In this document: piece by piece, positions 1-64,000 of the stretch
How the letters are laid out: the number at the start of each line of letters is the position of its first letter
Position numbering within the stretch: the stretch's first letter is position 1
Source: Hericium rajendrae
Taxonomy: Eukaryota; Basidiomycota; Agaricomycetes; Russulales; Hericiaceae
Assembly (NCBI GenBank): GCA_033439255.1
Contig: CM065890.1
Span: forward strand, 1,426,001-1,490,000
Direction: 5' to 3'
Length of the DNA stretch: 64,000 bases
Made by a program: the position numbers and the translations under genes
Notes under the pieces: model-generated
What the model was told of the DNA's origin: nothing
The model's database searches: none
The model's input: only the letters and a program-made list of their open reading frames with translations

Positions 1-1690
1 TCTCAAAAAGGAAGGCGTCGTCGTTGAAAACGACAGCCTCGCCGGCGAGCAGCAAGACTGCGGTATGCAGAGACAGTTGCTGCCTCCCTCACCAACCTTC
101 TGTCCTCCACTTATGTGTCTCAAGACCATTCAAAGTTTGTCATCCGCAAAAATGTCTACGAAAGTGGGAGGAAGCCTGGGCTCAGCCTCGTGCATGGCAC
201 GCAATGCAGCGGGCATGCGTTTTGCACGAGGCTGCTATGCTCGAGATAAGTACCCACTGGGATATGATCCGCACAGGTCTACGCACTTCTTCTGCCCATT
301 GCACGCAGAGCTGGCTCTCCATTCTCGGGAAATTATCCTCATCGTGCTCGTCCTCGCGGAATCCGCCCGCTTCTTCCAGGCAACTCGCGCAGGTATGAGC
401 GATAATAATATCTCGGACATCGACAGAAGTAATCTCCACCGACACGATTGTGCTGTGGTATGCATCATCGCTTCTTCTAGAGCCGCACCCTCCGAGGGGA
501 GCAGGCACTGCAGGCGCGTCAGCTGCTCCAGCCCGAAGCAATGATATCCCTTCGAACAGACGATCCATGCAACATTCATATTTCCCAGGAAGCGCAGCAC
601 AGACGGGTCGTGGCCTCTGCATATTCCGCTGCATCGAGGCAGCCGGCGGCTTGGCTTGGTGCCCGGGCTCTGCCATATGCTCGTGCACGTGTGGGGAATA
701 CTACACGAGATGATGCGATATTGGACCTCCGTTCCTTCGTCCCTTCATCTCGCTAAGATTCGTCTTCGTCTCCATTCTATCCTAGCGCACGGCGGGATGC
801 AGGATGCCCTATCATTCGGTGGGACGGAATAGGCGCATCGCCGGTATCTCTGCGTGGGGGAGATCCAGAGGTGCGCAGGTACGCGGCGGCAGAGACAAGC
901 CGGGGCGCAGCGCTGGTTGGCTGCTGGGCCGGCCATTAATGAGGGGTTGATAGTCTTTGAAACCGTCGAGATCCAGATCGAAGCCGGTGAGGTGCTATCT
1001 CGAGTTTCGACCGTTGTCTAACCACCTGTGGATATATGAGTTGCTCACCTTCGCAGAAATGACATAACGACCAGGCTTCATCTCGCGTCCTGGGCCAATT
1101 GATATGGTTAAATGAAAGCAAGAGTGGAGACCGAGGCCGTCGCCAGAGAGGCGTGGTCTATTCGAGCCGTCGCACCAGAGGGCCCTGTCGTAATGCGCCG
1201 TATCTTCAAACCTGATTCGTGCATTGGCAGTGATGCCCGTTTCGTACCCTATGGAGCGTCATAGAAGACGAAGACACGTTGGGTTCGCGATCGGAACCTC
1301 GGGCTTCGGGCTGTAAGCAACTTCTGGAAGAGAGGTAGTGGGTCATCCGCTCAGGCATCAGCGGCCGCCAGTCACAAGCTGGTTCGCAATACTGTATTGA
1401 TCCATAACCCACCTTAAACGCATCTCCGTGTATATCGGTCCTCCGCCTGCGAATTTGTCCAGATATGCACCTATTGACTCTGAATTTGCAGAAGTCTCCA
1501 CCTTGTTCGCGACACGACAAGCGCGGCCGTCCAACCACCGTCCATGACGACCAGGCCATTGCAACGATGCCCAAGAAGCTCTGTCGCGGCTCATCCATCG
1601 TTCCGGACCTTCGCGCAGATCCCCGCATCGCAGGCGCACACCTACGCACACCGTTTGACCACCACGGGACCAACAAGGCTCAATAAGTCA
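1..1690 (-). other. unresolved coding-like region, minus strand, left edge
   Basis: No family was recognised. The minus strand holds a chain of overlapping short open stretches in changing frames that read like protein rather than noise. One is a hydrophobic acidic end (AVLLLAGEAVVFNDDAFLFE) at about 1-60. Another runs at about 235-600, and two lie in different frames at about 1206-1676. This is what a multi-exon or frameshifted minus-strand gene running off the left edge would look like. Splice sites could not be joined into one convincing model. It could equally be decayed sequence. Low confidence. Confidence 0.22.
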
Positions 1691-4055
1691 GTTGTTGTTC
1701 TCCAAGTGCGACGCGGAATCGAAGCCACAGGAGGTGCGCATGTCCCAATTGGGCGCAAGGCAGATAAAGTGACAGTCGCCCACACCCCGGACGCTATCGC
1801 CATATATCTGATGCGCGTCAGCATCTGGCTCTCATCGGAAGCAAAGCATATGGCGTACTTCAAGAAGCGCGCGATTGTCTAACGCACGTGGCGATCTGCA
1901 GCGCGATCCAGCGGTCAGCGGTGCGCTACCAAACAGAATACAAGAGAATACAAGGGATTCGGTGCTGTGTAGGCTGAAATTCCTCGTCTCAGTGCTGGAA
2001 GCGTAGACGGAGGCATATGATGCCGGCTGATGTTCGCGTGGGCGGCGTGGTCAGGCGAGAGCGGCGCTCGACCGCCACTGCTCAGGGACGCTGCTGTCAA
2101 CATGTGAGCAACGCTAAATCTGGGCCTGCGAAGTTCAGTCGGCAAGCATGTCCGCTCAGGTGAGAAGCACTGACGCGGTTAGTCTGTCGCCGGCGATATT
2201 CCGTCATATCGTCTAGACACAGGGATCATCAGGAACGATGGTCAATATCGGTTCTGGACCCATTACTGAGTCCGCGAGCCCTGAAACTCGCTGAAGCTCC
2301 AAGATCAAACTGTGCGCTTTGACCTGGCTGCTGCAGCTGTCGATAGGCTATCGAGAGGAAGGTTCAGCGGCTGAAACCACGGCAGAACTCAAGACAAGTC
2401 CGCCTTACGAAGAACGACTGACGGAGTGGAGAGAAGCCTGAACGGGTTCCATCAAAAAAGAATCCTGATGAAAGACATGATTTTGGGTATACGAAGAAGC
2501 CGCGCCAGTAAAGGCCAAGCTTGAATCTCCGGGGCATCCGGCGGTTCAGAGACAAAATCGGATTAGAAAACGGGAGACAGGCGTGACAAATACTGTCTGA
2601 TAACCTCATTTTGGTGGCCGATAAGGACTTGCCGTTGATTGCATCATCTTATCATCTTTGTTACGATTGCGGCGCGTTAATTAGATCCCATCGATTGTGG
2701 GCGACCAGGGGCGATCCCTCCTCGACGCGGAGGCAAATAGCACTTATTCTAGTCCTACACGAGGCAACACGAGGCGACATGAGGTTCTCTTGATCCATAT
2801 GTGTCCATACTTTGTCGCGCCTTTATATCTAATGGCCAAGATTTCTGTGCTGCTGACTTGAGCTGGAAAGATCATGCGATAAAAACCACCGTGCGATTGC
2901 GTGCCGCACAAGCCGCGCTTGCTCCGATGGCTTTTGATTTCCTGCAGCTGGAATTAATTTATAAGCATCAAATGGAAGATCAAAATATAAGGCCCTACTC
3001 ATCGAGTTATCCAACTCGATTGACCGCAAATCTGCGGATTTCGAGATTAGAGTTCGGGCCTGATTGAGGTTCATGCGAGCGAGCGCCATGGACATCTGGC
3101 GCGAGGGCTGCCAACGGCATAGCGTCGCTCAACAAGCACCGTCGGTAGGAGCTTTGATGTCCCACTTCAGAAATGGGGATAGCTTCGACGCCGAGCCAGA
3201 AAATAGGCTGTCGCATAGCGATGAGCGACGAGGGGCACTGGAAGGAAGAGTCGAGCAGTGTTTCAACCCGAAAGACGGACGAGCAAGATAGACGCGCGAT
3301 GCCATAAACGTCCAAGGCGGTCTGTTGTAAATATTCGACGCCCCATGATCAAAGGGAAACAAGAAGCACTAAAGCGGGAAGCTGGTATCTGCACCACAAC
3401 CAGCGGTGCGCACTGATGTCAGCCTAAATCAGCGGCAAACTGGGTAACCTGAAGGGCTGCTACTAATACCAAGGCACTGAACGAAGTTGGGGATGGGTCG
3501 CTGTCCCCTTAGCGCTTCCATGATTCCCTTGATACTTTGGTCAAACCTGGATGTGGCACAGGGCGTGTGGAACGAGCAGTCGGAGGTCCGCGAGGCGAGA
3601 AACGGAGGCAAATGTGGAGCCAAACGGGACTCGAGAAGGATCAGATGCTGGCAAAATGTTTTCCACGTGTTGTTTTCGCCGGCGGAAGCCGGGCATCAGA
3701 CTCCGCTTTGACGAGGGAAACTTTCCAAAAGAGGAAGGCGGGTGGATGAGATGGCCGGGGCAGATTCGAGCTCCTCCTGCTTGCCCTGTACGTATCTGTA
3801 AGTCTTAGCGCGAACCTGATTTCTGGTAAATTAAATCTGGATGTCGGCCTTCGTCACGGACCCTAATTTATACAACATTGATTCCCGTGTCCACGGTCAG
3901 TGCTCCTCATCCTATCTATAAAGCTGCGTTATCCTCTCAAATGCCCTTTCCGCGATCGTAATCGTCGCTCCCTTCGATTCTGTTTTGCTCATCCCTCGTA
4001 TCCGCATTGAGCCTTCCCTCTCGTTCGTTCACCCGTGCTCTCCAAAACATTGACC
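1691..4055. other. intergenic region, no gene seen
   Basis: Only short open frames on both strands, with no recognisable domain, repeat or RNA gene. The last ~150 bases are pyrimidine-rich, as expected for the 5' UTR and promoter-proximal part of the HMG-box gene that follows. Confidence 0.5.
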
Positions 4056-5667
4056 ATGCCTGCTGAGCGTACAAGAAGTGCGAAGAAGGAGGAGGGAAGT
4101 GGTGAGTGTAGTGTATTGAATGGATGATACCAAACCACTCATATTCTACAGGTATCCAACTTACTTGGACTGCGCCTATCGAACCCATGGCACAGTCTGG
4201 CATTGTATTCGCCCCCAACGTGACGCCCGGGACATTCAACGAGCCAAGCCCACCTGCTGAGCCCAAGATCCTCCCCTCCCTGTTCCCAGACGGCACGGAG
4301 GATCCCAGCCCGCGCCGTCCTGGCCACGGGAAGAAGAAGCCGGAAGACCACATCCCTCGTCCCCCGAACGCCTTCATCCTCTTCCGCTCCTCGTTCATCA
4401 AGAGCCAGCACGTCACCTCCGAGGTCGAGACGAACCACAGCACGCTGTCCAAGATCATCGGCATCACCTGGCAGAACATGCCGCACGCGGAGCGCGAGTT
4501 CTGGCACACCAAGGCGCGCGTCGCGCAGGCCGAGCACAAGAAGAAGTGGCCCGACTACGCCTTCCGCCCGCACCACATGCGCGGCAAGGGCGGCGGCACC
4601 GAGAAGCGCAAGGTGCGGGAGGTGGGCCCGAAGGACCCCAAGCGCTGCCAGAAGATCGCCGACCTGCTCGTCGAGGGCAAGAAGGGCGCCGACCTCGAGG
4701 CCGCCATACAGGAGTTCGATCGCCACCACGTCGCACCCGTCATCACGCGCTTCGAGACGCCGCTCACCGCGAGGATGTTCCGCCGGTCGTCGTCCGAGCC
4801 CGCGCCAGACACTGAACCATCTGCGCCTGCGTTCTTGCGCCCGGCCCCCAAGTCGTCTCGCCGTCTGCGTGCTGTCAGCACGCAGCCCTCGTTGTGTAAG
4901 AGGCGGCCTGAGGTGAAGCCAGAGGCGCCTTCCAGCTCGCCCGAGACGACGCCATCGCAGGACGACGACGTCGACGACTCAATGCCCCCTCTTGTTCTTC
5001 CGCCGATGTCCCTGGACATGGACTTCACGTTCACTGCAAAGCAATACCCTTCATTTGTCAGTATTTCTCGCCTTCAACCTCTTGTATACTTGGCTTATCT
5101 CTGTGTGATAGGATCTCAACACGTTCGTTTTCAGCGACTCCCCCGCGCCCGCGCAATACATCGATACCTGCGATCCCCTAACTCCAATATCGCCGACGGA
5201 GATCGATTCTCCCTTCGCCCCGACAGAGTTCAGAGTCCATCCCATTCGCAGCACGCCCCTACGCGACACCATCTCCCTCGTTCTCCGGCTCGTTCTATGG
5301 CGAATGGCACGACTCGTCGTTCTCCGACATGTCCACCGCGTCGCAGGACTACTCGACACAGGGCTCATCGTTCGATCTGGCAGCATGCAAGCCGTATGAC
5401 ATGCAGCCCATCTTTGAGCACAACGCATACAACGGCGGCGATATGCTGCAGCCGCCCTATCCGATGGGACTCGCGGACGCGGGCAACCTTCCTCCCTTCG
5501 CGAATCACACCCCGGAGTCGACGTCGTTCCCCTCATACGATGGGCTCTGTCCTCCCGCGCCGCCTTCGAGAGGCCGCTTCGCATACCCTACCCACAGATC
5601 CGACGCTCACCTGGATGTCAGCCTCTCGGACTACCTCGCGCAACCCATTCCGAATTACACAATCTGA
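4056..5667 (+). CDS. HMG-box transcription factor (MATA_HMG-like), paralog 1
   Basis: Predicted nuclear DNA-binding protein. Exon 1 is 4056-4101 (MPAERTRSAKKEEGSG); a 50-nt GT-AG intron (4102-4151) joins it in frame to the main exon. The HMG box begins with IPRPPNAFILFRSSF, continues ETNHSTLSKIIG, then W..MP..ER.FW and A..EHKKKWPDYAFRP, which is the complete helix pattern of the family. A basic, Ser/Pro-rich middle and an acidic DDDVDDSMPP patch follow. A second intron ends at 5111 (TAG). The following exon (DLNTFVFSDSPAPAQYIDT) reads well to about 5225, and then the plausible protein continues in the +1 frame (SGSFYGEWHDSSFSDMSTAS) to the stop at 5665-5667. That shift is either a consensus indel or an intron I could not place. 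HMG-box gene 2 at 33.6-35.5 kb is its paralog, sharing APNVTP near the N terminus. The target genes cannot be told from sequence. Confidence 0.85.
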
Positions 5668-8209
5668 CGACAGGTTCCTGTTTCGTGGATGTTCTTCTCT
5701 TGTTGTTGATGTAAAACTTGTTCTCCCGAGGGAAGTGCGGAGGGTTACGAAGCGGATTCAACCTTGTATTCAGTATTGTGTCCTTTCCGGACTCTGTTTC
5801 CCATCACTGTATCATTCGTTCACACCCTACCTTCGCGCCCGCCATGCGAGCTAATGCGGAGGCCATTTGTGCCCGTACCCTTGTTTATTTGTAAATAGTA
5901 TTAGCGACACCTTTGTAGATATCATTTCATACCTGTCTCCAATCCAGCACACATGTCGACATTTGCGAGGGACGGCGAGGCAACGTGGGAAGGCGAAGAA
6001 AACGTTCGGCGTCAGCTGACGAATGATGGAAAAAAAATAAGGTTGTTTCCCGCCTGTCCTCGTGTGGCCAGACATGATAAGCAGGGAATGGAAGTTCCAG
6101 AACCCGAAAGTGTACACGTGCGGGCGCATTTCCGCATCCAATGGCCAAAAAGATGCTCGAACCTTGCGCCGCGCACGTAATAATTCGATGAAGGCGCGCA
6201 TGGACGTTCCCGACATTGTACAGATTAGATGCAAGTCGGAGGGCGGAGGCGGCTGATGGCCGACGGCTGAAAGGGATCAGGGCAAGTACCTGTGGCGATG
6301 GAGAGCCGCGGTAGTGACGCAAACGAGGGAAGCGTTGAGAAGATCCGGTAGGACACAATGTTGCCACAGTTGCCACAGTGTCGCCACAACGTCGCCGACT
6401 GACAGGAAGACACGACGATCCAAAAAGTTAACGGAATATCCAAGCCGGAGGACCGCCGCGTGGAAATCATATTTGCGACTTCCATGAGAAAATCGCAAAT
6501 CGGGGGTCGCAATGGGCCGAGAAACAAAGTTTGCCACGCGAAAAGCAAAGTTTGCGGACATGGGCCACGATTCCTGTAAGGCCGCGGCGGCCGACGCCGG
6601 CGCAGAAGATCCGAAAGAAGGCAACTGCGGCGGAAAAAATTCGGGAAGTCTGCTGACACTTTTGACAACGTCATGCCTGAAAACAGAGTAATGATGGGCT
6701 TCAGATGTGGCGCTAAGGGCAGGGTCTACGTCAAAGAACAGCCATCGATATGAGGAGGGCACGCGGCGACGGACGTACGGGCGACACAACCGACCCTTCC
6801 ACTTCGAGGTAAGGGTACGCCTAGCGTGGCTGTCATGAGCGACGAAACCGAGATTAAATTCCGTGAGGAAGCGACGGGGCATCTGGGCCGTGGTGGATGC
6901 ATCCTCGAGCTGATCGGCCAATGACCAAGAAAGTGCTGGGGATGCAGAGAATGACAATACGACAGATGTAACGGAGCCGCGTTTGCGGAGAGTTTGACCG
7001 CGTGTCGCTCCTGATAGAAAGCGAGATGCGATATCCAAAGGCGAGGGTGGGTAGATAATCGTGTCGTAATGACCTAGGACCAGCCGGAAGTCGTGGGTCG
7101 CCTGTATGCAAAGATCCGTTTGTCGAGGAGTAAGGAAGTCCACATAAACAAAATTAAGAATACTTTGAATTTGCTTCCGGTCTTTTCGGTAAGCGCCAAG
7201 AGAGGAAGCGCTTGACGCTGGAGCTCATAGCGGGAGAGGGCCACAAAAATGAGCCACCCTCGGTGGGTGAGGGGGGAATGATGGACACAACTTGGATAGC
7301 ACCGTGTAATTTATATGGATCGCAGAGGCTCTGCATTTTAGGGATCGGACCCCTGACGGGGAGACAAAGGAGAAGCAAGACTCGGAGGAACGCGTGATTG
7401 TGGCTCGCATCCCAATTTGGCAAAGATGGTATGTTGCGGCGCTGGCGCTTCTGATCTCGTAGCCTCCTGTTGATGGCTGGCGGTCCCATCCTTATTGTTC
7501 AAAAAATGAGAGTGAGACATCTTCTCTTGTTTACAAAATGTGTATCAAAAAACTTAGCGTGCAGAACGGCAGAATATATGCTATGTGCCTGTTAGCGTAT
7601 GCTTCATTAGTGAAACGTGGAAAGAAGATGGCAGGAGGAACGCATACAGCCTCCATCGAACTCGCCGGGAATGGACAGCCCCTAAGCTGTCTCTCACGAT
7701 AATGACTCCTTGCATCACTTGTTCCATGGACGATGGACGATGGCCAGAAAAAGAGAACAAAAGGCGACAGCCACCGACATTTCCACTCATGAAGAGTGAT
7801 TCGGCGCCTTTAGGCAGCTTTAATATCTCAAATGAAATCAGTGAACAGTGCACGGTGGGGACATTCTTGCAGACTCACCGAACAGAAATCGAATTCGGAC
7901 CCAAAAGCAGAGGGACGAGCGCCGAGCGTTTGATGTCAAAATCCATCATATGGCGTATCGACGGGAATATTCCCGCCCGCTTCATAGCAGACTTCACTGC
8001 ATCAGCTGGAATGTTTTCCGTCGTCGTTGGGGTTTTGTCGTGCGTTCCAGTTGTGCATGGCGTCAAGAATGGAGGAAACAAACATGAGTTGGGGACGTCG
8101 CCGCCGCATTGCCGCCACGCGTCGGGCGTCGCGACGTGTCACAAGATCACGTGCTTTCAATCACGTCACGCTAAAATCCCAAAAAAGCTAAAACATATTC
8201 CTATTTCCT
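5668..8209. other. intergenic region, no supported gene
   Basis: The 3' end of the HMG gene and then about 2.4 kb with no recognisable protein. The longest open frames (minus strand 6277-7143, plus strand 7585-8274) have no domain, no splice-site logic and an unlikely composition. The region ends at the inverted-repeat element at 8210. Confidence 0.45.
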
Positions 8210-8311
8210 GGGGGCTGCTCAATTCTGGGATGGATACTAGCCGATGGATAGAGACGTTTAGCGATGGTCGGTGAAATGGTTAAGCCGGGTTCTCGACGCC
8301 GAGGAATTCTT
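8210..8311 (+). repeat. left terminal inverted repeat of the 621-bp element
   Basis: Starts with five G residues, pairs with 8729-8830 on the opposite strand, and ends around the shared GAGGAATTCT. Confidence 0.75.
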
Positions 8312-8728
8312 GAGACGGATGCTGAGGAAATGTTCTGAGTATGAATTCGATCCAAGCAGAGAGCGCCTGCAACTTTTGAACGTGACTTTGCGTTAGTGAA
8401 ATGCGTTATGTACAAGGATGCATTCCGTATCGACCTGCCGATGCGGCGGGCCTGCGCGGAAGATATGTATGCGAACAATGGAAAACGCTGCGCAGTGCTC
8501 CCGGTGTGGGGGGGTCGGTTCACTAGTGCGGTATTCAACACATCGCCCGTGTGCACAAGTCCCGGCTGTTCAGCAAAGTAGTTCCTCTGAATCATTTGCC
8601 CTCTGCATATTCTCAAAGATTTTTGTTTGTATCTTGTTCTGAGACGAGTACATGAGCATAGTACGCAAACTTATGCACGGCTCGTCTCTGCACATTCAAA
8701 CTCAGATTGTTTACTCGCTCGTCCTTTT

Positions 8729-8830
8729 CGAGAATTCCTCGGCAAGAAACCCCGGCTTAACCATTTCACCGACCATCGCTTAACGTCTCTATCCATCGGC
8801 TAGTATCCATCCCAGAATTGAGCAGCCCCC
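8729..8830 (-). repeat. right terminal inverted repeat of the 621-bp element
   Basis: Reverse complement matches 8210-8311, nearly identical over the outer ~80 bases, and ends in five C residues at 8830. Confidence 0.75.
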
Positions 8831-8889
8831 TGAGCAAACTGATCACCGCGAGCTGACCATCCCACCCATTTGCCTCCAGTATCACTCAG

Positions 8890-9775
8890 ATGCCGGGTAA
8901 GTCAGCTGTAAAGAGGTCGGATGGCCGTATTCACGATGAGATGCGTGCGTTGTCTGTGATCTATGAGGGTTTAGACAGAGTAGATGGATCGGCGCGTTTT
9001 GGATTCGGTGCGCAATTTATCTCAGAGCCCATAACCTCCAGTTAACATCTGCGGTGAACTTATTACAGGTGATACCAAAGCTATTTCTTCGCTGTCCGGT
9101 CCTATCGAGGTTCGATTAGCAGCCGAACAGCCCTCGAAAGCGACTTTTGAAGTCAACATCCGTCCTCTGAGCAACGTACCCGGCACCGAATCGAAATCCC
9201 TTTCGGCATCCCTGCGCTCTTTACTCGCGCCTTCTCTCATCCTTTCTCGAAACCCTCGTTCTCTCATCCAACTGGTCATTCAATCGCTGACGCCCAGTCC
9301 TGCACCGGGCTTCCAGTACTCGCTGATTGCCGCGTTCATCAATGCATCGACGCTCGCGATTCTGAACGCAGGCTCAGTCCCTATGTCCGGTGTGGTGTGT
9401 GCAGTTGCTGTGGGCCGCCTACCAGCGCCAGCGGACTCTATTTCCGACGAACGATCCTTGATACTCGATCCTACGGACAAAGAGTTACTATCGGCGGACG
9501 GCGGCGGCTGCTTCGCGTTCATGTTCGCATCTGGTCTTGGAGACACCGAAGGAATGGTGCCTTCATGCAGAATGGCATGGACGAACTGGACTGCGACAGG
9601 TGGTGTTCTTGATGAGGATGAGCTGCTGCGAGCGAAGGAGTTGGCGAAGAGCGGAGCGGAACAGGTGTGGACAAAGATCAAGGCAAGCGTGGAGTACATG
9701 GACCGTTCAAGACCTGTCCCATTGCATGCACTCGCTCCGTCTCAGAGTCAAGAAAGATGTGCCCATGGCAACTGA
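8890..9775 (+). CDS. RRP46: exosome complex RNase PH-like subunit Rrp46 (EXOSC5)
   Basis: One of the six RNase PH-like ring subunits of the RNA exosome, which processes and degrades RNA 3' to 5' in nucleus and cytoplasm; the eukaryotic ring subunit is structural rather than catalytic. Exon 1 (8890-9007) gives MPGKSAVKRSDGRIHDEMRA and then ends DGSARFGFG. The 61-nt intron 9008-9068 splits the glycine codon, and exon 2 continues DTKAISSLSGPIEVRLA. DGR near the start, DGSARFGFGDTK, ASLRSLL, LVIQ and the late LDPT.KE motif are characteristic of the family. The main frame stops at 9775, giving 274 residues, a normal length. In another frame directly after the conserved part lies an acidic tail (KAEDDDDDAKMEI, to 9818). 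The native C terminus may be there if a one-base error or small intron intervenes. The promoter side abuts the inverted-repeat element. Confidence 0.88.
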
Positions 9776-10619
9776 AAAGGCAGAGGACGACGATGACGAT
9801 GCTAAGATGGAGATATGATCGCCTGGCGGTGAGTGATGATTGTCTACGGTTTGATATTATGCTGATCTCGCGCTCAAGACAGCGGTGCTCGGATCAACTC
9901 CGTGAGCTTCATTTCAGAGTCAAGCACCTGATTGCAGAACGGCATCTGATGGACAGTTTCATGGCTTGTTCATAGTGCCTTCATCATCAGGATGGTGGCT
10001 CGTGGAGGCTCATGGCTACGCTACGCTACGCATCCCCAGGCAGATATTAAGCACATCGAGCGCATTTGCATCACGAAAAAGGATTCGCTTTCGAACAAGG
10101 GAACTTCTGATAGATGGGCGCCATGGTGTTGAATAGCTCTTGTACCATACGTACGGAAGTACAAATGATTGATGGGGGCGGCGATGTATTGTCATTGTAT
10201 TACCATTGTAATGACCATCGCTCCAAATCTGTTGTCTTACCTTGTTGGAACAATAAGGCCTCCAGGGACCATCCTTGTCGATCTCAGCAGAACTGCTTTG
10301 CTTCCGTTGTGAATTACAAGTTTCCTTATTTGGGCGAAGATGAGGAGGACAAGCGCCGCGTCTCGGGTTTTCGCACTTCATGACTGTGCCAGCATAGCCT
10401 ATGGTCTTGTTTCACGGCCAGGCCGTTCACTCTCAGTACGTTCCATTTGTGTTGCCCACTCCCCAGCACGCCTTTCCTTGTAATCTAGGCACCTTTTCTT
10501 ATTTCGCTCAGTGACTAGACCTTTGCTTCGACGGTTCCTGCTGAAGATCATATTTATCGCCATCGGCAATCCCACCCTAGCATTCCCCATCGCCATTCTT
10601 TCCCCGACCCTGCATCGGC
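9776..10619. other. intergenic region, no gene seen
   Basis: 3' flank of RRP46 and 5' flank of the DUF6699 gene. No recognisable protein, RNA or repeat. The final ~150 bases are pyrimidine-rich and presumably 5' UTR. Confidence 0.5.
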
Positions 10620-11951
10620 ATGGCGTATCTTGACCCAGCTATGCCGCCTCTGGTCGACCCCACTTACACAAATCGACAAATACCTTCCACCCATGCGCCA
10701 TACAACGGGATGCCCTACCCAGCCATGGCCACCCCTGCGTGGCCCAGCTCCCCTCAAATGGATGTGTGGCCGGGCCAAGCTCCTGTCTCGCAGCCATACC
10801 AGGCCCAAGGCCAGCAGTCAATATATACACAGGGCCAGAATGCCCCACTAAACTTTGCGGCCCCGGCACCGCAGGCTTGGGATCAGATGAGGCCTCCTTC
10901 AATACACCCATATCCCGATGCACCACCACTAGCAAGCGGATTCGTGTCGGAGTATCCTCCTGCTGGGTTTAGTGCCCTGCAAGGTCGTCGCGGTACCCCG
11001 TACCCTGGTGCTACTGAAGGATCAAGTACCGGATCGAGCAGCTACGAGCCCAGTACGGGACAAAGTGCTTTTAATAATTCGCTTCAGCTGTATGATAGAG
11101 GCAGCCCGGCGACGTCATCACCCATTCTACCACGTTACGCCTTTGCGTTGTCTCCCCAACCTTCACACGCACATCGTTCAAAGTCATTGTCAGAGACGGT
11201 TATTCAACATGTACCGATCAATACAACGGGAGGAGGGCGATGGTATGATCGGCCGGGTAACTGGAGACCAGACTTCAACATGCCTCGCAGTGGGCTTGGC
11301 GCATTATTTCCCAGTTTAAAACGAGGGAAATCATTGTCACGAAGTAGGTATTCATGTATTCCTATACGTCGACCCAACGCTTACAGTAAAACATCAGCAT
11401 TATCAGACGCAGGACCACACCTTCTGAATCCCTTCATCAGATATTCGGCCCTGAGGCTCGGTGGCCAACCCGTGGTCTACGATCTACGGGACGATCTCGC
11501 GCGGATTATCTTCCGTGATCTCAAACGCCCCGTAACGGGTCACGACCTGACGCATTTCACGACGGAACCTCCACTGCCTTTCATGCGCCTATACCATCCC
11601 CATCTTCCATGGTACATCGACGTCCAGGCGGGCAACCCCGTGGGCGTGACGCTGTTTGACCTCTTCAACACGATGTATCGCACGCTGCACTCCCAAATCT
11701 CGAAGTCCGATTTCTACAACAACGATGTGACTTCGGAGGAACGCCAACGTGTGTCGGACGCGTACAAGTTCCGGTGCCATAACGATCCGCGGCGTCTGCA
11801 GAAGGGCATACGCAAAGTGGACTTCCTCCTGCGCGAGTTTATTTTCGTAGGCCTTGCAAAGGGGAGAGACGGGATGTGGGAGATGAAACACGGACATTAT
11901 AATTTTCTGGTCTTGAGGGCGCGGGGCATCCGACATGACGAAGGCACGTAA
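10620..11951 (+). CDS. DUF6699 domain protein
   Basis: Function unknown; the family is common in agaricomycetes. The N-terminal ~210 residues are Pro/Gln/Tyr/Ser-rich and look disordered (QPYQAQGQQSIYTQGQNAP). The C-terminal ~170 residues fit the DUF6699 pattern: HLLNPFIRYSAL, then VVYDLRDDL, EPPLPFMRLYHPHLPWYIDV, GVTLFDLFNTMYRTLHSQIS, and the closing FVGLAKGRDGMWEMK. A 54-nt GT-AG intron (11344-11397) can be removed without changing the frame, which brings GKSLSR next to TLSDAGPHLLNP and leaves about 425 residues. Reading through it would also stay open, so the intron is likely but not proved. The start was chosen as the first ATG of the open frame. Phospho-site-like Ser/Arg runs precede the domain. 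Confidence 0.82.
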   Translation: MAYLDPAMPPLVDPTYTNRQIPSTHAPYNGMPYPAMATPAWPSSPQMDVWPGQAPVSQPYQAQGQQSIYTQGQNAPLNFAAPAPQAWDQMRPPSIHPYPDAPPLASGFVSEYPPAGFSALQGRRGTPYPGATEGSSTGSSSYEPSTGQSAFNNSLQLYDRGSPATSSPILPRYAFALSPQPSHAHRSKSLSETVIQHVPINTTGGGRWYDRPGNWRPDFNMPRSGLGALFPSLKRGKSLSRSRYSCIPIRRPNAYSKTSALSDAGPHLLNPFIRYSALRLGGQPVVYDLRDDLARIIFRDLKRPVTGHDLTHFTTEPPLPFMRLYHPHLPWYIDVQAGNPVGVTLFDLFNTMYRTLHSQISKSDFYNNDVTSEERQRVSDAYKFRCHNDPRRLQKGIRKVDFLLREFIFVGLAKGRDGMWEMKHGHYNFLVLRARGIRHDEGT

Positions 11952-14926
11952 CGTACTACGCATTCTCTGCTCAGTGTTCACCACTCATCCTTCTTGATGA
12001 TACTTTACATATTTTTGAATGTCCATCCACTTTTTTTCCATGCTTTATCTTGTTTCCTCCATCCTCCATCATATATTACGCATATGTTGTATTCTCACGA
12101 CTTCAGCTGCATTACTGAGTACGATAGCACGGCACTGGTTCCTTTTCATCACTTACGATTCCACCCTCAATGAAAGAATGACTCAATCCATAATCTTGAT
12201 GTCTTCTGGCCCGTTATGCTTTTGAAAGAGCCCACGCGGAAGCTACATGCCGCGAGCTTATACTCACTGCGGAACCCTCGGAAAATTTGGAGTCGTAAAA
12301 GCGTATGAAAAGGAGTGCTTTTCTAATCCTTTTCGGACTCGTGTGAATTGATATCTTCGAGTCTGAATAGGGCTCATATTTTTCACTTATTTACCTGCTT
12401 TGAGCGTAAAAGCCAGTCTCTTTCGACTCCCTCTTTCTATGCAGGAAGAAGAGATATCACGACCTTTGGATATTTCAAAAATGGCATGCAATTGACCCTG
12501 GCCGAATAGTAAAAGTACACGGATTAAATACAAGCGTTCCCGCTCATTGCACGGCCGCCATTGCCACCAATATTCTTCCCGGTGCCCTAGAATCCTGTCA
12601 TCCCTCGAGCCCCAAGCACGGTAGAGATGCGATGCTTCAGGAAACGTCGCATGGTCATAGACACATTAGAGAGACGACAATCGGGAGCCACGCGTTAAGA
12701 GAGGTCCTGCAATTAACTTGAATCAGCGGGGCGGGAGGGTGAGAGAAAGCGAGGCTCACTAATGGGTCAGTTGAGCCGCTCGTAACAATTAGTTGTGGCC
12801 TGTATTCTCGACTTACCATGGCAATGTTGCTCTCTGAGGACTCACCTAAGTAGTACGATGTGATCTACAAGCGGCAAGCACTCGGTGCTCTGGCCGAATG
12901 CACCACACATATTGAGCCACTTACTTTGTTTGTACAGAGTCACAAACTCACCGGCACTCAGTGACGCGGTCGCAGAGAGTACTCGCAAACATTGTGAGCT
13001 TGTGACAAGCTCAGAAGGAAAGACCCTAAGATACCCCGAGGCGCTCATTCGCAGTGCGCACGCACGACACATCTACAAGTTTTCTGATAAGCTGTATGGT
13101 ATCGACCGTGACGAAAGGCGGTCCAAATGCGCCCCGAGAGAGGGAGGATGCAAAAGGGCGGGAGGGGCATGTGGTGGTTCAGAAGGAAGGGGCGAAGGGC
13201 AACGCCGGGGCGTCAAGATGCGACTTGTCGAAAATCTCGTACGATGCCAAGACCTGTGCGCAAGCTCCCGAAGGACCATATTCTCAAGTCGGAAAAGGTG
13301 TATATGTTGGCTTTTGCGAGCGAAAAAGTGGTCAACTTGGATGATATTTCTCGAGCTCACAAAGGGTCGGAAACGTCCGGCTATTCCGACCCGAAAAGGT
13401 CATTATCGGGACGCTATGTCGATGAATATTTTCTGCTCGCTCCTTCGATCTCCAAAGGGTCGGAAAAGGCGCTTCCAAATCATAAAAGGTGAAAGGATTC
13501 AACTCCTTCAGCCCTTTTCGCCTCGAAGAAATTCGGGGGTTCCGCAGTGACTGGCGCTGCCGCCATGACGGGCGCCTGTTGACTGCGGAAGCGCGGATTT
13601 GGAGGAGTCATTTGAGTGGTTCGCTATAAGAACGAAGTCGTCAGTTGTCGCGGCATACTAATAGGCAACTCCTGCAAAGTGACCTTGGTATGTGTTTGAA
13701 ATTGTCCGCCGCCTTTCACGTTCACCATATGTTTTTTGATGTTGCAGCGGGCCGCTGGGGACCGCTCCTTCCGCCGGTATCTCAGCTCTGCAGTGGATTT
13801 GAAAATTCCACCTTCACCTCGCCGTTACGGCGCAGACATCAGGGCCATCGCATGGAGGGAATGGGAGGCCCTCATATCCAGATCAATTAGCCGCCTCGAA
13901 TACTCGTTGGAGTGGTCATTTCAATTTTCTTGCGTTCGAAAATCTTTCGCGACGCGTGGCTGCTGGGTGCAGACTCCCAAGTGCAGCTCAACGTGCAATT
14001 TGGATGTCCTGCGTCATCGTCATCACGGTCCATGATGGCGAAAAGCACTGCGTATCATACGCGGATCTCGTGCGGGAACTATGAAGATGGTCGAAGTGCT
14101 GCGATGGTCGCAGGCTTCCGATCCGCGTGGGGCTTTCACGGCCGCGCCATGGTGACGCTACTATCGAACAAGCCTTTCCTCGAGATCATCTGACCCACGG
14201 CTAGACTTTTTCAACCTATCTCCCATGCTCTTATTGATACCAGATAGCTCATTGGTAGATTTGAGATGGTAGGTGATTCTAGTGATTACCGATGCCCTAT
14301 CGTCGAGACTGACGATCGCGGCACTCCTTCGACAGGCGGAAGCCTTCCAGAAGCACAGACAAGGAGCATCGAGGGGTTGGCATCCTCTTTGAAAGTACGA
14401 TACCCTTCGAGAATGGTCGAGCATTCGACATATTGGGCGACAGGCAGCTTCGCGACAGCTCGTCAGATGCCCGTCAATGCCGCCCTCAGTTTTCTGGACG
14501 CTGCAGTGACCATGCGACTCTCCATTCCTGGTGCCTTTCTGCCATTTGTCGTTGATACTAATGGTGCGTGCGAGTCTCTTCACGTGTGGTAGTTCCCTTA
14601 TCTCTGACCCAGCCCCGGTGCGGCCCTTTCCCATCTCTGAACTTGATGAACGGGAGAAGACTCGGCGGACTCGGCCTGATGCAGTCTCCACCGTGTTTTC
14701 TATTGTCGGGGTTTCCTCGCGTCGATAACGAATCACGCAGGTGGATTATGCCTGGAATGTCTCTATCGTCGCGTGCCTTGTGACAGGACATCACCACTAG
14801 CCTGACGGATGTTTTCTGGAGATTGGGGCACCGCCTAAAAACAGCTCCTCCGTCCTCAGGCTCTTTGAGGCCCTTTGGACCCGCCTTTTCTGGTGAAATC
14901 GCTTCGCTCTGGTTGTTGCCTCTCTT
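11952..14926. other. intergenic region, no recognised gene
   Basis: Three kilobases between the DUF6699 gene and the transporter. Open stretches at 12885-13550 and 13736-14193 show no family features. Around 13270-13490 the word GGGTCGGAAA(A/C)G or a near copy recurs three times, once next to its inverse (TTCCGACCC), possibly a decayed small inverted-repeat element. Nothing stronger is visible. Confidence 0.4.
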
Positions 14927-17900
14927 ATGATGTCCACTCTGCCGGAATTGAAGGAGAAGAGCTCCTCTGAGAAGGTGTCCGACGTTGCCTCTGCGGACGT
15001 CAAGGATGTTTCCTCAGAGGATCTCGAGAAGGAGTCCGACTACGATAAGGAACAGTACCTCGTCAAGGACTTCGCACACGACGTCGCCATCAAGGTGTGT
15101 CTCCTCGATCGCAGCGTCTGGTTAGACCATCTAATGACTCGTGATTGCAGGTGCTGTCGACGCAGGATGACCCCTCGCAGCCAGCTTTCACCTTCCGCTT
15201 TTTGTTCTTGGGCCTCGGTCTGAGTTGCTTCGGAGCCGTCCTGGCCCAGATATACTAGTACGCCCACCTTTTGTTTCGCCGTAGATTCATTCATCCTGTC
15301 CAGTTTTAAGCCACAAACCGTGTCTGTTGCTCGTCTGTTCCTCCTTCTTATTCCTACTTTCTCGGGAACTTCATGGCTTGGGCCATCCGAGGAAGGGTGT
15401 ATTCCGATACCTCAATCCTGGGCCGTTCAACAGTGAGTATCCGACATGAGCTTCGAATAACTGACTAAAAACGATGATCCTCCAGTCAAAGAGGTGTAGT
15501 CAATTATTACCCTATTTTTCAAAACCATCTGAAAGACCCGCCTATAGCACACAGCTCTTCTTATAATGTCAGTCTGATTACAGCTGTATCTGTGGTCATA
15601 TACCATGTCTAATCAACCGTCAACATAGGTGCTCTACTGCCTCTGTCTCATCTCAAGCATCGGAGATCGTTGCAGTCGATGATTTGTACTATAACAACAG
15701 ACTCAATCCCGGTTTGGCTATCTTCACGATTTTGTCGTCCCAGCTGCTTGGATATGGGTTCTCTGGGTATGATTCAATAACTTTCAGAATCCTGGTGCAT
15801 GGTGCTCATACTCCGATCCAGCATCCTGAGAGAATTCCTTGTTTATCCCGACCCAGGTTTGTTTCACGTCTTCATTATCTAATTCGGAACCACTGATAGT
15901 GCCCACATCAGACCTGGTGGCCCACAGTCATCACCTCTGCGAATGTATGCGCATCTTATTTTTCTTTTCCGTTGATAATATATAATTTGTGATGACCAGG
16001 TTTTCCAAGCCCTTCCACTTTGACCGTGCACTATCCAGCAAACGCGTCAAGCTGTTCTGGATCGTTTTCACGTGAGTAACACAGTCAATAAATATCGATT
16101 ATCATATTCTGATGCTTGCGTATGAAAGTGTTGTCGGCGTTTGGGAGATCGTACCGCAATACATGTTTCCGGTGTTGACGTGAGGATAAACATCGCCGAC
16201 TGGCTGAGATTGCTAACGTGGGCCATCCGCCAGCGGTTTCTCGATCTTCTGTCTTGTTGACAATGGCAGACATGACTGGATGAGGAACGTCTTCGGCGGC
16301 GCATCCAACAATGAAGGTATGGACACGATTTGTTGGGAGCGTGGCGCGTCCGTTCAACTTCGTTTACGACAGGGACCGGGCTACTGGCTGCATGCTTTGA
16401 TTGGAACTACATTGGTGGCAGCGTTTGTAGTTCAGAGTCATTCACACATTCAGGTTTGCTGATCGTTCCTTCATAAGGCTTTGTGGACGCCTCTTGTGAC
16501 CCAAATAAACCAAGACATCGGATTGGCTCTGACTTGTGAGTTTTGATCACCCGCTATGGCTCGGTTTGACTCGACAGCCGCTCAACGGAGAGCCAACAGA
16601 TATATTCATGGTGGGACTGTATTATGGTAAGCATTGGGAATCTATCTTAGCGGTTTGATGTTCAATTGTCCTTAGGCAATGTTTGGAAGGCAAAGGTAAC
16701 CAAGTGCAATGATTTCAGCGATGCGCCTGGCTGACTCGAGTTCCAGAACTTCCCCTTCATGAGTCAAGGACTCTTTTACGAAAACGGCACGACTTATGAT
16801 CAAAGTTTGATTCTTACGAATAATATCTTGTGCGTAACATCGTTATGTCGGCCTGGCCTCCACTCTCATTCCTCGTCAGTGACCCAGTGAAGTATGCGGA
16901 ACAAGGGCCTGCGTTCTTTTCTGCGAGTAATGTATGTTCTTCTGAGAAAGTGCGCGAAAACACCAAAGCTAACGCTTCCACCAGGCCTGGTTCCTTCTGG
17001 TATCGAATCTGGCTCTTGGCTCCTGCGTGAATTTTTCCTATTAACGTCTTTTTGGCTGATGCTCACAGAACGTTATTAGCTCGTCCACGTCTTCCTTTGG
17101 CATCGCCATGAAATCTCAGGAGCATTCAGATTCACCCAGTTCCGAAGCGGAGGGAAAGAAATAGATGACCCTCATTATCAGGAGATGAAGAAATACAAGA
17201 CGGTGCCGCACTGGTGGTTTATGGTTATTCTGGCTGGGTCTTTTGCCGCAGCACAGGTGAGAAACGTAGAATTTGGGCTTCTTTCACCCATTGACACGTG
17301 CACCAGGCCACGAACTACAAGGGAGACAGCGGCCTCCCTTGGTGGGCATTGATCGTCCTTTTGATCATGTGCTTCACCCTCACTGTAATCTACGGGTGCG
17401 TTTCTACCATAAATATTCGGATAAAACCTAATTTACCGTTGCATACAGTTACCTCGCTTCTATCACTGGCTTCGACTTGACCTGGTTCGGTTCTGGTTTC
17501 TTCCAAGTAAGTTGGCTCCAGAGATACAGGTATAATTGACCCATTCACGTTGCCATAGATGATCTCAGCATTTATGATTCCTGGAAAACCCGTTGCAAAC
17601 ATGTGAGCAGTCTTCTTACCTTTTCCGAGACATGATTTAATCGTTTTTCCCAGGTACGGCACACTATACGGACAGAACACCATGAACCAGGCAAGCATAG
17701 ATAGAGCATTGCGCCACGGCCAACATACTGATGGCGGTGCTTGTAGTCGTTGACGCTCCTGTCCGATTTCAAGCTTGGTCAATATACGAAGGTTCCTCCA
17801 CGAGGTCAGAGAACAGACCCACTTAGACAAACTCTAACTTCATCGCTATCCTTACAGTGACTTTCTTCGCGCAAATTACGGGCGCTATTGTAGGAGCAAT

Positions 17901-19083
17901 CTTGAACTACGTCATGCTCATCAGTGCGTATAGCGACCATGATCATGCATTTTAACTCTGACTGTTACAAAAACAGATATCATCACCAGTAAGTAAATCG
18001 TCAATCGAATGGTGGGAACAAAGTAAAGAGAAATGTGCAGATAACCGGGCTGCTCTCCTTTCAATCGCTGGGACTCGTCTATGGTCTGGTCAGAACCCGC
18101 AGTCGTACAATTCAAAGTGCGTATTATTGAGATCCTTCCTAGAGACGCTTGATGACGTATGATCTCGCAGCGCCATTTCGTGGGGTGCACTCGGCCCGCA
18201 GATGTTCGGTCGCGGCGGTATCTATTTCATGGTGCCCGTTGCCCTCGCTATTGGGCTCTTCCTCCCCATTCCGTTCTGGCTCCTGCACAAGAAATACCCG
18301 AAGGCAGGCTTCAATTACATCATCATGCCCATCATCACGCAGGTCTGCTTATTCTATTCACTTGAGGACATCAAAACTTCCATGCTGACTTACAGCAAGT
18401 ACTCCGCCTGGCTGACTGTGGGTATCAACACCTCCATCACGTTCTCAGTCCTCCTCGGTCTCTTCTCGCAATAGTACGTAGGATGCTCGTGGAGGTCGAT
18501 GACGCCCATACTAACATCTTCGTCATCACCAAAGCTGGATCCGAACGAGATGGCCTCGCTGGTTCACAAAGGCATGTGACAGCTCTTTTTCGCACATCGT
18601 GCTTTCTGACCATGTTTCTCTTCCAGTATAAGTACGTATCTTTCCCGCTGTTGTTTGCGTTATAGGCTTTGATGCCTCGTGCCAATAAGCTACATCGTGT
18701 CTGGAGCGATCGTGAGTCCAATTGAGCAGTCTGCACACCATCCATGTCTAATTGTCCGTTCAGGACGGTGGTACTCAAGGTTTGAGGATCTGCATCTCCA
18801 CCGTTAAACGAACTCACTAACTCTGTTTCCTGTTGAAAGTCATGATATTCCTTTGGTACGCCTCGTGCCATTTCCCTGAAGATCTTTTCCTGACGTATAT
18901 CCTGTGCACAGTCCTTCGCGGTATTCGGCGCTGCCGGCACGGCACACGACTTCCCCACATGGGTACGTGGCCTGCGGTTTGATTTGTCTGGACTCGCATA
19001 ACTGACGTATTGCGATGCAGTGGGGAAATCCGTCTCTCGACGACGGGTTTTCGGCCGATCGGTGCAAGGCCCCCGCGAATTGA
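14927..19083 (+). CDS. oligopeptide transporter, OPT family, intron-dense
   Basis: Plasma-membrane proton-coupled importer of small peptides or related compounds, by family. The start (MMSTLPELKEKSSS, then an acidic cytoplasmic tail) precedes PAFTFRFLFLGLGLSCFGAV. Typical OPT blocks follow: RYLNPGPFN-IKEH, EIVAVDDLYYNNRLNPGLAI, NVWKAKNFPFMSQGLFYENG, ISWGALGPQMFGRGGIYFMV and WLLHKKYPKAGFNYIIMPII, ending WGNPSLDDGFSADRCKAPAN at 19083. I count about 34 introns of roughly 45-70 nt. Two have GC donors: 17691-17746 (AG|GCAAGC) and 18572-18626. The frame is lost by one base at four places: two losses at about 15350-15400, and one extra C each at about 15847 and 16015. Conserved OPT sequence resumes at once each time, so consensus error is likelier than decay. 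One junction near 18860 also stays one base off. The substrate cannot be told. Confidence 0.85.
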
Positions 19084-22000
19084 GAGGCTGGTCGTCGCGG
19101 CGGAAAGAAGTATTGGGTCCTCGTACAGTTTGTCATGTATGTTTCGGTTTACAGTTGATGTGATATGCTCGAAGACTGCTTGCAAGCAATGCTGCCAGTG
19201 GCATAAGCCTTGCTCGTTCATCCATGGACGTCTCATCCATTTTGTATCTGAAATGGTCTGGCACTGAGACCATCTGCAGTTTTGACGAGACAGAGCCCTT
19301 ACAATATTTCTAGTTCTGCTGAAACTTCGAGATGATGGTTATCGTGACCTCACTCAACCGCCAGTCGACAGTATATACGAAGAGTATGTGACGATCGAGC
19401 GACCGGAAGCTAAATAACGGCATTCGATGTGATTATTCTGTAAGAGGCGTACAAACTTCCCCAACGTACGTCGACCAACGTCATACAGAAGTGTAATGTG
19501 ATGACGGCAAATCTGAAATTTCAGCGCTTGAACAGGACTGGCTTTCCAGTGCGTCATAAGACAACTACAGGTGCCTCACCGTCGTCGATCGTAGCCGCCA
19601 AGAAAGACCATCTTGAGCTGTCAGAAAAGACAAATCCAGACTCCAGACTTCCGAGCTTTGACAGGTGAATCTTCAACGCCCGCTCGCCGATCTGCTCGAC
19701 CACAGACCAAACTGAAACGAACGGGGCTCGCTTCGTCGGGGGGAGATCAAGAGACGCAAGTGCGCCGCGGGTCCGAGCCCCATCACCACGAGTCCGTCGC
19801 AAACCGGAGCCGAATGCCATTCGCCCGGCGCTCGAAAGCCACATTTGGAGGAGCAACAGGCTCTGTAATGTGGGTCGCCGGCTTCTGAGAACGGGACGCC
19901 ACTAAACCTATAGAAACCCACTGGTATCCGATATGTTGCGAGTGAGTAGACTTGTCGAGCTCGACCTGGAGCACGAGACAGGCCAGCAACTCGCTCAGCA
20001 ACAGAAAAGATGCAGCCTCTTGACCCTCGAGAGCGGAATACTCGGCCCGTGCACCCGGAGTACTGCCTGGGGAAGAGGTCAAGGTGACACAAGTTCGATA
20101 GCAGATTGCTGGCTAGAAAGACGGCTAGAGAGATATGCTATCTGTGGAAACCTGTGGAGAGAGAATTAAGGTTGACCGAGCTAGAACCAAGATATGTACC
20201 AAGTTCATCCATCAGTGGGCCACGGAACGCCAAATGAGCCGCATGGGTCTCATCGAAGGCCTCGTAGCGCGATAGCGGCAAGGTAGCCATACCAACAAAT
20301 CATGGTGCCAGTGAATACAGGTGAGGGCATAGCAAGATCGCCGCCATCACAAGGACGTCCGGCAAATATCTGAGAATGTAAACACCGCGTCCAGATGGTT
20401 AGACGGGTCGTTCCGCAGGCGTGCTCGCCTATTCCATGAGCAGATCATGGAAAGTCGATGGACTGTCGACGGATGATTGTAGAGAAAGAAGCGCATCATG
20501 GACGACGGATGGGCCATGGAAACTGGATCAGCGGGAGGCAGCCACCTCGGCGGCAAACGGAAGGATGCACGTTCATGGAGCGGAATGACACGGAGACGTT
20601 TTTAACAATTTCCAAGGCGCGAGCGCGGACCTCCGTTGCTGCAAGATTACAGGAACACGCATCCGGGATGTCATATGTGTGAGACTGCCATCCGAACCGA
20701 GCGCTTGGACACACGCAGGAACTCGATGATGAAAACGTGCAGTTGCAGTTGACACATAACCACGTCACGAGGAGACATGGCAGACTTCGCAAGGCTCGCG
20801 GTGGACGACATGCTGCTGCAATCGACATCTATAGGCCGTAGCGGGCTTTGCGGACAGCGATTATGGTGCATATGAGGAACATGTGTATCAGACTTTCGTA
20901 ACGCCGTGCGGGCGGAAGACACGCGTCTACCGCGTTGTGGCGCTCATCGTGGTAGACTTCTGTGGTACTGAACCCAGGATGTCAAGCCCGCATCATATCA
21001 TGCAGGATAAAAACAGGGACGTAGACCTTCTGAAACGGACGAGAACCTCGAGGCGTTGATGAGATGAAGACGACCTTGATAGACGCGCGGTCCAAACCAA
21101 GGCGGCGGTCATCGCAGACGATGCATGGCGCCAATCGGCCTTCTGTTCGTCTCAGGCTGGGTCAAGGGCTCGTGAGAGGCCCAAACTGACTGCATGAAGA
21201 AGCGGCAAAAGGACGGCGAATGGTGAAGTCCATATAACGCCGGAGCGCCCGCCGACTTGCCATAGCGCCGTTAAAAGCCCTCAGGGTTCGAAGCACCCAG
21301 CGCCAAAATCAGATGCGAGCGGACGCTATGCGCAAGGATACCCAATCTGCAGCGCTCCTGGGGTTGCTAGCCACCAAGACGAATGGGCCCGACGGCGGCC
21401 CAAGAAATGGAAGGCAAGTTGTCTCCGAGGTGATGCTGGGTCGGAAGTGATGAGGGTCCTTGCGCAATCGAACTGCCGGACTCGGAGGATGGGGCGAGTT
21501 GGCAAGGGCCGAATCGCGACAAGTCCTAAACCAGCTGTACAGTCATGTGCGTGGGGCGCGCATGTGGGGGGAAACAAATGCAGTAGAGGATGTGCCGAGA
21601 TGCGGGGAGAGATGTTCTGGCCACGAGGTGAATTCAGTACATGCACAATAGGACATGGAGATGCCTTACAGCCAAGTTGTAGATCAGTCTCGACCAGGAC
21701 GAGTATGGGAATCGGAACATCAGTTCATGTCTCGAAAATGATGCCCGGAGAAAGCGAAATCACGTCCACGAGATATGTATAGGGCCCGTACGCTGAGCAG
21801 ACGAGATGATACAGACCTAGAGAAGCCGAGCTGACAAGCAAACTCTGCAGGCACCATGATCCGTGGCATCACATGAGCCCGCAATTAGCGGTAGACCGAG
21901 GATAAGGCACTCTATAATCGAGCGGAAGGTCCATGGAGGACCCTTCGGGCGTGCTGGCGTACTGGCATTGCCTAGTTTGCAAAGGAAAGCCACACGCGAA

Positions 22001-23055
22001 AGGAGGGCTTGCTTCTGTAGATCTTTCTCTAGGACTCTCCTTCGGATTCTGTGAACCTTTGATGAGGGTCACTGAATGAGATGCACGATGCCAGAATCCC
22101 GAATGATATCTTGCTGATGGCGGCGAGTCGAAATGGCGACACGACGTCTGTAAACGAGATGTCATAGAAGAGCTGTAATTGGCCGTCTCCACTGTACCTG
22201 AGATCCAGGATCGTGCGCAGCAGGTGGAAAGACGGTTCTCGCACGTTCGCATTGGGCGAGCAATGGGGATTTGGTATGTGGGAGAAGTGTAATCCAGGGA
22301 GAGGTAACCACAACCACGCGGGGCGGACCGGTGACGTGCTCAGTCAGTTGTACAGCCTCTGAGCACCGTGGGCGCAAAAAAAATAGAGATATACACAGCT
22401 GGAGGATCTGAGAGGCCAGCAGGGATCAGCGGATGGAAACGCGCAGCGGCAAGGAAGGTAACGACGTAGACCTGAACACTGCGTGAATCCCATGTAAACG
22501 CCGTGTCCGATGGGAAATGGCGAATGAAAGACCTGATACATGACATAGACAGGTCTGCGGCCTGTTTCATTTCCACTTTCGACGCGATCTTGCCATGCGC
22601 ATGGGGTTGAAGATCTGGAGGCGCTGGAGCGGGTCCGACGGGCGTCCTGCGCATCTGCAAAATTGCTCGACAATGCTGGTCGATAACATCACTCTTCACA
22701 AAATCAAATACTGTAGAAAGCTAGTGCAAGAGGCGATGAGGCGCAAAGGGAGAGATAGCCCGCAGAGGCAACGCAGAGAAGGAAGACAAAGTCCGCGCCA
22801 GTGTGAGCCGGCAAATGCCGGGGGACCGGTTTCCTGACCAGTACAGGTGGCGACTTCGCCTCACGGAAAACACGTTGCCGTGGATAACACAGCGGGACAC
22901 ACTCGAGTTTGCTACAGATGGTGAGCTTGATGAACGATTACGGGTCCGATTTGGGATCTGTCGAAAGGAACGTCATTTCGAGCCGAACCAGACGCTTACA
23001 GACGCCAGCTGTGCCCAGAGTTCGCCAGAGTCACCGCCGCCCCGGCTTCTAATGC
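19084..23055. other. large gap; possible unresolved minus-strand gene at about 19550-22850
   Basis: No gene could be modelled. The first ~450 bases are presumably the 3' flank of the transporter. From about 22850 down to 19550 the minus strand shows runs of reasonable amino-acid composition that change frame repeatedly: VYVVTFLAAARFHPLIPAGL near 22450, ASLGLYHLVCSAYGPYTYLV near 21800 and EYSALEGQEAASFLLLSELL near 20000. This suggests a decayed or frameshifted multi-exon gene, but I recognise no family. Confidence 0.3.
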
Positions 23056-23061
23056 TATAAA
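23056..23061 (+). promoter_or_regulatory. TATA-like box of the Ser/His/Pro-rich gene
   Basis: TATAAA in the context GCTATAAAGG, 130 bp upstream of the predicted start codon at 23191, followed by a pyrimidine-rich leader. Confidence 0.45.
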
Positions 23062-23190
23062 GGTTCCCGCAGCCATTGGCTCGCCTTTCTTCTCCCCTTC
23101 TTCGCGCATATCCTCTGACAAACCCTCTCAGGTCCTCGCTTTGTTCTCTGCGCGACTTGCATCGTCTGACCAGGCCAGTTTTATGCACAG

Positions 23191-25078
23191 ATGACCGAGT
23201 ATACGACCTCTCCCGAGGCCGTCGCCCAATGGATGTCCTCGCGGGCACGCACCGCGCATTGGGTGACAAAGCACTATAATGAGCCCACCCACTTCATCTC
23301 GCCATCTGTCGCACCGTCTCTGGTGAGCGACAACGATGACGGCCTCTCTAGCCCCACCGACTCTGATGCGGAGAGCAGCCATTCGCTGCCTCCACGCATG
23401 ATGTTACGTTATCCGGACGGACGAGATGTGCCTATCTCGCCGACGCATCCATACGGCGAAAACATGATGCCGATGCCGATGCAGACGAAGGAGGTCAGAC
23501 CGGGCGATGGTCCATACGGCGCGGATCCATGGGCCACGCAATACAGCGGGCATGCGCCACAAGCGCATCATGGTAGGGCGAGAGCAGCTACACACCCAAA
23601 TGCCGTCGCGTACCAGTCGCCTCCCCATCCGCCATCTCAGCCGTACACGCATCCGTACATGCACTCCCAACCTCCAGGGAGCGCGATCATCGTCCCGCCC
23701 CCTCCCCAGCTACATCTTACTCCACATCCCTCAGCTGCTGCACCTGAAATTATTCAAATCCACCCCTCCCCGACTACGCCGCATTCGACCCATTCACACC
23801 AGTCGCATGCTTCACACCATTCCCACCTTCATTCCGGCTCACGGTCTAACCGCTCCAAATCCCTTCGCTCGAACCACTCACAGCGTTCTCGCCACACGCC
23901 ATTGCAGATGATCTACGCGCCGCCGGTACCAGCAGAAGACACTATGCCAACGCCGCCGTCCCATTCGCAGAGTTCGCAGTCGAAGGGCATCGTGTCTCCA
24001 TCACCGATACACGCCTTCACGACGCAGACGGCACCCGTGGCGGAAATCGAGGCGAGACTCGATGAGGCCATCCCTATCAGCGCTACGCCAGAGCCGCTTC
24101 CGCAGCACCGCTCACGCGCGAACTCATCACACCATTCTTACTCACATTCCTATCCTCCGCCAGCACCCTCGTCCCGGCACCACAGCTCCGGCTCCCACAC
24201 ACGCTCACGCTCCGGGTCGAGCTCGCAGCAGCCGTCACCTGCCTACCCCAGCACCTCCTCCCGCCACCGGCACCAGCCGCCCTCCATCGTCTACGCACCA
24301 TCAAATCACATGTCCGAGACTGCGTCCTACAGCTACAACCCACCTGTCATCACTTCCCGCCGGCCCTCCCATTCCCGCGATTCACCCGCGCCACATCCGC
24401 ACGCCCCATCCATGCAACGCACCGCGTCGCAGCACCCCTCGCAAGCATCGCAACATCCCTCGCAAGCGCCCCCGCAACCCAGACGCGAACACAGCACCGA
24501 CGCCCCGCGCTCACACTCCCACCACCGCGCCACGCGCACGCTCGCCGCCTCCTACTCCGACCCGACGCCGCTCTCCCAGCCACGCCAACCGTACGCCAAC
24601 CGCGGGCGCCTCCACGAGGACTTTTCGCGCACGCCTTCCCCGCGCCATCGCTATGGCCAGGCCCGGTACGACGACCGCGACGATGTCGAGAGCCACAGCT
24701 CCGCGAGCACGTACTACGTGATCCCGAGCCCCGGGCAGAAGGTCAAGGTCCTGGTCAGTCCCCGCCCCGCGTACGCCTACCTCTACACGCACTGAACGAA
24801 CGCACGCACAGGGCGCGCACTCCAACCTCTCGAGCCTCGCGTCGTCGCTGTACCGCCCCCGCCCACGCGCGCAGGAGCCCGAGCTTGGGCCGCCGGGGCA
24901 TGCGCCGACGCCGACGCAGGTGCAGCAGGCGCAGCAGAAGCGGCCGTTCTTCCAGAGACTGCTGCCGCGTTTCTCGCGAGGCGCGCATGGCGTCGAGCCA
25001 CAGCAGGAGAGCGTGGATTCGGGGTCATGGGGGCGAGAAGGCGGGCGGCGGATGATGCAGCGGTATGGGGAGCGGTGA
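23191..25078 (+). CDS. Ser/His/Pro-rich low-complexity protein, function unknown
   Basis: Two exons: 23191-24753 (521 codons) and 24812-25078, joined in phase by a 58-nt GT-AG intron, giving 609 residues. The N terminus (MTEYTTSPEAVAQWMSSRAR) is folded-looking. Most of the rest is a disordered stretch dominated by Ser, His, Pro, Arg and Gln, with repeats such as HPSQASQHPSQAPPQ. Near the end of exon 1 lies YYVIPSPGQKVKVL and near the end of exon 2 KRPFFQRLLPRF. I recall this pair from uncharacterised basidiomycete proteins, so a short conserved module may span the intron. There is no signal peptide or membrane segment. The 3' flank starting at the stop codon is duplicated at 27518. The absence of frameshifts over 1.8 kb supports it as a live gene. 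Confidence 0.72.
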
Positions 25079-25440
25079 CCGTGAGTCGTCCTTTTGGAGG
25101 ACGGCCTCGCATTCGTTTTTGTGTTTCTTTGTTCCGAGTCTGGAAGGATAATGGACCTGCTGTTCTCTTTCTGCTTAGTGTCTTCGATTGTCCGGTTATC
25201 TGATCTCTCACTCTTTCAGCCTGTTCTCGTGCTTCTCGACCATTTTACTGACCCTTTGTCCAAAAAATGCAGACGCGGCATGGCAGTTTAGATTACTCTT
25301 TCGTCGTGGTCTTGCCTCTGTTTCCTCTCTTTCGCATGGACTTATAGCATAGGCCCTTACCTTACACATATAACCTAGTCTTAGATATACCCCATGTATG
25401 TTGTACGAACGAGACGACGCGCAATGAATCAGAATCAATG
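25075..25440 (+). repeat. direct repeat copy 1 (3' flank of the preceding gene)
   Basis: Begins at the stop codon with GGTGACCGTGAGTCGTCCTT and shares ordered blocks with 27515-27850: TTTCTTTGTTCCGAGT, AAGGATAA.GGACC, GCATGGACT.(T)AGCATAGGC, TATACCCCA.TGTAT and TCAGAAT. The copies are clearly homologous but diverged by substitutions and indels. Confidence 0.7.
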
Positions 25441-25700
25441 ATAACTACTACGTTGCGTGCCAAAATAGGCTAATGGCCGCCGTGCATGTTCCACATCACA
25501 GCCAAATGTGTCAATCGCATGGTCACATTACACCTCTCAAAGCACCCGACGTCAAAACGCCTGACGAAGAATGATTGATATAGGACGTCTGGACGATCCT
25601 CGATGACCGTTGAATACCAAATGACCCTGCCATGAAACAAAACCAATGATGAACTGCAGCATACTTCTCCTCGATGTTTGGTACAAGAACACAGATGGCA
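25441..25700. other. short spacer, nothing seen
   Basis: Holds the 3' flank of the minus-strand F-box gene; no other feature. Confidence 0.4.
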
Positions 25701-27457
25701 CTATGCATCGCCACCTGGGATATAGTCATCAGGAAACCCGCCAGGTATGAAAGACAGGAACTCGTCGTAATTCAAAGGCGAGCGCACTGCGCTGGTAGAA
25801 AGCCCAAAGAACTCCCTGTCCAAAACGCTGCCTATCAGATAGATCCTGAGCTGATCGCGGCGTGCAGCAGCCTCCTTCAGCCACTCCAATGTTGGCCCCC
25901 CCAGCCACTTCACCGTTATCGCAACCTCTCCGCCCCCACCGGCCTTCGTCCATGCCGCCAAATCAAACTCGCACAGCCAAAGGCTCCGCAGACGGGGAAA
26001 CAGATCGCTGCGCGCCAGCAGGCAGGCGAGCGCTTTCGCGGAGACGCCGCCGCCGACATGCAGATGCCGGATTTCGTCGCAGGATGCGAAATACGAGGCC
26101 CAATCGGCCGGCTTCCACACAGGCGTCTCCTGGCTGTAAGGCACAGACAAGTGGGGGCCGCCTACGGAGATGGTCCGGATGTGTTCCTTCCCGAGGGCGC
26201 CGAGGAAGGCGGGGAGGTACTCGTCGCCGAGATCGACCGCGAAGAAACAGATGCGGGGTGTCGCGATCCGGGGTTTCAGGGTATCGTCGCTGTATGACCG
26301 CTCGACCTTGAGGGCGAAACCGTCGTGGGACGGGGAGACCCAGACGCTGAAGAAAGGCGCATCATCGCGAAGGTTATGTGTGATGGACGTCCATTCAGCT
26401 AGCAGGCGGTCGACGTCCGTCCGATCGTGCATTTCTAGACATTCTAACTGCAAATGCGCGGACGAAGGAAGTGAGAGGTTTTTCAAGATGATGGCACATT
26501 CAAAAGCGGTGCCTCGCAGGACAAGCCTCGTGAGGCTCGCTAAGCGGACGGGCACGTAGGGCCAGAAGCAATGATTGCTTTTGGCGGGACGGAAAAGGTT
26601 GCGGTCCAAGTTGATAGATTCCACATTCGGCACATTTTGCAACGTCTGCATGAGGTCGGTGAAGCTGCGAAACAACGCCGTTCCTGGTGTCGTGGGTTCT
26701 AGTCCCGCCAGGTCGAGAGTTGTTACGTGAATGGAGAGAGGCAAGGGTCCAAGAAGCCTGCAGCTCCTCAAGGAGAAGAAATAGAGGCGGGATGTCTCGA
26801 CAGAAAACGTGATGGGTCTAGCATATGCATGTCCGGCAGGTCAGGCAACAAGGAGCCAATGTTGTCCAGCCAGAAGAAGTCGAGGAGTGGCATGGGACCG
26901 GAAAAGAGATTCATCAATGCGTAGAGCGGCGATTCTGCAGCAGATAATACAACGTGCTTTACGCGCGGCACGCAATCCCGCAACGCACATATGACCCGAG
27001 GAGACAAGGGGACAGTAACGGTGCCGAAAGAGAACATGAGCGGCGCAGACTTGGCGCGTTGAATGAATTCTAAGAGCCACGGTTCGCCAAGGTGGAAGTT
27101 GAGTTCGGACCAAAGGCTCGGGTGCTGCAGCGCAGCCTCGCGCCAAAAGTGAGTGACATGCGTCACCTTCAGCCATCCAAGCACACCGTGCGGGGGTTCG
27201 TCTATGGCGCAAAAGCGAAAGATAAGCGCCAGGATCTCTGAGGGAAGTCTGGCTATGATGGCGAGTGAATTGCTTCGCCTTTTGGCATAGCACAGGAGCA
27301 CTTTCAGAGAATCTATCTCTCCTTCGATGAACTTGCTTGTTAGGCTGACAACCCTGCGATCATTTAAAGCAGAGACATCATCGATTGGTGCGAGCCGTGA
27401 CTTGAGGGCCGTAGTCCAATACTGCTGAGAACTGTGTTGCGGACGATGGTGCGACAC
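25701..27457 (-). CDS. F-box protein, copy 1 (one frameshift)
   Basis: By family, a substrate receptor of SCF ubiquitin ligases; the target is unknown. The N terminus MSHHRPQHSSQQYWTTALKS has the YW..A...RL motif seen in the other copies. The F-box follows at about residue 70 (RLPSEILALIFRFC), then VTHVTHFWREAALQHPSLWS, the usual second half of fungal F-boxes. The remainder is an LRR-like region ending with FLGALGKEHIRTISVGG and FPRLRSLWLCEF, shared with the copies at 31.6, 50.2 and 52.5 kb. Near 26770 the frame slips by one base: ...HPASISSP stops while RSCRLLGPLPLSIHVTTLDL continues in another frame. I treat it as one gene with an indel. It lies between two diverged copies of a neighbour's 3' flank. 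Confidence 0.78.
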
Positions 27458-27514
27458 ATCATGAGTTCATTGAAATGGAGCGTTCAGAAATGCAGACGCA
27501 CCTTGAGACAGAAT

Positions 27515-27850
27515 GATGGTGACCGTGAGTCGTCCTTTTAGAGGGCGACCTCTCGTTTCTTTGTTCCGAGTTTGGGTAAGGATAACGGACCTTTTGTTCT
27601 TTCGGTTTCTCAGTTTCTAGAATTTCTACTGAGATTCTTTTTGTTGCTTTTCGTTTGTTCGGCTTCGTGATATCTTCTGCTTCTTCTTTCCCGACTACGG
27701 CTGTATAGATTGCTCCATCGCGTTCCTCGCAGTCTTTCCTACCTTTTGCATGGACTGTTAGCATAGGCTCCTTACCTATCAGCATCTAGTACAGGCTATA
27801 CCCCAATGTATCTACGAATGACACGACACGCGATGTATCAGAATGATGTA
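27515..27850 (+). repeat. direct repeat copy 2
   Basis: Begins GGTGACCGTGAGTCGTCCTT like copy 1 at 25075, with shared blocks in the same order to about TATCAGAAT near 27845. Here it is not attached to a coding exon and lies upstream of the minus-strand F-box gene. Confidence 0.7.
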
Positions 27851-28062
27851 CGAAGAATATGACGGATGGCTCGGACACACGAACAGTGAACAGTGAGGTT
27901 GAGAGCATGCCGGAGGCAAGTCGCAGCTCGATTGCCAAAAATCCTTATCTATCTTCCTATACCACGACCAAAAATAAACTCGCAATTTTAGTCACGATCC
28001 GTCCTCCACACTCCAGCGACCGATTATTAAGTCCAATGATACACGTACAATCCACCACAACA

Positions 28063-28732
28063 TTAAATCGACAGGTTGTATTCGTACTCGCTGCCCGAAC
28101 TCTGCGAAATCCACAATATAACCGCCGATAGCATCAACGCGACGTTCTGCGCGACATTCGCGTAACCGTAATAGAGATACTGCTCGGCATAAGCATGGAG
28201 GAGGTACTTCAGCACCAGCACCGACTGCAACATCCATCAGCCACACCGTCACCTGAACATGCAACGCAAAACGCACCACACTGCCGGCCAGGACCCCCAG
28301 CCATGAGCGCAAAGCCGACGAAGAGGAAGAGACGGGCGCGCCACACCGCGCTCGCGTCTCCGAAGCCCTCGTCGCCGCGCACGCGGTCCTTGTCGATGAG
28401 GTTGACGACGATCATGCCGAGGAGCGAGCAGATGCCCGGGACCCAGTCGACGAAGCCGACGTGCACGGGTACCGGGCGCTCTGGCTCGTCGTACGGTGAG
28501 TGCGCGTGCGCCGAGAGGATCGCGGCATCGAGGAAGAGCCAGTTGGCCATGGCGAACTATGAGGTAGAACGGTGAGTCTCAATGAAGCGAGCGAGGTGCG
28601 TAATGGGCGTACGAGGCCGCCTGCTAAGTAGATTCCAATGGCCCGTCTGTGCTTCCCGAGCGAGATGTTGAGAACTGGGAAGGGGTTGAGACAAACCCGC
28701 CGGGGATCGTAGTGTGAGCGTGGCAACGACAT
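28063..28732 (-). CDS. Vps68/TMEM50-like membrane protein (UPF0220)
   Basis: Small four-helix membrane protein of the endosomal/vacuolar sorting pathway in yeast (Vps68). It starts MSLPRSHYDPRRVCLNPFPV and continues SLGKHRRAIGIYLAGGL. A GT-AG intron joins this to FAMANWLFLDAAILSAHAHS, then DWVPGICSLLGMIVVNLIDK, ARLFLFVGFALMAGG and, after a second intron, SVLVLKYLLHAYAEQYLYYG, ending SGSEYEYNLSI. Family hallmarks are LFLDA, DW.PG...LGM..VN.ID and the glycine-rich third helix. One extra C at about 28293-28297 (AGGPGR instead of AGGLAGS) breaks the frame just before intron 2; since both sides are conserved I read it as a consensus error. Divergent from the ArgRS gene, 233 bp apart. Confidence 0.83.
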
Positions 28733-28965
28733 GGTGGATGTGGTGAACGGTGCGGAGGCGTTTCCGGGCAGTGAGGAGAGGGCGGCCTCGTTCCGGCGAG
28801 AAGTTCCCACGGCTATTATCTTCGAGTCAAGCACTCTGGAAAAGAAAAAGACGATCGATATCCCGCAAGCAGCCCAACATTCTCGCCAGAGTCCTCTACC
28901 GCCCCCTGCTGCCCCGCAGGCCTTGTCTTTCTCTTTGTAAATACAACTTTCTCCACTCAAAAGCG
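28733..28965. promoter_or_regulatory. divergent intergenic promoter region (UPF0220 / ArgRS)
   Basis: 233 bp separate the two oppositely oriented start codons, so both promoters must lie here or overlap the neighbouring exons. No clear TATA box on either side. Confidence 0.45.
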
Positions 28966-30958
28966 ATGGCGACATCTCTGCCTTCACTTCCGTCGGTCCC
29001 GGGCACCGATCCTGCGCGGAGCATCCTCGACTCGTTCAGGATTTCCATCGCAAAGCGCGTCGCAGATGCCCTGCCGCCGCTCACGGTCGAGCAGGTCTAC
29101 TCGGGCGTCGACTACGGGAAGAAGGGCATCGACTTTACCATCGCGCTGCCGCGTTCAGGCTGCCGGGGAAGGTCGACCAGCTCGCGAAACAAGTGACCAG
29201 CTCGGTGCGTGCATTTTGCAGTGTACATTGCGGCCGCTCATGGAGAGGCAGTTCCAAGCAGACGAGTACATCGAGTCCGTCACGCACGACAAGGCGTTCC
29301 TCCACTTCATGTGCCGCACGCCGACGCTCGTCCGCGCCGTCCTGACGCAGGTGCATACGCTCACGCACGAGACCGCGTCGGGTCAGCCCGAGTACGGCTC
29401 GAACGAGTCTGGGAAGGGCAAGAAGGTGGTCATTGAGTACTCGTCGCCGAACATCGCGAAGAGCTTCCATGTCGGCCACTTGCGCTCGACGATCATCGGC
29501 TCCTTCCTCGCGAATCTGTACAAGGCGTGTGGGTGGGAGGTCGTGTCGCTGAACTACCTCGGCGACTGGGGCACACAGGTTGGTTGCCCTGTCGCGACAT
29601 TACTTCTGACTTCGTGCTGACGAGCGCAGTTCGGTATGATCGCGGTCGGATTCGAAAAATACGGCTCGCAAGAAGAGCTCGAAAAGGACGCCATCAAGCA
29701 CCTATACGACGTCTACGTGAAAGTGAACAAGGACGCCGAGGCAGACCCGGACGTCAAGGTCCAAGCCGCAAAATACTTCAGGCGGATGGAGGACGGCGAG
29801 GAGGAGGCGCTGAAGAACTGGCGGGTGTGGCGGGACCTGAGCATCAAGAAGTACGAGGAGGAGTACGCGCGGCTCAACGTGCACTTCGACGTGTACACGG
29901 GCGAGAGCCAGGTCGGGAAGAAGTACCAGGACACGGCGCTCGCGCGCCTGGACGAGATGGGGCTCATTACCGACGTGGACGGCGCGAAGCTCGTGAACCT
30001 CGAGGAGTGGAAGCTCCAGCGCGCCGTGCTGCGCAAAAAGGGTACGCGCTCCCCCCTCCCCCCGCTGCGATAGCCCGCGTGCTGACCTCCGCCAGACGGC
30101 ACGTCGATCTACCTGACGCGCGACATCGGCGGCGCGGTCGAGCGGTTCGAGAAGTACCACTTCGACAAGATGATCTACGTGATCTCGTCGCAGCAGGACC
30201 TGCACGTCGCGCAGTTCTTCAAGATCCTGAGGCTGATGGAGTACCCGTGGGCGGACCGCCTCGAGCACGTCAACTACGGGCTCGTGCTCGGCATGAGCAC
30301 GCGCAAGGGCACGGCCGTGTTCCTCGACGAGATCATCCGCGAGGCGGGCAACGTCATGCACGAGCAGATGCAGAAGAACGCGGAGAAGTACGCGGCCGTC
30401 GAGGACCCGCAGACGACGAGTCTCGAGATCGGCATCACGGGCATCAAGATCCAAGACATGGCTGCCAAGCGGTACATTTCCCACCCCCATGCCAGCGCCG
30501 CGGGATGCTTGATGACCCGTTTTCGCAGAATCAACAACTATAATTTCAGCTGGGACCGCATGACGTCCTTCGAGGGCGACACCGGGCCCTACCTGCAATA
30601 CGCGCACGTCCGCCTCGCCTCCCTCGCGCGCCGCAACCCCGAGCTCCTCCCCCTCCCCCCGCACGCGCAGATCAACACGGCCCTGCTCACGGAGCCCGCC
30701 GCGCGCGAGATCGTCTTCCTCCTCGGCTCGTACCCCGACGTCGTGCGCACGGCGCTCAAGACGCAGGAGCCGAGCGCGGTCGTGACGTTCGCGTTCCGCC
30801 TCAGCCACGCGATCTCGAGCGCGTGGGAGACCGTCGTCGTCAAGGGCGAGGCGGACGTCGAGAAGGCGCGCGCGCGCATGTGGCTGTATCAGAGCGCGCA
30901 GCAGGTGCTCGGTGCCGCGATGCGGCTGCTGAGCATCCGGCCGCTCGAGCGGATGTAG
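28966..30958 (+). CDS. arginyl-tRNA synthetase (class I)
   Basis: Charges tRNA-Arg with arginine; in fungi one gene often serves cytosol and mitochondria. The start [20 protein letters not shown] leads into an N-terminal domain, then the class I signature [20 protein letters not shown] (HVGH is the HIGH motif). Further blocks are [72 protein letters not shown] and a helical anticodon-binding end with [15 protein letters not shown]. Introns I can place are 29205-29251, about 29580-29630, about 30042-30095 and about 30474-30529. One base is missing near 29150: the frame ...IALPR should run into [14 protein letters not shown] but is displaced. Everything else is in phase and the length is normal, so the gene is probably functional. 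Confidence 0.9.
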
Positions 30959-31571
30959 AGCGTGTGTGGGTGGGGAAGGATGTGTTTTGCTTAGAGGGTC
31001 GTTTGTGTGAATGCGCATCTATTGGAATAACCCAGACCTGCCTTGCGATTAATCAGAGATGACTAGCGTCATACCCGGCGGTTTTCCTGTTGACCACGCT
31101 TGATCGTGGCAACTTTGTACGATGCCTTTCCTTCATCTGTGTCTTTGCATGTTACGTATCACAGTTCATCATCGTTGCTGTTTATTTACAGGCTCAAAGA
31201 TCTCGTGAACAGAGCTTCTTTCGCAGTGGGGATCGAAGATCATATGGGCGTCTTATTACATTTTCCTACTACAACATAATGCGAGAGGCGAAACGCGATG
31301 AAGCACTGACCGTCATGCAACATGCCAGATATATGAACCACAAAAACCATATTACTCGCGTAGAGATCATGAAAGGAGAAAACCTACTTCCCTACAGATG
31401 TTCAATGGTATCCAATTATAAATGGCGGTCCCTCTTTACGATCGGGGTACAGGGTAACAAAGTGGGAGAGCTGTACTGCCAATCTCGCCGGTAGCAGATC
31501 TCCTCGCGTGTATGCCGCCTTCACGGTGCCTCGTCGTGCAGCGGCCACGTCCAAAACGCGGTCAGCCAAGT
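30959..31571. other. intergenic region, nothing seen
   Basis: 3' flank of the ArgRS gene and of the F-box remnant on the other strand. A 134-codon open frame at 31090-31494 has no recognisable features. Confidence 0.45.
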
Positions 31572-32293
31572 CTACGTGCCGTCCTTGACTTTCCTGGGAG
31601 CGTGTTTTACGGCCCTGTGCGGTTTGTTGGAATTTCGTACGATCCTGTTATCTCGTTTCTTGACTAGTCGTCCTTCGTCATTCAGCAACCCCGCAACAAA
31701 CGACGCAACGTGTCGAGCGCCGCTCACGTGGACGTGCCGAACGTTGGTGCAGCGTTCAAAAGCCCTCCGGTCTATTTCAGGCGACCGGCTGTGTCTTCGA
31801 GAATCACGGCTGCTGCTGGACAGAATGCGGATACGTTCGCAACCGAGCGCGTCGAGAAATTCAGGCAACGTGTTGTCGCCGAGACCTCGCACGGATAGTT
31901 GCGTGTAAGACTGATTGGCATGTAGGGATCTACGCCTGTCCGCCTTATCATCGCCTGTGCTGCGCTCGGCCTTGCGTTTGAACCCTCCAACAGTGGGAGA
32001 TGCCCAGATGCTGAAGGATAGGTTCTTGAAGTTGTATGCATAGAGATTGAGAACAGCGAGAAGAAGTCCATGCAGATCAGGGTCAACGAGAGCGACATCG
32101 TCCGCGGGCGGATGCCCGGTACGGTCCTTGTTCGCAGTGCAGTCAGTATAGTCAAGATGGAAACTGGTTGAAGACGGGTGAAGAACGCATATGCCTTGAA
32201 GCCGTGAGGACATCCATCAAAGCTACCTATCCTGAGAGTAGATACATCTCGGAGTCTGACAAGACATGGACACGGGAAATATTTATCTGACAA
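31572..32293 (-). pseudogene. F-box family C-terminal fragment
   Basis: Only the distal half of the F-box family seen at 25.7, 50.2 and 52.5 kb is present: NLSFSIWASPTVGGFKRKAE, then STGDDKADRRRSLHANQSY, QLSVRGLGDNTLPEFLDALG and CTNVRHVHVSGA. These align with FLSIWICPSVDEIDLLVE, CTGDDEADRWRFPHANRPH and FLDAFGHEHIHTVS of the 52.5-kb copy. There is no F-box and no YW..A...RL N terminus. Upstream parts appear in a second frame (MSDKYFPCPCLVRLRDVST). This is a truncated, probably dead copy. Confidence 0.65.
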
Positions 32294-33587
32294 AAAGCGA
32301 CCTGTCTACATCTGATTGCAATCGAAAAGGAGTTCTTGGGGCTCTTCCTGTGGCCTGATGGCGATCCAACGAAGATGTGCTGCTCCTGGAAGCATCCATG
32401 AGGGGAAAAACAGTGAGTTCAGAGATGGTGATAAACGAGTGAGAAGGTGAGAGCGAGGTAGAGAAAGTAAAGTGGACGGCGCACCACACGTATGTGCGCG
32501 CACATGGTGGGGAAAGAGGAAAGCCGGAGAAGCTTCGGTCGTCGATGAGAAAGTAGGACTTCAACACCGGAACTACAAAGCTGGCCAATGCTGCACCACG
32601 ATGATGGGCTTGGAGTATCGAGGACCATATGGTGGCAACGAGGCAGAAAGAAGATGACACGATTGGCATCACAGCAGACTGGGATGGTTAAGTCCTTTCT
32701 GACTTGCTTTCATAGTACAGGCACGATATTCTAGTCGAGACGACGTGGTTAACATCCTTTCCAACATTTGTTTTCTACCCAATAGTCCCAACGTCCCAAA
32801 AGCCCTAAGCCATTCGTGCTGTTAGAGCCCTAACCCAACCTCAATATCGAGACTCGAAAATGATTTGCGTGCAACCAACCCAACCTCCAACCCAAGCCAA
32901 CAAGCGCCCAACACTCGGCGCTCGAGCGCAAAAAGGGACTGCGCGGTGGACAACTTGAAGAGGTGTCCGAATTTAGTCCAGACTGTCCAACCAAATGCTT
33001 AAGTAAGCCATTCAGCTGTGGACGGTTGGGACGGTTGGGACGGTCGGGACAGTTCAGACCGTGGGAAGAGGTGGACGGTTCTGGAAGCCGTAAAGTCTGC
33101 GGCATTTAGCGCGCACCAATTCGAACTCCGCTTCAGGCAGCCAGCATCGTCCTCAACGGGAGCAAATCAAGAAACCAGCATTGTCATTGACTGAGCGAGA
33201 CAGCATTATATACTGAATAATTAAAAATTCGATCGAGAGGTGAACAGAATCCAGATGGATCCAAATAAATAGACACAGTTAGGGGTATTGTACCAGACGG
33301 CAAGTGATAGATAGCTACAGGAGGACAATTCTCATCGGAGACATCCAAGAAAGAGACGGGCGATAATGCTACAGTGGTGCGAACAAGCAAACAGAGATGG
33401 AGATATTAAAAAGACAATGAGACCAGCGACAAGTCATCAAGAAAGGCTACAGGTAGGTAGAATGCGTCCACAATAGCAAATGGGATTTTGGGATGCAGAT
33501 GCAAATGTAGTGTGAAGAAGCGGAATCCGGCGAGACTGGGTATTAGGTGTGAGAGAAAGTAATAAACTGTGGTGTAATGTGATGTGA
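32294..33587. other. intergenic region with one short tandem repeat
   Basis: No gene recognised. Minus-strand open frames at 32283-32672 lack family features. A short decamer repeat lies at about 33018-33052. The last ~500 bases are A-rich and probably 3' flank of the HMG-box gene. Confidence 0.45.
33018..33052. repeat. short tandem decamer repeat
   Basis: About three and a half copies of GGACGGTTGG with one variant (GGACGGTCGG). Confidence 0.6.
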
Positions 33588-35526
33588 CTAGTATTCGTGA
33601 ACCAGGTCGTTGAAGTTGAAGCCGAGGTCGACACCCTGCGAGGATGCTTCGGGGTTGACGGTCGTTGTGTGGTCGATGCCTTGCAAAGACGTGCCGCAGC
33701 CTCCAGCCATGCCAGCGTCAATGGACTGTGCGCCTGCCATGTCGCCGGTGGTATACTCCGAGGAGAAAATGTCCGAGCCATACGGATCCATGAGGCCCGT
33801 GTTCGCGTTGCTTCCGATCAAGTCGTAGTGAGACGACATGTTGTCAACGCTTCCCATCTCCGGCATGCCCACAGAAACATCGACGTAGTCGTACCCGTCG
33901 TACGGCGTGATGCCCATGTCCTTCAGACCCTGAGCATAGGCCTGCATCGCCAGATCGGGATCGCTCAGGTCTGCGCTGTTGAAGTCCATGCCGTCCGCGC
34001 CGTGTACAAAGACATTCGACGAGTCCTTGACAACGTCCGCAGGCAAGTCAGACCACTCGTTGAATGCGCGCTGGGGCTGAGGTGCATGCAGGGGAAGGGA
34101 CAGCTCAGAGGGTGCAGGCGAGCCCGAGTAGAGCGACGACGGATCGGAGTGCCCGCCATTGCCACTACCGACATCCGATAATGGGCCTGGCCATCCAAGA
34201 GGTTCGTTCGCTGTGACGACCTCCTGAGTACGAGGTAGGCGTAGAGTCATGAGCGAAACCGTCGGGGACGAAAGATGGGTCCATAGGCGCCACGTTGTCC
34301 AATGGCGAGATGTGCAACTCGTGAGGCGGGGAAGCATTCGGCGGCAGCGATGAGAACATCGAGTTGAAGTCCTGAATGGAATGGAAGGAATAGAATTAGA
34401 ATGGTGAGAAAGGGCGATGGAAAGATGGGAACACGTACGAAGGAACCATCCGCGTTTGTCGGGAAGGGGTCGTTGAGGTACGCCTTCTCAAACAATCCGA
34501 AGTTGACGTCGGGCAGCATCTGGTCATGGCGCACGTAGTTGAATGGCTCGGTCCAGGAACGTTGAACTGCAGGGCCTGCGCTCGATGGACGACGCGGAAG
34601 AGTCAGATACGGCATCTGCGGAGACTGAGGGCGAGAATGTCCGGCGGCCCAGTGCGGCGGTACGGCGAGTTCCGGGAAGGTCATGGGGAAACTCGTGCCT
34701 GGAAGAGGCACGGATGAAGAGCGGCGCGGAAGTGAGGCAGGAGTGGTCGAGCGCATCCGGTCCAGGCGCTTCACGGCCTCAGCGAGCTCATCGCCCTTCA
34801 TGCCCTCAAGCAGCAGCTGCGCAACGTCCTCGCACCGCTGCTCCTCATCAGCAGGCAACAGCATCTTCGCCTTGCGTTCTTTAGCCTTGTTGTGCACAGG
34901 GCGGAAGCGGTATTCGGGGTACAACTTCTTGTGCTCTGTCTTCGCATGCTTTGCCTTGATTTCCCACACGCGCTTTTCCTCGAGCGGGAGCTGACGCCAG
35001 CAAGTTCCTGTGCGTCGAGAGACGATCATGATAAGAAATCCTGAATCATGTTTGAGAGATAGATGGCGCAACATACCGATGATCTTTGACAGCGAACCGT
35101 GATTCGTCTCGATCGTCCCCGGGACGTGCTTTTGGCGCACGAAGTCCGCACGGAAAAGCATGAAGGCATTCGGTGGTCGAGGAATGTAGCCCTGAGAGCG
35201 ACGCTTGCCCGGTGGCAGACGCTTCTTGGACGGTGGTGTAGGCTCCTCAGATGGCGGAAACAACTGCGTCGATGGCGAAGCGGTCTCAGACCGCAGAGAA
35301 TCGTCGTTTAGAACATAGGATATTGGCGTCACATTGGGAGCGAAGGTAACATTTCTCGGAGAGATGACACCATATCTGCCAGGCTTTACAGCGGAAGGTG
35401 CAGCAACTGCAAGGATGAAGGAAGAGGATGGTTAGATCACGGGATGATCTGGCAGATTAGAAGAGATAACATACGATTGGCGATGGATGACCTCCTGCGA
35501 CGGGTGGAGGCGCGAAGAGCTGGCAT
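33588..35526 (-). CDS. HMG-box transcription factor (MATA_HMG-like), paralog 2
   Basis: Predicted nuclear DNA-binding factor. Exon 1 from 35526 gives MPALRASTRRRSSIAN. After an intron the protein continues with a segment containing NVTFAPNVTPISYVLNDD. The HMG box follows: YIPRPPNAFMLFRADFVRQK, ETNHGSLSKIIG, a 69-nt intron at 35008-35076 splitting the glycine codon, then TCWRQLPLEEKRVWEIKAKH and EHKKLYPEYRFRP. Next come a basic helix-rich segment, a Ser/Pro-rich region and, after an intron at 34372-34438, an acidic Ser/Asp/Gly-rich end (SDLPADVVKDSSNVFV ... FNFNDLVHEY), plausibly an activation domain. Near 34230 one base appears missing: PTSYSGG leaves the frame while QEVVTANEPLGWPGPL continues. 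The intron at the same HMG position is absent in paralog 1, so intron positions have diverged. Confidence 0.85.
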
Positions 35527-37300
35527 GTCTATCTGCAATTGTCAAAACGTGTGCGTGACCAGAATGTCTCAGCGAGAACATACCTAATCGAGGGAAACAA
35601 AAGAAAACGAGGACGGGGATGGGGGAAGGAAGCCGGGAGACAATAAGCTTATTGTCTTCCTGAGTCTTATATCAACACGGCCCCCACGGAGAAGAAGAGT
35701 AGTGTTGATTACATCTTCAAGATCTGAGCGCAGGCACTTGGTCTTCCTACCCCCGAAACCAAATAACATTACTCCGTCCGTTTGTCCCTCAGACACCGCT
35801 TGGACCTCTCTTCCTCCGTACCCTCTTGAGGCTGTGTGTAACATCCTCTTCCCATCCTTCCCGGCATCAGCTCATAGAGCAACAACGTCGAACAACGAAC
35901 AGTTCTGATTCTGCATGAACGTCTCTGACACAACGGAGTGCAGTGAACGATGAGCGATCTCCGCCGGCGCCGGCGCCTCTGTTGGTCGTCGCTGGGACTT
36001 TGTCCGGAAAACATGTCCCCTGGATGAGCTGAACCATTCCCGATCAGACATGCGGGCTTCAGGAAAGCAGCGAATACGGTGAGTCGACGTAGCGAGTGTC
36101 GGAGGGTCTGCGGCTTCACGACTTCTACGACTTGCTGTTTTAGGACACTACCTTGTATACAAGACAGGCAAGGCCTTTATACCTAGGCTTCTATTCTCCT
36201 CCCGTTCTTCCCTCTCGCATGTGCACAATTCCACATCAGAAGGCAGGCCGGGTCAAGGTGCGTTTCGGCCGTGCGGTGGGCCAAGCATGGACCGCTCGTG
36301 GAAATCCAAAAACTTTTCAACACGGCGCGTGGCTCGAGTAACCCCCGATCGCTTGCTGCAGGAAGGAAATCCTCGGCTTCAAAATACGGTCATTCTGGAT
36401 CAAATCTAGACCTATACATAGTGCTCGATGGCATGATATCAGTTGTACGATTACTCGTCAACGATGGCTACCTTCTGACTGCAACGAGAACGGCTTTCCA
36501 CCAGATGCTTCAATGATATCTCTCGCATCGAGACGTCAACTGGTTTCCCATTAACAACAGCTGTCGAGTTCAATGACACAAATCTCGGGAGTTCGGCCAC
36601 TGGATGCTGATGGTCCAGGATTTTACTCAACGGACCGTCGGGCATCCCCGATTCCACAGTGCAAACCATGTCCGTCGCAAGAAGCCCTTTGACGACCCCG
36701 GTCCTCGATCTTCGCCCTCTGGATCTCCCCGGTTTGCTGCGAACTCTCTTCTCGGTTCCAAAATAGGATGTCTCTTTGAAGCGCCAACTCCCCATCACTC
36801 TCGCAAAGTGTTGTCCTTGTTCGCAAAAGGTAAGATTTATTTCCCACCTTCCTCCCTGCCGATGTTACATGTCAGAGGTTTCAGAAGCGAAGGCTACCCC
36901 TCCCGTCGTCAGGACACTGAGAGCCCGCTGGCCAGGCTCCATAATATGCCCCAGCTCCGCGCCCTGGTACGCGTCCTCACAACTCTGCCGTAAAGAATAT
37001 AAGGCATTTTGCTTTGCCCATGCCGCTGGCTCCCACTTTCAGATGGTGGTTCCCTTTGTTTTGACGACTCTCACAAGGCTCGCCTTCCAAATTTCCTTTG
37101 ATTGTAACCATTTTGACTCCAGAGCCGCTATGTGCGCGTCGGCTTCGCAGTCTTCGCATCTCCAGGGTCGTAGCAAACAAGGGCGCTTCTAGGCTAGCGT
37201 ACGCGATAAGCATCTGTTTACTGCCGTTTGCTCGGCCATTTCCACTCTTTCTGCTGGCTCGAGGGGTCCTGGAGAGCCCAGGATCCTCGTCATGACCTCT
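35527..37300. other. intergenic region, one possible minus-strand exon
   Basis: Mostly featureless. At 36451-36798 the minus strand has a reasonable-looking stretch (LPRFVSLNSTAVVNGKPVDV near its end) without a recognisable family or a credible start. It may be an exon of a lost gene. Confidence 0.3.
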
Positions 37301-39075
37301 GCTTTTTCCGCCTCCACGTCGCTTTGGACAACCAGCTTTCGTCAGTCTCCGTAGCTCGTCTTTCAATCGTGCACTGGTTGTCCCTCGCCGTGGCCTTCCT
37401 GACTTTTGTCCTTACCGTTGAGGATTGCCTTGTATTAGGTTCGAAGTGCGTCCTTGTCACTCATACTCTCATGTTAACTACGCTTCCTTGCATCATGCTG
37501 CTGTGAAAGTCGCAAGCTCGCGATTCTAACAAGGTGACCTTGTTCCAGGATCTCACTTCCCAGAGTCGGCTTGCATGCCGCTCAGTCTCTTCCTCATCCT
37601 CCAATCAAGCACCGGTTGTACCTCAACGTACTCCTGTCCTGGTGTTTGTCCTCGCAGTAAAGGAGGACCTTGTGCTAGGCTTGAATCTCCCCGTCGAACA
37701 TATACACTTTCTATTCACTAATGCCAAAATAATTTCGGGCAAAAAGCGCACATTTGTTCAAGTGATCCTTGCCGTTTATCCTCTTCTTCGTCTTCGCTGT
37801 ATAGGGTCGCCTTGTACTAGCCTCATTGTCTGCACCTCGTCTGCTCATAGCAAGTTAGGTGAGATTCTTGCGACGCTCACCAGATACGTGGCTTTGGTCC
37901 AGGACATCCTTGTTCTTCCGGGAGTCATCTTCCCAGCAATCACCACGTACGCATCGACGTCACTGTTGTCAATGCCGCTGGCTCTAAAGACCACGTACGA
38001 CACGAAGATCGCATCAATCGGCGAAAACGTGGTGCGCTTCTGTCCAGTGTCACGACCGACGCCACGCTGGTTGACCTTCGTCATGGCTCTCACAGTACGG
38101 CCTCGTTCCGAGGTATCTCTGTCCTTCATGCTGGACTCACTGCCCTGCTTTCCATCACCATTCTTGTCAGCTCATCTGATAACAATTGTGGCGCCCAATG
38201 CTATGTATAGCGCGCGCATAAGGTTCGCATTCGTCGGCAAGCCGGGCTGTGCTGAGATGCTGTCTTTTCGTCTCTCTGCTGCTAGCCCGCGCCACGCTCT
38301 TCCATCTCGGAATCCTGAGGGAACTGTCTGGCTATAATGAAGATGGCAGTGTCCTCGCCCCTTGCTGCTGCGGACCAGCGAGTTCCGGGCGCGAGAGCAG
38401 ATCCAGCGCTCCATGGAAACGTGGAGGCCTTGCCACATGTTTCTGTCATTCTTAAGCTTCCATATGATATCACAGCGGATCCGCGTTGCAGCTATGATCT
38501 TCGGTATGTTCGGGCGCTACGGGTGACGGAAATAAGATCTCGACTGCTGGAAACTCGTGATAATCGCAGTTCGTGAACAGAGCTCGACTAACGTGATCGT
38601 GGTCACAGCTGCAAGTACCGCGGGCCCTTGCTTCCGGGTGCTTGACGCTCAGCGCTCAGATGTGTATGACTTCAGTAACTTACTTCAGTCTCCAGTTTAG
38701 GAGATAGGTAAATGTATATTCGGCAGACGGGCGGCATGACAAAGTGATTGATTGACTGCACGTTCGATGGAGACGGTACATGTATCGCTAGGACTGGCAT
38801 CGAGTTAGGGTATCCAGAACGCTAGTACAGACACATTACTTCACAGAGATATAAACTCGACGACCGGTAGGAAGGAGAGTAGGTAAATAAATAAATAAAG
38901 TGACTTGTTTCGGAAAATCATTGCAGATACAATAGTAAAGCAATAGAAAGGGAAAAAAGTTGCATAATTAAGGGATTGTAGAGCAAATCTTCACCGACGT
39001 AAGTAGAACCGTGCGAGAAACAGCATAATCCAGATCATGGGCGCAAAAAAGCCGAAACAGAAGAAACAAAGCAGC

Positions 39076-40297
39076 TCACAGCACGCTCCGAGAAAACATC
39101 CATGCAAGCCACGCCAGACACAACAGGCTCATTTGCGGCGGGCCCCAGTGTACCCCAGCATCTGCTACCCCAGCATCCGCTACCTCAGCATCCACCAGCG
39201 GCACACCCTGTCCAATTGTGTCATTGAGACAGTTGAGAAGGGTCGTGTCGATGCCACTCGGCAGTGCAGCGGGTGTAGCGTTGACGTTCGAAGCACTCCC
39301 GTTTATCGCGGCGGTGTTGTTGTAACCATCGAGCGTGAGGACGACGCTGCTCGCGCGGTAGTACTGTATTGCTGATTCCGGTTGCGGGTCGCTCGAGTTG
39401 AGCCGTTGTACGAAGCAGGCGTAGAGCTTGAACTCGAATTGTTGAGGTCGAACGCGGTGCAATTGGACTGAATCGAGCCGATGAGCGAGGCAAGGGTTGT
39501 GTTGTCCGAGAGCACATGGAAGGACGAGCCAGTCACGTTTGACACAAAATGTGCTTGGGTCATGGGCCCGCCGGGGCGGCTTGAATTGTTTGGGTCACCG
39601 TACTGAAGCGATAATTGAATTAGCACACAAAAAATCCAACCAGGGCAAGGGACAAACCTCGCGTGACTCGTGTAGATATGCGCCCGCACCAACACCGGCA
39701 GCGCCGCCCCAAACGATAGGCCAGAACGCAAACGGCAATCCACGACCTGCTACTCCAAGGCCCGATGCGCCAGGATAGCCACTCCCATAGAACCTGCATA
39801 CACAGCCAGCTTGTTAGACACGCTATCAGTGAGGTAAACCCGGAGGCACGTACGTATTTCCATACACCTGGTTTCGCGTCCCCCCTCCCATCGTCCTCCC
39901 AGCAAACGGCTGGCCGGCAGGAATCGTGACGGGCCTCCCCCCTCCACTTCCGTAGGCCGTGGCGCTCGATTTTGCCCGCAGGGAGGTTGGAGACGGGCAC
40001 GTGGGAGATGCTGCCTACAGAAACACCTCCTGGTTTGCTTGAGCCTGAGCTGGCCCCGCCTCCGCTCCCGCTGGACTTATCTGACGAGCTGCCCCCAGTG
40101 CTGCCTACAGAACCACCTCCTGGTTTGCTCGAGCCTGAGCTGGCCCCGCCTCCGCTCCCGCTGGACTTACCTGACGAGCTGCCCCCGCTGCTGCTTTTCC
40201 CACCGCTGCTGCCGCCTCCTCCGCCTTTACCGCCTCCACCTCCGCCTTTGCGCTTCGCAAGCTGCGCGGCGGGTGTAGAGATAAGCGGGACGAACAT
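39076..40297 (-). CDS. Gly/Ser-rich surface protein with hydrophobic C-terminal tail, copy A
   Basis: Function unknown; similar proteins occur widely in basidiomycetes. The start MFVPLISTPAAQLAKRKGGG leads into a Gly/Ser/Lys-rich region with two copies of a 30-residue unit. Next come VPVSNLPAGK, an exon with a hydrophobic membrane-type segment (LGVAGYGLPFAFWPIVWGGA) and a final exon starting YGDPNNSSRPGGPMTQAHF. The last part has many N-glycosylation sites (NVTGSS, DNTTL, NNTAA, NGSA) and ends in a hydrophobic tail (MSLLCLAWLAWMF) that could be a GPI-anchor signal. Compared with copy B, an extra T near 39973 and a missing C near 39396 break the frame; copy B is intact at both sites. Either consensus errors or genuine damage. 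A TATA-like GTATATAT lies about 35 bp upstream of the start. Confidence 0.68.
40011..40190. repeat. two tandem 90-bp units inside the Gly/Ser-rich region
   Basis: CTGCCTACAGAA.CACCTCC recurs with a 90-bp period (40011 and 40101), encoding two 30-residue units around SSGSGGGASSGSSKPGG. Copy B has one unit. Confidence 0.8.
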
Positions 40298-40680
40298 GTC
40301 GTAGAAGCGTTGACTGGGCCAATAGCGGTGTGCTGTATATATGGTGCTGGCAGATCTAGAATGGAGGGCGAAAAGATGGATCAGCTATGGAGTGGAAGCA
40401 GTCGTGCGGACTCGAGTAATTGAACGTTGCGCTCTCCGCAGAGGGACTCGCGATCAAATGGAAGGGCTGCCGGAGGTGGACCCGCATACCAGCTGGGTAT
40501 TTTATAGACTTTAGACAACAATGCGATGCGCCGCCGGCACTCTCAGAGCGCTTTCGTTACTATCATAGCCTATATTAGACGAGCGGGTGGCATGTGGTCA
40601 AATAACAGATCACACATGCGGTGTACTTACGAGTACAATAAATTCCAGGTGTTGAAGATAACATCAGACAGACGATCCTG

Positions 40681-40929
40681 AGGCATGAAGCGTTGAGTCC
40701 TGTCTACTCATGATTCGAGCGTGCGTAGCGTAGTCCTGTGCCTGTTTACGTAGTACGCCGCGCCACCGCTGTGTTCCTCAATGGGACCGCTGCGGAATAA
40801 ACTTCCTTCCTTCCTTCTGCCTCTGGGAGACTAAGATAACCTCGTGCTCATCGTCATCTAGATGCCCAGTTTAAGTTGGCTTAAATGTTGAGCCTTTCTC
40901 GGTCTCCAATGGCCTCCGTTTCTCATCCT
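40681..40929. other. spacer between the tandem copies
   Basis: About 250 bp not clearly shared by the two units. GATAACCTCGTGCTC occurs here near 40836 and again at the outer end of copy B near 43897, a candidate boundary of the duplicated unit. Confidence 0.45.
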
Positions 40930-42429
40930 TCAGCCGAGCACCAGTTCTACCTTAATGTACTCCTGTCCTAGCGTTTATCCTCGCAGCAAGGGACGACCTT
41001 GCGCTAGGCTCGAGTCTCTCCCCGTCACTCGGTATTCCATCTTAGGTAAGCTTCATAACAACTCTCATAATCACCACAACATGGCCTTGTTCCAGGACTT
41101 TTCGCTCCTCCCTGAAGCGATGACCCGCTCTCCACAACATACGCTCGACCACATACACTTTCTATTCAGCTGGTGCCCAAGGCAATGCACAGCAGAAAGC
41201 ACACATTTGTTCAAGTGGTCCTTGCTCTTTATCGTCTTTTTCGTCTTCGTTGCTGTATAGGATCGCCGTGTACTAGCCTCGTCGTCTGCGCCCCGTCTCC
41301 TGCTCATAGCACGTTAGTCCGTCTCGGGGGTCGCCGTCTCGGCACTCGTCACATATCCATTGATGTCACTGCCATTAATGACGTCGGCCCTGAAGACTAC
41401 GTACAACACGAGGCTCGCACCCGTCCGCAAAACCCGACATGCTTCTGTCACATGCTGGACGACCTCCATTGTGGCACAGCACGGCCGTGCTCCGGATACC
41501 TCAGCTTTTCGTCTTGGACGCACTGCCCTATGTACTTTCCGCTACGTTATTGTCGGCTCAACTGGTGGTCACCCTGGGCGCGCCCAATGCTATGTATAGT
41601 GCGCGCATGAGATTCGCATGCATCGGCAAGCTGGGCTGTGCTGAGACACGGACCCTTCGTCTTCCGCTAGCCCGCAAGGGACGTGCTCTCCCATCACGGA
41701 ATCCTAAGCGGATCTGTCTAGCTATAATATTAATGGAGGCGGTAGTGTCCTCGCCCCTTGCTACTGCGGACCAGCGAGTTCCGGGCACGAGAGCAGATCC
41801 AGCGCTCCATGGAAACGCAGAGGCTTTGCCATATCTTCGTTCTATTCACGCCTCAGCGGTGGGTGTAACATCTTTCCTTCAAGCTTCCATTATGATATCA
41901 CAGCGGATCCGCGTTGCAGCTCTGATGTACGGCATCTTCGGACACTAGGGGTGATGGGCAAAGTGATTCCAGCTGCTTGACAGCTGTCGTGATAATGGCA
42001 GTTCGTGGACAGAGCTCGACTAGAGCGTGAATGTGGCCTCAGCCGCAAGTTCCACCGGTCCATCCTTCCGATGCTTGACGCTCAAGCGCGCATGACTGCA
42101 TTCCCCATCTTGGAATTTCAGGTTAATGTGTATCTGGCAGATCTGTGGCATGACAGTGTGATCCGATTGACTGCATATTCGGCGTCGGAGGCGGTACATG
42201 TATTGCTAGGAATCTAAGCATCGAGTTGGGTATCCAGGACATTAATATGGACACATTACTCCACAGAAATGTAAAATCGACAGCCGGTAGGAAGGAGAGT
42301 AGGTAGGAAAAGCGATTTAGGTCGGAAATTTATTGCAAATACAGTAGTAAAGCAATAGAAAAAGAACACGAATAACGAATTGTAGCCTGTCTTCACATAC
42401 AGAAGCCAGGACAGAGCAAACGAAGCAGC

Positions 42430-43535
42430 TCACAGGACGTTCCGGTAAAACACCCATGCAAGCCATGCCAGACACAACAGGCTCATTTGTGGTGGGCCCC
42501 AATGTACCCCAGCATCTACCAGCGGCACACCCTGTCCAATCGTATCATTGAGACAGTTCAGTAAAGTTGTGTCGATGCCATTGGGCAGCGCGGCGGGTGT
42601 AGCGTTGACGTTCGATGCGCTCCCATTTATCGCGGCCGTGTTGTTGTACCCGTCAAGCGTAAGGACGACGCTGCTCGCGCGGTAGTATTGGATTGCTGAT
42701 TCCGGTTGCGGGTCGCTCGAGTCTGAGCCGTTATACGAAGCAGGCGTAGAGCTTGAACTCGAGTTGTTGAGGTCAAATGCGGTGCAATTGGACTGAATCG
42801 AGGCAATGAGCGAGGCCAGAGTTGTGTTGTCCGAGAGCACATGGAAGGACGAGCCCGTCACGTTTGATAAAGTGTGCTTGGGTCATGGGCCCGCCGGGGC
42901 GGCTTGAATTGTTCGGGTCACCATACTGATGCGATAATCGATTAACATACAAAACAGAAATTTCAAGCAGGGGAGGGGGACAAACCTCGCGCGACTCATG
43001 TAAATATGCGCCCGCACCGACACCGGCAGCGCCGCCCCAAACGATAGGCCAGAACGCAAACGGCAACCCATAACCTGCTACTCCAAGGCCTGACGCGCCA
43101 GGATAGCCACTCCCATAGAACCTGCACACACATGGCAACTCGTTAGACACGCTATCAATGAGGTGAAACCAGAAGCACGTACGTATTTCCATACACCTGG
43201 TTTCGCGTTCCCCCTCCCACCGTCCTTCCTGCAAACGGCTGGCCGGCAGGAATCGTGACGGACCTTCCCCCTCCACTTCCGTAGGCCGTGGCGCTCGACT
43301 TGCCCGCAGGGAGGTTGGAGACGGGCACGCGGGAGGTGCTGCCTACAGAACCACCGCCTGCTTTGCTTGAGCCTGAGCTGGCCCCGCCTCCGCTCCCGCT
43401 GGACTTACCTGACGAGCTACCTCCACTGCTGCTTTTCCCGCCGCTGCTGCTGCCTCCTCCGCCTTTACCGCCTCCACCTCCGCCTTTGCGCTTCGCAAGC
43501 TGCGCGGCGGGTGTAGAGATAAGCGGGACGAACAT
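42430..43535 (-). CDS. Gly/Ser-rich surface protein with hydrophobic C-terminal tail, copy B
   Basis: Same layout as copy A. N terminus MFVPLISTPAAQLAKRKGGG, a Gly/Ser/Lys-rich region with a single 30-residue unit, then VPVSNLPAGK followed in frame by SSATAYGSGGGRSVTIPAGQ and PFAGRTVGGGTRNQVYGNT. An intron follows, then FYGSGYPGASGLGVAGYGLP and the membrane-type segment, another intron, and YGDPNNSSRPGGPMTQAHF. Near 42866 copy B lacks two bases relative to copy A (A: ...HFVSNVTGSS), which shifts the frame; the Asn-rich C-terminal half then continues to the hydrophobic tail. So A and B are interrupted at different sites, which argues against one ancestral inactivating event. Probably secreted or wall-linked; no enzymatic domain. 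Confidence 0.68.
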
Positions 43536-43571
43536 GTCGTAGAAGCGTTGACTGGGCCAATAGCGGGGCGC

Positions 43572-43577
43572 TGTATA
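43572..43577 (-). promoter_or_regulatory. TATA-like box of surface-protein gene copy B
   Basis: TATATA about 37 bp upstream of the minus-strand start codon at 43535, in the same relative place as GTATATAT in copy A. Confidence 0.4.
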
Positions 43578-43900
43578 TACGACACTCAGGGCAAATCTAA
43601 GATGGAGGGCGAAAAAGACGGGTCAGCTATGGAGTAGAGGCAGTCGTGCGGACTCGAGCACGGTGGGACTCGCGATCGAACGGAAGGGCTGCCCGAAGTG
43701 GACCCGCGTACCTGGGTATTTTATAGACTTTAGGCAACAATGCGAGCTGGCGCCGCCGGCACTCTCAAAGCGCTTTCGTTGCCATCATAGCCTATATTGG
43801 ACGAGCAGGTGGCAAGTAGTTGGCAAGTGTAAGTCCAATAACGGATCACAAATGCGGCGTACTTACGAGTACAATAAATTCAAGGTGTTGAAGATAACCT

Positions 43901-45922
43901 CGTGCTCGTGGTCAGCTAGCCACCCGGTCAAATTCTGCCGAAGGCAGTGTGTCAAGGCGGTGCTGCCAAGCACACACAGCTCTGCTTCTGTGTGGCTTTG
44001 AGCTCGTACCCGCTTGCACCTCCGGCTTTGTCAAGTCTTGTATTACCTTGCTTGTCAAGGTGTCTCGCACCCTCGTAATTATTAGCGCCCCGACTCACAT
44101 CGTCAACAGTAACAAACAAAGGTTCGGCGCCTCGAGCGGTACACTCAATCTTCTCATGTACCGGAATTCATTTTCTCATATCTAGAGATCGTTTTTTATG
44201 CTTCTCATACGACTTGTTTCCGACCCTTGTCCCAGAATTTGACGGGCAAGAAGTCAAAAATTGAGGAGCCAAACATTGTGACTAGTTACGGCACCGGTAA
44301 TTTGAGTCACTTCTTCTCATTTGTCCGATTGTCGACAGTCGGCTCGCAATACTTACTATATTAACTCGCAAGAACAGGCAAGAAACTGGGGCATGTTACT
44401 GGTGTCTCTGGATTCTGACAGATTATTACAGGTCCTCTGGCAAATCCTCTGGCAGGAATTGCTGTCCCTGTGAATCCGAAGACCTGCCGCTCGACTCGAA
44501 GACAACTCAAGCACGAGTCAAGTACAGTTCAACAAGCGTATAATTCGCCAGCACGCAGGGCACAGTCAATGGCACTACAATATGTCTTCAAAATCCAAGT
44601 AACCCACTGGTGAGTTTGGAAGAAGTAGACTAACGGCTCCTTGAGCAAGCATCAGCTTCATTGCGTACGGTCGCCGCGTTCAAGCGCCGGTGCAACATTG
44701 CATAGGCGGAACACTCGCAGGACGGTTTCCGGCAGGTTCTCAAGGTGTGATTCACAAGCCCGCATCTGCAACGTGCAGTGCTTCTTCTCGGCCTCCCATA
44801 TCGACGACGACCTGGACGACAGGGTCAGCGTCAAAGCCCTCAGCGTCTATGGCAACCCGTACTGCCGCGGTTCCACAGCAAAACGGGGCGGAAACGGGAT
44901 AAGGGTGTGCGCGAGCCTGGATGCGAGAAGTAGTCGCTGCTCACCGAGTGCATGCGGCCAGCAGCAAAGGGGAGGGTCGGCGGCACAGGGCGTCCGACAG
45001 GGTCAGCGAGCCTTCGTGCTTGGGCATGCGGGCGAGGGCGTAGTGACGACGTGAGGCTTCTGCCGGTCCTGCTGTTCGCTCGGGATTCACATGCCTGCGA
45101 GATCATGCACATGAGTTGCGCAAGCGAGGCGTTCCCAAGCACCGCGCGGGCAATTGCAAGCTTGCGATTTAGATTTTTATCGGCCCGTGGTTGACTCGAA
45201 GACAAGAAACAGCAATTGGGGAACCCGCGCGGGCGCGCGGTGTTCGAGCTTGCCATACATATGACACAACTACTCGTGCACCTTACTTGTCTAGCATTCC
45301 GTCATCCAGTAAGTAGCTTCATGTGTATGATGAGATTGAATTTTTTTCGGAGTTATTTGTAATAAGACCACAGACATATCGTACCCGAACTTTCATTAAT
45401 AGTCTCTAGGCTAACTCTAGCACTCTTAAGAACCATTTAGCACGAGGGAAATCACTCTATAACAATTTGCCTTCGTCAAGACAAGCAAGGTTTATGCCGA
45501 CGCAGTCGGCGCTTCCCTAGTCCATTTTCTACGCGCAAACACTGCGTAGCAGATCTTCTACGTGGCTAGCACATATGATACAAACACAGGGTGCACAGCA
45601 TATTCTGGGAAATAGGCAGTCTGTATGATAGCGATACACCACCGCGCCGAATGTCAAGGCACACAACTCGGAGATCTCACGCATGGCATGCTACGACATA
45701 CTTATGTCACACCAGATAGATGAGCATATCCAACGTGGCGCGTGCTTGAATGATGGACAGAAAACGGACAAGTTTGACGCGCATAGGCCTAATTTTGCAT
45801 GGATGCGATCATGAAGAATATGAAAAGCACAAAACATATAATGGACAGCCGCCGCCTCCTGAATCCGTACACTCGCCACTCTCAGCTCAGCGCCTCGCCC
45901 AACTACAGATGCCGCGAGACTT
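43901..45922. other. intergenic region, nothing recognised
   Basis: Two kilobases without a supportable gene. Open frames at 44641-45054 (plus) and 44840-45256 (minus) have no domain. The last ~300 bases are probably 3' UTR of the ribosomal protein gene on the minus strand. Confidence 0.45.
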
Positions 45923-46498
45923 TTATGCGATGAGGGTCGACGCAGTAGCAGAGTCGTACTTGAACGTAGGGGGGATCTGCTGCTTCGTCTTGTAGTAGCG
46001 CGCCAGACGGTGGATACGGGACTCGATCAGGATGAGGCGGAACTTGGAATCCTTGTCCTTGCGGTTGGTCTCCAGGTGCTTGCGCACCGCCACGGCCTTC
46101 TTGACCAGATGCCACAGATCCTCGGGGATCGAAGGGGCGAGACCTATGCAGACAAAACAGAACAATAAGGTATCCTCACGATATGAGATATACCAGTGAT
46201 GCGCACCGTTCGACTTAAGGATACGGAGGATTTTGTTTCCCGTAACAAAGCGGACCTGGGGGATACCGTGCGAATCCCGGAGGGTGACACCAATTTGTGA
46301 AGGGGTCAGACCCTTGCGGGCGAGCTTGTTGATGTGCTCGACGACATCCTCAGGGTGGTCTTCAGCCACGAAGGGGGAGCGCGGCGGTAGGGAGGGCGGA
46401 GGACGCTGAACAAATTCATAGCCTCAGTTGAACACTACCTCCAAATTTCTGCAAGCAAACGTACAAATGCCCTTTCCGGGAGCGTGCATGCGACCCAT
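45923..46498 (-). CDS. RPS13: 40S ribosomal protein uS15 (S13)
   Basis: Structural protein of the small ribosomal subunit. Exon 1 (46465-46498) encodes [11 protein letters not shown]; a 59-nt intron (46406-46464) follows; exon 2 carries [20 protein letters not shown] and [15 protein letters not shown]; a 63-nt intron (46144-46206) precedes [20 protein letters not shown] and [20 protein letters not shown], ending in the usual STASTLIA. Length after splicing is ~151 residues, as expected. At the start of exon 2 two single bases are missing in C runs (about 46388 and 46353). SSALP should continue [12 protein letters not shown] and then [11 protein letters not shown], but each block sits in a different frame. 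In an essential gene this almost certainly reflects consensus error. Divergent from RPS6. Confidence 0.92.
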
Positions 46499-46890
46499 GG
46501 CGAATCTAAAACATCGATCCTGTCAAACAAACATACGGACAGTATTTCGGCAAAGTTTGCTCACAATTTGAAAGGCGGCGAGAGTCTTGAGGATGTCTTG
46601 TCTGTGCCGTTTAGCGCGGTGAGCGGGCGGGATGTGTGTCACGCGTGACGAGCAGAAGTGTGGCTGGATGAGTTGTACAGTTTCAAACTCTAATTTTCGG
46701 CGCTCAGCCACCCTAGGTGCCGGTCGAGCTGCCTGTTGTCCTCCGCCTCAAGATCAACGCCTCCCCCTCCGCAAGTCACATTCGACGTCGTTGTCGCCGT
46801 CGGTGACCAGGCCTTTCCCATTCCTCAAGGTGTGTGCATCCGCAGAGTCGCCCTATATTGGAATGCTGATCGTTTATTTGTTCGTGTAGT
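46499..46890. promoter_or_regulatory. divergent ribosomal-protein promoter (uS15 / eS6)
   Basis: 392 bp between the two start codons serve both small-subunit protein genes, a shared arrangement that would allow co-expression. No clear TATA box. Near 46830-46890 a GTGTGT...GTGTAG stretch directly precedes the RPS6 ATG and might be a 5'-UTR intron. Confidence 0.55.
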
Positions 46891-47838
46891 ATGAAGCTCA
46901 ACATTGCCAGTATGTTTGCGGCAAATTGATGGGTGTTGGGAGGTGTCACTGACATGCGGTCCATTGCGCAGACCCCGCGACCGGGGAACAAAAGACCATC
47001 GACCTCGACGATGAGAAGAGATAGTGCGTTACAAGCTACCATCATTGTGGTTTCGTAGCTTAACGTTTCGCGCGAAACCTCATAGCCGTGTCTTCTACGA
47101 GAAGAGGATCGCTCAGGAGGTCGCTGCCGACTCTGTCGGCGATGAGTGGAAGGGTTACGTCTTCCGCATCACTGGCGGCAACGACAAGCAGGGTTTCCCC
47201 ATGAAGCAGGGTGTCCTCGTGCCCTACCGTGTCCGCCTGCTCCTTTCTGACGGCCACTCCTGCTACCGCCCTCGCCGCACGGGTGAGCGCCGCCGCAAGT
47301 CCGTCCGTGGCTGCATCGTCGGCGCCGACATCGCCGTCCTCTCCCTCGTTATCGTCAAGCAGGGCGAGAATGAGATCCCCGGCCTGACCGACAACGTGCT
47401 TCCCAAGCGCCTCGGCCCCAAGCGTGCGACCAAGATCCGCCGCTTCTTCAACTTGACCAAGGAGGACGATGTCAGGAAGTACGTTGTCAGGCGTGAAGTT
47501 ACGAGCCAGAAGAAGGAGGGCGCGAAGCCTTACTTCAAGGCGTGAGTTTTGAATTTTGTTCAGGAATGAGTGGGCCATTGATTTTCGGATATAGACCCAA
47601 AATCCAACGCCTTGTCACCCCGTCCGTCTCCAGCGCCGCCGCCACCTCCGTGCTCTCAAGACCCGCCGAGGATCCAGCACCAGCTGGAGCAGAAGCAGGA
47701 ATACGAGTAAGTGTCGATCGTTTCTCGGTCATGCAGACAGTGGCTCACCTATTGTTCAGCGGCCTGCTCGCGAAGCGCATCGCGGAAAAGAAGGAGAAGG
47801 TCGCAGCCATCAAGGCGTCTCACAAGAAGACTGCATAA
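46891..47838 (+). CDS. RPS6: 40S ribosomal protein eS6 (S6)
   Basis: Small-subunit protein whose C-terminal serines are phosphorylated downstream of TOR signalling in many eukaryotes. Exons give [20 protein letters not shown], then [39 protein letters not shown] and [20 protein letters not shown], and [21 protein letters not shown] late intron leads to [10 protein letters not shown]. The last exon ends [24 protein letters not shown]. Two bases are missing in the exon starting at 47595: after VTP (about 47620) the protein [15 protein letters not shown] is one frame away, and near 47670 [11 protein letters not shown] is one frame further. Length otherwise normal. Consensus error is the likely cause. 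Other introns are 50-70 nt, GT-AG, in phase. Confidence 0.92.
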
Positions 47839-48310
47839 ATTCTGCAGTTTGGGTGGGCATCTGGATGTCTTTTGTCTTGTACCTCATGCTGTTTCGGTCC
47901 CATATATGGTGCTACGCTCATGCCCCTCTACGTATCTCATTATCTCATCTTTCCCTGTTGCAAGCCCGTATTATGCATGTGTATGGCAAACCGTATTGAG
48001 ACCTGTGTGAGGACATTGAGACTGTATTTCTGCCTGAGACGACCGAGGATGTATACTTATTGCACTAATCACTCGCAAAGTGTAGTGAACACTGGAGTAC
48101 TGAACACTAAACGATTTACATGTCGGTTATAGTCGACGCAATTTTTTCGCCACCCTCGTCGGTAGACGACGGTGAGACGACCTGTCCTACGGATTGGCGA
48201 ACCGAGCGACCAATTTTCGAGCGGGCCGGCGCTACCGCTGCACTTTTTATCGGATCTGCTGTTCCGCATCATCATATGGACTACGACATAAATTCAGGTG
48301 GGAACGGTGT
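47839..48310. other. intergenic region, nothing seen
   Basis: 3' flank of RPS6 and upstream region of the aldo-keto reductase gene; no open frame of interest. Confidence 0.5.
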
Positions 48311-48318
48311 ATATAAGA
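48311..48318 (+). promoter_or_regulatory. TATA box of the aldo-keto reductase gene
   Basis: TATATAAG in GGTGTATATAAGAGGCC, 58-65 bp upstream of the ATG at 48376. Confidence 0.6.
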
Positions 48319-48375
48319 GGCCTGGGCGTCTGGTGAGCATTTCATCATTTTCTTGTACTTTCAAACCATTCAGAC

Positions 48376-49658
48376 ATGTCGATCCCCAGCGTCAAGCTGA
48401 ACACCGGCGCCGAGATTCCCTCCGTGGGCTATGGTGCGCTTCCTGGACACGATCGTGATAAGATATCGCAGACTGATGAGTTGACAGGCACTTGGCAGCT
48501 GAAGCCCGAAGACGCGGTAACGCAGGTCGAGTATGCAATCAAGGAGGCGGGCTACAGACATATCGACTGTGCATTCGGCTATCTCAACGAGACGTCTGTT
48601 GGTGAGGGCATTCGCAATTCGGGCGTGCCGCGCTCAGAACTCTTCGTGAGTAGTCAGCTCTGCACTCTGGCGCGATGCGATCCATTTATCTGACGTGGTT
48701 TTCTGCAGATAACCAGCAAAGTCTGGGGAACATGGCATCGCAAGGTCGAGGAATGTCTTGACATGACGCTGGCCGCCCTTGGAACAGATTATCTGGACCG
48801 TAAGCCACGCAGCTACGTTCAGTTGTTGGATGATAGACTGACATTTGATTGTGCTAGTGTACCTGATGCACTGGCCGATTCCGCTGAACCCGAATGGGAG
48901 TCATCCCCTCATTCCCTTGCTCCCCGACGGCAAACGCGACATCGACGAGGGCTGGGACATCAAGGACACATGGAAGCAGCTCGAAGCCCTTCTCAAGAAA
49001 GGTATGCTCGAATAGCGATCCTCCGTATTGCCGACTCTCACATTCTCTTAGGCAAAGTCAGGGCGATTGGCGTGTCTAACTTCTCCCAGAAGACTCTGAA
49101 GCCTTCCTGCCCTACGTCGAAATCACGCCCGCAGTCGACCAGCTCGAGCTGCATCCCTATAACCCCGACCACGCGCTCGTTGCCTACCTTGAGTCGAAGG
49201 GTATCGTCCTTGCAAGCGTATTCGCCGCTGGGCTCAACGAACTCGCCGCTCATCAGCGACGAGACTGTCGTCAAGATCGCGGAGAAATACTCTTTCGCCC
49301 CTGCGGACGTTCTGCTGGGCTGGCACGGTACGTAAACTCTTGTTGGTCTGTTCGAGATCCTTGATGTGCTCAAATGTTGCGCAATTGTAGTGGCTAAAGG
49401 CCGCGTCGTGATCGCACGCTCGAATACCCCGTCGCGCATCGCGTCAAACATCAAAGGTGCGGCCGCTGCGGCTCAGGCGCTGAGCAAAGAGGATATCGCA
49501 ACGCTGGATGGTATCGCCGCTGCTGGGAAGCAACAGAGGTAAAGTCTTTCTTGGCGTGGTCGACAATTGTTCGACAAATTCTGACAACACTCGTTCTTAG
49601 GTTGGTCACGCCACCGTGGGGTATTGACCTCGGTTTCGAGCACTGGCCTTCGCAGTAG
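48376..49658 (+). CDS. NADPH-dependent aldo-keto reductase
   Basis: Reduces aldehydes or ketones to alcohols in the cytosol; the fold is a TIM barrel using NADPH. MSIPSVKLNTGAEIPSVGYG is the classic AKR opening. The catalytic Asp and Tyr are in RHIDCAFGYLNE, the Lys in ITSKVWGTW and the His in LYLMHWPIPLNPNG. GKVRAIGVSNFSQKTL, VDQLELHPYNP, GIVLQAYSPLGS and the cofactor loop VIARSNTPSRI complete the pattern, with the end PPWGIDLGFEHWPSQ. Introns lie at about 48645-48708, 48801-48857, 49002-49051, 49327-49389 and 49542-49600, all GT-AG. One base is lost near 49098 (TL|EAFLPYVEITP) and one gained near 49213 (VL|QAYSPLGS), restoring the frame. It resembles Gcy1 or xylose-reductase-type enzymes; the substrate is not predictable. 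Confidence 0.88.
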
Positions 49659-50195
49659 AGCAGAGCGTTATAAAGTATGAAGAAGTGATAGACAAATGAT
49701 CTAACTTGATGTATTGCATAGAGCCGACTTCGCGTGCAAGTCAGTAAAAGGAAGAAGGGATGTGATAAAGCGACGAGCAATGGCCAACTCACCACAAGAT
49801 AAGGCTTCTGCGCATATGCGTGGGCCTTAAAGCACCAAGCTCGTCGTCCTCGTAAGGATCTTTTGTCGATCGTGCCATCGGTCCAAGGACCGGGCTATTT
49901 AAATCGCCCGAACTCTCTCAGAATCAGCTCTCATATTATCCGGACTTGTCTTTCGTTCACGAGCGTGCATTCTTCTCTGCGCGCTGCGTCACCCTCACTT
50001 CCTCGTTCTTTTCCGTTAGTATCCGAAATTACTACCTTTGCCCGCAGATCTCCTACAGCGGGCGTCGCCACACCTGGCTGTCTATCTTCCTGTCTATCAT
50101 TTGGAGGGCCCAGATGGCTTCTTCAAGTGGAGACAACCGAGCTCCGTGAAATGAGTTTTTTCCGCGATGTCCCAGTGACCTGCTAACCGGTTTGT
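49659..50195. other. intergenic region, nothing seen
   Basis: Contains the imperfect palindrome GGGCTATTTAAATCGCCC near 49892, which includes an AT-rich TATA-like core and could belong to the promoter of the following F-box gene. Confidence 0.4.
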
Positions 50196-51933
50196 AGGGG
50201 CAGCTCAACTGAGTATTGGAACGGTGCTCTGGACGCAAGGCTGTCGACCATGATTTAAGGCGTCTCCGCTGATAGTACTATAGCTGCGAGGAGATTGGCA
50301 AAGCGCATCAAGTCCTTGCCGATGTGATTCGCTCCTTGAAGGCACTCGTATTCTATGTTCGGAGACACAAAATGCGCTCACCGTCACCTCCGAACTGCCA
50401 TTTGAGGTTCTTGCCCATGTCTTTTCTTTCATTCAGGAGGTTCGTCCAGACAAAGGCCTTGGTTGGATCACAGTGACTCATGCGAGCCGTCACTGGCCCG
50501 ACACTGTTCTCCAGCACCCGCATCTCTGGGCCGATCTTACCTTCCGCTTCGGCCCAACATGGTTCACTGAGATGGTATCCAGAGCGAAATCAGCCCCTTT
50601 GACTTATACCGGACGTCTTCCTCAGTCTCACACAATCTTCAGTTTCCTCCGGGCCTTCTTCGGCGTTTGCGACGTGTCCAGATCTCATCTAGCTTTGGAC
50701 GACCACTGGCCATCTTTTTGGAGTCATTGACGATGCCTATGCCTCTTTTGGAGGTATTTTCTGTAGAGCACCACTGCACCACTGCGCTGTGTACTGCCTT
50801 CTGATCCGTGTAGACCCACAACTGCTGGCGAGCTCAGCTCCCCGCCTACGCAACCTCCGTTTACATGGATGCAGGATGGAAGGCGTGTTCGCGCTGTCGC
50901 GATGCATAACATGTTTCAGCATCGGTGGCTTTGGCTTCCCCACGTCTCGTCTTGCGTTGGAGGCTTGTGCATTCACCTCAATCACCGAACTTCTTCGCCC
51001 GATATCAAATATGCCTGGACTGGAAAGGTTGACTCTGGGCCGTTATCTCTTCCCTCTCATTGAGATGTTGCAGCAAGTGCGTACTAGCATAAACCTCTTC
51101 TCTTTGAAAGATCTTCGCATCACAAGCACAGCTTTCGTATGCGCCGCTTTAGTCTCCAAGCAGACCCTATAAACACTCCTTCTGTTTTAGGTTTGGGTGG
51201 CAGTCGTGTATAAGGGCGCCGCTTTGATGCGGCACATATTCATCTCACCGTCGACGCTGTTCGACCTTCCATTTGGCTCAGATTCTCAGAGCGCTGAGGA
51301 CCTCTCATCGCTCCTCCATACACTTCGTCAATATGCCAATATCTTCAAGGCGAATTCCCCATACTTCAGCATCTCTATATCTACTGCTATTACGGAGGAA
51401 ATTTTCAAGGTCATGGTTCATGCTGCACCGGCGACGAGCCAGACGGGTGCAGAGGCCCACAATCCAATCGACCCTACATGTCCTTGACTGTCCGAGGTCT
51501 TGACAGTGACGCAATTCCGGCATTTCTCGATGCGCTCGGTTATGAACACATCCGCACAGTGTCTGTCGACAGTCTCTGGAAGACCTCACTCTTAATCTCC
51601 CCTTTTGAGCGCTATGTCAACGTTGAACACGTCCGTATGAGTGGCCCTCGAGACCCACAGCCGTTGTTGCTGGCCTTGAACACACTGTCGGATGCCAATG
51701 GGATAAAGCAGCAATTGCACCTTTTCCCAAGGCTCAGGAGCGTGTGGCTGGATGACTTCTGGATAAACCCAGGCGATATTTATGCTTGGACCAAAGGTAA
51801 AACGTCAGCGCGCGAAGGCCCGTGTCAGATCATTCTTAACGTAGTAGCGGCACGAAACCGCACTCTGAAGATGATTTATACTCAGGGAAGTTCTTTTCAA
51901 GGAAGTTCGTGCGGCACCTTTCATGATCTGTGA
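50196..51933 (+). pseudogene. F-box gene, copy 2, multiply frameshifted
   Basis: All parts of the F-box family appear in order but in at least four frame segments. EYWNGALDARLST (about 50210) is followed by ELPFEVLAHVFSFIQE (F-box), VTHASRHWPDTVLQHPHLWA, then EMVSRAKSAPLTYT, and MPMPLLEVFSVEHHCTTAL near 50740. Next come SSAPRLRNLRLHGC, SNMPGLERLTLGRYLFPLI, and finally FLDALGYEHIRTVSVDSL with FPRLRSVWLDDFWI in the last segment ending at 51933. Some shifts sit at T or A runs, but there are also in-frame stops soon after the start (STMI then stop). This is more damage than in neighbouring genes, so a real pseudogene is likely, though consensus error adds to it. Confidence 0.65.
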
Positions 51934-52519
51934 CCAGAGATGGACATCCTCAAGTCTGAAGCCTCAAGTCGGAGATCAGGCGATGAGAACATTCGCACGA
52001 CTTAGTCTGGCTTCTTTGCGACTGGAGGCTTTGTATTGTACCAGGAGTCCTGTTTTCTCGCGTTAGGCGACTCAAAAACGTCATCGGAGCTTCGGAGGAG
52101 ACGCGAAGCGAAATCAACTGCACAGCCAGCCAGTTCACGCGCGCTGGGCTGAAGGGACCCAGAAACCCCTCTAAGTCTCGGTCTTAAGAAGCCTGGTCTC
52201 CGGCCGTAGTCTCAGGCTTTGAGGCTTTTCAAGACTTAGTCTCCGACTGGCACATCCCTGTCTGTGACCCTTCATGTAGATCACAAAACGGGCTCGCCGT
52301 TCATGCCAGCGTCGCAATGAGAGTGCCAGATTACCTAGATCTGATGGGAATCGATTCGAATTTTGAGCGCTAGTCACAGCGCTTACCGCTTGCCTGCTTC
52401 CTCTCATGATCGACCATAGACACGCGTGTCGTGCGTGTAAAGCAAGCGACTCGACCGGAGTGAGCTGTATCTCTACGTCTTCCCTTCAACTTCCACCAAC
52501 TGTGCAGAGGCTGTATAGA
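51934..52519. other. intergenic region, nothing seen
   Basis: Spacer between two same-strand F-box copies; no recognisable feature. Confidence 0.45.
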
Positions 52520-54414
52520 ATGGCTGCGTTGAATGAAATGGATCCGGCTTCCACCAGGTAAGCTTTCCGGTAGTGTTCCAGGAATTTGCTGATCGTCTCT
52601 GGCTATAGAATCAGCTCAGTGGAGTATTGGAGTACTGCCTTTGACTCAAGACTGTCCCACATTTCGGACGTCACTGCCGATAGTAGCTGCGACGACACTG
52701 AGAGGGCCCGTCAAGCCATCGCCGATGAAATCCACTCATTACAGTTACTCATATACTCTGCTCGGCAAAGGAGCAATGCACTTGTCATCACCTCTCGACT
52801 TTCTCCAGAGCTCCTCGCTCGCGTTTTCTCTTTCATCGAGGATACCAAACCTTATTCTTCTTGTTGGATCAGGGTCACCCATGTCTGTCATCGCTGGCGC
52901 GAGGTTGCTCTCTATCATCCGTATCTCTGGTCAAGGCTTACCTTCTGCCTCGGTCCACGATGGTTTGCAGAGATGGTAGCCAGGGCGAAATCGGTCCCTT
53001 TGACGTTGACTATGGATGGATACCTTCCTCGGCCTTTCAAGGATCCACATCTTATTGCGGATATTATTCAGCGTGTACGGCACCTTAGGGTCGCTAGCAT
53101 CCGGACAGAGCTGGATAGGTTGATTCCTTCATTGGCATCCCTGCTGCCTCTCCTGGAGACCTTTGCGATGAGACGCGATGTTTCCTTTGGCTTGGGTGCA
53201 GTATCCGTCAGGCCGAGTCTATTCATAGGACGAGCTTCCCATCTACGGTCCTTCTCTTTACGTGGATGCCAAATTTTGGGCACATTTCCGCCTTCAACTT
53301 GCATAACACATCTCGAGATTGAAGGCCAGGGAACATTTACCTCGTTCCTTCACCTTTTATGCTCAATAGAAAACTTGCCTCAATTGGAAGTGCTGATTCT
53401 TCAGAATCAACTTTTCCCTGACCGTAGGTCGTCTCAAGAGGAGTTCCCGAGTGCTCGCATTCATCCAGAGTTCCCGGATGCTCGCGTTCATCTGCCATCT
53501 TTGAGACTTCTTTCCATCAGAGGCAGGCCGGGCATGTGTGAAGTTTTGCTGCAGCATCTATCCATTCCCTCATCAGCCACCACAGATGTTACATGTTGGA
53601 ACATCACCGAGGACGATCTTTTTCTTGTAGATGCCCTCCGTCTTCATGCAAGCAACTTTAGAGCGGATGCCCCATTCCTCAGCATTTGGATATGTCCCTC
53701 CGTAGATGAAATCGACCTCTTGGTTGAACGGTGCACAGGAGATGATGAGGCAGACAGGTGGAGGTTCCCGCATGCCAATCGGCCTCATATGCGGTTATTC
53801 GCTGGGCATGTATACCACGTGAAAATACCCGACCTACTGTCACGGTTTCTCGATGCGTTCGGTCATGAACACATTCACACCGTTTCCTTCGAAGGTCCCT
53901 CAGACACCTCCCCGGACGTTCTCAGACGAGATGGAATTTGGTTCGACATGGATTGTATTCACGCTTTCGAACCCTGCCTCAATGTTCGACACATCCGTGT
54001 GAGCAGCTACCGAAGTATCAAAACATTTTTTTAGCCTTCATCAAATCGTCGGACACAACCGATCAAACACAGGACGCATCCCAATTCCGTCTATTCCCAA
54101 GGTTGAACAGCATATGGTTCGATGGCATGTTAGCTGAGCCAGCGCGTTCTGTCGAAACAGAAAATGGAGAACCAATGACTGAGGAGATGAAGCAGAATTT
54201 CTTCAGTTCAGTGATTGCACGACGCGACACTCTTAAGACGATTTATACGCGGGGAAGTTCACTTCCAGGCTTGCTGGCTCTAGCCCTCTCACAGGTGGTG
54301 GCCGTTCAAACGGATCATGCAAAGGGCCCGTCATTTATACCTGGCAAATTGTTTTTTGATAGATACATGACGTTGAGAAAGACGGCAGACGTGTCCGTTC
54401 TTCCATGGCTGTGA
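52520..54414 (+). CDS. F-box protein, copy 3
   Basis: By family, a substrate adaptor of SCF ubiquitin ligases. Exon 1 (52520-52557) encodes MAALNEMDPAST; a 51-nt intron (52558-52608) joins it to RISSVEYWSTAFDSRLSHIS. The F-box is SRLSPELLARVFSFIEDTKP followed by VTHVCHRWREVALYHPYLWS. A long LRR-like region follows (HLRSFSLRGCQILGTFPPST, LPSLRLLSIRGRPG), then the family signature PFLSIWICPSVDEI, CTGDDEADRWRF and FLDAFGHEHIHTVSFEG. At 54026-54033 a run of seven T residues ends the frame (KTFF then stop), while FLAFIKSSDTTDQTQDASQF and ARRDTLKTIYTRGSSLPG continue one base over to 54414, so a homopolymer error is likely. The most complete copy in the window. A hAT transposon begins 60 bp after the stop. 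Confidence 0.82.
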
Positions 54415-54466
54415 TGTGTACCGTCTCCGTGGCCATTTTATCCATGCTAGCACCATCTCCATATTC

Positions 54467-54474
54467 CCTCGATC
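54467..54474. repeat. 8-bp target-site duplication, left
   Basis: CCTCGATC immediately before the hAT terminal repeat; identical copy at 60896-60903. Confidence 0.88.
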
Positions 54475-54777
54475 CAGTGTTGTGACTGACCCGAGTTATA
54501 ACGGTTGTAGTCATTTCGAGGTCAATTGATATTGAATTGACCTTAATTGACCCCGGGTCATAGGGTCATTTGGGGTCAATTCATCTTTGTATCGTATTTT
54601 GGATCGTAGCTACTTGTACGGCTCTTATGACAGTATAATAGGATTCTGAGAGCCTTCTTCGGCATCGCGAAGAGGCATTGCTTGTGTACTTATCACCTTT
54701 TTATCCTCATGGTCATCAAGTGATGTCAATAGCTCATAGAACAAGGCTTCCTCCTCGTACTTCTTGACACCCTGGAA

Positions 54778-57700
54778 CTAGAACTCATCCCAGCCTGTCT
54801 CCATCGAGAAATTGAATAACTCGGCGATATCAAACAACTTTGGTTGGCCGAAGTAGAGTCGCACCTGCTGGAGATCAGCCGCAGAAGACGGAGAGGCTGT
54901 CAGTCAACTCACTCGACACGGTGTCCCTGCGCCGTAAGTGACATGCTCGGCAACCTTGATCCCGTGCTCGTCAAGCTCTGTGTCATCGACATCTTGGTCC
55001 TCCATGGATGCCTGTTCCTCCCACTCTCGAGCCACAACGACAAACGAGCGTGCAGACATGTCTGCGGCGGAGGCGGGAGTCTCGGATGACACCCCGGTAT
55101 CATTGCGAAGGTCAGCAGTTGTCCCTGCCGTATCTTCCTCGTCGGTCTCAGACTCAGCTCCTCCCTCCTCAATAGCTTGAACGATATCCTCCTCTTTGAT
55201 GCGACTACCCGATTCGTCCGAAATAAATGGAGCCGTGACCGCTCCTGTCGAATCGTTCCCAAAGTGACGTTTGAGCCTTGCATGCGCAGTTCCCTCGACG
55301 GCTTGTTGACGCCGAAGTTCGAGCTTCACGAAGACTATCTTGCGCAGCTTCTCGGTGTGTAGTCGATTTCGCTTCTTGGATTTAGTATCGGTGACTGTGG
55401 TAAAAAGCCGCTCTGTGTTCGTGGAGTTCGGGACAAAACTGAGAATAAGGATAGCAAGACGAGCGAGGGGGTTCTTCTTGGGAAGGAGCTTCCACATGAT
55501 GATGGGATCTGTGGTACCATCCTAGAATCCAAACGTGGTCAGCTCTGCATCTGAGAAATATGTCACTGGTATATAACACTATATTAGCTACATAGCTTTC
55601 CTAGGTCCATAGCTGTCCTCTTTTATACATAGCAGTCCATAGCAGTCAAGTAATCTATCATAGCTTGTCATAGCTGCCATAGCATAGGGCATAAGCTATC
55701 ATAGCTACTGTAGCTACCATAGCATAGAGCATAAGCTATCATAGCTATCATAGCTATCATAGGATAGGATAGCTATAGAAGCTATGTCAATTATATATGA
55801 TATGTTCATCACTATATTATATCTAGTTAGTATGATTTATATATACTCTATATCACCTCTATCAAGTATTTTGTTCCAACATATAACAGAAAATTACTAT
55901 AAACCCAGTAGTCATATCTTGAAGTCACAAACATTGAAAATTGAAAAGCATTATATATTTCATACATCTTCATTACAAAATGCTACAATAACTACAAAAA
56001 TCACTACAGAAGATAACAAATTTACAACAACTCTATAAAGCAAAAATATAAACAAAAAAAAAGTATTAGTATTAGAACATAACAAGATAAGAGAAAGAAG
56101 CCTACCAAACTAACAGAAAAGCGAAAATCTACAAGACAACTTAAAGACATTAGTGTTAGGATATAATACTGCTTACCTAGTAAGCTTACAAAAGTACTGT
56201 AACCAAGTACGAAGGCATGAGCATCAGGCATGAGAGACTAAGAATAAACACATACCTTAGCAGAGATGGAAACGACGAGGAAGACAGCGAGCAACGATGA
56301 CGACGAGAGAGCAAGTGACAACAATGAGCACACGAGCGACAACATACGAGGATGCGATAACGACGTACGAGGGTGCGACGACGACGACGAACGAGGATGC
56401 GGCGACAACAAGGATGCAGTGACGACAACGAAGATGCGACGACGAGGGTGCGGCGACGAGGGTGCGGTGACGATGACGAGGGTGCGGCGGCGACGAGGAG
56501 GAGGCGGCGACGACGACGAGGGTGCGACGACGACGACGAGGGTGCGAGGGAGCGACGACGAGGATGCGAGGGAGCGACGACAACGACGAGTGCAAATGGG
56601 GGTTTAAGAGGCAAGAGGCAACGCGCGTCGCGCGAGCCTTATATACGAATCCCGGGCGAAGCCGAGAATCGTGTCTGCCGGGCATTGCCGAACGCCGCAT
56701 CAGAGGCTAAGTCGCAGACGTGACAACTTTGACTCTGCTGTCCGGTCTTGTGTGCTAAATTATGTAGATACTCAGCTCATCGAATCCATGTGTATTACTA
56801 TTCTACGATATCTTCTTTTATTTTGTAATTTTAGGCATTTTATCCGATTTGTTGCATCGCGAGAAACTTTGATTCGCTCGTTCGGTGGCTGAAGCACCGA
56901 ACTCGCGTCGAGGCTTCTCATTTGCTTCCCTCCTCCTCCCTCACTTTCTTTGTCTCTTCCCCCTCACCTCCCTCGCCGCTTCATCTTCCCCTCTTTCGAC
57001 AGTCAAGACGGACCGGGCAGGGATTTAGTAAGCTGGGGGAGCTGTAGGTAAGTAAAAAGAATCGTTCTTTCGTGTTCATTCGTACTAACGCAGAGTGTCG
57101 CTCGTTTTCGAGCGACACTCGTTCACGCCTCCCATCACCCGTCGCACATCGCCATCGTCCGTCACCCACCGCCCTCGGCGCACTCTACCGCCTTCCACCG
57201 CCTTCTCCGCACTCGGACAACGTTGTGAGCCCCCCACGCCGCTCGAACGCTACGCGCACGGCCCCAGACGATATCAACGCGGCCCACTGCCGCCTCTGCA
57301 CACCCACAGCACCCGCGCGCACCTCCTACCTCTCATCACGGCGCCACGTCACGCGCGGGACATGTCGCAGAGTCCCGTTGCCGTGGCAACGGGACTCGAA
57401 TGTCGTCCCGCTCGCGATCCTCAAGCATCTAGTGTGCATCCCCGGCACACCGTCAGCACCTCCTCATGTCTCATGACCCGGCTCCATGCCCCGCATGCGC
57501 GCGCAAGATCTCGCGCTCGTGTCCCACGCGCCCCGCTCCCCTGCGCAATGCCCCGCGTGCGTGCCCAATGGCCTCACGCCCTCACGACGCGACCTACGCA
57601 ACGCCTCTCAGCGCACGGACACCGGGGCACGGCCCTGCATGTTCTCGATAACGTGTGCAGGGCCATGCATGGCTCCATGAATGCCCTGCCCGCGTGCTGA

Positions 57701-60610
57701 ACGCCCTGCGTTCGCCTGCAATGTCCCGCACCCGCTTATGCTCCCGCGCGCCCGTTCAACAGCCCCTGTGATGCCGTACATGTGCGCACAACATCCCTCG
57801 CGCATGTACGACAATTCACGACAACCCGCACGCGCGATCGATGACTCAGGCCCCGTTTGCACGCGCATGGCCCCGCGCGCAGCTACGCACGGTCCTGCTT
57901 GCCATGCACGGGCCATCTGCACTTGATCGGGACCTCTCCCGTGCGCCCATGCTCGTGCATGACCCACCCCGCATGCTCACACAAGACCGGGTCCCGCGCG
58001 CCAGCACCCGCGCCTATCTCTGCGCCCGTCTTACCTACCTCTACGCCCTCCGCGCCGGGATTCGCGTGCCCTGCCCTGCCTTCCACGCCCTCCTCTCGCT
58101 CCGCGCTGTGTTTGTGCCTGCACCTGCGCCCTCCACGGTGACTGTCACACCGTCCGCACCGTGTGCCGTGGGTACGTCGGCGACTGCCGCGACGACAAGG
58201 GCCACGTCATCAGCACATGAGGCTGATTCGGAATATCTAGTTCGATTAGCCTACATATGTATGTAGTAGATTTATAACAATTTAATATGATAAAATTTGA
58301 CTTGAATTTTTGGTGCTTATCTGACTTGCTGTAGAAATCATAGGGATCATAGTAGCCATAGCACACCTTATTAACCATATAACATTATGTATCTCAGACT
58401 ACAAGCTATAGAGGCTATGATAGCCCTATGAATGTCACACTGTCTGCTATAGAGGCTATGATAGCTCTTATAGCTCTACATAGCTAGATAAGCAAACTTC
58501 ATAGCTCTTATAGGTCAATGATAGCACCTATAATTTGACCTGCAGCTATATCAAATTCAAATTTCTCAGATGTGATTAGAACACATTAAGATCGGAGGTG
58601 TCACCTGCTCGGCCAATGGTTTCCTAAGCTGCTCAATAGTCCAGGCATCTTTCGAGAATATACCTTCTCTTTCACCGTAATGATAGACAGAAATCATAAA
58701 ATCTGACGGTACTTCTTCAGCCTCAAATACATGCATATAAAGGCGGCGGAGGATGCCCATCATCATGGAAATCAGGATAACGTCCGAATCGAGAAGCTGA
58801 TTATTGATGAATGGGTTGAGAAAGAAAGCGGCGATGTGGAGATCTTGGTCCGCTTTGCGCCAACGCTTCTCGATGCTTTCGAGGATTGAGGTGACGGGAT
58901 GTTCCTCTTCAGTCATGCTGCTCTCTGGATGGTCACAATCAGCCTGCCGCAAATTTGAATAGCTGTGATAGAGCTTCGCAAGCAAGAATGAGACTTGATC
59001 GCATCGAGAGTTGGCGCCTTGGGTTACATTGATGGCAATTGCAAGGGGTTCAAAGTGGGTCTTTATCCTGAAATGTATGTATGTGAGTTCACAGCGACGT
59101 TGAGGATATTATTCACAAATACTTACACGACGAGCTTCTTCCACCAGCTATCATCTTTGATCCTCGACAAGACACGTCTAGCCTTAAGCTTCTTTCTCGC
59201 TGGTGTGCCCGTCCCGAGAGCACTGATCAATTCTTGTTCGTGCTTGATAGCGGTGACTTGAAGGGCTTTTCGGAGCTTGAGGAGACGATCAAAGGAAGCG
59301 AAGTATGCCGTCCATCGTGTGATAACAGGCATGATCAAGCACCATTCTTTCCCACCGTACATCTCTCGCTGCTCCTTCTGGAATATGCCCAGCGCGTATG
59401 AATGATTGTTGAACCACTTCACAACCTCGACCGCTGAGTCGATGACCTCTGTGATTTTCGGGTTGGCACGAACATAATCACCCAGGATAAGACAGATCTG
59501 TGAGTATAATTTAACGGTCAGATATCTGATGGATTGAACCAAAAAGAATTAGATGTCATCTACCTGGTGCGCCCAACAGTCTGCGATGAGCAGATTCAGA
59601 TGCTCCCTCAGCATATCAAGCCGTGCCTTCCTCTCATCGCCTGCAGCATCACCTGCTATCCCGATGCATTTCAGCCCGATCTGCGTCATCAGATACTCGT
59701 ACTCGGCCACCATCAGAGCAAACACGTTCGCGGCAGTCTTGCGCTTCGCGGACATATCGTGAATGTTGGTGACGTGCACCTGACGAAGAACTGAATACAT
59801 GAAGGCAATAAGATGGTTCTTTGATATATCCTTGTAGCCATCACATTGCATCGTCGCATACTGATCCTTTCCACTTGCCCGTAGTTCACCCTCCATCTTA
59901 ACGACCTGGCGCGTCAAGATTTTACCAGAAAGGCTCTTGCGGTTTGGAAGCTTGGCAGCGGGAAGGTAATCCTGGAAGAGCTTTTGGACTTCTGGGTCCT
60001 GTATGGCATAGAACGCGAAGCCTGCTGATATAAATGCACGAAGGATCTGATCTTCGAAGGCCTGCTGTCGGTCACCATTGAATGGGATGCCCTTGGACAT
60101 GTAGACGGTAAACACCTTCTGGTTCTTCTGAGCGACATCACTATCTGAGCGGACACGCTTTGTAGGCCTCTTGCTATCCGACCCTCGGCTCCTCACGTCC
60201 TCAGAATCGTCGTCGGCGCCATCATCCACATTGGATTCTGCGACCTTCTTCTTGCGAGCCCTTGCCTTGATCGAGTCTGGGCAGTACTCACACTGAATGA
60301 GATGGTTGTTCATTACTGACAGCTTTCCCGCAGTTGCGTGAATTGCGTCTCGGGCTACATGTAGTATCCGCGTCAAGACGGACATCTCAATTCATGGAGC
60401 GAGTCACTTACCTTCGATAATCAACACGTTCTTGGATCGCTCGGCCTCAAGTTTCCCTTCTCGGACGGCCTGCTTCTCCTGAAGCTCGATAGTAGCGAGT
60501 TTGGCACTGGTACAATAGTTGCAGTATGCTGCCCAATGTGTGTTGTTATTTCCAAACTTTTTATCGGACTGGTAGAAGTGCTCCCAATGCCATGATTTCG
60601 GACGAACCAT
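54778..60610 (-). CDS. hAT transposase
   Basis: Six exons: 60412-60610, 59564-60354, 59127-59497, 58605-59067, 54913-55521 and 54778-54867, all with GT-AG introns and consistent phase, giving 840 residues. The N terminus (MVRPKSWHWEHFYQSDKKFG, CNYC..., then MNNHLIQCEYC) is a BED-type zinc finger. The middle, with DGYKDISKNHLIAFMYSVLR, CIGIAGDAAGDERKA and LLIADCWAHQ, then VITRWTAYFASFDRLLKLR, is the RNase H-like catalytic core with its helical insertion. The fifth exon begins DGTTDPIIMWKLLPKKNPLA and contains FVPNSTNTERLFTTVTDTKS, the hAT dimerisation region. An acidic tail precedes QVRLYFGQPKLFDIAELFNF and the stop at 54778. No frameshift. The fourth intron is 3083 bp because another element sits in it. 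After the stop the same frame stays open to 54625. Confidence 0.9.
55585..55790. repeat. left subterminal array of CATAGCT / AGCTATCATAGCT words
   Basis: More than a dozen ATAGCT or AGCTAT hexamers within 200 bp, many as ATCATAGCTATCATAGCT. Inverse-complement words (AGCTATGATAGC) fill the opposite end of the element. Confidence 0.8.
56270..56600. repeat. low-complexity GACGACGAGGGTGCG region
   Basis: Imperfect trinucleotide-based array (GACGAC, GAGGGTGCG, GCGACGACG). It opens all frames artificially, giving Asp/Arg-rich or Ser/Arg/Val-rich translations that should not be taken as genes. Confidence 0.75.
56640..58250. other. GC-rich, CpG-rich interior of the nested element
   Basis: Contrasts sharply with the AT-rich flanks. 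Contains a TATA-like TTATATACG near 56638, a pyrimidine-rich tract at 56920-57000 and many words of the CGCGCATG and CCGCGC type. Long frames are open because of composition; no protein family recognised. Could be a captured promoter/5' gene fragment. Confidence 0.4.
58330..58545. repeat. right subterminal array of AGCTATG / CATAGCT words
   Basis: Includes CTATAGAGGCTATGATAGC twice (near 58410 and 58450) and several CATAGCTCTTATAG words; the counterpart of the array at 55585-55790. Confidence 0.75.
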
Positions 60611-60895
60611 CAAGAAGCTGTTATGTAGAAGTTCGAGGTCAGAAGTTCGAAAAGAAGAAAGACAGGCCCGCAAGATGGCCATAAAGAAGACTGCATTGCA
60701 TCTGATGTGTCTACGTCTTACTATCGATGGACAGAGTAACGAAGATGGCCGATAAATCATGCCGGTGATGGCGCGGGTTCCAGATCCACCGAAGCGACTG
60801 ACCCCTCTGACCCCGCCCTGAGCAATTGACTGACCAACCGACCTCAATTGACCCAGTCAGGTCAATTGCGTTTTGACCGGTCAGTCCCAACACTG

Positions 60896-60903
60896 CCTCG
60901 ATC
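60896..60903. repeat. 8-bp target-site duplication, right
   Basis: CCTCGATC immediately after the right hAT terminal repeat; identical to 54467-54474. Confidence 0.88.
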
Positions 60904-61205
60904 CATGTTTGTTATGACTTCAAGGAGACTCGTAGGGTTCCGGTTCTAGTTCCTCTTGTGTTGAGTTGTAATAATGTAGGATATATGGCATTGACCACTG
61001 CTCGTATCCGGATATATGACAATCTTTCTACATATGACAGGAAAGTACGAGCTACGGATAAGACGACATAGCTTAGAATTGATTAGGACAGTAGACTGGA
61101 CAAGAAAGTCGACAACAACGCGCGACACGAGGATCCATACAGACGACATAATGTACCTAAGTACGTCGTTACGTATTGACAAATGCGACAGATCCATGAA
61201 TCGAA
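60904..61205. other. intergenic region, nothing seen
   Basis: Original genomic flank of the hAT insertion and 3' flank of the WD40-like gene; no further feature. Confidence 0.45.
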
Positions 61206-63260
61206 TCAGAACTCTGTCATGCCATAGTGGGGCATAACTTGGACGTCGGCGTTCTCGGTAAATTTGTAACGGACTGTCGACTCCATTAGCCTCACAATAG
61301 CGCGAACTAGAAGATCACTTACACAGACGCCCTTCGCCTGAATCCAGCGGGTGCCCGAACGATGTCTCATTGTGGAACGCCTGTTCCGGCCAGCCCCAGT
61401 GCTGACTTCCTCGCCCGCACACGCCGGGAAGTCCGCCCGACGATAGTCAAGATATTGACCCGTACGACCTTTCCAGATGCATTCCGTAGCAGCATACAAG
61501 ACCTTGCGTGGAGCATCCCATGCTAGACTGTGAACAGAATTATTTCCTGTGCTCAGCTCGTATAGCGGTCGCTGGGCGCGGACATCCCAGACTTTGATTT
61601 GCTCGGACTTCGTGCCGCCCAAGATAACGACTGGTCACGAAAGCACAGAGTCAGATCATGCAAAATAAGGTACAAGAAAATTCGCGCACATGGTTGGCCA
61701 CCGATGTGTTCATACAGAGCGTCACGAATAGGCTCGTCCCTATGGAAAATCACCAACACGGGTGTCGGAAGGCGCACGTCATACAGACGCACAGCACCAT
61801 CGCAGGCTGCGGTCATGAACGAGCTGGGGTCTGCTGCATTGGTGCGGATCGCGCTGACAGGCCCCCGTGGCCCAAGTACCGAGTGACGAGCTTCTGGGCC
61901 TCCAGATCGACGAGAGTCGTGCTGGTAAAAAGATGATGCGAAGTGATCATCGCATTCACGTCCGTAGGATGATCGGCCCATTTGTCGATGAGTCCAAGGT
62001 CAGCTCCTTTGATGTGATGCGTCGGTGCGGTCCCTAGCTGCGAAGTGTCGCTCTTGTCCCAGACCGCAATGCCTTGCATGCCAGCCCTGAGGACCTTTGT
62101 CCCATTATTGCGCAGCGCAAGTGGGCCATCGAAGCCATCGGAGTTCAGGGTATCCATGAGAGAGACGCTCCCTCCCATCGGCGAAGAGAAAGACTTGATC
62201 TTTTTGCTGTCCGCTGCGCACACGAGGCCGTTGGCCCCATCGACCAGAACTTCTCGCAGTGCCTCTTTCATGCCCGCCACAGGAATATCGAATGAGTTGA
62301 TCTCGTCCGGCTCGCTTTGGGAGATAAAACTGAGGGGAAGCACTTTCAAAGCCGGATCTCTGTATTTCCACCCGGTCCCGCCGACTATAGCGAGAAACTC
62401 TCCGCCGATGGACATTTTCGCGGGCTCCCAAAGATAGTCAGAAGCGACTTCGCACCGCGCTTCAGCAAAGCTACGAAAATCTGGGGACGCATTGAGCGGT
62501 AGCGCTGGACGATCCGTGCTGAAACGGGCCAGAGGGGAGGAGTAAGCACTCGGTTTGGGCATGGAGTCGTATGGCTTCTGTGCTGTCCCAGTGCTTTGAT
62601 TCAGAATATCTGGATAGTTACGGTCTCAGCTATGTTGCCTCACAGGGACAACTCATGGGGAAAAAAAATGACAGAGACCCAAATTCTCAATTATGCCAGA
62701 CGAATGGGAATGAAGGCTCAATCGCCAGGGTGAAAATCAAAAACTGACCAACCATGATGGCCGCACGGTCTGCACCAATATCGTTGCTAAACCCTGGAAC
62801 CATTGATAACAAAAGCCCGGCCACGCCAGCACCTATTGGACCCCAATTCAGTACAGAGTAAGCATTCAGCTTTATGTCAGAACATACCGAGGCCTATGCC
62901 CATCGCTTCATCGGTCACATCCTTACCGCAGGACACGGGGATGTATTCATACAGAAATTCGTGTCCCAGAGTCATCATAACGACGGTTTGCTCGAGCTCG
63001 CTCGCCTTTTTGAGGAGCGCTTGCAGCTCGTCGCCCTGTAAGGCATGCTCGCCGGTGGCCTCCCGAGCGACATCGCAAGCGAGGTGAAGCGTCTGCTGAA
63101 TGCACCCTTGAAGCTCGTTCGTGGCCTCTTCTATGACCTCGTCGTCAGTGCCTTCGGCTTCAAGGTCTGTCATCGTCTTATAGCTATTCTTGAACGTTTT
63201 AAGAGCGGTATCAACTCTTGCTACGAAGTTCGCAAGACTGGGTGGATCTGAGTGCGACAT
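61206..63260 (-). CDS. WD40-repeat-like protein, copy 1
   Basis: Probable soluble beta-propeller scaffold; partner unknown. Starts MSHSDPPSLANFVARVDTAL with a helical N-terminal domain (ELQALLKKASELEQTVVMMT, LGHEFLYEYIPVSCGKDVTD). Introns then join GAGVAGLLLSMVPGFSNDIG and DILNQSTGTAQKPYDSMPKP. The C-terminal half has propeller-like blades: NGTKVLRAGMQGIAVWDKSD, SSFMTAACDGAVRLYDVRLP and VILGGTKSEQIKVWDVRAQR, SVHSLAWDAPRKVLYAATE. It ends GHPLDSGEGRL, an intron, and YKFTENADVQVMPHYGMTEF. Frame breaks occur near 61870 (YLG|HGG versus GPRGPVSAIRTNAADP) and near 61400-61450 before the last intron. A paralog follows at the right edge. The identity of the N-terminal domain is unclear. Confidence 0.72.
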
Positions 63261-63552
63261 GGTTGATATCTGGTGACTTCAAAGACTCTGGTTGCTGCTT
63301 GGACGATGGTGGTTGCGGACGATTGCGAGGGTGGTGCTTTTGCCAATGTAAGAAACGGACGAGCCGGTCTGCTGCGACGCGGTCACGTGTCCTAATCGCC
63401 AAGACGCGACGCGACGCGTCGCCTGAGCTCATGATTTGCGACCTTTCCATCATTCCGACATCTTGACACGACGTCTTTGCGCTTCAGATACATTTACATA
63501 GTGCAACAGTATATCACAGCTTCTGGCTCATTCTCCAAATTGAATGGAACCT
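63261..63552. other. short spacer between the two WD40-like genes
   Basis: 292 bp serving as promoter of copy 1 and 3' flank of copy 2; no TATA box seen. Confidence 0.4.
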
Positions 63553-64000
63553 TCAGGACACAACACATTCACCATCCTGTGCCCCACCGAGGCCGCTGAG
63601 GGCAGCCAGGTTCAAACCACCTAGATCGCCTATGCCGGTAAAGCCTCCGAGATCGTCGCTCTCATTGCAGCTCGCGTCTCCGTAAGGAGGCAATACTTTC
63701 ACGTCTGCGTCATGCTTGAATTTGTAGCCGTCTACAGCAATCGAAATGAACGTTAAGATGGGCATGCAGAAGTGAGCACTCACAGATGCGGTGCTCGCCC
63801 GAGTCCAATGGGTACCCAAAGGCCGCCTCGGTGTGGGGTGCTCGGTCGGGCCAGCATCGACCGAGCTCGTCGGGCTCTTCTTCTTCTTCGTCGTCGTCAT
63901 CGTCGCCATCCTTCGTCCTATCGCGATTGTCATCCTTCTCCCAGAACTTGAATCTTGCCGAACGATAACCGTAGGGGTACCCAGAAGGTGCCAGGTAGGA
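63553..64000 (-). CDS. WD40-like protein, copy 2, C-terminal end (truncated by window)
   Basis: Only the last two exons are inside the window. The visible part has ARFKFWEKDDN, an acidic run (DGDDDDDEEEEEPDELGRCW), PDRAPHTEAAFGYPLDSGEH, then an intron and YGYKFKHDADVKVLPPYGDA. It ends in a Gly/Leu-rich tail (GFTGIGDLGGLNLAALSGLG). GYPLDSGEHRIYGYKFKHDA matches GHPLDSGEGRLFRYKFTENA of copy 1, so the two are tandem paralogs in the same orientation. The intron lies at the same place in both (codon after the Arg-Ile/Arg-Leu pair). The upstream part continues beyond 64000. Confidence 0.7.
   Translation of the reverse strand, partial: PTWHLLGTPTVIVRQDSSSGRRMTIAIGRRMATMTTTKKKKSPTSSVDAGPTEHPTPRRPLGTHWTRASTASVSAHFCMPILTFISIAVDGYKFKHDADVKVLPPYGDASCNESDDLGGFTGIGDLGGLNLAALSGLGGAQDGECVVS

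Follow-up and report, generated by a model that had tools for sequence, protein, structure and literature searches.

A probable non-autonomous, Plavaka-like transposon family in Hericium rajendrae, with one copy inserted precisely in an intron of a hAT element

Introduction

The closest described transposons are those of the Plavaka type. According to PMC12730594, elements of the CMCT clade have CA..TG termini and target duplications of 2–5 bp, and PlavakaB elements have the termini 5'-CATCA..TGATG-3' with a duplication of 2 or 3 bp. The family analysed here, found in the genome of Hericium rajendrae, resembles them by its CATC-type termini (variant CATCAGAGAAAT in L035 and L064), its 2-bp duplication and its Plavaka-rich genome, in which at least 132 pieces matched Plavaka profiles. 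It differs in that its commonest terminus starts with CATCT (CATCTGAGAAAT), whereas the published one starts with CATCA, a form found here in a minority of cases (CATCAGAGAAAT, 29 exact places in the genome), and in that no transposase-bearing relative with these ends was found among the termini listed. The duplication agrees with PlavakaB and the termini come close, but no link to a transposase was found among the members and candidates examined; we therefore say that the family works like a PlavakaB-type non-autonomous element, and not that it is one.

Other systems share some of these features. Non-autonomous CACTA/EnSpm elements likewise have short termini starting with CA, subterminal repeat arrays and short duplications, whereas the present family has no CACTA termini, duplicates 2 bp and has a non-coding module conserved in its interior. 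MITEs and Ds-like deletion derivatives are also non-autonomous and served by an enzyme in trans, but the members found here are about 3 kb long and of a single architecture, with a centre conserved across subfamilies that are only ~50–57% identical. Finally, the non-autonomous hAT families of Marasmius oreades are also fungal and, according to PMC9674265, match a partner by their termini; they are of the hAT type, whereas the present family has other termini and a 2-bp duplication. Among the papers listed on non-autonomous CACTA or Plavaka elements, none matched the present family by title or abstract opening.

Results

Two empty sites define the ends of the nested element

The window, that is the whole 64,000-nucleotide stretch analysed, corresponds to C13:1426001-1490000 in a genome of 46.77 Mb and 19 contigs. 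A sequence-only reading of the window had placed an element of 3025 bp, enclosed by 12-bp inverted termini, in the intron of a hAT transposase gene (Table 1). CAGTG-type termini and an 8-bp target duplication, as hAT elements require, were present, and the host is a complete hAT element. Its C-terminal frame matched the hAT dimerisation region (PF05699) just below the cut-off of 21.4 (20.4 bits, E=4.6e-4).

With 588 bp of host flank as the query, three places matched, the window and two others, and both of the others run on through the insertion junction. Identity to the joined window flanks was 98.3% for the first empty site (L038, C6:1213229; 2576 aligned columns, 41 mismatches) and 95.0% for the second (L039, C1:4783859; 2585 aligned columns). 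In both comparisons a 2-base gap fell exactly at the junction, the window having one extra TG, and cutting out 55548-58572 together with one TG restores the sequence of both empty paralogues. The target duplication is therefore TG, and 55548-58572 is the inserted element. The breakpoints were the same in the two empty copies, which fixes exactly the ends that had been read from the window.

It had also been proposed that removal of the element turns the 3083-bp intron into one of 58 nt, with intact splice sites and correct phase. The splice sites and the phase were confirmed, and removal does leave 58 nt, but two of these are the duplicated TG, so that the native intron measures 56 nt. The copy was inserted between the donor and the branch point of this intron, and both the exons and the reading frame across their junction are undamaged. 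The hAT copies had probably already split when the insertion took place, because L038 is empty and only 1.6% diverged; the alternative would be a precise loss from both other hAT copies.

Table 1. Coordinates of features in the window and of motifs shared by the family.
Feature	Position	Strand	Remarks
hAT target duplication, left	54467..54474		8 bp, CCTCGATC
Host hAT element	54475..60895	-	6421 bp with insert, 3396 bp without; termini CAGTGTTG..CAACACTG; match to hAT dimerisation region just below cut-off
Host intron holding the element	55522..58604	-	3083 bp; GT..AG, junction CAG/GAT, phase 0
Target site duplication, left copy	55546..55547		TG; from empty sites
Nested non-autonomous transposon (probable)	55548..58572	+	3025 bp; two empty sites, family of copies
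Terminal inverted repeat, left	55548..55559	+	12 bp, CATCTGAGAAAT
Left subterminal array	55590..55786		CATAGCT
GAC-rich low-complexity block	56262..56600		poorly conserved in family
Central island	56600..57130		conserved among 13 aligned members
TATATAAGG box	56637..56645	-	CTTATATA unchanged in 13/13 aligned members; putative promoter role
Pyrimidine-rich tract, then TCAA	56911..57005	+	13/13 aligned members; promoter-like, putative role
Splice-donor motif AG/GTAAGT	57048..57053	+	AGGTRAGT in 13/13 aligned members
Branch-point-like CTAAC	57085..57089	+	CTAA in 13/13 aligned members
Stem-loop GAGTGTCGCTCG-TTTT-CGAGCGACACTC	57093..57120		perfect, 12 bp; covarying in family
AG-depleted pyrimidine-rich tract	57121..57200	+	
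GC-rich fast-changing block	57150..58230		no codon periodicity in three pairs tested
Second hairpin	57370..57397		arms of 13 bp; L058 has it perfect too, through compensating changes
Right subterminal array	58345..58520		CATAGCT-type repeats, partly inverted
Terminal inverted repeat, right	58561..58572	-	12 bp
Target site duplication, right copy	58573..58574		TG; from empty sites
hAT target duplication, right	60896..60903		8 bp, CCTCGATC

Most copies read at both ends are flanked by 2-bp duplications of variable sequence

Many further copies with these ends were present in the genome, as the sequence-only reading had led one to expect. The first 253 bp of the element gave 40 matches (best 40 of 293 candidates scored) and the last 273 bp gave 42 (best 40 of 237 candidates scored), the window being included and some places split in two in both counts. 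Among the matches scored, the nearest relatives of the window copy were 91% identical over the ends, so that no source copy is visible there. For a young insertion, the lack of a close relative is what is expected from a cut-and-paste donor; the source may also lie outside the top-scoring matches.

The terminus CATCTGAGAAAT had 250 exact occurrences in the genome, versus three for the reversed control. Terminus lists are full for C1 to C7:1.31 Mb and, further on, hold those among the T-suffixed matches listed. Between C1 and C7:1.31 Mb, the listed neighbouring termini less than 15 kb apart formed 24 facing pairs versus 4 diverging ones, and 14 of the 24 facing pairs were spaced 2.7–3.6 kb. Some family termini lie within ~1.3 kb of contig starts (C1:334, C10:1131, C11:1258 and C17:346), perhaps in subtelomeric DNA.

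Both ends were read in 17 members, whose right ends are CAGATG. An exact 2-bp duplication flanked 14 of these 17 rows (which count L042, of composite appearance), a perfect one was absent in L042, L051 and L054, and a 3-bp duplication was found in none. Together with the empty sites, this falls within the 2 or 3 bp of PlavakaB, and the combination of CA..TG termini with a 2-bp duplication is that of the CMCT clade. Since L052 and L055 share one insertion site, the independent sites number 16, of which 13 had a matching dinucleotide, where about one was expected by chance (1 in 16 each). The duplicated dinucleotides varied (TG, AC, CA, TA, AT, TC, AA, GA, TT, GT) and were not confined to the TA of IS630/Tc1-mariner elements. 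The pattern CATCAGRRAAAT...ATA matched the genome once. A related 2.7-kb insertion, CATCAGGAAAAT..ATTTCCCTGATG, was recognised by eye in L065 (reverse, 4234-6914), with a TAT duplication relative to the empty L064.

Members without nested insertions were 2.8–3.3 kb long and had the ends, the subterminal arrays and the central 530-bp island in common. The extra length of L031, L032, L033/L034, L040 and L041 was judged to consist of nested insertions, either by comparison with shorter members or from retroelement-like frames recognised by eye. Long frames for a disordered-looking protein, alike by eye, were seen inside such insertions at L041:1645-3483 and L031:1490-2722. L042 and L044, both retained in alignment A1, hold several family ends and look composite.

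A conserved island lies between variable blocks

Alignment of 13 of the 17 members (L040-L043 left out) revealed five zones: ~700 bp conserved on the left, a variable low-complexity block, the 530-bp island, a variable GC-rich block, and ~330 bp conserved on the right. Overall, the two main groups of members were ~50–57% identical to each other. The sequence CATAGC/GCTATG occurred 12 times in the first 260 bp of the window element, five times in the last 250 bp and never in between, for an expectation of ~0.1 per end in mononucleotide shuffles. The mosaic interior reported earlier, with inverted CATAGCT arrays, AT-rich spacers, a low-complexity repeat and a GC-rich block, was recovered in all its parts, the repeat being GAC.

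The island contains promoter-like and splice-like motifs in a fixed arrangement. The splice donor was found in 13/13 aligned members, a count free of the donor-requiring pattern by which the 28 A1 modules and the 35 AG-tract modules were collected and which makes donor identity in those sets a matter of construction. In the 80 bases following the stem, the 35 modules contained 7 AG versus 43 expected from mononucleotide shuffles, and GA was common (69). After removal of 15 close-copy rows on the Helitron-like unit described below, 7 AG were counted in the 20 remaining rows versus 21.5 expected; in both sets, 0 of 500 shuffles were as low. This depletion looks like the AG-exclusion zone preceding a 3' splice site, and the whole island looks like a transcription start followed by a short exon and then by the first part of an intron, which includes the stem-loop. 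We read it as a maintained promoter/intron module, which may either derive from an autonomous ancestor's gene or still serve the element. Rfam returned one sub-threshold match only, to a viral microRNA model (E=0.44), which was taken as chance. Among the papers listed on splice motifs with stem-loops in transposons, none matched by title or abstract opening.

The stem-loop covaries and is widespread

The stem-loop begins a few bases behind the branch-like motif, and its folding energy in the window is -29.4 kcal/mol (z -4.6). In the 28 modules, 88.7% of 389 stem cells pair, a count of sequences and not of events, which related rows inflate. Both sides had changed in seven of 14 stem pairs (mean of 3.8 in shuffles, 4 of 500 of which reached seven), and the covariation score was 0.192 (shuffle mean 0.118, reached by 0 of 500; best slid control 0.109), although a DNA palindrome would covary likewise. 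Three stem pairs were unpaired in 8 to 11 of the 28 sequences. A stem with arms of at least 10 was listed in 7 of 12 members; the second hairpin, beyond the window copy and L058, was not listed in the remaining 10 of these 12.

There is a real chance that the stem-loop is a palindrome of the DNA, either bound by a protein or maintained in perfect form through hairpin-templated correction, and not an RNA structure. Covariation in palindromes can have causes at the DNA level, palindromes occur in the subterminal arrays as well, and further pair types in the stem were no more numerous than in shuffles (11 versus 11.5, with 422 of 500 shuffles as high). Its place in a fixed order, behind the splice donor and the branch motif and before the AG-depleted tract, argues against this explanation. 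More doubtfully, the island might be a selected non-coding RNA module with its own promoter, short exon and intron front, in which the stem-loop would mask the near AGs between the branch point and the AG-free tract; a spliced transcript, or use of the module as promoter or exon donor, would then aid persistence or spread of an element that relies on others for its transposase. On this reading, the module would also have spread to many loci for which no exact family terminus was listed.

Allowing up to 3 mismatches, the stem-loop had 150 occurrences in the genome versus 0 for the reversed control, a palindrome being countable on both strands (one such pair was among the matches listed). Of the 45 stem-loops listed on C1-C6, 13 lay inwards of an exact CATCTGAGAAAT or CATCAGAGAAAT terminus at a distance of up to 6 kb, and the other 32 did not; one of the 13, at C5:3098743, is outside the nearest facing terminus pair. 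At five further stem-loop places (four of the 32, and one on C16, where terminus lists are partial), inspection of 250 bp by eye revealed a GTRAG donor and CTAA[CT] in all five, and BLAST found all five homologous to the island. These five loci may represent members whose ends have diverged, or else related families. In L072, a family-like right terminus, TTTTTCAGATG, directly adjoins the splice-donor/stem-loop module, as if inserted in the island of another element.

One subfamily was multiplied by a Helitron-like carrier

Many copies had identical flanks, on both sides in L017, L019-L028, L031 and L032, on one side in L018 (right) and L033 (left), and at 7/7 of the right-end loci L010-L016, six of which are on C12. 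These flanks belong to a carrier repeat that begins with ACTTGGTGGAAGAGGG, holds the family element 150 bp inside, and ends in a small hairpin, ACGATTCTAAGGAATCGTAA. The two carrier copies compared occupy separate positions, and neither a terminal inverted repeat nor a target duplication was evident. We take the carrier unit to resemble the Helitron-like INE-1/Helentron units. Its C1 copy contains ~10 copies of a 158-bp tandem repeat. One of the tandem units contains the family element, flanked by an AA duplication, whereas 9/9 other units found in this C1 copy were empty (TCAAGATC versus filled TCAA[element]AAGATC). Carrier units ACTTGGTGG..GGAATCGTAA were observed at L060, L061, L062 and L063 (C1, C9), at different positions in Plavaka-bearing DNA.

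One subfamily was therefore multiplied as a passenger of the carrier, and its original insertion again gave a 2-bp duplication. It is improbable that the whole family spreads mainly in this manner, as a passenger of the Helitron-like unit ACTTGGTGG..GGAATCGTAA with its 158-bp repeats and not through its own ends. The many copies sharing flanks and the same AA insertion fit such a spread, but 12 independent sites besides the carrier site, window included, have other flanks and their own 2-bp duplications, and the empty sites show insertion through the ends of the element itself. As a general account, passenger spread is refuted by these independent sites.

The 3-kb members do not appear to encode a transposase

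Ten of the 25 stop-to-stop frames of at least 60 aa were compared with Pfam, and 0 families were found at E<=0.1. In the comparison listed for frames of the window, L030, L050 and L053, all frames of at least 30 aa with partners in four or more members came from L050 or L053 and matched only L050-L057. Three close pairs showed no codon periodicity, gaps in multiples of three were 4/41, and differences were mostly transitions, 65–75% of these in CpG context. The absent periodicity, the few in-frame gaps and the CpG transitions suggest that the GC-rich block probably does not code for protein and is being eroded through CpG deamination. In members without nested insertions, no sign of a conserved protein was detected, and no intact transposase gene, as in an autonomous DNA transposon, in the 3-kb members. 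Two further statements of the earlier reading, that the element has no recognisable transposase and may be non-autonomous, agree with the frames tested and with the members examined.

That the element is autonomous all the same, with a diverged or many-intron transposase hidden in its 3-kb body, is very improbable. The conserved promoter-like tract and splice donor, and the long open frames of the GC-rich block, could be seen as parts of such a gene; against it stand the confinement of the widely shared frames, among those listed, to one subfamily, the substitutions without codon periodicity, the rarity of in-frame gaps and the Pfam result. It is scarcely credible that the family is mobilised by the DDE_3-like transposase found between family termini in L043, which combines both termini with a GT duplication and a transposase-like gene, since this gene belongs to a separate 3.04-kb segment bounded by different inverted termini (TAAGATAGACGA), a 98.4% identical copy of that segment on C5 (L048) has its own ends without a surrounding family element, and the family duplications are not TA only.

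No autonomous partner was found among the listed termini, which are full for C1 to C7:1.31 Mb, and a partner may lie elsewhere. Likewise, no Plavaka transposase was found inside, or in an element sharing the ends, among the 3-kb members and the candidates examined from the termini listed. Candidates were rejected as follows. In L043, the DDE_3-like element (L043:704-3751; transposase E=2.5e-4, below cut-off) is nested. L064/L065 is a repeated segment in which a member, with its own ends and an AA duplication, adjoins a Plavaka gene. In L066, a Plavaka gene adjoins a terminal fragment of 81–103 bp, and a nested Plavaka is likelier because a CATCAGGAGTC start is found ~100 bp inside. In the 12.0 kb around a Plavaka match at C12:1369652-1381657 (1701 + 1001 bp of the ends read), the Plavaka most likely inserted later, since the 2.8-kb members L052/L055 have matching flanks. 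The 613-aa frame of L041 and its relative in L031 are oppositely oriented in the element and gave no relevant Pfam family. An ATCTGA array was observed near the Plavaka gene of L066 (reverse, about 300-1000), with 19 occurrences in 700 bp versus 0.5 in mononucleotide shuffles.

Discussion

We consider it likely that the family consists of non-autonomous cut-and-paste transposons with short inverted termini and CATAGCT arrays, moved in trans by a CMC/Plavaka-type transposase, and that the island is kept as a promoter/intron module. Direct support was obtained for the discrete ends, the precise insertion, the 2-bp duplication, the arrays at both ends and the conserved island. A CMC/Plavaka-type enzyme, supplied in trans, would bind the CATAGCT arrays and the termini and excise the element in a cut-and-paste manner, and reinsertion would proceed through a cut staggered by 2 bp, with no fixed sequence at the target.

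The usual view is that non-autonomous DNA transposons require nothing but their ends. The conserved centre found here beside scrambled blocks suggests that a functional non-coding unit can be retained inside such elements. With its 2-bp duplications and clean empty sites, the family offers a test system for Plavaka-type transposition, and the insertion in the hAT intron illustrates that one transposon can reside in another with the exons of its host unbroken.
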